This document shows positions 1-34,220 of a DNA stretch of 34,220 nt, one piece after another; position 1 is the first letter of the stretch; each line of letters begins with the position of its first letter. The position numbers and the translations under genes are program-made. A model generated the notes under the pieces. The model was not told where the DNA came from and did no database searches. It saw only the letters and a list, made by a program, of their open reading frames with translations. This DNA is from a virus. The stretch spans positions 1-34,220 of IMG/VR virus record IMGVR_UViG_3300025889_000464, one strand, 5' to 3'.

Positions 1-1
1 T

Positions 2-73
2 CCAATGCAGCCTGGCGACAACGAGCTGCTAGGTGGCGGCATGAGTATCCACGCACCATGGAAACGTGACTAA
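2..73 (+). CDS. C-terminal end of an unknown protein (partial)
   Basis: An open frame enters from the left edge and ends at the TAA at 71-73. The last residues read GGGMSIHAPWKRD. The GTG start of the lysin gene (66) lies inside it, an 8-base overlap typical of co-translated phage genes. The short fragment has no recognisable domain. Its place directly before the lysin suggests a late gene, perhaps a distal tail protein, but that is inference from position only. Confidence 0.5.
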   Translation, partial: PMQPGDNELLGGGMSIHAPWKRD

Positions 74-1268
74 ATCTCCAGTCAGGCTTGCTGACCTGTT
101 CCGATACTACAAGCACGGCACGCCACATCAAATGGCGGCCATCGCTGAATTGGAGGCGGCGTTATTAAAGGCTGCACCTAATGCCTTTAATAGGGACCAG
201 CCGTGGTTCAAGACCTGGAGCCAAGCCGGCAAACAACATGATTACGCACCGGCCGTAAAACTCATCAAACAGTTTGAAGGCTGCCACCTCCAAGCCTACG
301 CCGACCCTCTGCGTGGCTGGAGCGTCCCCACCATCGGCTTTGGCACCACCCGCTACCCCGATGGTCGCGCAGTAAAGCGCGGCGACAAGATCAACGTCAT
401 CGAAGCCGAAAACCTACTCGAAGGCGACATCGCCAAAATTGCCAAACATCTCTCCGCCGTCATCCCCCACTGGAGCGGCATGCTGATCACCCAGCAGTCC
501 GCTTTAATAAGTTTTGCGTACAACGTCGGCCCAAATTTCTACGGCAAACCTGGCTTCGAGACCATAACCGCCAAGCTACGCGACAAAGCCTGGGCCAATG
601 TCCCGGCCGCCCTAAAGCTTTACTGCAACCCCGGCACTGCATCAGAAGCCGGCTTGTTACGCCGCCGTAAATCCGAAGCCGCCCTGTGGACACAAAGTGC
701 ACCAAAATCCCCCACGCAACCCGCCCCTATTTCCCCCACGGCTACCTCAGTAAATCTCAAAGTCCCCTATGAGCACCAACTCGACAACGGCCCCACCGGA
801 TACCGCGAGTGCTTTAGCTCCAGCTGCGCAATGGTGGCCCGCTACTGGAACAAAATCGCCGGCGACTACGAATACAACCGCATCCGCCGCCAATTCGGCG
901 ACAGCACTGACCCCCAAGCCCAACTCCTCACCTTAAAAACCCTCGGCCTCCGTGCCACTTTCGAGATGGAAGGCACTACCGGCATCCTAGAAAATCTACT
1001 GCGCTCAGGTCTTCCCACTCCTGTTGGCTGGCTCCATCGCGGCCCCGTCACTGCCCCCTCGGGCGGCGGCCACTGGACAGTAGTCAGCGGCTTCAACCCA
1101 ACCCACTTCATCCACCAAGACCCAAACGGCGAAGCAGACACCAAAAACGGTGGCTACCTTAACAGCAACAAAGGCGCCAACATTGCATATTCCAGAAGCA
1201 ACTGGCTACGCCGCTGGCTAGTCGATGGCCCAGCCTCCGGCTGGTACTTAAAAATCCGCCCCGCCTAG
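66..1268 (+). CDS. Endolysin: GH24 lysozyme plus C39-like peptidase domain
   Basis: A cell-wall hydrolase that should break host peptidoglycan at lysis. Residues about 60-208 form a GH24 (T4-lysozyme type) muramidase: E71 in KQFEGC, D80 and T89 in PTIGFGTT fit the family's Glu-Asp-Thr catalytic set, and SFAYNVG is a typical later motif. A Pro/Ser/Thr-rich linker (about 209-228) joins a second domain (about 229-398) that resembles C39-like peptidases: Q238, C249 (YRECFSSSC), H336 (GGHWTVVSG) and D352 (HQDPNG) fit an oxyanion Gln and a Cys-His-Asp triad. It starts at GTG, overlapping the gene before. There is no signal peptide, so a holin is expected, though none is clear here. The GH24 call is firm; the peptidase call is by motif. 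Confidence 0.88.
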   Translation: MTKSPVRLADLFRYYKHGTPHQMAAIAELEAALLKAAPNAFNRDQPWFKTWSQAGKQHDYAPAVKLIKQFEGCHLQAYADPLRGWSVPTIGFGTTRYPDGRAVKRGDKINVIEAENLLEGDIAKIAKHLSAVIPHWSGMLITQQSALISFAYNVGPNFYGKPGFETITAKLRDKAWANVPAALKLYCNPGTASEAGLLRRRKSEAALWTQSAPKSPTQPAPISPTATSVNLKVPYEHQLDNGPTGYRECFSSSCAMVARYWNKIAGDYEYNRIRRQFGDSTDPQAQLLTLKTLGLRATFEMEGTTGILENLLRSGLPTPVGWLHRGPVTAPSGGGHWTVVSGFNPTHFIHQDPNGEADTKNGGYLNSNKGANIAYSRSNWLRRWLVDGPASGWYLKIRPA

Positions 1269-1270
1269 AC

Positions 1271-1492
1271 GTGAATCACTTCCACCAACCACTGGAGCAG
1301 AAACTTAGCGAAGCTGCTCGCGACCGCTGGCTGCGCGAACGCCACAAAGTTCGCGACTGGAATGGCCTCCTCGAAGGCGCCCTCCTCCTCAACACCCTCT
1401 ACCACATGGAGCGCACCAAGGTCCACTGGGCCATACGGGAAGCCGCTACAAACTTAACTAGTGCTTACGGACTGGATCGAGACTCGGCCTGA
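1271..1492 (+). CDS. Small unknown phage protein next to the lysin
   Basis: A 73-residue protein starting at GTG two bases after the lysin stop, so probably translated in the same operon. It is rich in Arg, Glu and Trp, predicted mostly helical, with no membrane segment, so it does not look like a holin. Its 3' end overlaps the 3' end of the leftward gene at 1454 by 39 bases, where rightward and leftward transcription converge without a visible terminator. Function unknown. Confidence 0.6.
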   Translation: MNHFHQPLEQKLSEAARDRWLRERHKVRDWNGLLEGALLLNTLYHMERTKVHWAIREAATNLTSAYGLDRDSA

Positions 1493-1708
1493 CAACCAGC
1501 TACGGGGATAGTCGGGCTCGTCCACCCCATGCACAGCAACAAAACCACCAAGGCATTCAGCGACCACCTTCGCCGCCTCGACAGCTCCTTCGTGGGTGAC
1601 CCAAGTTCCCGCATCATCTTTGCTATCTGTCAAACCGATACCTGAACCACTAGGCCCGTACAGCGCAGTAACGTACCGACCATCAGCCACAACAACATAA
1701 CGAATCAT
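1454..1708 (-). CDS. Small unknown protein, last gene of the leftward arm
   Basis: 84 residues, beginning MIRYVVVADGRYVTALY, with a beta-rich, Gly-rich first half and a helix (THEGAVEAAKVVAECLG). Its ATG overlaps the stop of the ribbon-helix-helix gene in an ATGA junction (1705-1708), which supports both the start and translational coupling. It is the distal gene of the leftward arm. I do not recognise the family. Confidence 0.62.
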   Translation of the reverse strand: MIRYVVVADGRYVTALYGPSGSGIGLTDSKDDAGTWVTHEGAVEAAKVVAECLGGFVAVHGVDEPDYPRSWLSGRVSIQSVSTS

Positions 1709-1980
1709 GAATTTTGCTGCGTATCTGCTGCCTCTTGCCTAGAGCGTTGCCGTCCTTGCACCCGCCGTTTTACCGAATCCGTCCATGCCGCATAGTCAGC
1801 CGCTTCTGCAGCTCTGTACTCCGACGCAGGCAACGCCCTTTCCAGAGCGTCATAAACCATCTCCCGCAACAAAGCCGTGGTCCGTTTGCCTTGCTGCATA
1901 GCCATCGCCTCTACCAACAAATACCGATTGTGGTCCAGCAACAGCTGACAGTAAAATTTTTGCCCATGGCGTAGCGGCAT
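1705..1980 (-). CDS. Ribbon-helix-helix (CopG/Arc-like) DNA-binding protein
   Basis: 91 residues. The pattern of a short beta strand (KFYCQLLLD), helix (HNRYLLVEAMAMQQGK) and second helix (RTTALLREMVYDALERAL) fits a ribbon-helix-helix fold, in which a dimer places a two-stranded sheet in the DNA major groove. The C-terminal third is charged and Gln/Arg-rich. An AGAAGG ribosome binding site lies about 8 bases before the ATG. It is co-translated with the next gene by ATGA overlap. A role as transcription regulator of the phage is the family norm; the target is unknown. Confidence 0.65.
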   Translation of the reverse strand: MPLRHGQKFYCQLLLDHNRYLLVEAMAMQQGKRTTALLREMVYDALERALPASEYRAAEAADYAAWTDSVKRRVQGRQRSRQEAADTQQNS

Positions 1981-2016
1981 CGTAACAAAGCCTTCTTTTG
2001 CTACACATTAGCATGC

Positions 2017-2220
2017 CTACCACCGAACATCCTGATCCACCCCCTTCTTCCACGCATTTGCCTGCGCTGCCCGCGCCCCCGCCCTCTGCCTGGAGCATCC
2101 ATTCCTGACACCCCAGGCCCACTCAAGAAACATGGCCGCCCGCTGCAGATCCGCAGTAGTAGCCCTCCGCATAGCCGCATGGAGTCGCTCCAACACAATA
2201 TCCCTGCCGGTACGACTCAC
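2017..2220 (-). CDS. Small unknown basic protein
   Basis: About 67 residues, mostly helical and Arg-rich (ERLHAAMRRATTADLQRA, then WGVRNG). I chose the GTG at 2220, four bases after the stop of the gene before; an AAAGGAGGAG stretch lies upstream, but some 15 bases away, so a start further in is possible. The frame stays open up to 2367, but that part overlaps the 2225-2392 gene and reads like non-coding sequence. No family recognised. Confidence 0.45.
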   Translation of the reverse strand: MSRTGRDIVLERLHAAMRRATTADLQRAAMFLEWAWGVRNGCSRQRAGARAAQANAWKKGVDQDVRW

Positions 2221-2224
2221 ACTG

Positions 2225-2392
2225 CTACCACTGCTCCTCCTTTGCGATTCTGACCACCCGCAACCCCGGCCACAGCTCCCTGATCGTAAGATGTACTTCT
2301 GCGAAGCTGCTCGCACAAATCGTAGCTTTTTGTAACAGTCCGCCTGGCGTCCGCAACAAAGCCACATAGCTGACTGGAGCCTTGGTATTCAT
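2225..2392 (-). CDS. Small unknown protein coupled to DNA polymerase
   Basis: 55 residues, MNTKAPVSYVALLRTPGG at the start and a strand-rich end (LRVVRIAKEEQW). The ATG overlaps the polymerase TGA as ATGA (2389-2392), a strong sign of a real, coupled gene. Three frames are open here; this one has the junction and the most protein-like composition. The pattern (short strand, hydrophobic helix, beta end) could be a small polymerase accessory protein, but nothing proves that. Confidence 0.55.
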   Translation of the reverse strand: MNTKAPVSYVALLRTPGGLLQKATICASSFAEVHLTIRELWPGLRVVRIAKEEQW

Positions 2393-4218
2393 TTGGCATC
2401 CACCCACGATTTAGCGGCCTTCGCCTCAGCTAACGCTGGAACAGGCCCCAGCCACTCAGCCTCGGCATCTTGCATGACAGCAGCGAGCTGAGCGCACCAG
2501 GTATCCGCGTGCTCATCGCGCACCAAAAGAACCACTTCGTCATGAATAACACCTGCGAGGCGCACCACTTCTTCGCCATCAGCCTTAAGCAGCGGCCACA
2601 GTTTACCCAGCGTGCGCTTCAACACCGCAGCTCCGGCCCCCTGGATCGGTGTGTTGCTCCGGACCGTAAGCGAGTTGTGGTCGCCCGGTAAAAACCGCCG
2701 CAACCCGGAGTTACGAATGCGGATAGCGGCATCAGTGCGACATCGATTAGCTTGTGCAGCATTTTCGCGTTGCCACCGGCTGATCCCTCTATACGCGGCG
2801 TGGAATTTGGTGCGGATCTCACTAGCCTCATCAATATCCATTTGTACCCCCATTCCTGCTGCATAGTTGCGTAATCCTCGGGCTCCCGATCCATACAGCA
2901 AACCGAAGTTCGCAGACTTACTGATCTGGCGCATCTCTTTAGTAACCTCATCCTCTGGTATTCCATAAATTTGCATTGCTGTAACAGTGTGTAAATCCAG
3001 CCCTTCCTGGAACGCACGAATCATCAGCGGATCTTCGGCCTCCGCAGCTGCCAGCCGTAGCTCCATCTGCGCGTAGTCCGCCACCACTAACTGCCACCCG
3101 TCCGGCGCCTGCACACACGCCCTAAATCTAGAATCCCTCGGTATCTGCTGCAGATTCGGCCCAATGCACGACATCCGTCCCGTATCAGCTCCCAACTGCA
3201 TATAACTAGCCTTAATAAATCCCGTATCCCCCAAATGCTTTAGTAGCGCCTCCACCATCTGCCGCCGCTTCTCCACCCTTTTCCAGGCCAGATAGTCGGC
3301 CACAACCCGATGATCCCCCGCATATTCACGCAACGCTGCCCGACTGGCACTCGGTTTCCCCGTATTGTCTACCGGCTTAGTGCCCAGCAACAACGTAAAC
3401 ACCTCAAGTAGCTGCTTGGGACTATTCAAATTAAAGCCGGCCTGCTTCTTAGTCCCCGCCCTAATACTCCCTTCTGCCTTGGCCCGCAGATTGAACGCCC
3501 CATCCGGATCCCGAGGTAACTTTTTGCCAACCGGCAGCGCCTCATCGAGCGTGGCAATAAACGTGGCCCCCATCCGCGCATGATCTCCACTCAAATCGTG
3601 GTGCAACGCCTCCAGAGCATCCCGCCGAAACGGCATCCCGGTCCGCCACAACTGCGCCATCGCCGGCAACGCCGCACACTCCAAAAACCACGCCTTATGC
3701 AGCAAACCCTCAGCCAACCGCTGGTTAAGCGGCCCATCCAACCGGACCAGCAACTCCACGTCGTACGCAGCGTAATCCAACTGACTAATCGTCAGGTCAC
3801 CACTCCAGTCACTCCGCTGCTCCTCCTTGGAAATGTCCAGCTTGAGGTAACGTTTTACAACGTGTTGTAACCCGTGCTTAACATTTGGCAACCCATTAGT
3901 CAGGATGCGGCTGGCCAGCATCGTGCACAGCACGTCTCCTGCAGGATACACCTCATGCTCCTGCAGCCAGCCCAAATCAAACACAGCATTGTGCGCCAAC
4001 CAATACCGCTTGACTGAAAAGAACTCTTGTAAATCCTGCCACTGATGATCTTCCAGATCCCAGCAATCGATAATGACTGGCATCCGATCCAGTGCCGCCA
4101 ACTGGAGTAAACGCAACCCTCCGCACTTCGGCTGCAGTCCAGTCGTCTCACAGTCAAACGCCACCGTAGTGGCATTAGCCAGGGTGTGCAGATGCTCGAT
4201 CCCTTGTAGGTATTTCAT
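2389..4218 (-). CDS. polA: Family A DNA polymerase with 3'-5' exonuclease domain
   Basis: The replicative DNA polymerase, 609 residues. Residues about 15-170 are a DnaQ-type proofreading exonuclease: D22 and E24 (FDCETTG), D81 (AHNAVFDLGWL) and Y149/D153. The polymerase domain carries motif A with D381 (VVADYAQMELR), motif B with R430, K434, F438 and Y442 (SKSANFGLLYG), and motif C with H559-D560-E561 (VIHDEV). There is no 5'-3' exonuclease domain, usual for phage enzymes and shorter than E. coli Pol I. The residue equivalent to E. coli Phe762 is Phe (F438). It lies six bases after the 4225-4503 gene and overlaps the next one, within the leftward replication operon. Confidence 0.96.
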   Translation of the reverse strand: MKYLQGIEHLHTLANATTVAFDCETTGLQPKCGGLRLLQLAALDRMPVIIDCWDLEDHQWQDLQEFFSVKRYWLAHNAVFDLGWLQEHEVYPAGDVLCTMLASRILTNGLPNVKHGLQHVVKRYLKLDISKEEQRSDWSGDLTISQLDYAAYDVELLVRLDGPLNQRLAEGLLHKAWFLECAALPAMAQLWRTGMPFRRDALEALHHDLSGDHARMGATFIATLDEALPVGKKLPRDPDGAFNLRAKAEGSIRAGTKKQAGFNLNSPKQLLEVFTLLLGTKPVDNTGKPSASRAALREYAGDHRVVADYLAWKRVEKRRQMVEALLKHLGDTGFIKASYMQLGADTGRMSCIGPNLQQIPRDSRFRACVQAPDGWQLVVADYAQMELRLAAAEAEDPLMIRAFQEGLDLHTVTAMQIYGIPEDEVTKEMRQISKSANFGLLYGSGARGLRNYAAGMGVQMDIDEASEIRTKFHAAYRGISRWQRENAAQANRCRTDAAIRIRNSGLRRFLPGDHNSLTVRSNTPIQGAGAAVLKRTLGKLWPLLKADGEEVVRLAGVIHDEVVLLVRDEHADTWCAQLAAVMQDAEAEWLGPVPALAEAKAAKSWVDAK

Positions 4219-4224
4219 GTCTGC

Positions 4225-4503
4225 TCAGTTGTGGAAGGCACGGTGCTGAGCATGAGCAGCCGAGTGCATCTCGGCCACGGTGATAGGCGGCTCACCCCCC
4301 ATCTCTTCATCACAGGGCTCGTATTCAATACAAGCCATCACATTTTTCAGCGCAGGCAATAGCTCATCTTCTATCGCCGCCATGGTGTGAAAGTCGATGT
4401 GGGCGTACATCATGTCGCGGCTGCCATCCCGCGCAACTATTACCTTTAACTTGTTTTGAAACTCAGCAACAAGCCGAGATACTGTCGCAAAATCGTTGGT
4501 CAT
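4225..4503 (-). CDS. Small unknown protein upstream of DNA polymerase
   Basis: 92 residues, predicted helical (MTNDFATVSRLVAEFQNKLK) with an acidic Cys/Glu patch (ACIEYEPCDEEMGGE) and a His-rich end (HSAAHAQHRAFHN). It ends six bases before the polymerase start, so it is in the same transcript. No known family recognised. The His/Cys content could bind metal, but no clear motif supports it. Confidence 0.6.
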   Translation of the reverse strand: MTNDFATVSRLVAEFQNKLKVIVARDGSRDMMYAHIDFHTMAAIEDELLPALKNVMACIEYEPCDEEMGGEPPITVAEMHSAAHAQHRAFHN

Positions 4504-4533
4504 GGTGTGGAGCCTCTGGTAGGGCGTACCCGG

Positions 4534-4884
4534 CTACTGTAGCAGACTAGTCCCCGTAGCGCGAGCGTACAAGTAACAATTCGTAGCAAAACCCGCCCCC
4601 GCATCCGGAAACCGAAAAGCGCACCCGTCCTCCCGCCAGTACCGGCAGTCCTGGCACAGCTTCTTCCCGAATCCCGCGATCGAATAACCCTGTTCTTTCA
4701 GGCGTGTATATACATTGGCATAACTTTTCCCCTGCCGAATTTGCCAGATCGCCTGGGGCGACACACCGTGCTCAGCCGCCAAAGCCCGCGTACTTTTGTC
4801 CGACAGAATAACTTCTGCAGCCGCCGCATTCGTAAGCCGTCTAGCGGATGGGACGGCTTTGGCAGTCCGATCCGGCTTGTTCAC
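4534..4884 (-). CDS. HTH protein with C-terminal Cys4 module
   Basis: 116 residues in two parts. Residues about 20-58 form a helix-turn-helix (STRALAAEHGVSPQAIWQIR) ending IRQGKSYANV, a signature I know from small phage regulators and endonuclease-linked DNA-binding repeats. Residues 77-106 hold four cysteines, C77, C80, C88 and C103, with FPDAG and FA between them; this should bind one zinc. The same module with identical spacing ends the NrdR-like protein at 9680-10054. The start overlaps the previous gene's stop as ATGA. Probably a phage transcription regulator; the partner of the Cys4 module is unknown. Confidence 0.7.
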   Translation of the reverse strand: MNKPDRTAKAVPSARRLTNAAAAEVILSDKSTRALAAEHGVSPQAIWQIRQGKSYANVYTRLKEQGYSIAGFGKKLCQDCRYWREDGCAFRFPDAGAGFATNCYLYARATGTSLLQ

Positions 4885-5093
4885 CTCAACACCGCCCCCT
4901 CAGACATCTCATCCACAACCATTTGATAGGCGTCCAGAATAGTGTTTGGGTGGAACCCACAAGCCTGCAAAAAGTCCGTAAACGCAAGCACCACCTCTCT
5001 TGCCACATACCCTTTAAATTTTATGTTGTGGCATGTAGTGATCTGAGCAGAATCATCTGCGCGAATCATCTCAAATTTGTAGTTGTCACTCAA
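4881..5093 (-). CDS. Small unknown protein (TTG start)
   Basis: About 70 residues (after the start: SDNYKFEMIRADDSAQ, then KFKGYVAREVVLAFTDFLQA). I chose TTG at 5093: a GGAG lies seven bases before it, and it trims the overlap with the DUF3310 gene to 8 bases. An upstream ATG at 5159 would overlap that gene by 74 bases, and an ATG at 5069 is also possible. The stop is joined to the next gene by ATGA. The strand-helix pattern with a Cys-Gly-Phe turn looks like one compact domain, not recognised. Confidence 0.55.
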   Translation of the reverse strand: MSDNYKFEMIRADDSAQITTCHNIKFKGYVAREVVLAFTDFLQACGFHPNTILDAYQMVVDEMSEGAVLR

Positions 5094-5340
5094 TGTTATA
5101 CTCCGGTTTTTGAAGTGTACTGATAAGTCTGTCCAAGTAGAAGCGGGCTTTCCCCGCATCCATAGCCGGGTTGTCTTTAAGCCACAACCGACTCATATAC
5201 TTAAGGACTTGCCACTGGAGCCCACCTACAACAGCATCGGGCGCCTGTTGCACGCAATCCTCAATAAAATCAATCGTCTCTACCCGCCCACTCGTGTAGT
5301 GCGGCGGGTGATTAACCAAGTCACGCTCCATAGTCGACAC
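5086..5340 (-). CDS. DUF3310 family phage protein
   Basis: 84 residues. The text NHPPHYTSGRVETIDFIED, a central LKYMSRLWLKD and the ending KARFYLDRLI match the DUF3310 pattern, a small family common in phage replication or nucleotide-metabolism regions. No catalytic activity is established for it to my knowledge. Two in-frame ATGs (5340 and 5331) are near the start. A terminator at 5354-5380 separates it from the gene before, so it probably needs its own promoter or read-through. Confidence 0.82.
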   Translation of the reverse strand: MSTMERDLVNHPPHYTSGRVETIDFIEDCVQQAPDAVVGGLQWQVLKYMSRLWLKDNPAMDAGKARFYLDRLISTLQKPEYNIE

Positions 5341-5353
5341 TGTACAAAGTACA

Positions 5354-5380
5354 TAAAAAGCCCCCTTTAACAGGGGGCTA
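5354..5380 (-). terminator. Leftward intrinsic terminator
   Basis: On the minus strand the RNA reads AGCCCCC, a 7-base loop, GGGGGCT and a T run. It sits just after the stop of the 5394-5789 gene and would end its transcript before the DUF3310 gene. A near-identical stem ends the 14080-14664 gene on the other strand. Confidence 0.8.
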
Positions 5381-5393
5381 CGAAACCATCAAA

Positions 5394-5789
5394 CTACGCA
5401 ACGACGCAATTTTCCGGCTGCTGGAGCGTGACGTGCTTCCACGTCCTGCCTTGCTTGATCGCATTGATCGTGGTGAGATGCACCTTGTAGTCCCGGCTGA
5501 TGGCAGTCGCCCCCTCACCACCGGCAAGCCGTTTCTTGATCTGGAGCACCTGCACCGTGTTCAGGGCTTCTCGCTGCTTGCGGCGAGACTTACGAGTCGT
5601 ACCTTGAGTCCGGTGCTTTTTGGGCGGTTTAGGCGGTGGCGGCGGGGCAGCCACTACCGCAGCTGGAGTCTCAAATGCGACTGTTTGAGACGCATCTAGC
5701 ACACCTTGGATCGCACCAAGCTGATCAGTGATGGCCTTGACAAAATCCGCAATAGCGGAGACTTCTGTATCTGAAAGAATTGTGAGCAT
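5394..5789 (-). CDS. HTH protein with proline-rich linker
   Basis: 131 residues. Residues 1-40 are helical and acidic (LSDTEVSAIADFVKAITDQL), possibly for dimerisation. A Pro-rich linker (PPPPPKPPKK) and a basic stretch follow. Residues about 85-120 are a helix-turn-helix ending INAIKQGRTWKHV, the same signature as IRQGKSYANV in the 4534-4884 protein. A DNA-binding regulator is likely. It has its own terminator directly after the stop, so it may be a separate unit. A TACACT element about 17-22 bases before the ATG could be its -10. Confidence 0.66.
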   Translation of the reverse strand: MLTILSDTEVSAIADFVKAITDQLGAIQGVLDASQTVAFETPAAVVAAPPPPPKPPKKHRTQGTTRKSRRKQREALNTVQVLQIKKRLAGGEGATAISRDYKVHLTTINAIKQGRTWKHVTLQQPENCVVA

Positions 5790-5829
5790 AGTGTTGGGTG
5801 AAACGTTGCTAGTGTAATACCTACTTGGC

Positions 5830-6147
5830 CTAGGGCGGGTACTGCCTGCGGAGATTTAACAGAGTTTCTTCAGGTAAACGAAGTATTGTCTGCATCGCCA
5901 GCTGAGCCAATACCTCGTGGTTGATGCTTTCGCTATTCACAAAAACGTCAACCAGGCCAATAAAGAGCTGTTTCAAGTTTTGAGGCTTGACCCAGCTCGT
6001 ATCGCATGGTATAGGCTCAGTGCCGTAGGACCAGTCGTCGTAAGAATCCTCGTTGCGGAGGCTTCTAGCCGTCGTCTGTCCAATCCGAGCAATCCACCAC
6101 TTCCCAGTTGTCGATCCGTTCGCTGAGTAGTCGTCGCATTCCGGCAT
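5830..6147 (-). CDS. Unknown small protein, start uncertain
   Basis: 105 residues from the ATG at 6147, which overlaps the upstream gene by 83 bases. The part after about residue 50 (NLKQLFIGLVDVFVN, then EVLAQLAMQTILRLPEETLL) reads as a helical domain and is surely the coding core. There is no better ATG or GTG between the upstream stop (6065) and this core, only a TTG, so either the long overlap is real or a rare start is used. Function unknown. Confidence 0.5.
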   Translation of the reverse strand: MPECDDYSANGSTTGKWWIARIGQTTARSLRNEDSYDDWSYGTEPIPCDTSWVKPQNLKQLFIGLVDVFVNSESINHEVLAQLAMQTILRLPEETLLNLRRQYPP

Positions 6148-6334
6148 CGGTCGCAGGCATTACGTCATCTTCATTGAGGCAGAAGGAGCCCCTGCACATA
6201 GCCGGCCCCCACTCAGCCGGATCGTATTCCGTCTGCGGGATGACAATAACAGAGTCTTCAACAACAGCTACTGCAGTACACCAGCCCTGCGGAGAAAACG
6301 AAACATCATAAATTTCCAGCACATCAGGATTCAT
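6065..6334 (-). CDS. Small acidic unknown protein
   Basis: 89 residues from ATG at 6334 (MNPDVLEIYDVSFSPQGW). It is acidic with scattered Cys and Trp and ends EVVDCSDWTDDG. The start codon overlaps the end of the 6324-6572 gene by 11 bases (ATGAATCCTGA), so the two are probably co-translated; the frame is open further upstream, but that part lies under the neighbour. No family recognised. Confidence 0.55.
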   Translation of the reverse strand: MNPDVLEIYDVSFSPQGWCTAVAVVEDSVIVIPQTEYDPAEWGPAMCRGSFCLNEDDVMPATDAGMRRLLSERIDNWEVVDCSDWTDDG

Positions 6335-6572
6335 TGGTAGCCTCCAGTTTGACCATGCCGCCAATTGCCATACCATCCATCCAGGTACCCCAAGTCGTCT
6401 GCAAATACAGCTCCAGCTCTTCAAGCCTCTTCTGCTGCATACGGTCGTACTGACAGGACAGTCCGAGGGCTTCTGCCTTCTCGATCGTTGTTTCAAGGTT
6501 GGTGCGCGACCAGCGCACGGCAAAATACCAGGCGCTGAGATTTTCGAGTGGAATTTGGGTATGGGTAGCCAT
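6324..6572 (-). CDS. Small helical unknown protein
   Basis: 82 residues from ATG at 6572. Almost wholly helical with heptad-like charge pattern (TNLETTIEKAEALGLSCQYD, then RMQQKRLEELELYLQ), suggesting a coiled coil. The ATG follows an intrinsic terminator (6583-6613) by only some ten bases, so transcription here depends on read-through or a promoter beside the hairpin; no ribosome binding site is visible. Function unknown. Confidence 0.55.
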   Translation of the reverse strand: MATHTQIPLENLSAWYFAVRWSRTNLETTIEKAEALGLSCQYDRMQQKRLEELELYLQTTWGTWMDGMAIGGMVKLEATNES

Positions 6573-6582
6573 AGCGGAGAAA

Positions 6583-6613
6583 GAAAAAGGTGCGGGGCTT
6601 TCCTCCCGCACCT
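6583..6613 (-). terminator. Leftward intrinsic terminator
   Basis: Minus-strand RNA forms GGTGCGGG / CCCGCACC with an 8-base loop, then a TTTTTC tail. It lies 57 bases after the stop of the nuclease gene and would close the seam-linked gene chain. Read-through or attenuation would control the genes to its left. Confidence 0.78.
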
Positions 6614-6669
6614 CTAGTGTTACACATCCCCAAAGGCACAGCCAAGGGGGCTGTTGTAAAACGTTACAT

Positions 6670-7032
6670 TCACTGGTACACGCCGGCGTGATTGGCCACC
6701 AGCATGGCCTCGGCAAAAGTGGCGCCGGTATCAGCGCAGATGAAGTCGCCCAGCATCCGCCCGTACTTGTCGTCCTTGGTGGTTTTGATCAGGAGGCGCC
6801 TGCCCTGGAGCCAGGTTGCAGCAAAGGCTGTGGCGGCTATGCCACGAGTCTTTTCCTTGAAATCCGTGGTACGCATCTCTGGAGCGTCGATACCCTTGAT
6901 GCGGATGGTCTGGGTCAGCGTTAGGTCGAAACCGAGATCGATGCTGACAACCATGGTGTCGCCGTCGATGACGCGCAGCACTTGGTTGACCTTGTAGGTG
7001 TACAAGTAAATGGCGGGGGAGAGGTCAGTCAT
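6670..7032 (-). CDS. Staphylococcal-nuclease-like (SNase/thermonuclease) protein
   Basis: 120 residues from the ATG at 7032. The order VLRVIDGDTM, IRIKGIDAPE and KYGRMLGDF matches the SNase fold; the Arg and Glu of IRIKGIDAPE and the Arg of KYGR correspond to the three catalytic side chains of the family, with Asp residues for calcium. It should cut DNA or RNA, for example host DNA degradation or recombination. It begins MTDLSP like several neighbours and is joined to the gene before by the ATGACTGA seam (7025-7032). No signal peptide, so it acts in the cytoplasm. Confidence 0.87.
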   Translation of the reverse strand: MTDLSPAIYLYTYKVNQVLRVIDGDTMVVSIDLGFDLTLTQTIRIKGIDAPEMRTTDFKEKTRGIAATAFAATWLQGRRLLIKTTKDDKYGRMLGDFICADTGATFAEAMLVANHAGVYQ

Positions 7033-7339
7033 CGAGGGCCTCCGGTATAGGTTGATACTGCGGCAGCCACTGGCCTTCCTTATCGGTGAAGCCAGCTTCA
7101 TATAGGAACTGCCTGGCGGCGGTGGCGTCGCCGGCCCTGGCGCGGTCAAGCAGGGTGGGAGCGGTGAGCTCTGCGGCGAGCTGCATCAGGGTTGATGATG
7201 GAACCGCGCACCAACTCTCAGAATCGCTCCATGCGTGGGCCACGTGCATGAGCACCTTGGCAATGCCATAGCGCACGTTGGCCGCTTCCTCGAACTCGTC
7301 GAGCAGGCGCTGGGCGCGGCTGGTGAGGTGGTCAGTCAT
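7025..7339 (-). CDS. Seam-linked small protein (MTD start)
   Basis: 104 residues, starting MTDHLTSRAQRLLDEFEEAA. Helical, with an Ala/Arg segment (LLDRARAGDATAARQFLYEA) and the end EALDD. Its last codons GAT GAC TGA form the ATGACTGA junction with the SNase gene, and its own ATG overlaps the upstream stop as ATGA. This is one of a chain of small mosaic proteins I associate with cyanophages. Function unknown. Confidence 0.62.
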   Translation of the reverse strand: MTDHLTSRAQRLLDEFEEAANVRYGIAKVLMHVAHAWSDSESWCAVPSSTLMQLAAELTAPTLLDRARAGDATAARQFLYEAGFTDKEGQWLPQYQPIPEALDD

Positions 7340-7845
7340 CGAGGGCCCCACTTAGCAAGGACGGCGCGGGCGTATTCCAGGGCGACGGTGTTGAGCACCG
7401 TGCGGAAAAGACCTGGCGCAACTTGCCCACCGGTTGCCGTGGAGTACACGTTAGAGACAGCGGCAAACTCATCCCGCATGGTTTCGGGCATCAGCTCCAG
7501 CAGCTCTTTATCGGTAGGCTGATAAGCGACAGAGGCCGGTTCCCTGCCATCGGGCACAGCCGGTCCATCTGGCTCAATGACGGGGCACCCCCAGCGGGCG
7601 ACCGCTCGCAGCCCTGCAAGCCAGCTCTGGTCGGCGCCGCATGGTGCGGCATTCTTGAACGCTTCCCAGTAAGCAGCCTTCAGCTCCTCATCCGTCGGCC
7701 CCTGCGGCTCGGGCTGTGCCAGGGCGGCGCGGGCTTGTTGCACCAGGGGGTCATCGCCTGGCTCCGAAATAACAAAAGTGTCTTCGTAGCTAGCGAGCAG
7801 CTCAGCGCACAGCGCACGAAAGTCAGTGGGGGAGAGGTCAGTCAT
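7336..7845 (-). CDS. Seam-linked mosaic protein, paralogue of 8393-8746
   Basis: 169 residues from MTDLSPTDFRALCAELLASY. The N-terminal helix (FRALCAELLASYED), LVQQARAALAQ and the middle DGPAVPDGREPASV have counterparts in the 8393-8746 protein (WKTLCAELHAAFN, LLERARALLAE, DGPAVSGDREPASV), so the two share modules in the same order. A PTDEELKAAYWEAF segment follows the first module. The start is at the third copy of a 19-base repeat. Likely structural adaptor or regulator pieces; no activity can be assigned. Confidence 0.62.
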   Translation of the reverse strand: MTDLSPTDFRALCAELLASYEDTFVISEPGDDPLVQQARAALAQPEPQGPTDEELKAAYWEAFKNAAPCGADQSWLAGLRAVARWGCPVIEPDGPAVPDGREPASVAYQPTDKELLELMPETMRDEFAAVSNVYSTATGGQVAPGLFRTVLNTVALEYARAVLAKWGPR

Positions 7846-8050
7846 CAAGCTGCCTCGCTTCAATACCGTGCTTCAAGATCCATTGGGTTACCTTTGGCAT
7901 TTCTTCAGCAGTGACAAATCGCTCCACTTCAAGGCGGACGATTTGGCCGGGCTCGACAATCAGGCGGAAGCCCGTGACGCTCTCGCATGGAATGCGAAGC
8001 GCATCGAGTAGCCCGCGAATTTCTTGGCTGTGGCCTGTGAGGTACTTCAT
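7838..8050 (-). CDS. Seam-linked small unknown protein
   Basis: 70 residues, MKYLTGHSQEIRGLLDAL at the start, a beta-rich middle (RLIVEPGQIVRLEVERFV) and the end ARQLDD. The stop lies in the ATGACTGA seam with the MTDLSP gene at 7845; its own start overlaps the upstream stop as ATGA. The alternating strand-helix pattern looks like a compact alpha/beta domain. Family not recognised. Confidence 0.6.
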   Translation of the reverse strand: MKYLTGHSQEIRGLLDALRIPCESVTGFRLIVEPGQIVRLEVERFVTAEEMPKVTQWILKHGIEARQLDD

Positions 8051-8400
8051 TCGGGTAAGGTTTCCAGGGCGCGGCGGATGATTGACAAGGCGTTGTCGTC
8101 TAAGTAGTCGCCTTCAGGGTCGGTGCAGCCGTCGATCAGTGCTAACGCCTGCTCCTTCAAGCTCGGCGGCTTGGGACGCATCGCTTCTTTTAATACCTCG
8201 CCCATTAGAGCAATCTTTAAATGTGCTTCGCTTAAAGCATTGTGATCTAGCCACTTTGCATCTAGTTCCAACTGTTGATCAGCACCGGCGGCGTAAGCAC
8301 GAGCAAGAGCCTGGCTCGTACTAATCTCATAGCGATCGATGTCTGATTCAAGTTGCTCTATCAAGTCACTTAACATAGTGACTGAGTGCTGGTTAGTCAT
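8047..8400 (-). CDS. Seam-linked mosaic protein with PKPPSLKE tail
   Basis: 117 residues from ATG at 8400 (MTNQHSVTMLSDLIEQLE). The first half is helical; then comes GADQQLELDAKWLDHNA and the tail RPKPPSLKEQALALI with a final SIIRRALETLPE. The same two blocks (GADQELEA and RPKPPSLKEEAL ... IRRALEKL) end the 8990-9484 protein. The start is set by the ATGACTAA overlap with the previous gene; a longer frame upstream is only the shadow of that gene. Function unknown. Confidence 0.62.
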   Translation of the reverse strand: MTNQHSVTMLSDLIEQLESDIDRYEISTSQALARAYAAGADQQLELDAKWLDHNALSEAHLKIALMGEVLKEAMRPKPPSLKEQALALIDGCTDPEGDYLDDNALSIIRRALETLPE

Positions 8401-8746
8401 TGAGCTGCTCCATTTGTTGTTCCATGTGCTCTGCCCACGCCACCAGGTCGCTGGCGCGGACAAGTTGCTCGCCGGTATCAGCCACCCGCCATTGAACTGA
8501 CGCAGTGTCACGGATGGCTTGATCAATCACCTTGCGGATCAGAAGGACTGTGGCTCGACGGTGAAGTTGATCGTTAAGCTGTGGAATGACAGAGGCCGGC
8601 TCCCTGTCGCCGGACACAGCCGGTCCATCTGACTCGGCCAGCAGTGCGCGGGCGCGTTCCAGCAAGGCGTGATGGACTTCATCCACCGCATAGGTATTGA
8701 ACGCGGCGTGAAGCTCAGCGCACAGGGTTTTCCAGTCAGTGGTCAC
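8393..8746 (-). CDS. Seam-linked mosaic protein, paralogue of 7336-7845
   Basis: 117 residues from GTG at 8746 (MTTDWKTLCAELHAAFN). It shares the opening helix, the ERARALLAE block and the DGPAVSGDREPASV linker with the 7336-7845 protein, then ends in a different helical part (WAEHMEQQMEQLND). The GTG overlaps the upstream stop (GTGA). A mosaic built from the same parts as its neighbours; no catalytic motif seen. Confidence 0.62.
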   Translation of the reverse strand: MTTDWKTLCAELHAAFNTYAVDEVHHALLERARALLAESDGPAVSGDREPASVIPQLNDQLHRRATVLLIRKVIDQAIRDTASVQWRVADTGEQLVRASDLVAWAEHMEQQMEQLND

Positions 8747-8997
8747 TGCGCACCCCCGTCCAGCTCGGCGGCAATGGCGAGAAATTGCCGGCGGATGGCT
8801 TGCTTGTTTAAGCGGATCGCCTCCGTTGTGAAGTACATGGCTTCTTGCGGATCATCTGGCACCACCTGATCCGCAACAGCGCGAAGGGCGGCGGCGGCTA
8901 TCTGTCGAGCTTCGTTGAGGCAATCTTCTGGGCCATAGGCGCTGCTGTTGTTGGCGGCATCCAACACCGCCTGCGCGGCGGGGGAGAGGTCAGTCAT
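8743..8997 (-). CDS. Seam-linked small MTDLSP protein
   Basis: 84 residues, MTDLSPAAQAVLDAANNSSA at the start, then NEARQIAAAALRAVADQVV and a helical end. MTDLSPAAQAVLDA is an opening I know as recurrent in cyanophage proteins. The longer frame upstream belongs to the neighbouring gene. The ATG sits in the 19-base repeat and overlaps the upstream stop by 8 bases (8990-8997). Function unknown. Confidence 0.62.
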   Translation of the reverse strand: MTDLSPAAQAVLDAANNSSAYGPEDCLNEARQIAAAALRAVADQVVPDDPQEAMYFTTEAIRLNKQAIRRQFLAIAAELDGGAQ

Positions 8998-9484
8998 CGA
9001 GTTTCTCCAGTGCGCGGCGGATGGTATCTGACTGATCAGTATTGCCGTAACACTCAGCCGCAAGCTCTGCCAATGCTTGCAGCGCCTCCTCCTTCAAGCT
9101 CGGCGGCTTGGGGCGGCGGGCGGCGCGCATACGGGTAATCGAAAGCCCGTTATCTCCCGCATACATCAGGCACGCCTCAAGCTCCTGGTCGGCGCCCCAT
9201 TGGGCGGCGAGTTTGGCAAGGCAAAGATCGTCGCTAGCAACTATTATTTTTGGGTTTCCGTAGATCTGGTCAATCCATTGCTGCACCAACTCCAACGGTG
9301 GAGTGATGTCGGAACTCCTAATTTGGCTTAAATTAGGAGTTGATTTGGAGTTGGCCCACTCGATGCAGAGCCTGGCAAAGGTCTTGAGGTAGCCAGCGCC
9401 ATTTCGCTTGTTACTCTCATCGCGTGCCTCCGTCGAAAACTTTTTCAGCAGATGCGGCGGCGGTGGGGTAATTAAGGTAGTCAT
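8990..9484 (-). CDS. Seam-linked mosaic protein with PKPPSLKE tail
   Basis: 164 residues. After a Pro-rich start (MTTLITPPPPHLLKKF) come a helical part, DITPPLELVQQWIDQIYG, GADQELEACLMYAGDNG and the tail RPKPPSLKEEALQALAEL ... DTIRRALEKLDD. The last two blocks are shared with the 8047-8400 protein, including a 24-base perfect DNA repeat. ATGA overlap with the gene before and the ATGACTGA seam with the gene after support the limits. No enzyme motif seen. Confidence 0.64.
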   Translation of the reverse strand: MTTLITPPPPHLLKKFSTEARDESNKRNGAGYLKTFARLCIEWANSKSTPNLSQIRSSDITPPLELVQQWIDQIYGNPKIIVASDDLCLAKLAAQWGADQELEACLMYAGDNGLSITRMRAARRPKPPSLKEEALQALAELAAECYGNTDQSDTIRRALEKLDD

Positions 9485-9687
9485 GATTGCTGCTCCATGC
9501 GGGCTGCCATGACGGCAGCGGACTTGAGGATTGTGCTTAGCTTGGCGGTCTTGGCCTGCTGCTTGGCGGCAAGCCTTAGCGCGAAGCGGATGCCTTGCGA
9601 AAGATTGCCGTTGCCTAATTCAAGTGCAATTCGTCGATCCTGCGGCGCTAATCGTGCTCCTGCTGTAGACACAGAACGGTCAGTCAT
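9481..9687 (-). CDS. Small RHH/HTH-like protein
   Basis: 68 residues from the ATG at 9687 (MTDRSVSTAGARLAPQDRRI). The segment RLAPQDRRIALELGNGNLSQ followed by GIRFALRLAA resembles small phage proteins with a ribbon-helix-helix-like domain (R-L-x-P-x-D ... G-x-x-S-x-G-I-R). A basic helical tail follows. The start is fixed by the 8-base ATGACTGA overlap with the zinc-ribbon gene. A DNA-binding role is likely but not certain. Confidence 0.6.
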   Translation of the reverse strand: MTDRSVSTAGARLAPQDRRIALELGNGNLSQGIRFALRLAAKQQAKTAKLSTILKSAAVMAARMEQQS

Positions 9688-10054
9688 TTTGGTAACAGGC
9701 ACACTCGTTTGCAAATGTGTCGCCGGCTTCGGGGAAGCCCATGCCGCACTTGTTGTGGTCCCAGTGAGTGCAAGTGGAGCAACTAAGGTCCGACTGTGCG
9801 CCTGCAATTGGACTACCGCCTAATAGGATGGCGCGGATTTTGTCTATAGCGCGGAGCTGTTCATAGCGCAGCTGCGAGACCTCATATGTGGTCTCACGTT
9901 TACCACAATGCAGGCAGTGTTTGCGCCGCCTGATTGCATTTCTGTTAGACCGTGTTTCTAAAGTACGCACCTCCCTAGCACCACAAAATGCGCAGTTTGT
10001 TGGGACGTAGTGTCTAGCAATGTCATGTGGTTTTAGCTCTTCAAGCATCGTCAT
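9680..10054 (-). CDS. NrdR-like zinc ribbon protein with C-terminal Cys4 module
   Basis: 124 residues. Residues 21-58 (C21, C24, C47, C50, with IRRRKHCLHCGKRETTYEV) closely follow the zinc ribbon of NrdR, the bacterial repressor of ribonucleotide reductase genes. The NrdR ATP-cone is missing; instead there is a short helical linker and a second cysteine module, C92, C95, C103 and C118 with FPEAG and FA, identical in spacing to the module of the 4534-4884 protein. It could act at NrdR-type operators of host or phage without nucleotide sensing. The first gene of the seam chain, it overlaps a small membrane protein gene upstream by 14 bases. Confidence 0.72.
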   Translation of the reverse strand: MTMLEELKPHDIARHYVPTNCAFCGAREVRTLETRSNRNAIRRRKHCLHCGKRETTYEVSQLRYEQLRAIDKIRAILLGGSPIAGAQSDLSCSTCTHWDHNKCGMGFPEAGDTFANECACYQND

Positions 10055-10148
10055 CTTCGGGGTCGTTTGCGTGTAGGAAGTAGTTAATGATTACGGCGCC
10101 GGCTGCTGCAAGTGCCCAGCCGGCCACAAAAAGCAAGAGCGTTGTCAT
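10041..10148 (-). CDS. 35-residue single-span membrane protein
   Basis: A very small gene: MTTLLLFVAGWALAAAGAV followed by IINYF and an acidic end (NDPEDDDA). One membrane segment (residues about 3-25) with a short acidic tail is plain. It overlaps the zinc-ribbon gene by 14 bases and has a good promoter candidate 30-60 bases upstream. Such peptides in phages include holins, antiholins and membrane anchors; the location in the early arm argues against a holin. Function unknown. Confidence 0.55.
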   Translation of the reverse strand: MTTLLLFVAGWALAAAGAVIINYFLHANDPEDDDA

Positions 10149-10181
10149 TGTGCAAGGTTGGTAGGGGGTAGACCTGCCAGT

Positions 10182-10212
10182 AGTGTAACACAGTACGGCA
10201 GGCCCCTGTCAA
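10182..10212 (-). promoter_or_regulatory. Candidate leftward promoter (TTGACA / TACACT)
   Basis: On the minus strand a perfect -35 TTGACA (10212-10207) is followed 19 bases later by TACACT (10187-10182), or 17 bases later by GTTACA. It overlaps the stop of the 10209-10538 gene and could start a transcript for the small membrane protein, the zinc ribbon and the seam-linked genes. Confidence 0.42.
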
Positions 10213-10538
10213 GCTGGGGGGATCCCCAGGCTCTCGGCTGAGTACGTCGTGATCACAGAGACGTCGGCCCCCATGCGCAGAGCCTGCCCCACCGACCCCT
10301 GGAAGAGCAGCAGGGCCTCGTCGCACTCGTAGATCTGGAACTCCTCCACCTCGATTGGCCGGCCCTGCCGGAACCAGCTCAGCCGCACGATGGCGTACAC
10401 CTCATCGGGCACCGGCCCAATCACCACAGCCAGCGTGGGGCGTCTCGGCGGTCTCGGCTTGGACTTAGTTGCAGGCACGGGATCTCTCCGAAACAACCAG
10501 GCCAGGACGAGGCTTAACCCCGTACACAGAGTACGCAC
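10209..10538 (-). CDS. Unknown protein with N-terminal hydrophobic anchor
   Basis: 109 residues from GTG at 10538. Residues 1-16 (MRTLCTGLSLVLAWLF) are a hydrophobic helix followed by RRD, so it may be membrane-anchored facing the cytoplasm or periplasm. A basic linker (KSKPRPPRRP) follows, then a beta-rich domain (TLAVVIGPVPDEVYAIVRLS) ending SAESLGIPPA. It lies ten bases after the AT-rich gene. No known family recognised. Confidence 0.6.
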   Translation of the reverse strand: MRTLCTGLSLVLAWLFRRDPVPATKSKPRPPRRPTLAVVIGPVPDEVYAIVRLSWFRQGRPIEVEEFQIYECDEALLLFQGSVGQALRMGADVSVITTYSAESLGIPPA

Positions 10539-10548
10539 GGTACAGAGC

Positions 10549-11352
10549 CTACGTCGTACTGCAAAAGTCTATATCACTAAGCAGTGTGCCTTTGTGCAAA
10601 TACTTTGTTTGGTCTTCACTGGAGTTTTTTTCTATTTTGCGGTGTTGATGCTGCCCGCGTACTTGACTAAACAGTTTTGCGTAATCAGGATTACTTGGGT
10701 AGTATTCTGTTTTATTTACATCCCACGCTTTCTGGATAACAGTGCAAACGGGGCAGTACGACAGCGGAGATAAGCGTTTTTCTGTGTATAAAATTTGGGG
10801 ACTTTCTGCCCGCACACCCTGAAAACGCGGGTCAGCGTTGTAAATACGAGCGTATAAAGCCGCAAAACGTGCCCTGCTTATTCGTTTACCCTCTTCTACG
10901 TTTTCAGTAAAACCATAAATACCAAATTTGTTCATAGCTTCTACAACATCTATTCCGTGTAAACCTCTGTTAAATACAGCTCTCCAATTCAAAATACTTA
11001 TATCCCCGTTTAGTAAAGCATAGGCTGTGTACGCAAAATACTGATAGTATTGAGGGCATGGGGCGTATGTTTTGCCTTTGTGTATTACAATTTCTGTTTC
11101 CCCTGTCTCTTCATTTTTTTCTACTGCTGTAGTATTATTGAACCTAAAACCGTAAAGTTGTTTTAGTAAATCAAACATTACACCTTGCTGATTGCGTACA
11201 GCTATATCATAATCTTCTTCTTTTTGTAGTACAGAAAGTATATTAGGCGGTAAATTTTTTGGATCAGTTACATAATCTGGTTCGTAATACTCTGACGGAA
11301 GTGCGCCGATTGTTTCGTCTATAGACGCAATGAACTCAGCGGTATACGGCAT
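10549..11352 (-). CDS. AT-rich orphan gene, unknown protein
   Basis: 267 residues from ATG at 11352 (MPYTAEFIASIDETIGALPS). The protein is rich in Tyr, Asn and Lys, with aromatic clusters (CPQYYQYFAYTAYALLNG) and one CPVC pair near residue 220 that could bind metal together with H239/H241-type histidines. Base and codon use (TTA, AAA, ATA) differ sharply from the GC-rich genes on both sides, which points to a recent transfer. It is separated from the primase gene by about 100 bases with two inverted repeats. I do not recognise the family. Confidence 0.68.
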   Translation of the reverse strand: MPYTAEFIASIDETIGALPSEYYEPDYVTDPKNLPPNILSVLQKEEDYDIAVRNQQGVMFDLLKQLYGFRFNNTTAVEKNEETGETEIVIHKGKTYAPCPQYYQYFAYTAYALLNGDISILNWRAVFNRGLHGIDVVEAMNKFGIYGFTENVEEGKRISRARFAALYARIYNADPRFQGVRAESPQILYTEKRLSPLSYCPVCTVIQKAWDVNKTEYYPSNPDYAKLFSQVRGQHQHRKIEKNSSEDQTKYLHKGTLLSDIDFCSTT

Positions 11353-11388
11353 AATAAGTAGGTGCTCTGTGGAAGGAACACAGGAGGA

Positions 11389-11411
11389 AGGGGCCCGAGT
11401 GGCCCCTTTTT
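11389..11411 (+). terminator. Rightward terminator inside the leftward arm
   Basis: Plus-strand GGGGCC / GGCCCC around CGAGT, followed by five T. Flanking bases extend the stem outward (CACAG / CTGTG, with G-U pairs) to about 11380-11417. On the minus strand the T run is missing and the outer stem weakens, so it acts best against rightward, antisense transcription. Confidence 0.6.
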
Positions 11412-11434
11412 CTGTGCTGTGTAACCCTAGCACA

Positions 11435-11456
11435 CTTAAACGAAGGGCCGTTTAAG
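11435..11456. repeat. 8-base inverted repeat at the primase 3' end
   Basis: CTTAAACG and CGTTTAAG are a perfect inverted pair six bases apart; the primase stop codon lies within it. No T run follows on either side, so it is either a processing or stability hairpin of the leftward transcript or a protein-binding site. Confidence 0.55.
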
Positions 11457-13935
11457 CCCAGAAGTCGGCAGCTTCCTGCCGCGCCTGCGCGATGCGCTCC
11501 AGCGTCTCCGCGCCCGAAACCCTATTCACACGAGCTGGCGGGAATAAATCCAAATCCCCTGCGGCGGAAGGGGTTTGATTTTTTCCGGCCCCTTGTAACA
11601 AATCGGACGCGGAACAAATGCCCGTTGCTCCAGCGCCGGGGGCTGTACTACCGGTTTTAATTTCTCCGGATGGGATTTTCTCCGGACCCCCGGAACAATT
11701 CAAATCCAGCTCCAGCACAGGCTTTTCGATTTGTTCCGGTGATTTTCTCGACTCCCCCCGTGCGCGAGAGGTAAAACCTGGAATACCCGTACCAACAGCC
11801 TGGTAGTACACAGGCTGGCGCCCCCTCCCTCTAGCGCCACCTGTAAGGGGTGGAGCACACCGCTCGATCAGCTTCTGCTGCTCCAGCTTCTCCAGCACAC
11901 TGCGGTTCATGCGCTCCGTGTGCTCCCCACCAACTTCCTCGTGCTGTACAAGCTCTGCAAGCGTCCAGGGCCGCCGTTCCGCCCGCAGTAGGTCCAGGAC
12001 AGCCAGCACCTGCTGGGACGCCGTTACAGCGGCTCCACGGGGCTCTGGGAGGTGCCGGATCTGGTACGTGAAATCCTTCATCAGGCGAAACACCATCTGC
12101 TTGCCCTCCCGGTCGTCACGCGACTTCTCCACTGTTACACAGCGGCTATTAGGGTAAAGACCCCGCTCGGCAATCTCTTGCTGGGTCAATTTCCGTATGT
12201 TCCAGGTCTCATCAACAGCAGCACGGATTGCACTCGTACCCCTGAACTGCCCACTCTTAGTGTTGTGGTGAATGATGACGATTGCACAAGCTGGAAAATC
12301 CTGCCCATTACGCCTAGCGAGCCTTTTTATAGGCAAGGCATACTCCCGGCGGTTCTCCTCGTAAGGATTGGAATCGTTACACCCATCCAAACTATCAATA
12401 ACAATCAGGTCATACTTAAATTTATTCTGCAATTTACGAAAACGCCTGTACCAACTCATATCCCATTCTGGAATAACATCCACACCGTTTTCAACACCCA
12501 ACTGCATGAACTGGCGCCTAACAATACGTTCGTTTTGATCCCCGTTAAGCCACAACACTTTCGACTTAGGTACATCAACAAGACCGCCGTAAACATCAAA
12601 AGGCAGACCACCACTAAGATGTTTAGCGATTGTCTGGCACATCGCTGTTTTCCCTGTACCACCATCCGCGTGGATAAGCAAAGTCCACGGTTTGGGCAGC
12701 AAACCAGGAATCAGGTACTCAAAAGGCGTGGACTCCAAATCGAGTATGGCAACGGGGCCCGCACCTTTGGTGCGCTGGTACGCCATATCAGAATCTAGGA
12801 GCCGATCAATCGCAATAGCCCCTTCACGTCTTCCAGCTTTTAATGCCAAGACATGCTTAGCTTGATCTAACAATGCCGGATTTTCAATCTCCTCTTCAAG
12901 TTTGTTGCCCTGCTGGAGCAACTCTTTGCCGTCCAAGTAAACAAGCTCAAAACGCTGCGCAACCGTTTCAGCTTCGTTAACAACCTTTCGCAGATCCTCG
13001 GACAGCCACAACCGGCCCGGCAGCTGCTGATCCGCCAGCCAGAACAGCGTCCCCAGACTCACCGAGCCTTTCTTAAAGCTCTTCCACGCATCCTCACAGG
13101 GGTTCCCATCCACCCAGTCATCAGCAAACTCCGGATCCTCCGCTGACCACGCCGACCACAAGGTCAGCCCCAGGTCATCCGGCAACTCCGAGTGGATCGC
13201 CATACCCACCTTGATCCAGTGGTCCCGGCTCCCACCACCCTGCCCCGGTATCACCCTCAACGCCGACTGCACAATCTCGGCCACTTCCTCCGGCGCTCGA
13301 TCCGAGAAGTCCAGCGCCTTGCGGTTCTTAATGAACCCCCCATCAGCCGGCCCCTTACCGGCGTGGTCCTTCATCTCCGCAATCAACCACGCCGGAGCCT
13401 CTGGAATGGCCTCCAGATCCCCCTCAAAGCCGTACAGCCCCTCCGGGCCCTTCCCATCACTGGAGCCCGGATAGGCCCCGTACAGCAGCCCCTGGCGCCC
13501 CCAGAGCACCTCGTAGCCGGCCCCGGTATCGGACAACCCAAAACCGCTCACCTCGCCCCACAGGGCCTCAGGAACGCGGTACAGGTACTTCGCCGCATTG
13601 GCCTTGGTGCTAGTCACCTTCGGGGCCCCCTCCAGACTGCTGCCCCACTTCTTGGCCAACTTGGCCAGATTGCGATCCACGTCCAGGATCACCAACCCCT
13701 TACTGCGGGCCCCCGTAAACACACCCACAGCCCGGAAAATCTCCGGCCGGCGCTGGATCTGGAGCGCCACATCAGCCGGCGTCAACACCGCATGGTGCGA
13801 CTTCTCCAGCGGCGTCTTGCCCTTACTCACTTTCCCGGACTGGAGCTTCGAGCCCTTCACATAAATCGGGGCATACGCAAGCCCCTCAGGCAGCTGCGCA
13901 ACAAAATTCAGCAGGTCTTGCGACTCAATAGACAC
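11452..13935 (-). CDS. Bifunctional primase-polymerase / RecA-like helicase
   Basis: 827 residues. The N-terminal part (about 15-190) is a primase-polymerase (Prim-Pol, archaeo-eukaryotic type) domain with D85 and D87 in LVILDVD and the later SDTGAGYEVLWG. Residues about 215-292 look like a PriCT_2 domain (GSRDHWIKVGMAIHSE, LTLWSAWS). A RecA-like ATPase follows: Walker A ADGGTGKT (423-430), Walker B LIVIDSLD (D514) and IIHHNTKSG. The last 190 residues include a winged-helix-like part (LAELVQHEEVGGEHTERM) and a low-complexity linker. It should prime and unwind the replicating phage DNA together with the polymerase. It starts at GTG with a GGAG nine bases upstream and is the first gene of the leftward arm. 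Confidence 0.9.
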   Translation of the reverse strand: MSIESQDLLNFVAQLPEGLAYAPIYVKGSKLQSGKVSKGKTPLEKSHHAVLTPADVALQIQRRPEIFRAVGVFTGARSKGLVILDVDRNLAKLAKKWGSSLEGAPKVTSTKANAAKYLYRVPEALWGEVSGFGLSDTGAGYEVLWGRQGLLYGAYPGSSDGKGPEGLYGFEGDLEAIPEAPAWLIAEMKDHAGKGPADGGFIKNRKALDFSDRAPEEVAEIVQSALRVIPGQGGGSRDHWIKVGMAIHSELPDDLGLTLWSAWSAEDPEFADDWVDGNPCEDAWKSFKKGSVSLGTLFWLADQQLPGRLWLSEDLRKVVNEAETVAQRFELVYLDGKELLQQGNKLEEEIENPALLDQAKHVLALKAGRREGAIAIDRLLDSDMAYQRTKGAGPVAILDLESTPFEYLIPGLLPKPWTLLIHADGGTGKTAMCQTIAKHLSGGLPFDVYGGLVDVPKSKVLWLNGDQNERIVRRQFMQLGVENGVDVIPEWDMSWYRRFRKLQNKFKYDLIVIDSLDGCNDSNPYEENRREYALPIKRLARRNGQDFPACAIVIIHHNTKSGQFRGTSAIRAAVDETWNIRKLTQQEIAERGLYPNSRCVTVEKSRDDREGKQMVFRLMKDFTYQIRHLPEPRGAAVTASQQVLAVLDLLRAERRPWTLAELVQHEEVGGEHTERMNRSVLEKLEQQKLIERCAPPLTGGARGRGRQPVYYQAVGTGIPGFTSRARGESRKSPEQIEKPVLELDLNCSGGPEKIPSGEIKTGSTAPGAGATGICSASDLLQGAGKNQTPSAAGDLDLFPPARVNRVSGAETLERIAQARQEAADFWA

Positions 13936-13967
13936 AGTGGTAGACTCCTACAAGAAAGAACACATCG

Positions 13968-13999
13968 CACCCCAGAGCCCTCAGCCCTGGGGTGTTTTT
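13968..13999 (+). terminator. Rightward terminator in the divergent region
   Basis: Plus-strand CACCCCAG / CTGGGGTG with an 11-base loop, followed by TTTTT. It lies in the 5' leader of the leftward primase gene but faces right, so it would stop rightward transcription reaching this point before the 14080 gene. The same hairpin would also form in the primase leader RNA, without a T run. Confidence 0.72.
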
Positions 14000-14027
14000 C
14001 TATGGTAGACGCCCCGCCGGCCCCGTG

Positions 14028-14041
14028 CTACTGTGTAACTG
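14028..14041 (+). promoter_or_regulatory. CTAnTGT-type element before the 14080 gene
   Basis: CTACTGTGTAACTG, about 38 bases before the ATG of the 14080 gene and just after a terminator. TACTGT can serve as a -10 box (pattern TAnnnT). Related elements precede the genes at 18901, 19819, 20214 and 28480. Confidence 0.35.
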
Positions 14042-14079
14042 TTGCCAACCCGGCGACGCCCAAATAACCCTAAAACACA

Positions 14080-14664
14080 ATGGGATTCCTTTCCAAAAAA
14101 GCCTCCGCCTCAGTCAACGCCGGCTCCAGCGGCGGCGGCTACCTCCAAGTCTCCAAGCTGGCTGACGGCGGCTCCGTCCGCTTCGCACTGCTGTCAGACC
14201 AGCCCCTTGAAGGCTACGAAGTCTGGGCCTCCAGCCCCGAAGGCCAGTCCAAGCCCTTCCGCTTCGACTACGAGCCCACCCCCGAGGACATCACCGATGA
14301 ACTAGGCGACTTCGAGCCCCGCGAAGGACGCGGCGGCCCCGGCACCGTAGACATCAAGTTTTTTGTCGCCACCCCCGTCTACAACTTCGACGCCGGCTCC
14401 GTCCAAGTCCTCTCGCTAACCCAAAAGTCCATCATCAAAGAGCTGGATCAAATCAGCCAACTCGACGATTACGACGACCTACTCGCCTGGGACTTCAACC
14501 TCAGCAAGAAAGGATCGGGCCTCCTCACCGAGTACACCCTGCGCCCTGTACCCCGCAAGAAGGGCAGCCAGGAGCACATCGATGCTGCCTGGATCGAAGC
14601 CAAAGCCGCCGGCTTCGACATCAGCCGGCTATTCACAGGAGCCAACCCCTTCAAGGCTGCTTGA
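14080..14664 (+). CDS. Possible phage single-stranded DNA-binding protein
   Basis: 194 residues, starting MGFLSKKASASVNAGSSGGG. A beta-rich middle (SVRFALLSDQPLEGYEVW, then VDIKFFVATPVYN) and a conserved-looking SLTQKSIIKELDQI resemble the gp32-like single-stranded DNA-binding or related small proteins of cyanophages. There is no long acidic tail, although the C-terminus ends NPFKAA. The position, divergent from primase and before nuclease genes, fits replication or recombination. The SSB call is a guess from pattern and context. It has its own terminator. Confidence 0.5.
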   Translation: MGFLSKKASASVNAGSSGGGYLQVSKLADGGSVRFALLSDQPLEGYEVWASSPEGQSKPFRFDYEPTPEDITDELGDFEPREGRGGPGTVDIKFFVATPVYNFDAGSVQVLSLTQKSIIKELDQISQLDDYDDLLAWDFNLSKKGSGLLTEYTLRPVPRKKGSQEHIDAAWIEAKAAGFDISRLFTGANPFKAA

Positions 14665-14667
14665 TAC

Positions 14668-14693
14668 TTAGCCCCCTTCACCGGGGGCTTTTA
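14668..14693 (+). terminator. Rightward intrinsic terminator
   Basis: AGCCCCC / GGGGGCT with a 6-base loop and a TTTT tail, five bases after the stop of the 14080 gene. It closes a one-gene unit. The stem equals that of the terminator at 5354-5380 on the other strand. Confidence 0.8.
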
Positions 14694-14923
14694 CCCACCG
14701 GGGCATCGAACAGCATGAATAAGGATGCTGCAAACTGTTGCCTGCGCAAAAAAGTAACACTGGTCGGACCAACTGGTGTTGTTGGCCTTTCGAGCGCAGA
14801 TAAAGGTTCCCATCGAGGACATGACGTGGCACCGCCCTCTAGTGGGACTTTGGCGTCGTGCAAACAGCCCTTCGAGTAAGTCCCCACTCCACCCTGCCCC
14901 CGACTCACCCCACTACCAACCGA
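14694..14923. other. Intergenic stretch before the HNH gene
   Basis: 230 bases with no clear gene. A 54-codon frame (ATG 14715 to 14879) exists but has no ribosome binding site and unconvincing composition. It contains the short inverted pair GGACCAACTGG/CCAAC-type near 14765. It may be a remnant displaced by the AT-rich HNH gene that follows. Confidence 0.4.
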
Positions 14924-15414
14924 TGGCACGAGTTTACAAAGTCCTACCTCCAGTTGCAGAATTACAGGAAGTTTTCAAGTACAACAAAATAACAGGAAAA
15001 TTATATTGGCGGGTATCACCAGCTAATAGTGTTTCCAGCGGAGATTTATGCGGCACAGTGTGTAAACACACCGGTTACACGCGTGTATGCTATAAAAAAG
15101 AGCTATATTTGGCACATCGAATCATTTGGGCTATAGTTTATAAGCAGGATCCCGGACAAATTCTTATAGATCACATAAATAGAATAAGGACAGATAACCG
15201 TGTAGAAAATTTAAGAATGGCTACGTGCGCACAGAATGGCTCTAACAGGCCAACCAAAGGTGCCTACCTCACGCGCAACGGGTGGAGAGCCCAGATTCAG
15301 ACAAAAGGTAAAAATGTTCACTTAGGTTATTACAGCACAGAAGCTGAAGCTGCACAGGCGTATCAAAAAGCGGCAATAGAGCTAAAAGGGCAGTTTTATT
15401 TTCCCTACGCTTGA
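14924..15414 (+). CDS. HNH homing endonuclease with AP2 DNA-binding domain
   Basis: 163 residues. Residues about 10-75 carry the beta-rich lead-in (ITGKLYWRVS, LAHRIIWAIV), followed by the HNH core IDHINRIRTDNRVENLR (D83, H84, N86, N96) and an AP2 domain (about 113-160: GAYLTRNGWRAQIQTKGKNV, then YYSTEAEAAQAYQKAA). This is the common free-standing phage homing endonuclease form. The gene is AT-rich compared with neighbours, a sign of transfer as a selfish element. It is not in an evident intron; the nuclease gene after it is intact. Confidence 0.88.
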
Positions 15415-15452
15415 CAGGTAGGTTAGACTCCTTGTGGGGAAACTGTACATAC

Positions 15453-16286
15453 ATGTCCTGCACACAAGACACACTGGCAAGCCTCCGTAAATGGAAGCTG
15501 GTACAAGACAACTCTGGCCCATTCAGGGTCTACCGCGACACTAAAGGCAACATATACTCTAGTGTTACACATATCCTAGGGCAAACCAGTGACCGCACAG
15601 GACTGGAGCAGTGGGCAGCCCGCACCGACAAGTTTTACGGCGCTGGAGCAGCCGACCAAGAGCGCGACGTCGCCGCTAAGCGCGGCAACTTAGCCCACAA
15701 CCAGGCCGAGTATCTCCTCAAGACAGCCCAGCGACTGGCACGTTCCACCGCCAACAAGCGCAACTCCCTGCACTGGGACGATCAAGGCTTGGCTCGGATT
15801 CCCTCGCCCATCACACAATGGGCCCTAAGCAAAGTGCACCCGAATATGCCTGAAGTGGGCTGGAGCGCCTCAGGCTATGCACGGGGCCTTTCCGGCTGGA
15901 TCAAATCCAATGTCACTGAAATTTTCGCCAGCGAATTTAGCATCCACCACCCCGCCGGCTTCGCCGGCACCTGCGATGCACTGGTATCCCTGAAAGGTCA
16001 CAGCGGAATCATGATCTGCGACTGGAAAACCAGCAGCAGCAACAAGCTGCCATACATGAACTCGGACCACCAATATGTCCACCAGCTCGGCGCCTACTCC
16101 CTCGGTTTACAAAACTTAACGTCCCTTAGGCCGGCGGGTGGAGCAGTAGTTTTAGCCCGCCGCACCGGCGACCCCGACGTTTACTTCGTAAACAAAGAAG
16201 AGCTGGAACACGCGGAGCGCTCGTACCTTGCGCGTGTGGCTCGTTACTTCGCTGACGCTCAGCAACTCGCACCGGCAACCCCGTAA
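15453..16286 (+). CDS. PD-(D/E)XK nuclease (RecB/Cas4-like exonuclease)
   Basis: 277 residues from ATG at 15453. The catalytic core reads GFAGTCDALVSLKG (D175), then MICDWKTSSS (D190, K192), followed by QYVHQLGAYSLGL, a Q-Y helix typical of RecB-like nucleases; an earlier RGNLAH (R77-H82) is also usual in these phage enzymes. It probably acts as an exonuclease in DNA recombination or replication, beside the possible SSB. An alternative TTG start at 15411 overlaps the HNH stop, but the ATG version begins where the conserved-looking sequence begins. Confidence 0.82.
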   Translation: MSCTQDTLASLRKWKLVQDNSGPFRVYRDTKGNIYSSVTHILGQTSDRTGLEQWAARTDKFYGAGAADQERDVAAKRGNLAHNQAEYLLKTAQRLARSTANKRNSLHWDDQGLARIPSPITQWALSKVHPNMPEVGWSASGYARGLSGWIKSNVTEIFASEFSIHHPAGFAGTCDALVSLKGHSGIMICDWKTSSSNKLPYMNSDHQYVHQLGAYSLGLQNLTSLRPAGGAVVLARRTGDPDVYFVNKEELEHAERSYLARVARYFADAQQLAPATP

Positions 16287-16296
16287 AAACTCATTC

Positions 16297-16497
16297 ATGA
16301 CTGGAACACTGCTTCTATTGCTACTCACCACGCCCGTGGTAAAGGTGGGCACCTGCCCCGTTGGCTGGTACACCTCCGGCTCGTATTGCATACCAGCACC
16401 GGCACGGCCCTCCACGAGGCCGCCAGAGGCCATTCAGAAGGTCGGCACCTGCCCATTGGGCTGGTACACCCAGTCAAGCTATTGCATCACCAAGTAA
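16297..16497 (+). CDS. Small secreted Cys-rich repeat protein
   Basis: 66 residues from ATG at 16297. A hydrophobic N-terminus (MTGTLLLLLLTTPVV) looks like a signal peptide or membrane anchor. The rest is two tandem copies of a 17-residue unit, KVGTCPVGWYTSGSYCI and KVGTCPLGWYTQSSYCI, joined by a Pro/Ala linker. Each copy has two cysteines that could form a disulfide outside the cytoplasm. I know similar CPxGYYxxGNYC repeats from picocyanobacterial proteins, function unknown. It begins 10 bases after the nuclease stop. Confidence 0.62.
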   Translation: MTGTLLLLLLTTPVVKVGTCPVGWYTSGSYCIPAPARPSTRPPEAIQKVGTCPLGWYTQSSYCITK

Positions 16498-16541
16498 ACG
16501 CAGTCAGGCGTGGAATAGCCCTACACTGCGCATAACAGTTT

Positions 16542-17072
16542 GTGACTGTACGTACAGTGACCGAAGACAACATCAATGACGTTGGCGCAGCCGACGAAGC
16601 CGACATCGAGCCGATTGACGGTGGCGTGAAGCCGGAGAAGCCGACCGGCTACGTTTCGCCATTCAGTCGGGCAGAAAACCGCTACTCCAAGGGCCGCCCC
16701 ATCAACAACGCCCAGATGGAGGAGCGCGTCAACGCCGCCTACATGCTGCTCCTGCAGGGTGGATCATCCCGCGAAAATGCCTGCCAGCTTGCCACCCGCT
16801 ACGGTGTCAGCTACCGCCAGGCGTGCAATTACATTCATGATGCCAAAAAATTGATGACACTCGATTTCGCTGGAGAGCGAGCCGAGTTCCTCAATCAAGT
16901 CAACAACATGCGGATGCACACCGTCAAAAAAGCACTCAAGCGCGGCAACTTTCAAGTGGTCGCACAACTACTCGATAGCCTGGGGCGTGCCATGGGCGAG
17001 GGCAGCGTCGAGGAAGCGGCCAACGCCGCCCCCAACCTCAACATCACCATCGAAGACAAGCGCGGGGGCTGA
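16542..17072 (+). CDS. terS: Probable terminase small subunit
   Basis: 176 residues from GTG at 16542 (a second GTG at 16557 is also in frame). The first 45 residues are acidic and low complexity. Residues about 58-105 form a helix-turn-helix (SSRENACQLATRYGVSYRQA), then a helical part (RAEFLNQVNNMRMHTVKKAL) that fits an oligomerisation domain. This order is typical for terminase small subunits, which recognise phage DNA for packaging. It is about 3.1 kb before the large subunit, further than usual, so another HTH regulator is possible. Confidence 0.55.
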   Translation: MTVRTVTEDNINDVGAADEADIEPIDGGVKPEKPTGYVSPFSRAENRYSKGRPINNAQMEERVNAAYMLLLQGGSSRENACQLATRYGVSYRQACNYIHDAKKLMTLDFAGERAEFLNQVNNMRMHTVKKALKRGNFQVVAQLLDSLGRAMGEGSVEEAANAAPNLNITIEDKRGG

Positions 17073-17081
17073 CGCTGCCGC

Positions 17082-17118
17082 AAAGAAAAGCAGCCGATGG
17101 CTGGAACCTCCGGCTGCT
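17082..17118 (-). terminator. Leftward intrinsic terminator
   Basis: Minus-strand AGCAGCCG / CGGCTGCT, 14-base loop, then TTTCTTT. It follows the stop of the leftward WYL_2-like gene by about 50 bases and separates it from the rightward gene ending at 17072. Confidence 0.72.
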
Positions 17119-17170
17119 AGCTCGTTCTCTGGCTGAGCGTACCGATAAAAGTACGTTCCGGCCGCTTATG

Positions 17171-17482
17171 TCACTGGATCAGGTCGAACTCGACTGTTTC
17201 GCCATTCACTGTCATTTTGACTACGCGGCGGCAGTCGAACGACCGCCAGCCCTTGGCGATGTCCATGCAGCGGACGATGTTGTCGATGGCGGCTGGATCT
17301 TTCAGGGCATGGCCGGTGCCCTTGATCTCGCCAATGTGCTTGGGGTTGAAGGTGAGCTGACGCAGGCTGCCGTCGGCCTTGACGAAGTGGACAGAAACGA
17401 AGTGACTGCCGGCGGCTTCGATCAGTTTGCGGATGCGGTCGCTGGCGCTCCCGCGAGCAGAGACGGAAGTAGAGTCATTCAT
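17171..17482 (-). CDS. WYL_2-like (SH3 beta-barrel fold) protein
   Basis: 103 residues. HFVSVHFVKADGSLRQLTFN, KGTGHALKDPAAIDNIVRCMD and the ending VVKMTVNGETVEF match a small phage family annotated as SH3 beta-barrel fold or WYL_2 protein. Such domains bind nucleic acid or ligands; the phage role is not known. It is a single leftward gene between two rightward blocks, with its own terminator. The start codon itself lies in a CATTCATG element that recurs upstream. Confidence 0.7.
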   Translation of the reverse strand: MNDSTSVSARGSASDRIRKLIEAAGSHFVSVHFVKADGSLRQLTFNPKHIGEIKGTGHALKDPAAIDNIVRCMDIAKGWRSFDCRRVVKMTVNGETVEFDLIQ

Positions 17483-17640
17483 GGGACTGGGGCGAGGGGC
17501 CTAACGGTGTGGCTTTTCCTCTTGTCTACTACACTAAGCCATTCATGCGCCTTCGGCGCGGCCATTCACAAAAATCCATTCATGTCTCGGCTAAAGCCTC
17601 GCCGAAAACCCATTCATGGGGTGGATGAACCCCATTCAGG
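17467..17640 (-). repeat. CCATTCA repeat array with interleaved hairpins
   Basis: CCATTCA occurs at 17539, 17562, 17576, 17610 and 17632, three times as CCATTCATG, plus a CATTCATG at the start codon of the 17171-17482 gene. Between copies lie short hairpins: GCGCC TTC GGCGC, TCGGC / GCCGA and TTCAT / ATGAA. The spacing varies from 14 to 34 bases. It may be an iteron-like origin, an operator set or a small mobile repeat. Confidence 0.6.
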
Positions 17641-17725
17641 GGTGGAGCAGCTGTGAGTTTCTGACACTTTTGTAGTGCAGGCGTACTGAACCTCCCGAAG
17701 TGGGAGGCTGGGGCGTGTCCGAATA

Positions 17726-17744
17726 GCGAATGGTTCTCATTACC
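17726..17744. promoter_or_regulatory. Second Fur-box-like site (weak)
   Basis: GCGAATGGTTCTCATTACC agrees with the E. coli Fur consensus GATAATGATAATCATTATC at 13 of 19 positions. It starts 36 bases before the stronger site. On its own it would not be notable. Confidence 0.3.
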
Positions 17745-17761
17745 AGTCTCAATAGGTGGCG

Positions 17762-17780
17762 GATATTGAGAATCGTTATC
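17762..17780. promoter_or_regulatory. Fur-box-like site
   Basis: GATATTGAGAATCGTTATC agrees with the Fur consensus GATAATGATAATCATTATC at 16 of 19 positions. Fur is the iron-dependent repressor of most bacteria, cyanobacteria included. No iron gene is nearby; the nearest leftward genes are at 17833-18428 (upstream) and 17171-17482 (downstream). Confidence 0.4.
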
Positions 17781-17791
17781 GGAGGGCGGGC

Positions 17792-17822
17792 AATAAAACA
17801 CCCCAGCCTGGGGAGACTGGGG
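17792..17822 (-). terminator. Leftward intrinsic terminator
   Basis: Minus-strand CCCCAG / CTGGGG with a 10-base loop, followed by TGTTTTATT. It lies just after the stop of the 17833-17997 gene and would end that two-gene unit. An alternative inner pairing is possible. Confidence 0.68.
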
Positions 17823-17832
17823 CGGTGATGGG

Positions 17833-17997
17833 TCAGGCAGGCAGGGGTCTAACCCATCGCCAACAATCAGTGGGACAATATTGCTCCCACGCTGCCAGCT
17901 TGTCCCACGCTTCCGCTTCCGTGTTGACTGGTGCGCAGTCTTGACGCTGCCACGGTTGGCCTGGGGTTTTGAATTCGATGAAGTAGAGGGAAGTCAT
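17833..17997 (-). CDS. Small Trp/Cys-rich unknown protein
   Basis: 54 residues: MTSLYFIEFKTPGQPWQRQD, then EAEAWDKLAAWEQYCPTDCW and a short basic end. Five tryptophans and three cysteines are unusual for so small a protein. Its ATG overlaps the stop of the 17994-18428 gene (ATGA), and a terminator follows its stop directly, so it is very probably real. It reads like the small phage proteins that give a value or context to a host enzyme, but no function can be named. Confidence 0.58.
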   Translation of the reverse strand: MTSLYFIEFKTPGQPWQRQDCAPVNTEAEAWDKLAAWEQYCPTDCWRWVRPLPA

Positions 17998-18428
17998 GGT
18001 TTGATTTTGCGGGGAGTGTAGTTACGGCCAGTGGTGCCCTTGTCTGCTCGGGTTTTGCGTGGGGCGCCCGGGCCCTTGCGGGTCGTTGGTTTTGTGCGCG
18101 TTTTTTCTGCATTTAATTTGGGGGCAATTTCAGCTACCCAGGCAGGGGTGTGATGACTGGGGCACGGGGCACCTCCATTAAGGCGCTGGCATTGCGACCA
18201 ATACGGGATCAGTTCAAGCCACAGCTGATTGAGGCCCTCTTTACCGTGGGCTTGGTGCAGAGTCAGCAGGTCGGCCCAGTCAGATTCACGCAACCTGGAG
18301 CGCTCAGCAGTCCAGCGAAAATCGCGGAGCTGGCGCTTCTCAAGCCGGATCCGTTCACGGTCGGCCTCCCTAGCGTCGGTGGCCTGTTGTTTTCGTTCGC
18401 GGCTGGTGTTCCAGTCTCCCCCACTCAT
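17994..18428 (-). CDS. Basic charged unknown protein
   Basis: 144 residues. Residues 1-55 are a highly charged helix (RKQQATDAREADRERIRLEK); the middle (SDWADLLTLHQAHGKEGLNQ, then LIPYWSQCQRL) is more globular; the last 40 residues are Lys/Arg/Thr-rich and probably disordered, suited to bind nucleic acid. First gene of a two-gene leftward unit with terminator. I do not recognise the family. Confidence 0.58.
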   Translation of the reverse strand: MSGGDWNTSRERKQQATDAREADRERIRLEKRQLRDFRWTAERSRLRESDWADLLTLHQAHGKEGLNQLWLELIPYWSQCQRLNGGAPCPSHHTPAWVAEIAPKLNAEKTRTKPTTRKGPGAPRKTRADKGTTGRNYTPRKIKP

Positions 18429-18615
18429 TGGTCGGCCAAGCGTAGGCTCGTTGATTGCGTGGTCATGGTTGCCTGGTGTGGCGATGGGTCAGCCCATAGC
18501 CTCCCACACTATGGGCAGACTGGCAAGCCTAAGGACGATCTGTGAAGTTACACAACAGAGGGAGGTGATGGGCTGACCTGGGGCTCACAATGGGGGAGCC
18601 CATCCAAACAAAACC

Positions 18616-18843
18616 ATGTACTGGGACCGTTTCGATATTTGCGCAGCCCACTGGATGTTCGCCATGTTGTGGCATGACGGCCAAGGGAGCGCAACCTATG
18701 CCAAGTTTTCGCAGTTGGAAAGGCTCAGGTTTTCGCCTGCCCCACGCTGGGCTAAGCCTTCAGACCTTGAGGCCAACGCCCGGGAAATCTACCGGCAACT
18801 GGTAGTTACCCGTTGTGGCTTGCATTCCACCGCGTCGGCTTGA
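18616..18843 (+). CDS. Small unknown phage protein
   Basis: 75 residues, MYWDRFDICAAHWMFAMLWH at the start, then RLRFSPAPRWAKPSDLEANA and REIYRQLV. I know this pattern (YWDRFDI-A-WLFA ... NA-EIY-LV) from uncharacterised phage proteins. It is flanked on both sides by GGGCTGACC elements. No membrane segment despite the aromatic start. Function unknown. Confidence 0.62.
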   Translation: MYWDRFDICAAHWMFAMLWHDGQGSATYAKFSQLERLRFSPAPRWAKPSDLEANAREIYRQLVVTRCGLHSTASA

Positions 18844-18861
18844 CGGGCTGACCCGTTTCGA

Positions 18862-18875
18862 CTATTGTTGCACAG
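18862..18875 (+). promoter_or_regulatory. CTAnTGT-type element before the ArdA-like gene
   Basis: CTATTGTTGCACAG, 25 bases before the ATG of the gene at 18901. TATTGT would be the -10 box. Member of the recurrent element family. Confidence 0.35.
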
Positions 18876-18900
18876 TACGCCCCACCCTAAGGCTCCCACC

Positions 18901-19566
18901 ATGACCCACTACACCCCCGAACAACTGGCGCAGTTCCCCTGGATCGTGAGCGCCGACACTCTGCGGCCCGAAGACTTGCTGGTCAAGTTCTGGGGCGCCG
19001 CCGAGACTGCCGCAGTCCTGGCAGATCGTCCCCAGCTGCTGAATCCTGAGACCCTAGCCAGCCTGGCAAAGCTAGTAGGCGAGGACTCGTCGGAGAACGA
19101 CTGGGACGATGGCGAGGCCGCCCAGACCTTGCAGGATTTGACCTTGGCGCTTGAGGACGCTGCGCCTAGCGGTTTCTACTTTACAAGTCACCCAGGCGAC
19201 GGCGCCTGCTTTGGGTTCTGGCTTGCCGATGATTGGGCCGCTTGCCTTGAGCATTGCGGCTTTGCGGCAGACTCAGATCCGGCGGCGCTTGTGCCGGTAA
19301 TCTCAGACCTGTGCGCTGCTGGCATAGATCCTGACACTTATGAGGACGCCTACTACGGAGAGGCCGAAGGTTACACCGAGGACGACGCAGGCGCCGACTA
19401 TGCCGCCCAGCTGTTTGAGGACTCAGGCATAAGGGAGAGCAGTTACGATGGCTGGCCCTTTCGGCACATCGATTGGGCCGCTGCCTGGGAGGACTTGCGC
19501 CTGAGTGATGGCTACATCCTGCAACGCATCAACGGCGCGCACTGGGCAGTATTCCGCACAGTCTGA
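18901..19566 (+). CDS. ArdA-like antirestriction protein candidate
   Basis: 221 residues from ATG at 18901, strongly acidic. The C-terminal half (from about residue 140: YEDAYYGEAEGYTEDDAGAD, then HIDWAAAWEDLRLSDGYI and NGAHWAVF) follows the closing pattern of ArdA-type proteins, which mimic the charge and bend of DNA to block type I restriction enzymes. The N-terminal half (MTHYTPEQLAQFPWIVSADT) is not the usual ArdA start, so it may be a distant or fused form. The gene sits in the mixed-strand accessory region and has its own promoter-like element. The call rests on pattern and acidity. Confidence 0.55.
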   Translation: MTHYTPEQLAQFPWIVSADTLRPEDLLVKFWGAAETAAVLADRPQLLNPETLASLAKLVGEDSSENDWDDGEAAQTLQDLTLALEDAAPSGFYFTSHPGDGACFGFWLADDWAACLEHCGFAADSDPAALVPVISDLCAAGIDPDTYEDAYYGEAEGYTEDDAGADYAAQLFEDSGIRESSYDGWPFRHIDWAAAWEDLRLSDGYILQRINGAHWAVFRTV

Positions 19567-19818
19567 CCGGCACGCCACAGACCACACCGCGACCGTTGCC
19601 AATAACGCTGCGGCTTTAGCCTCTCGCTTCAGCCGGTCCCACCAGTCCCAACCGTGAGACCGGCCCACCCCTAGCTAGGTTTTACTTAACTTAGTCCGAT
19701 GGCTTAGTCCGCTCGCCGTGAACCACGTTACGAAGTGTAACAACACGGCCGCCTACCCCTACCGAATGGCCCTAGCCGTTGCTAATGTTAGAGAGTAACA
19801 GACCCACCACGTCCCCCC
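19567..19818. other. Intergenic stretch
   Basis: 252 bases. A 49-codon frame (ATG 19508 to TGA 19657) overlaps the end of the gene before and is weak. The right half has GAAGTGTAACAACACGG and a CTAATGTTAGAGAGTAACA element (19782-19800) that may be the promoter of the small membrane protein at 19819. Nothing else is clear. Confidence 0.4.
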
Positions 19819-19980
19819 ATGACCCACGATCTCCTTAAGCCCTTCGCTGCCATTGCCTGCGGTTGTCTGCTGGGCTTTGCCCTAGTCGGCCTGGCCCACG
19901 ACAACAACCGAGCGTTGGCCCAGTGTGAACAGCGCGGTGGATCCGTTGCGGAGTGCCGGCTGCTCGTGCTCGGGCGCTAG
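19819..19980 (+). CDS. 53-residue membrane protein with two C-terminal cysteines
   Basis: MTHDLLKPFAAIACGCLLGF, continuing ALVGLA, gives a single membrane segment (residues about 9-26); the rest, DNNRALAQCEQRGGSVAECR, is polar with two cysteines. If the N-terminus faces inward, the cysteines lie in the periplasm and could pair. The arrangement recalls small phage membrane proteins such as holin or spanin partners, but a position before the terminase is not the lysis cassette. A promoter-like element lies 18 bases upstream. Confidence 0.58.
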   Translation: MTHDLLKPFAAIACGCLLGFALVGLAHDNNRALAQCEQRGGSVAECRLLVLGR

Positions 19981-20213
19981 CGATTGTTGCGGATTGTTGC
20001 AGCTGCCGGCCACCGCCGGCGCTGGGCCTGACGCGGGACTGATAACCGTTCCCATTCCCTCCCCCTCGCCAGGGGGGCAGGGTCTGGGTTCTGGCGTGTG
20101 GGAGCTGGGCCTAGGGAACCTACTGATAAAATCCCGTTTTTCTCTATTGTTACACACCCACGGGGGTAGGGGTTCGATTCCTGTGATACTGTAAGCTAGT
20201 ACCCCCCTAAAAA
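19981..20213. other. Terminase leader region
   Basis: 233 bases without a gene. It contains a CCCCC / GGGGG hairpin near 20065-20085 without a T run, a CTATTGTTACACA element (20144-20156), and a GGGGGTA / TACCCCC inverted pair (about 20161-20208) that encloses a tRNA T-arm-like GGTTCGATTCC. It may carry the late promoter, and in many phages the packaging signal lies near the terminase genes; neither is shown here. Confidence 0.45.
20144..20156 (+). promoter_or_regulatory. CTAnTGT-type element before the terminase
   Basis: CTATTGTTACACA, 57 bases before the ATG of the large terminase gene. It is the best match to the family consensus among gene leaders and a candidate for the head-operon promoter. 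Confidence 0.4.
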
Positions 20214-21464
20214 ATGACCACCGCCCCCTCACTGCAGCTTCGCTGGGCCCAGGGTGAGGTGTTTTCAAGCCGCAAACGCTTCAGAGTCCTAGTTGCCGGC
20301 CGCCGCTTCGGCAAAAGCTACCTCTCTTGCATCGAACTTCTGCGTGGAGCTATAGAACGCCCCGGCGAAACGTTCTTCTACTGCGCCCCGACCTACCGAA
20401 TGGCGAAGGATATCGCCTGGAAGGCCCTCAAAAAGCTGGTCCCCCGCGCCTGGATCAAGTCCAAAAACGAAACCGACCTCAAACTCGAACTCGTCAACGG
20501 CTCCACCATCGAACTCAAGGGCGTCGAGAACGCCATGGCCCTGCGCGGCCGAAGTCTCGCCGGCGTAGTCCTCGACGAAGCCGCCTTCATGTCGTCGGAC
20601 GTCTGGTTCGAGGTCATCCGCCCGGCCCTCGCCGACAAACAGGGCTGGGCCCTCTTCATCTCCACCCCCGACGGCACCGCCAGCTGGTTCTACGACCTCT
20701 GGTGCTATTGCGGCGAAGAAACCGACCCCAACTGGGCCCGCTGGCAATTCACCACCATCCAAGGCGACAACGTCCCGCCCGAAGAAATCGAGGCCGCCCG
20801 AGGCCAACTCGACGTCCGCACCTTCCGCCAAGAGTTCGAGGCCAGCTTCGAGAACCTCTCCGGCCTCGTCGCCATCTCCTTCTCCGACTCGAACATCGAC
20901 CCCATCGTCCAAGACCTGCCCATCGTCCCCCTCCTACTGGGCGTGGACTTCAACATCGACCCCATGTCCGCCGTCTGCGCCGTCAAAAAGGGCACCGACC
21001 TCTGGGTATTCGACGAAATCATCATGACCGGCGGCGCCACCACCTGGGATCTCTGCGAAGAAGTCCAACGCCGCTTCGGCGTGGAGCGCCGCATCATCGC
21101 CTGCCCCGACCCCACCGGCGGCTCCCGCAAAACCTCCGGCGTTGGAGCCACCGACCACACCATCCTCAAAAAATCCGGCTTCACCGTCTCCAGCCCCCGC
21201 TCCCCCTGGAAAATCCGCGACAAAATCACCTGCGTCAACACCGCCCTCCTCGACGCCTCCGGCACCCGCCGCCTCTTCATCCACCCGAGATGTAAAGAAT
21301 TAATAAAATCCCTTCGAACCCTCACCTACGCCCCCGGCACCGGCCTCCCCAACAAAAATCTGGGCGTGGATCACGCATTCGACGCCCTCGGCTACCTGTG
21401 CCTCCAAGTATTCAACCTCGCCAAGCCGGAAACCATGCGCACAACCGACTATCGTGTGTGGTAA
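20214..21464 (+). CDS. terL: Terminase large subunit
   Basis: The ATP-driven DNA packaging motor and nuclease, 416 residues. The ATPase part has Walker A AGRRFGKS (28-35) and Walker B VVLDEA (118-123, D121 and E122), with the coupling motif STPDG (150-154). The RNase H-like nuclease part has D245 (LLGVDFNID), D299 (ACPDPTGG) and D386 (LGVDHAFDALGY), the usual three metal-binding acids. Full length for the family. It opens the rightward head operon. Confidence 0.95.
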   Translation: MTTAPSLQLRWAQGEVFSSRKRFRVLVAGRRFGKSYLSCIELLRGAIERPGETFFYCAPTYRMAKDIAWKALKKLVPRAWIKSKNETDLKLELVNGSTIELKGVENAMALRGRSLAGVVLDEAAFMSSDVWFEVIRPALADKQGWALFISTPDGTASWFYDLWCYCGEETDPNWARWQFTTIQGDNVPPEEIEAARGQLDVRTFRQEFEASFENLSGLVAISFSDSNIDPIVQDLPIVPLLLGVDFNIDPMSAVCAVKKGTDLWVFDEIIMTGGATTWDLCEEVQRRFGVERRIIACPDPTGGSRKTSGVGATDHTILKKSGFTVSSPRSPWKIRDKITCVNTALLDASGTRRLFIHPRCKELIKSLRTLTYAPGTGLPNKNLGVDHAFDALGYLCLQVFNLAKPETMRTTDYRVW

Positions 21465-21477
21465 TGGCGGCATTTTC

Positions 21478-21645
21478 ATGGCCCAAAAACCCACCAAAGC
21501 GGCCAAAAAGACCGAAAAGGTCATGTCCGAGTACAAAGCCGGAACACTCAAATCCAGCTCGGGCAAAAAAGTAACCAGCCGCCCCCAAGCAATCGCCATT
21601 GCCCTCAGCGAAGCCGGCAAATCCCGCCCCAAGAGGAAAAAGTAA
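21478..21645 (+). CDS. DUF6496-like small basic protein
   Basis: 55 residues from ATG at 21478: MAQKPTKAAKKTEKVMSEYK, then GTLKSSSGKKVTSRPQAIAI and LSEAGKS. The text matches a small, Lys-rich family (DUF6496-like) found next to phage head genes. It starts 13 bases after the terminase stop and overlaps the next gene by one base. It might bind DNA or capsid inner surface; not established. Confidence 0.72.
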   Translation: MAQKPTKAAKKTEKVMSEYKAGTLKSSSGKKVTSRPQAIAIALSEAGKSRPKRKK

Positions 21646-21833
21646 TGGCCAAACCCGGCTTGTACAGCAATATCGCCGCCAAACGCAAGCGCATAGCCGC
21701 CGGCAGCAACGAATCCATGCGCAAACCTGGTACCAAGGGCGCCCCCACCGCCGCCGCCTTCAAAGCCTCGGCCAAAACCGCCAAAAAGCCCCCCAAAAAA
21801 AAAAAGGTAAATAGGCATGGGACGCATAGCTAA
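21645..21833 (+). CDS. Small basic head-region protein
   Basis: 62 residues, MAKPGLYSNIAAKRKRIAAG, then SMRKPGTKGAPTAAAFKASA and a Lys-rich end. I know the MAKPGLYxNIxAKRKRI opening as recurrent in cyanophages, with no known function. A run of six C and eleven A (21789-21805) codes PPKKKK near the end and could slip during transcription, but both other frames end within a few codons. The end overlaps the next gene by 17 bases. Confidence 0.66.
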   Translation: MAKPGLYSNIAAKRKRIAAGSNESMRKPGTKGAPTAAAFKASAKTAKKPPKKKKVNRHGTHS

Positions 21834-22165
21834 CACTGGCCTAGAACACTACGCCCACCTCGTCGAGCACACAGGCGGCCCCCTAACTGCCGTAAACGAC
21901 TGGATGGAAGTAGACGCCCAACAGCGACAGCTACACCTTCGCCGCCACCGTAACCGGCGGCGCCAACTTCACTCTCGCTCTGGAGTGCAGCTTCGACGGC
22001 ACCAGCTGGTTCACCCTCGACACGAGCAAAACCATCAACTCGGACGGCGAATACGTCTACTTCATCAGCGACAAACCCACCACAAAAATTCGTATGCGCA
22101 TCGCCTCGATCAGCTCGGGCACCCCGAACGTCGCACCCCACATCGCCGTAGCGTACGAAGGCTGA
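21817..22165 (+). CDS. Beta-rich structural protein split by a +1 frame change
   Basis: Starts MGRIANTGLEHYAHLVEHTG and runs in frame to about MEVDA (21918). The protein-like sequence then continues one base on: NSDSYTFAATVTGGANFTLA, then CSFDGTSWFTLDTSKTINSD and the end VAPHIAVAYEG at the TGA 22163-22165. Removing one C from CCC at 21917-21919 gives one smooth 115-residue protein. Either a programmed +1 shift, a recent mutation or a sequencing error. The product looks like a beta-sandwich, perhaps a capsid decoration or fibre piece. The stop overlaps the next ATG by one base. Confidence 0.62.
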
Positions 22166-22362
22166 TGGCCATCCACACCTTCACGGGCCGCCCCACCTAC
22201 ATCGAAGTAGACGCCGAAACCGGCCGCACCGAAGTCACCTTCGACTTCAAAACCCCCAGCGAATCCCCCGTGTTCGCCGGCTTCATGGGCGCCGTCTTCA
22301 CCGGCGTCGAAGTCCTCGTAGACATCGACGACGACATCGAAGAGGACTCGGACGATGATTGA
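22165..22362 (+). CDS. Small acidic head-region protein
   Basis: 65 residues from ATG at 22165 (TGATG overlap with the gene before). MAIHTFTGRPTYIEVDAETG, a beta-rich middle, and a very acidic end (DIDDDIEEDSDDD). The acidic tail contrasts with the basic proteins around it and could bind them or mimic DNA. No family recognised. Confidence 0.6.
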   Translation: MAIHTFTGRPTYIEVDAETGRTEVTFDFKTPSESPVFAGFMGAVFTGVEVLVDIDDDIEEDSDDD

Positions 22363-22568
22363 ATACATCGCACGTAGTCCTCGCAAAGGAGAACTGCAGC
22401 GTAAAACTCATCCGTTTCGGCCAGCAAGGCGTCTCCGGCTCTCCCGCCAAAACCGGCGAATCCACCTCGGACAAAGCCCGCCGCGCCTCCTTCAAAGCTC
22501 GCCACGCTAAAAATATCGCCAAAGGCAAAATGTCCGCCGCCTACTGGGCCAACCGAGAGAAGTGGTAA
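22359..22568 (+). CDS. Small basic protein, FGQQGVSGSP family
   Basis: 69 residues from TTG at 22359, overlapping the stop before it. KLIRFGQQGVSGSPAKTGES, then RRASFKARHAKNIAKGKMSA and AYWANREKW. I know this block as recurrent next to cyanophage head genes, function unknown. A second frame here from an ATG just upstream lacks the conserved text. Strongly basic, so contact with DNA is possible. Confidence 0.66.
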   Translation: MNTSHVVLAKENCSVKLIRFGQQGVSGSPAKTGESTSDKARRASFKARHAKNIAKGKMSAAYWANREKW

Positions 22569-22612
22569 CCCGCAGTTCTCTGCCAAAATAAAGACAAAGT
22601 AGGAGTTTTCCC

Positions 22613-24052
22613 GTGGTCTACAGCGCCAACGTCCCCCCAACTGGCGCAATCGTCAGCGAATCCCCCTTCGTCCGCTCGCTCGAAGTCATCGGCATGATGC
22701 CGGACTGGAAAGTAATGGCCGCCGTCACCAACGGCACCAACTACATCCGCGACCTCGCCGACCTCTACCTCCCCCAAGAACCCCGCGAAGACAACGACGC
22801 CTGGCAGGCCCGCATCGACCGCAGCGTCCTCTCCCCCTACACCAGCCGCCTAATCGAAACCGCCGCCGGCGCCGTCCTCCGCAAACCCATCCACATCGAA
22901 GGCGACCCCTACTGGAGCGAAGTCGCCCAAGACATCGACGGCATCGGCTCCAGCATCAATGAATACGCCCGCCGCGCCCTCGTCAGCAGCCTCACCTACG
23001 GCCACAGCGCCATCCTGGTCGATTTCCCCGCAGCAACTGGAGCCCGCAACCTGGCCGAAGAACGTGCCATGGGCCGCCGCCCCTACTTCGTCCACGTAGA
23101 CGCCCCCCAAATCTGGGGCTGGCGCAAAGACGAAACCAACCGCCTCACCCAAATCCGCATCCACGACTACGAGTACCGCCCCCTCAACGACTTCGGCGAA
23201 GAGCAAGTCGAAGTAATGCGCGTCATCTACCCCGGCCGCTACGACCTCTACACCCTCGGCCACGAAACCGTCACCTTCGAGGAAAGCAACGGCTTCAGCC
23301 TCAGCACCATCCCCGTCGTCCCCATCTACAGCAACCGCCGGGGCGTCCTCATCTCCCAGCCCCCTCTGCTCGACATCTCCAACCTCAACATCACCCATTA
23401 CCAACGCCAAAGCGACCTCATCCACGCCCTCCACATTGCCGCCATGCCCACCCTCGTCCTAGAGGGCTGGAACCAGGACAGCAGCGAGGCCACCCTCGGC
23501 GTCAACTACGCCCTCGGCATGGAGCCCGGCCACAAAGCCTATTACGTCCAATCTGACGCCACCAGCTTCGAGGCCCAAATGGCCGAACTCCAATCCCTCG
23601 AAGCCCAAATGTCCACTCTGGGCATCACCAAACTCTTCGGCCAAAAGTTCGTCGCCGAGTCCGCCGAGGCCAAACGCATCGACCAAGCCCAGTCCAACAG
23701 CGTCCTCGCCATCATCAGCCAAGAGCTGGAGTCCTCCCTCAACCAAGCCTTCAACCTCGCCGCCCAATACGTCGGCCTGGAACCCCCCACCATCACCATC
23801 GACCGCGACTTCGACTACTACCGCCTCATCGGCCAAGACGTCTCCGTCCTCGCCCAACTCAACCAAGCCGGCAAGATCAGCGACGAAACCCTTCTCAAAA
23901 TCCTCCAGCACGGCGAAATCCTCCCCGAAGACGTCAAAATCGCCGACGAACTGGAACGCATAGCCCAAATGGAAGCCACCGAAGAACTCGAAGAGAGCCA
24001 ACAACCCGAAGACCCCGACAAAAACCAGGAGAATCCCGCTCTAATAAAGTAA
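22613..24052 (+). CDS. Portal protein (DUF4055 family)
   Basis: 479 residues from GTG at 22613, with AGGAG seven bases upstream. The order of blocks (SRLIETAAGAVLRKPIHIEG, LTYGHSAILVDFPA, VPIYSNRRG, DISNLNITHYQRQSDLIHAL) fits the DUF4055 family, which holds the portal of many siphoviruses: a twelve-subunit ring at one capsid vertex through which DNA passes. The acidic C-terminus (ATEELEESQQPEDPDKN) is typical. Its place between terminase and scaffold agrees. Confidence 0.87.
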   Translation: MVYSANVPPTGAIVSESPFVRSLEVIGMMPDWKVMAAVTNGTNYIRDLADLYLPQEPREDNDAWQARIDRSVLSPYTSRLIETAAGAVLRKPIHIEGDPYWSEVAQDIDGIGSSINEYARRALVSSLTYGHSAILVDFPAATGARNLAEERAMGRRPYFVHVDAPQIWGWRKDETNRLTQIRIHDYEYRPLNDFGEEQVEVMRVIYPGRYDLYTLGHETVTFEESNGFSLSTIPVVPIYSNRRGVLISQPPLLDISNLNITHYQRQSDLIHALHIAAMPTLVLEGWNQDSSEATLGVNYALGMEPGHKAYYVQSDATSFEAQMAELQSLEAQMSTLGITKLFGQKFVAESAEAKRIDQAQSNSVLAIISQELESSLNQAFNLAAQYVGLEPPTITIDRDFDYYRLIGQDVSVLAQLNQAGKISDETLLKILQHGEILPEDVKIADELERIAQMEATEELEESQQPEDPDKNQENPALIK

Positions 24053-24059
24053 TATTAGT

Positions 24060-24794
24060 GTGTCCCAGTACATACCCCCCGTGCCCGAAAACCAGATTCC
24101 GGAAGGAACTCCTGTGGAGGCCATTCCGCCCCAGCCTGTGGCTGCCCCTGGTTCGCAGGACCTCTCCGCCCAAATCGAAGCCCTTCGCGCAAAAAACGCC
24201 GAGCTAATCGGCGAGCGCCGCAAAGACAAGGAAGCCCGCGAAACCCTCCAAGCCCAACTCGACCAACTGGCGCAAGCCCAACAAGAAGCCAAAACCCAGA
24301 AACTTGCCGAAACCGGCGAATACAGAACCCTCTGGGAAGAAGCCCAACAAACAGTCGCCGACCTCAAGCAACAAATCGCCCAACGTGATGCCACCATCGA
24401 AGAAATTCGCACCGGCTTCACCAAAGAACAAGTCCGCGCCACCGCCGTCGCCCAACTTGCCCAAGCTGGTGCAGTTGCCCCCGATCAGCTGTATCGTTTA
24501 GTGCAGGAGAACTTACGTGCCAAAGAAGGGCAGCCTGTGGCTGTTTCCGGCGGCGTCGAAGTTCCGATAGGCGACTTCATCGCCAACTTGAAAAACCCCG
24601 GTAGCGGCTACGAGCATCACTTTGCTGCTAGTAATCGTTCCGGCATGGGTGTAACGAGCAGTGCCCGTTCCACCGCCGTCCCAGGCCAAACCAACCCCTG
24701 GTCCAAAGAAGCCTGGAACATCACCCAGCAAATGATGATGCTGGTGGACAACCCCGATATGGCCCGCCTCCTGAAATCAGAAGCCGGCGCCTAG
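24060..24794 (+). CDS. Capsid scaffolding protein
   Basis: 244 residues from GTG at 24060. A Pro-rich start, then a long coiled coil (about 33-125: SAQIEALRAKNAELIGERRK, LQAQLDQLAQAQQEAKTQ), and a Gly/Ser-rich end. This build and the place directly before the major capsid gene fit an internal scaffold that guides head assembly and leaves before DNA fills it. There is no protease domain. Confidence 0.78.
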   Translation: MSQYIPPVPENQIPEGTPVEAIPPQPVAAPGSQDLSAQIEALRAKNAELIGERRKDKEARETLQAQLDQLAQAQQEAKTQKLAETGEYRTLWEEAQQTVADLKQQIAQRDATIEEIRTGFTKEQVRATAVAQLAQAGAVAPDQLYRLVQENLRAKEGQPVAVSGGVEVPIGDFIANLKNPGSGYEHHFAASNRSGMGVTSSARSTAVPGQTNPWSKEAWNITQQMMMLVDNPDMARLLKSEAGA

Positions 24795-24835
24795 CCCCTG
24801 TGGGGCACCCCCAACCCCCTCACTGGAGCTAATCC

Positions 24836-25948
24836 ATGTCCGCATTTAACGGCAACTACTCGGGAGGAACATTCCTCTCCAACCTTGTATCTCGCCCCGA
24901 ATTCCTTCAGTACACCGCTGAAGGCATCTTCGAGCAGTCCAAGTGGATCCAATCCGGCATCGTGCAGCGCAACGCTGCCCTGGACGCCCGTGCCGGCGGC
25001 ACCCGCGTGCGCGTGCCCTTCTTCGATCCCATCGCCCCGACCGAATCCCAGATCCTGAGCAACTCCACCTGGGGTGGCGGTGGCGGCTATCTGGTGCCCT
25101 CGAACGTGACTGCCGACGAGCAGATCATGACGATCCTGCACCGTGGCTTTGCCTACGCCGCTGACGACCTCAGCAAGCTCGGCTCGGGCGCCGACCCCCT
25201 GGCCCACGTCCGCAACCAGCTGACCGCCGCCATCAACAAGCTCAAGACTGCCACCCTGGCAGCCCAACTGCTTGGCCTGTTCGGCCCCATCGCTGGCACC
25301 GGCGTCCTCGGCCCCAACCAGCTCAACAAGAGCTTTGCTGGCGTCCCCGGCTCCATGACCGAAGCCAACTTCCTCAACGTGGCCAACGTTGTCGGCACCA
25401 AGGCCCTCCTCGGTGAGCGCGGCGACGAACTCGATTCGATTGCCATGCACTCGAACGTGGCCTACTACCTCCAGCAGGTCGGAATGCTGGTCTTCAGCAC
25501 CTCAGCCCTGTCCACCGGCGGCGCTGTCGTCTGGGGCGGCGGCGGTGTTGGCGTCAACCAGACCGAAGTTCCCTTCTTCGCCGGCCTCCGGGTCGTCATC
25601 GACGACCAGCTGACCGCCCTCACCGGCGGCACCGCCACCCACGCCAAGAAGTACCCCGTGTACCTCTTCAAGTCGGGCGTTGTCTCCGAGGGCATCCAGC
25701 AGGACCTGCGCCTCGCCGCCGACCGCAACATCCTGTCCATGCAGGACGTTCTGGCTGTGGACTACCACTACGGTTACCACATCACCGGCACCAAGTGGGC
25801 TGCCGCCACCGACAACCCCCTCAACACCACCGACGCCAACCAACTGGGCGCCATCGCCAGCTGGAACCTCGTCTTCGCCACCACCAAGATGGTCCCCGTG
25901 GCCCGCTTGCTGGTCAACACCCCCTTCGACACTTCCGCTTACGCCTGA
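24836..25948 (+). CDS. Major capsid protein (HK97-like fold)
   Basis: 370 residues. It builds the icosahedral head. AGGTRVRVPFFDPIAPTESQ, the repeated Gly stretches (STWGGGGGYLVP, VVWGGGGVGV) and the ending WNLVFATTKMVPVARLLVN fit phage coat proteins of the HK97-like type. Codon use here is the most GC-rich and even of the window, as expected for a highly expressed gene. A GGAG seven bases before the ATG serves as ribosome binding site. A strong terminator follows. Confidence 0.86.
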   Translation: MSAFNGNYSGGTFLSNLVSRPEFLQYTAEGIFEQSKWIQSGIVQRNAALDARAGGTRVRVPFFDPIAPTESQILSNSTWGGGGGYLVPSNVTADEQIMTILHRGFAYAADDLSKLGSGADPLAHVRNQLTAAINKLKTATLAAQLLGLFGPIAGTGVLGPNQLNKSFAGVPGSMTEANFLNVANVVGTKALLGERGDELDSIAMHSNVAYYLQQVGMLVFSTSALSTGGAVVWGGGGVGVNQTEVPFFAGLRVVIDDQLTALTGGTATHAKKYPVYLFKSGVVSEGIQQDLRLAADRNILSMQDVLAVDYHYGYHITGTKWAAATDNPLNTTDANQLGAIASWNLVFATTKMVPVARLLVNTPFDTSAYA

Positions 25949-25971
25949 TAAGCGCCCGCCTCGAAGCAACT

Positions 25972-25994
25972 GGGGCCCCACGGGGCCCCTTTTT
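25972..25994 (+). terminator. Rightward terminator after the capsid gene
   Basis: GGGGCC / GGCCCC with a 6-base loop and TTTTT, about 25 bases after the capsid stop. It should lower expression of the connector genes relative to the capsid. Confidence 0.8.
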
Positions 25995-26003
25995 CATGCC
26001 AAC

Positions 26004-26273
26004 TCAACCAAGCCCCAGCCGAATCTTCTCTTGCGCCTCAAATACCGCCGGCGTATTCATCACACTCTTATACGACTGCAAAATCAACTGGTTCATCACG
26101 TCATAACTCACCTGGAGCTTCTTCCCAATCTCCATAATGTTCAACCCCTCTTGCTCGCGCAACCGGCGAATCTCCAGCGCCACGGGCTCCAACTGGCGCA
26201 CCTCACCCCCAGGCTCAAACCCCGCCTTGGCCTTGGGTACGCTGGGCAAATCAGCACCTTTCTGAGCAGGCAT
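26004..26273 (-). CDS. Antisense small HTH protein
   Basis: 89 residues, leftward within the rightward head operon. After a Pro/Lys-rich start comes a helix-turn-helix-like part (IRRLREQEGLNIMEIGKKLQ, then VSYDVMNQLI), so DNA binding is likely. Its start codon shares the sequence CATG with the rightward gene at 26272, so no space exists for a promoter between them; its transcript must begin inside that gene. It could be a regulator of the late operon or a recent insertion. Confidence 0.6.
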   Translation of the reverse strand: MPAQKGADLPSVPKAKAGFEPGGEVRQLEPVALEIRRLREQEGLNIMEIGKKLQVSYDVMNQLILQSYKSVMNTPAVFEAQEKIRLGLG

Positions 26274-26469
26274 GAAAACAATCCGTCTTTACGTATCACA
26301 GGATAACCGAGGCTGGCACGAAGACATCCCCTACTCCCGCTACGAAGACCGCCTCACCGAACTCGAAATGGCCGGCGCCGACGTCTACATGGCCAAAGTA
26401 CTCCCCCAACCCCGCCGCGTCCGCACACCATCCATACGCACAGGCCCCATAGCCCATCTCTACGGGTGA
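26272..26469 (+). CDS. Small unknown protein
   Basis: 65 residues, MKTIRLYVSQDNRGWHEDIP, then YEDRLTELEMAGADVYMAKV and a basic end. The strand-helix-strand pattern suggests a small alpha/beta fold. Its ATG overlaps the start codon of the leftward gene at 26273. No ribosome binding site is evident. Function unknown. Confidence 0.55.
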   Translation: MKTIRLYVSQDNRGWHEDIPYSRYEDRLTELEMAGADVYMAKVLPQPRRVRTPSIRTGPIAHLYG

Positions 26470-26524
26470 CCTACACTGGAACTAACATGTAAACACTGCA
26501 CATAGCGGTCGAGGAAATACACAC

Positions 26525-27052
26525 ATGGCCCCAGTCCTCGTCGCCACTCTCGCGGGCGCCACCTCCAATTCCTACATCACCGTCGCCGACGCCACTGTCT
26601 ACTTCGACAATCGCCTAGACGCTGCCGACTGGACCGCCGCCACCGCCGACAACAAGGCCGCCTCTCTGATCACCGCCACCAGCTGGATCGACACCCTCGA
26701 CTTCTACGGCGACCGCTCAGCCACCACCCAAGCCCTGAAGTGGCCCCGCACCGACATAACCTGCGACGGCATCGAAGCCACCGCCACTTTCATCCCCCGC
26801 GAAATCAAAGACGCCACCTGCGAAGCTGCACTGGCACTCCTCCGCAATCCCACCATGCTGCGCGGCGTGGTTGCCGCCCCCGGCAGCTACGACGAGGTCG
26901 AACTTGGCGAGCTGCGCGTCAAGTACCGAGGCCAAGGCGAAGTCGAATCCGTCCAAGCCGTCACCGACGCCCTCCCCTGGCTACGCAGCTTCCTCAAGTG
27001 CTGGGCCAAAGGCGTTAGCGGCCCCGCATCCATCCGCCTCTACCGCAGCTGA
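26525..27052 (+). CDS. Head-tail connector (DnaT-like / gp6-like adaptor)
   Basis: 175 residues with GAGGAA seven bases before the ATG. ATSNSYITVADATVYFDNRL, then KAASLITATSWIDTL and LKWPRTDITCDGI follow the pattern of the family called putative DnaT-like, which in phage gene order takes the place of the head-tail adaptor under the portal. One base overlaps the next gene (TGATG). Confidence 0.72.
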   Translation: MAPVLVATLAGATSNSYITVADATVYFDNRLDAADWTAATADNKAASLITATSWIDTLDFYGDRSATTQALKWPRTDITCDGIEATATFIPREIKDATCEAALALLRNPTMLRGVVAAPGSYDEVELGELRVKYRGQGEVESVQAVTDALPWLRSFLKCWAKGVSGPASIRLYRS

Positions 27053-27429
27053 TGAGCCAGATCGACACCGTATTCCAGCCCATCCCGGCCCCCCTCCTCC
27101 GCGACTGGGGCCACAACGTCACCTACATCAAAAGCGGCCCCACCAACACCTACGTCCCCACCACCGGCGAAATCTATAACACCCAAACCCGCATCTCCGT
27201 CCGCGCAGTCATCACCCAAATCAAACCCGAAGAGTTCGACGGCACCTACCAAACCACCGACATGAAAATCCTCCTCGGCAACGCCGAGCTTGGAACATAC
27301 AGCCCCGCCATCCACGATCTCATCGAATACACAGACAACGGCAAAATTCGCACCGGCCGCATCATCAACACCACCACCTACCGAGGCGAAAACCCCCTCT
27401 TCCACACCCTCATTGTGAGGCCCCAATAA
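27052..27429 (+). CDS. Probable head closure / neck protein
   Basis: 125 residues, beta-rich: NVTYIKSGPTNTYVPTTGEI, SVRAVITQIKPEEFDG, then MKILLGNAELG and RIINTTTYRGENPLFHTLIV. Order (adaptor, this gene, gp10-like, terminator) and fold pattern fit a head closure protein of the stopper type. One-base overlap on both sides shows tight coupling. Confidence 0.65.
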   Translation: MSQIDTVFQPIPAPLLRDWGHNVTYIKSGPTNTYVPTTGEIYNTQTRISVRAVITQIKPEEFDGTYQTTDMKILLGNAELGTYSPAIHDLIEYTDNGKIRTGRIINTTTYRGENPLFHTLIVRPQ

Positions 27430-27941
27430 TGGCAAACCTCAAACAGTTGATGCGCGACGCATACACCTGGAAAAACAACCTAGCCAGAAATGCCGCCAAA
27501 GAAATAATGAACGGCCTAGCCGACGCCGGCCCCAACTGGGGCGGCGAGTTCCGCGACAGCTGGGTAGCCGTAGCCCCCGGCGCCGGCGCCAGCTCTGGCA
27601 GCTACCCCTACACATTACGCGACATCCCCAAACTGCCCGCCACACTGAAGGAGGCCAACCGAGTCACCAAATTCATCATCCAAAACACCGCTCCTCATGC
27701 AGCCATAGCCCTGGATCTGGCCAGCGTGCCCCGTGAGCAGTTTCGGTACCCCGGTTACGGCCCCGACGGCGACATCGTTGCACGGGGCACCCGCCCCGAT
27801 GTCGGCAAACGCGGCGACGTAACCCTCGGCGCGGGCAACTCACGCAGCACCGCCCCCTTGGACTGGTATCCCCTCTACGCTCAAGGCGGCGCAATGCAAA
27901 AAGCCCTGGAGCGCGGCGTCCGCCTCGCTAAACCCGAATGA
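27429..27941 (+). CDS. HK97 gp10-like neck / tail completion protein
   Basis: 170 residues. It starts with a helix (NLKQLMRDAYTWKNNLARNA), then GGEFRDSWVAVAPG and FIIQNTAPHAAIALDLASVP, where N-x-x-x-Y/H-A is typical of gp10-like neck proteins, and ends in a helix (AMQKALERGVRLAK). It should join tail and head during assembly. Overlaps the next gene as ATGA. Confidence 0.68.
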   Translation: MANLKQLMRDAYTWKNNLARNAAKEIMNGLADAGPNWGGEFRDSWVAVAPGAGASSGSYPYTLRDIPKLPATLKEANRVTKFIIQNTAPHAAIALDLASVPREQFRYPGYGPDGDIVARGTRPDVGKRGDVTLGAGNSRSTAPLDWYPLYAQGGAMQKALERGVRLAKPE

Positions 27942-28405
27942 ACTACCAAGCAATCCGGGCTGTGCTGGAGAACCCCCTACTCACGGCGTACAACGGCCTC
28001 GTCCCTGCAGTGCCGGTGTACTTCGACAACATCATGAACGACGGCTCGGACAGCGCCAAAGAGTTCGTGGACGTCAACATCCAGTTCGGCCTCACAACCG
28101 AAACCGCCCTCACATCCAACCCCACCTTTGTACGCGGCGTCATCGTCATTCGCACGTACACCCCCAAAGGCAACGGCCCGGCCCGCAACCAAGTCCTAGT
28201 TGACGTCGCCGCCACCGTCCTAAACAACATCAACAACTCGGCAAAACCCGCAACCGGCATATATCTCCGCACCGGCTCCATCGACGGCCCGGCCTTCAGC
28301 CCCGACTTCGGCGGCGCAGCCCCCGACCAACAATCCCGCCGGGCCTTCATGCCATTCTTCATCTCGCGTATATCCGCCGGCTTCCAGGCCCAAGTTATTT
28401 CTTAA
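27938..28405 (+). CDS. Tail terminator protein
   Basis: 155 residues, MNYQAIRAVLENPLLTAYNG, then VFVRGVIVIRTYTPKG-type strands and VDVAATVLNNINNS. This size, strand-helix pattern and the place before the tail tube gene fit the tail terminator, which caps the tube at its final length. The stop codon lies in the left arm of a 9-base inverted repeat. Confidence 0.66.
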   Translation: MNYQAIRAVLENPLLTAYNGLVPAVPVYFDNIMNDGSDSAKEFVDVNIQFGLTTETALTSNPTFVRGVIVIRTYTPKGNGPARNQVLVDVAATVLNNINNSAKPATGIYLRTGSIDGPAFSPDFGGAAPDQQSRRAFMPFFISRISAGFQAQVIS

Positions 28406-28477
28406 TACCACTCCAACAGAACCGCTATTCTGTATAAAGCCGGGCAGTGCCCGCACCGCCCTCTTAACTGGTATTAA
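28402..28477. repeat. Inverted repeat framing the tail-tube leader
   Basis: TTAATACCA (28402-28410) and TGGTATTAA (28469-28477) are perfect inverted copies 58 bases apart. The second arm ends two bases before the tail-tube ATG. Inside lies a CGGGC / GCCCG hairpin (28441-28453) and the element CTATTCTGTATAAAG. It could fold the leader and hide the start, or be a binding site. Confidence 0.55.
28425..28439 (+). promoter_or_regulatory. Candidate promoter of the tail-tube gene
   Basis: CTATTCTGTATAAAG holds two overlapping -10-like boxes (TATTCT and TATAAA), about 40 bases before the tail-tube ATG. A separate promoter would suit a protein needed in many copies. Confidence 0.38.
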
Positions 28478-28479
28478 CC

Positions 28480-29226
28480 ATGGCCACCGTCCTTTCGGGC
28501 ACCTCCGGTGCTCTCTATTACACCCCAGCTGGTACATCCGTTACCACGCTGACTGCTTCCGCCTTCCCCGCCACGGGCTCGGACATCACCGTCGGCTCGT
28601 ATCTCGGCTTTAGGGTTGACGACCCTGTGACACTCGCCTATCCGGTCGGCGCCACCACAACCAACGCCATTGCAGCTGGCGCGTACTTCGTGAAAACGTA
28701 TGTCGCTAGCACCGGCGTCATGACCATCAGCTCCACCGTCGGCGGCGCAGCCGCAACGGCCACCGGCCTACCCAGCGGCTTCGGCGCCAGCTTCGCCAGC
28801 ATCACCTACACCGCCCCCGTAGTAGTGGGCTCTGTGCGCGACTGGAGCTTCGAGATCACCCGCTCTGAGATCGACGTCACCACCATCGGTCAGGAAGCCG
28901 GCCAGTACACCCCATTCCGCACCTACATCGCCGGCTTCGCTGACGGCACTGGTTCGGCCACGGTGTACAACACCGACGACGACAGCAACATGGCCAACCG
29001 CCTGATCGAGGACGTCATCCAGCGCCAGCAAACCGGCGCCCGCATGAAGCTCTACATCGACCGCGTAGTTGTCTCGGGCACCGTCAACGACACCCTCAGC
29101 CGCTCCATCAACGTCCCGGTGATCCTGACGTCCGCCAGCCTGACCGTCAACCCCGACGACGGCCAGTCGGTCGCCATCAACTTCCGCCCCTCCGAAGCCC
29201 CCACCTTCGACCTCTCCAAGTCCTGA
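28480..29226 (+). CDS. Major tail (tube) protein
   Basis: 248 residues, beta-rich with many Thr, Ser, Gly and Val. VVVGSVRDWSFEITRSEIDV followed by TTIGQEAGQYTPFRTYIAGF is typical of tail tube proteins of siphoviruses; TLSRSINVPVILTSASLTVN closes the fold. It forms the hexameric tube around the tape measure. Own leader and own terminator suggest independent high expression. Confidence 0.82.
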   Translation: MATVLSGTSGALYYTPAGTSVTTLTASAFPATGSDITVGSYLGFRVDDPVTLAYPVGATTTNAIAAGAYFVKTYVASTGVMTISSTVGGAAATATGLPSGFGASFASITYTAPVVVGSVRDWSFEITRSEIDVTTIGQEAGQYTPFRTYIAGFADGTGSATVYNTDDDSNMANRLIEDVIQRQQTGARMKLYIDRVVVSGTVNDTLSRSINVPVILTSASLTVNPDDGQSVAINFRPSEAPTFDLSKS

Positions 29227-29250
29227 TAACCTTCCGGTTGTCCCCCGTCC

Positions 29251-29275
29251 GCCCCGCTATCCAGCGGGGCTTTTT
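29251..29275 (+). terminator. Rightward terminator after the tail-tube gene
   Basis: CCCCGCT / AGCGGGG with a 4-base loop, then CTTTTT, about 25 bases after the stop. Strong intrinsic terminator. Confidence 0.85.
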
Positions 29276-29280
29276 CATGG

Positions 29281-29295
29281 TTATTGCGTTACAAT
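29281..29295 (+). promoter_or_regulatory. Candidate promoter of the chaperone gene
   Basis: TTATTGCGTTACAAT directly after the terminator and 23 bases before the ATG. TACAAT is a good -10 box; the rest recalls the CTAnTGTTACACA family. Confidence 0.38.
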
Positions 29296-29318
29296 ACAAA
29301 CTAGATCACTAAGGTTTT

Positions 29319-29678
29319 ATGCCTGCTGCTACTCCCACCAGGGCAATCGACCGCCTCCGCAAGGCCGCCAACCTAGAGCCCACCAAAAAGAGCGTGGAGC
29401 TATCCGACGGCACCACGTTCGAGATGTGGGTCAGCCCACTGACCATGGCCGAGCGCGAACGCGCCCAAAAGCAGGCCAAGTCGGACGACGCCAACGCCTT
29501 CGCCCTCCAACTCCTGATCTCCAAAGCCCTCGACGAAAACGGCACCAAGCTCTTCGCGCCCGGCGAAATCGACATCCTCAAAAACGAAGTCAAAGACAAG
29601 GACCTCCAAACCCTAATGCTGGCCATCCTCACCGACGACTCCGAGTTAGATACTGATATGAAAAGTCCTACAAAGTGA
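29319..29678 (+). CDS. Tail assembly chaperone, G part
   Basis: 119 residues: KSVELSDGTTFEMWVSPLTM, then AERERAQKQAKSDDANAFAL and KDKDLQTLMLAILTDDSELD. The pattern and place between tail tube and tape measure fit the short tail assembly chaperone (lambda gpG type), which keeps the tape measure soluble. The frame stops at TGA 29676-29678, but a second frame carries on a typical T domain (next entry), so a longer G-T product by +1 frameshifting is likely. Confidence 0.78.
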   Translation: MPAATPTRAIDRLRKAANLEPTKKSVELSDGTTFEMWVSPLTMAERERAQKQAKSDDANAFALQLLISKALDENGTKLFAPGEIDILKNEVKDKDLQTLMLAILTDDSELDTDMKSPTK

Positions 29679-29853
29679 ATTAAAAAAAGATAATTGGTTA
29701 CTACTATCTTTGGGTGTAGCTAAAGAACTTGGGTACACTTTGACCCGCTTGTGGGCCGAAGTAACACCTCAAGAGTTGTTATTGTGGTCGGCCTATTTTG
29801 CCTACTTAAACGATGAACAAGACAAGGCTGTACAAAAAGCTAGACGCCGTTAA
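29662..29853 (+). CDS. Tail assembly chaperone, T extension (+1 frame)
   Basis: Open only in the +1 frame after the stop at 29659-29661: VLQSELKKDNWLLLSLGVAK, then LTRLWAEVTPQELLLWSAYF and a basic end. This is the usual T domain of chaperone fusions. No ATG or GTG precedes it. At ATG AAA AGT (29658-29666) a lysine tRNA could move one base along AAAA and go on with GTC, giving MK-VLQSE. From here the DNA turns AT-rich. The last 14 bases overlap the antisense endonuclease gene. Confidence 0.66.
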   Translation, partial: KVLQSELKKDNWLLLSLGVAKELGYTLTRLWAEVTPQELLLWSAYFAYLNDEQDKAVQKARRR

Positions 29854-30439
29854 AAGCTCTAGCTACACTCCACCCTCTCCGTAAACGCGTGTTCAGCGTG
29901 TTGCGATTTATACCCAGTTCTTCCGCCCAGGCGGCTAGAGGCTGGGTTTTTCCCTCGTGTGTCAACAGCCTATTTGTTGTCTTATTTCTAGCTTGTACGT
30001 TCAGCGAAGCCCACTCGCAGTTACGTGGATCGTACGGTCCATCATTGTCTATTCGATTCAGCGATTTATCGTCTGGACGGTCCCCCATATCCGCGTAAAA
30101 ATTTTCAAACTGGTACCACCTCGTACATACCGTTATACCTCTACCCCCGTACCGCGCAAACGACTTATTTTTGGGGTTTCGGCAGCGGTCAAGCATCATC
30201 GACCACAACCGGTAAATAGCGGTTTTGGACTTTTGATGCGTTTTGTTTGCCCCCGGCACACTTTCCCGCCAAATACACCCGCAACTGCAGGTCAAACCTC
30301 GCGTCAAACTGCTTCGATAGATGCCTTTTACGGCGCTACCGCAACTGCACCGACACCACCAGTAACTCGGGCGTTGCTCGCACGGGCCAATTACGGTGAG
30401 ACGTCCAAATGTCTTCCCAGTAAGGGGTATGCTTTTCAT
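29840..30439 (-). CDS. HNH homing endonuclease, antisense in the tail operon
   Basis: 199 residues. The N-terminus (FGRLTVIGPC, C29, C31, C33 and C51, C53, C55) is a zinc-binding start common in phage endonucleases. Residues about 75-150 are the HNH part (IYRLWSMMLDRCRNP, RYGGRGITVCTRW, SLNRIDNDGPYDPRNCEW). The end (PLAAWAEELGINRNTLNTRL) is a DNA-binding helix-turn-helix. It lies opposite to all neighbours, between chaperone and tape measure, and only its last 14 bases overlap the T part. A selfish element inserted into the intergenic space. Confidence 0.87.
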   Translation of the reverse strand: MKSIPLTGKTFGRLTVIGPCEQRPSYWWCRCSCGSAVKGIYRSSLTRGLTCSCGCIWRESVPGANKTHQKSKTAIYRLWSMMLDRCRNPKNKSFARYGGRGITVCTRWYQFENFYADMGDRPDDKSLNRIDNDGPYDPRNCEWASLNVQARNKTTNRLLTHEGKTQPLAAWAEELGINRNTLNTRLRRGWSVARAFNGV

Positions 30440-30508
30440 GTTGGCTCAGGACGTGTGAGTTGACCACGCTCCGGGGGCGGCAACCCGCTGGAGCAACCTA
30501 ATCCTACC

Positions 30509-30543
30509 AAAAAACGCCGCCGCTAACCCCGACGGCTTTTTTA
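30509..30543. terminator. Bidirectional terminator between endonuclease and tape measure
   Basis: GCCGCC / GACGGC around CTAACCCC-type loop, with TTTTTT on the right side and a run of A (T on the minus strand) on the left. On the minus strand the stem GCCGTC / GGCGGC pairs fully with one G-U. Facing right it would stop read-through from the chaperone into the tape measure, so that gene needs its own promoter in 30544-30578 or antitermination. Confidence 0.6.
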
Positions 30544-30578
30544 CGGCGTAGACTGGCGTAATAGGTAGTAAACCCGCA

Positions 30579-33500
30579 GTGGCCGCTTCGTACCCCGCCC
30601 TAATCGAACTGCGCGTCAACGGCATTACGCAGGTCACGCGGGTACTTGACACTATTCAAAAACTAGACGCAGCTTTAGTAAGTATAAAAAATACGCCGAT
30701 TGCTATCGACGCAGGAAATGCAACAGACGGCATACGGGTACTCAAAAAAGAGTACATGGGTTTTGTCGGTGGTTTATCGCAAGGTAAGACCCAGTTAGCT
30801 AGCACCACCGCAGGAATAAACCAACAAGCTGCCGCCATGCGTCTGTTGGCAGCCAATGCAAAAATAGGAGGGCAAGCGTTTAATCTACTAGTTCAAGGAG
30901 CAGAGCAGGCACGTCAAAAAGTTTCTTTAACCGCAGGGTTAGCGGAAATAGCTGCTGTAGCTAGTCAAGTAAAGGTAGGTAGAACTGCTCCTACGCAAAG
31001 TTATAAGGGAGTACAAGAGTTACTCCGCATGGAAACAAGTATAGCTAAAAATACGGCATCTTTAGACTTATTTCAGCAAGAACTACGCCAAACATTATCG
31101 TTTGTAGATATAGGCAGCAAAGATTTTCGTGAACTTAGCCAAGCTATAGACAGAGTAGGTCTGGCTTTAGACGTAGCTTCAAATAAAGCCCGAAAATTTG
31201 GACCGGCCTTACCTCCTGGTTTTACAGAGGCCGGGGCTACAAAGTCTAAAACTACCCGGCGCGGCAATTCTAACGTAGGCGGAGCAATCAGTAGCGCCCT
31301 TATCGGCGGCGGCTTTCCGTTGCTGTTCGGACAAGGAGCAGGTGCCGCTGCCGGCGGCGCGTTGGGCGGCTTAGCCGGCGGCTTACTGGGGGGAGGTTTT
31401 GGCTTCGCACTTTCGATTGTAGGTACAGCATTAGGTGACGTTATAACAAAATCGGAAGAATTTAATCGCTCTTTAGCCGCACTAAACAGTGGTTTAAGTG
31501 CCGCCGGAGATAGTTCTCTTACTACTGCAAGCGACGTAAGTAAACTTGCTTCAAATTTAAGTGTAACCAAAGAAGAAGCTATAGAACTTTTGAGTACGTT
31601 TAAGCAGTTTAGCAACGGAGATACGAGAGAAGCTCTAGCTGGTCTGTTTGCTCCTGTTGGTGGGGCCGGAACTTTTGAAGCTATAGCAAAAGCCGGTCTG
31701 GACGAAAAAAGTGCGCTAACGTCTATATTTTCTTTACGCAAAAAAATTGGAAACGAAGCAGCTACCCAGTTAGCTTTGCAGTTAAGAGGTGTAGGCGTGG
31801 GCGCTACGCAAGCCGCCTTACTAGACATTATATTAAAACGCAGCATACAAATAAGTGTAGCTCAAACAAGTCAAGTTCAATTTACAGATACTCTATTGAG
31901 TATATGGGAAAATATAGTTGCCGGTGTCAGTACGGCTCTGAGTTTAGCAATACGTTTTATTGCTAAACTACAGGAAGGTACTTTAATTAAACTTCCTTTC
32001 CTCGATCAAATAGCCGGTGTTTTAGGGGGAGTAACTGCCAGAACAGACAAACAGATAGCAGAGCAGCGCGGACAAAACCGCGACAAAGAACTTAAAGCAG
32101 ACATAGCTGCAGTACGTAAGGCGTTAGCGGAAGAAACAAAAATATCCGCCGTAGAGGATAAATTACGTACAGAAGAAAAAACGAAAAACAACAATGCCCT
32201 GTTTAACGAACAAGCGAGGCAGGCAGAGCAGCTGGCGCGTAATCAGATCGCGCTCGACAATGCTATTTTCCGCAACAAAATGGCCCTAGCGGATGAAGAG
32301 TTTGCTGCCCGCCAACGCATAGCTGAATTACAAGGACGTCTAGCGGAAGCAGGTGCCTTTGGGGCACAGCGCGAGGTGCTCGCCCTCATAAACGCAACAA
32401 GCAGCAGCCAGAGCGAGTATTTCGCGCAAGCACGCCAACTGTCTAGTGCTATTGCGCAGGCAACCCAAGAACTCAAATCCGCCAACGCCATGGTCGGCGC
32501 CCAACAAGCAGGCGTCGTACAAACTGGCGCGGGCGGTATGTCACAAGGCCGCTACATACAGGGCGGTATAGGCCCGCGTGGCGCAAATCAGTACGGTCCC
32601 CACTTCGACATCAAACGATCCGACGGCGGTTACTACTCGCGCACAGCTTTAGACAAATACGTGCAAGTAAACGGCCGGCCTCTTTCAAGCGGTGTAACAG
32701 TGCCCGGCGGAGAGTACGGCGCACCGCGCAGTTACGGACCACACGCCGGCAGGGATTACGCCTTTAGCGGTAAAGCTGCCATGACCCTAACAGGAGGGGC
32801 GAAGTTCATTAGCAGTAAGGCGAGCTCGTACGGAGACGCGACCGCTTTCATGACCCCAGACGGAAAAGTCTACAAAGTAATCCACGGCAAATTTGAAGGC
32901 ACGACCCAAGCACCTCCGCCACAGCAAATACCGCAAAGTCTCGCCAAAGGTCAGTCTCAGGTAATAGGAGCCACTGGTGACGTTGCCGTCGCGCAGGCCA
33001 ATGAAGCAGCACAGATACAGCGCAAAACAAAATTACTAGCTTTACTGCAGCAAGAACGTGACCTGAAAATTCAAATTGCCGTCGCACAAGGCACAGAATT
33101 TCTGCGCAACGCGCAAGAGCAGACACTACAAATTGAACGTGAAATAGAAAAACGCAAAATCCGTAACCGCCTGGCGCTAGAAGGAGTGGCCCCTGAGATC
33201 ATCGAGGGTGAACTCCGGGTGTACGACATTACAAAACAGAAAGAAGAAAAGTTAAAGGAACTAACTACAGCCTTATCTCTTTTAACAAAAACTCAACAGT
33301 ATGCTACTGAAGCTACACTTCAATCCGCTTTAGCGGATCTCGACAAAAAACAGACCACAGGTTCTTTAACGCTTGCCGAACAGACACTACAGAGTGAACT
33401 GCAGCAGCGGTTGACACTCCTACAGCAAATAAAAACCCTAGAAGGTGGAACACCCGCCGTCGTGGAAGGCATTCGTGGCGCAGCTGCCGCCCAGGTACAA

Positions 33501-34220
33501 ACGACACCTGAACTTCTAGAGGCTGAAGCCGGCAAAGCAAAACTAGCGCTAGAAGCACTCGTCGAGCCAGCCAACATGATCACCAGCGCCGCCGCTGGCA
33601 TTGGCGATGCGTTTGCCACATCATTCAAGGGTGTCATTGATGGCAGCATGACTGCCAAACAAGCCTTAGGCAGTTTCTTCAAGTCGGTTGCGGATATGTT
33701 CCTTGACATGGCGGCACAGATGATCGCCGCATGGATCAAGATGGCCATCCTAAATACCGTCATCAAGATATTTGGCGGCGGTTTCAGTGGCGGCTTTGGT
33801 GGTAACAACAGCTTTAGCAGTTTTGATGCAGGCGGTGCTCAGGCATTTTCGGCACCAGCGTTATCAACTGGCGCCGGATTCGGTGCCGGAGGCGCGACAA
33901 ACTTTTCCGGTGCACTCGGCAATGTCGCCTTTAACCCGGCCGCATTTGCCGAAGGTGGCTTCGTCACCGGCCCAACCAGCGCTGTTATTGGCGAGGGTGG
34001 CGAATCGGAATATGTCATTCCCGCCAGCAAAATGCAATCAGCCATGGCCCGCTACAGCCGTGGTGCTCGTGGTGAAAGCGTCATTGCCGGCAGTGGTGGC
34101 AACAGTGAAGGCGGCACTGCTACAGCCGCTGCTGGGCCTATGGTGGTAGATGTCCGCTACAACGTCGAACGCATCAATGAAGTGGAATACGTTACCGCCT
34201 CGCAGTTCCAAGCTGGAATG
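30579..34220 (+). CDS. Tail tape measure protein (partial, runs off the right edge)
   Basis: At least 1214 residues, open to the window end, starting at GTG 30579. It sets tail length and helps DNA entry. Residues about 235-285 are a long Gly/Ala/Leu-rich hydrophobic stretch, a second lies near 445-465, and a third near 1040-1060 (MAAQMIAAWIKMAILNTVIK). Long coiled-coil parts follow (about 490-600 and 800-1000). Residues about 650-780 resemble an M23-type peptidase (YGPHFDIKR, GPHAGRDYAF, VYKVIHGKF). Near the end AEGGFVTGPTSAVIGEGG and SEYVIPASKM are classic tape measure text. The first half is AT-rich, the second GC-rich, so it is a mosaic. Confidence 0.9.
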   Translation, partial: MAASYPALIELRVNGITQVTRVLDTIQKLDAALVSIKNTPIAIDAGNATDGIRVLKKEYMGFVGGLSQGKTQLASTTAGINQQAAAMRLLAANAKIGGQAFNLLVQGAEQARQKVSLTAGLAEIAAVASQVKVGRTAPTQSYKGVQELLRMETSIAKNTASLDLFQQELRQTLSFVDIGSKDFRELSQAIDRVGLALDVASNKARKFGPALPPGFTEAGATKSKTTRRGNSNVGGAISSALIGGGFPLLFGQGAGAAAGGALGGLAGGLLGGGFGFALSIVGTALGDVITKSEEFNRSLAALNSGLSAAGDSSLTTASDVSKLASNLSVTKEEAIELLSTFKQFSNGDTREALAGLFAPVGGAGTFEAIAKAGLDEKSALTSIFSLRKKIGNEAATQLALQLRGVGVGATQAALLDIILKRSIQISVAQTSQVQFTDTLLSIWENIVAGVSTALSLAIRFIAKLQEGTLIKLPFLDQIAGVLGGVTARTDKQIAEQRGQNRDKELKADIAAVRKALAEETKISAVEDKLRTEEKTKNNNALFNEQARQAEQLARNQIALDNAIFRNKMALADEEFAARQRIAELQGRLAEAGAFGAQREVLALINATSSSQSEYFAQARQLSSAIAQATQELKSANAMVGAQQAGVVQTGAGGMSQGRYIQGGIGPRGANQYGPHFDIKRSDGGYYSRTALDKYVQVNGRPLSSGVTVPGGEYGAPRSYGPHAGRDYAFSGKAAMTLTGGAKFISSKASSYGDATAFMTPDGKVYKVIHGKFEGTTQAPPPQQIPQSLAKGQSQVIGATGDVAVAQANEAAQIQRKTKLLALLQQERDLKIQIAVAQGTEFLRNAQEQTLQIEREIEKRKIRNRLALEGVAPEIIEGELRVYDITKQKEEKLKELTTALSLLTKTQQYATEATLQSALADLDKKQTTGSLTLAEQTLQSELQQRLTLLQQIKTLEGGTPAVVEGIRGAAAAQVQTTPELLEAEAGKAKLALEALVEPANMITSAAAGIGDAFATSFKGVIDGSMTAKQALGSFFKSVADMFLDMAAQMIAAWIKMAILNTVIKIFGGGFSGGFGGNNSFSSFDAGGAQAFSAPALSTGAGFGAGGATNFSGALGNVAFNPAAFAEGGFVTGPTSAVIGEGGESEYVIPASKMQSAMARYSRGARGESVIAGSGGNSEGGTATAAAGPMVVDVRYNVERINEVEYVTASQFQAGM

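Follow-up and report, generated by a model that had tools for sequence, protein, structure and literature searches.

Sequence evidence for a +1 programmed frameshift at a lysine codon in the tail assembly chaperone gene of a probable cyanophage

Gene content of the locus

We analyzed the complete 34,220-base virus record IMGVR_UViG_3300025889_000464, referred to below as the window, which would represent a siphovirus-like phage. The host is probably a marine cyanobacterium and, within these, probably Synechococcus, the nearest isolate being KBS-S-2A. The relevant features lie in the tail gene region:

28480..29226 (+), putative major tail protein gene, 5' of G, assigned by position only (gene order following the S-2L annotation)
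29319..29678 (+), G, tail assembly chaperone, 119 aa (PHROG 344, fold match to 2OB9)
29659..29661 (+), T-frame TGA that bounds the shift on the 5' side
29661..29666 (+), proposed +1 slip site AAA_AGT, with AAAAG at 29661-29665 (in-frame AAAAG in +1 relatives)
29662..29853 (+), T extension, 63 codons and a stop, entered by the proposed shift to give a fusion of 177 aa
29840..30439 (-), HNH endonuclease gene on the opposite strand, overlapping the end of T (PHROG 374)
29646..30511 (no strand), block occupying the position of T in -1 relatives (end of G, slip site, T and HNH gene)
30512..30526 (+), what is left of the replaced T, Lys Arg Arg Arg and a stop
30579..34220 (+), tape measure protein gene, incomplete at the window end (PHROG tape measure families, best E 4e-10)

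G sits between the tail tube protein gene (identified by position only) and the tape measure gene, with the HNH gene intervening; the putative major tail protein had no PHROG match. A terminator-like hairpin of 8 pairs followed by a T run lies at 29251-29280 (+), 3' of the putative tail tube protein gene and 5' of G. Far upstream, a protein encoded at 66-1265 (+) combines a phage lysozyme domain with a weak C39/C70-like cysteine peptidase domain.

Overall, G resembles a tail assembly chaperone at both the sequence and the structure level. It matched the tail assembly chaperone family PHROG 344 (E 2.4e-6), as did G from 9 of 12 relatives, while a PHROG of unknown function was matched more strongly and the match to Pfam TAC_13 (E 0.006) fell below the cut-off of that family. 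In a structure model built from 16 sequences, of moderate confidence (pLDDT 68), the predicted fold best matches a tail assembly chaperone of the HK97 type: the HK97 chaperone 2OB9 occupied PDB ranks 1 and 2 (E 7.2e-4 and 2.9e-3; TM about 0.45). A profile search against the sequences of solved structures returned no relevant match. T displayed a weak match only, to a PHROG of unknown function, and is conserved as a protein, with 83% identity to its counterpart in relative L022 and 79% to that in L085.

Frame geometry and the slip site

G ends at a TGA (29676-29678), and T lies in a frame offset from that of G by +1 (or -2). After the TGA at 29659-29661, the T frame continues for 63 codons (KVLQSELKKDNW...QKARRR) to a TAA at 29851-29853. 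The first-pass annotation had described the end of G, the displacement of T by one base, and the stop limiting where the shift can occur, and all of its coordinates hold. The zero-frame codons 3' of the ATG at 29658-29660 read AAA AGT CCT ACA AAG before the G stop is reached, and the T-frame TGA on one side and the G stop on the other therefore confine the shift to these codons. Within this overlap, AAAA is the single in-frame run of four equal bases (as determined on relative L083, identical to the window). The window, whose T is in the +1 frame, does not present a classical -1 slippery heptamer.

Frame classes among relatives

To place this geometry in context, we compared the G and T frames across related loci. 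A first set comprised 160 loci, i.e., the best 80 of at least 590 and the best 80 of 87 confirmed relatives; the window itself, L001 (a second cut of it), and L002 (the KBS-S-2A region) brought the set to 163 rows. Both parts were present in 162 of the 163, with T in the -1 frame in 107 and in the +1 frame in 55. The +1 rows shared AAA AGY preceded by ATG, ACC, or CCC, while most -1 rows carried GAC CCA AAA or GAC CCA AAG, i.e., the heptamers CCCAAAA and CCCAAAG. The isolates KBS-S-2A, S-2L, S-H1, and MED4-184 were all in the -1 frame, and the single-cell virus AG-345-A17 was in the +1 frame, with TTG AAA AGC TAA.

The latter defined a distant +1 group, which we examined through AG-345-A17 and the best 80 of its 506 confirmed relatives. 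All 81 were in the +1 frame, with AAA AGC or AAA AGT at the site in 79 and AAA AGG in two. For 65 of the 81, only five bases, AAAGC or AAAGT, separate the T-frame stop from the G stop, and in these cases the T-frame stop (TGA or TAA, from TTG A or TTA A) ends on the first A of AAAA. This five-base gap is the tightest localization of the shift.

Two profile scans (best 80 of at least 598 and best 80 of at least 587) raised the total to 406 rows, namely L002 to L407 without L167, plus the window and leaving out L001. Among the matches listed, 401 of the 406 loci displayed both parts, the five others being dropped because one part was missing or the parts were >200 bases apart; T was in the -1 frame in 220, in the +1 frame in 181, and in the frame of G in none. 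Several loci come from the same contig, and collapsing rows that agreed in every base of the interval from 150 bases 5' of the G stop through the end of T left 305 distinct sequences, 168 in the -1 and 137 in the +1 frame, a ratio that is no census since these are best-N samples.

The two classes were separated by their sequence signals. An in-frame AAAAG was found in the overlap, i.e., within the last 20 codons examined, for all 137 distinct +1 sequences and none of the 168 distinct -1 sequences, against a background of 9 in-frame occurrences in 12,519 codons of the G genes of +1 rows. Conversely, an XXXYYYZ heptamer was present in 153/168 distinct -1 sequences vs 0/137 distinct +1 sequences, most often as CCCAAAA (105), followed by CCCAAAG (31), AAAAAAC (6), CCCAAAC (6), and AAAAAAA (5). 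The +1 rows share descent, so that these counts are inflated and do not amount to 137 independent tests; neighboring codons and tail lengths nevertheless vary widely among them while AAAAG is constant. The codon following AAA was AGC in 117, AGT in 11, AGA in 7, and AGG in 2, i.e., an AGN sense codon and never a stop waits at the site, unlike at a prfB-like shifty stop. Across 35 distinct +1 G ends from the first set, the slip lysine was always encoded by AAA, other lysines being encoded by AAA 122 times and AAG 165 times. Alignment of the AAAA site in relatives had been proposed as a check on the slip site, and its result across all distinct +1 sequences is consistent with both the AAAA/lysine-tRNA assignment and the +1 reading.

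Two smaller patterns were observed alongside these classes. The 15 distinct -1 sequences without a heptamer carried CCC AAG AAY (14, including L026 and L028), for which A-site re-pairing would be poor, or GCA AAG GAA (one). In L127, L128, and their relatives, a GAGGT- or AGGTG-like sequence lies at about start-codon spacing 5' of the ATG in ATG AAA AGC; this ATG is a possible internal start whose product would reach T only after the shift. No such sequence was found 5' of ATG AAA AGT in the window.

Proposed mechanism and alternative explanations

Taken together, we consider it likely, with good confidence, that the locus encodes a G/GT-type chaperone whose 177-aa fusion is made by a +1 slip of the lysine tRNA, and that slip site and T were gained by recombination. 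Most ribosomes would end at 29676-29678 and yield G. In a fraction, the lysine tRNA seated on AAA 29661-29663, with AGU waiting in the A site, would slip one base forward onto the overlapping AAA 29662-29664 and read GUC next, yielding the fusion ...DMK-VLQSELKKDNW... As in lambda, the two products G and GT would deliver tail tube protein to the tape measure protein. The +1 programmed frameshift is real and conserved, and very probably used.

The direction of the shift is the point on which an alternative has to be weighed most closely. A -2 shift gives the same frame, as the first-pass annotation had remarked, and would add one residue to the fusion; phage Mu uses -2 for this gene, according to the available text of a published account (PMC5009743). 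This part of the earlier remark stands, but as a mechanism -2 is weakened by the relatives. Under +1, the lysine tRNA re-pairs from AAA to AAA in 137/137 distinct +1 rows, while under -2 it would have to settle on UGA (ATG and TTG rows), UAA (TTA), CCA (ACC and CCC), or UCA (one TTC row). One re-pairing thus fits all rows under +1 and none is shared under -2, which favors +1. The argument rests on pairing rules, and we regard a -2 shift as unlikely.

Separate translation of T, by internal initiation or reinitiation and without any fusion, has precedents in T4-like phages and in Microbacterium phage subclusters, where, in the portions of the literature available, two chaperone open reading frames are described as apparently expressed separately. 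Among 46 distinct +1 T parts, 27 have a start-like ATG at T residue 14, but this ATG is equally common in -1 rows (53/85). In the T frame of the window, the first ATG, GTG, or TTG is the TTG at 29710, within the conserved core, and over the 137 rows the first start-like codon of T ranges from codon 6 to codon 43, with none in 5 rows and thus no conserved start. Separate translation would also leave the AAAAG of all 137 rows unexplained, and we hold it to be very unlikely. Slippage of RNA polymerase, which would generate mRNAs one base shorter or two longer, is suggested by the site being an A run. However, such slippage usually requires a longer run than the four A present here, and it would not account for the lysine-codon register of this run in every +1 row, making this explanation highly improbable. 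We give almost no credence to the view that the gene is broken or that the offset arose in sequencing or assembly. The window is a single metagenomic contig, and its identical twin (L003/L083, identical over the stretches compared) may be the same virus and so is weak evidence against such an error; however, the different contig L022 (74% DNA identity) has the same offset, as do 137 distinct sequences, and T is conserved as a protein. G and T in one frame, which the first-pass annotation had named as the sign of an indel error, occurred in 0/401 loci.

Returning to the +1 slip, we evaluated codon usage and potential stimulators around the site. In the head and tail genes of the window, AGT accounts for 3 and AGC for 59 of 161 Ser codons, and GTC for 102 of 173 Val codons. 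The codon that waits, AGT, is thus rare and the one read after the shift, GTC, common, which matches the direction PRFect demands for a forward site as far as the available text of that paper specifies. A hungry codon would not explain every case, however, since AGC waits in 117/137 rows and is not rare in the genes of the window. For the comparison of stimulators, the -1 site was picked by a simple rule and rows without such a site were dropped. On this basis, the mean strength of upstream Shine-Dalgarno-like pairing was higher in +1 rows than in -1 rows; the element is absent from the window (duplex energy -2.5 vs a mean of -7.4), though present in many +1 rows. Predicted downstream folding is modest in the window (z -2.35), and the mean z was -1.81 in the +1 class and -1.81 in the -1 class, in each case a modest excess over shuffles. 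When six near relatives were aligned, no convincing shared downstream structure emerged. Sequence analysis thus establishes no stimulator at this site.

Evolutionary switches between -1 and +1

We evaluated how often the frame changed from trees of G and T for 135 rows of the first set (best 80 of at least 590 and best 80 of 87) plus the window and KBS-S-2A. Parsimony required at least five frame changes on the G tree and at least three on the T tree, of which well-supported branches force only two on either tree. A single +1 clade was rejected on the G tree (p 0.0047), though no longer once the window row was omitted (p 0.087), and it was not rejected on the T tree (p 0.22). Without the L047-L072 group, the T tree gave p 0.66, with the one-clade tree scoring better than the free tree.

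G and T of the L047/L071 group are each placed among -1 rows. In the alignment, these phages carry two additional bases immediately before the common A run, which converts CCA AAA into ACC AAA A; the same A run may thus serve either direction. Tree position and alignment favor an independent switch in these phages (L040, L047, L049, L050, L064, L070, L071, and L072).

A probable recombinant block with an HNH gene

The window itself appears to have acquired its +1 arrangement in a different way. G residues 1-109 are 98% identical to those of L004, a -1 phage, while the closest T parts are those of the +1 contigs L022 (83%) and L085 (79%). GC3 is 0.76 in G but 0.37 in T, and none of the 160 loci, apart from the identical contig L003, displays so large a drop. 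At the DNA level, the match to L004 covers 28847-29645 at 95.5% identity and then 30512-30554; the matches to L005 and L007 likewise break at 29645 and resume at 30512, that to L023 stops one base earlier, at 29644, and restarts at 30512, and that to L006 breaks at 29645 with no later match. The right edge of the block still carries the final codons of a -1-type T (K R R R stop), followed by a GC-rich stretch and a T run. The gap between T and the tape measure gene is 45-110 bases in 16 loci with a placeable start, vs 726 in the window and 675 in L087.

The HNH protein encoded within the block matched the HNH endonuclease family PHROG 374 (E 8e-61) and also PHROG 3377; no Pfam HNH match was found for this protein (29840-30439). 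From its membership in the HNH family, the nuclease is a candidate free-standing HNH homing endonuclease, and among the loci compared its site is occupied in the window, L022, and L085 and unoccupied in, e.g., L004. L022 has the same arrangement as the window, with an HNH gene (58% identical) adjoining T, and L085 has a related HNH gene adjoining T (61%), while L087 and L090 carry an HNH_3 gene of another family in the same spot and on the same strand. All of these, including the window, are +1, and their T parts cluster together on the T tree (support 93). G of L022 has a different background, grouping with L058 and L062 (support 95). The same arrangement on another G background argues against an assembly chimera and suggests either a second transfer or an exchange of G. 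On these comparisons, slip site and T probably arrived together with the HNH gene by recombination, replacing a -1-type T.

Relation to known systems

Forward shifts in this gene are already reported in other phages, and the gene is otherwise ordinary. The available text of one report describes -1, -2, or +1 shifts for this gene in different tailed phages, with HSTV-2 very likely +1 (PMC5009743). In SPP1, a putative -1 shift is given for the chaperone and a +1 shift at CCCUAA for the tail tube gene, in the accessible part of that source (PMC6316719). Frameshift efficiencies of chaperone genes are cited as 6 and 7% for two bacterial loci in the portion available (PMC3711429). The available text on PRFect lists 350 forward and 2368 backward positive sites in a training set from SEA-PHAGES and states that no general +1 motif has been identified (PMC10885494). 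The earlier view that few +1 chaperones are described accordingly needs qualification: they are a minority in this training set, but not very few.

The window shares with lambda gpG/gpGT, KBS-S-2A, and L004 its gene order, a chaperone-like G, and a T near the end of G, and the T parts are homologous. KBS-S-2A (A AAA AAC) and L004 (C CCA AAG) have -1 sites, in contrast to the +1 site AAA_AGT of the window. HSTV-2 (very likely +1) and the forward sites of actinobacteriophages involve the same gene and direction, and they are likened to the window by gene and direction alone, the AAAAG rule not being stated in the parts of those sources available. Further +1 shifts in phage tail operons, again close to where a gene ends, are those of the SPP1 tail tube protein gp17.1* and of Listeria phage PSA, which differ, as far as the accessible descriptions go, in using the proline codon CCC before a stop or another codon and in affecting other genes. 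The yeast sites Ty1 CUU_AGG_C and EST3 CUU_AGU_U, according to the text available, involve P-site re-pairing with AGN waiting, as proposed for the window; they differ in using a leucine tRNA and a eukaryotic ribosome, and the likeness implies no kinship. Among the matches listed from open-access full texts, we found no +1 chaperone frameshifts in cyanophages, no AAAAG rule or both directions within one cyanophage chaperone family, and no frameshift direction transferred with an HNH block.

This chaperone displays an unusually clear evolutionary switch between -1 and +1. We lean towards viewing AAA_AGN as a distinct and widespread +1 class in aquatic phage tail chaperones, in which the lysine tRNA slips in the P site while a sense codon waits; the direction of recoding could flip around a conserved A run (in one group apparently through a two-base change 5' of it) and could travel between phages on a nuclease block. 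Forward frameshift signals are poorly defined, and this chaperone family offers a natural experiment: near-identical G proteins are fused to T by -1 or +1, the sequence rules separate cleanly in the sample, and the determinants of forward vs backward shifts become testable by exchanging a few bases. The block also suggests a route by which a recoding signal and the protein part that it serves may move together.

Nuclease genes have been found at the borders of exchange between phages (PMC10448857), and the homing-type nucleases at the borders of exchanged blocks described in the available text of that study resemble the HNH gene beside the tail-gene block of the window. The window differs from these cases in that the exchanged block changes the frameshift direction too, and its nuclease is a candidate homing enzyme. 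Elsewhere in the window, a second HNH gene at 14776-15411 (+) matched Pfam HNH_3 (E 3e-11) and has a weak AP2-like end; its Pfam family is the same as that of the nuclease adjoining T in L087 and L090.
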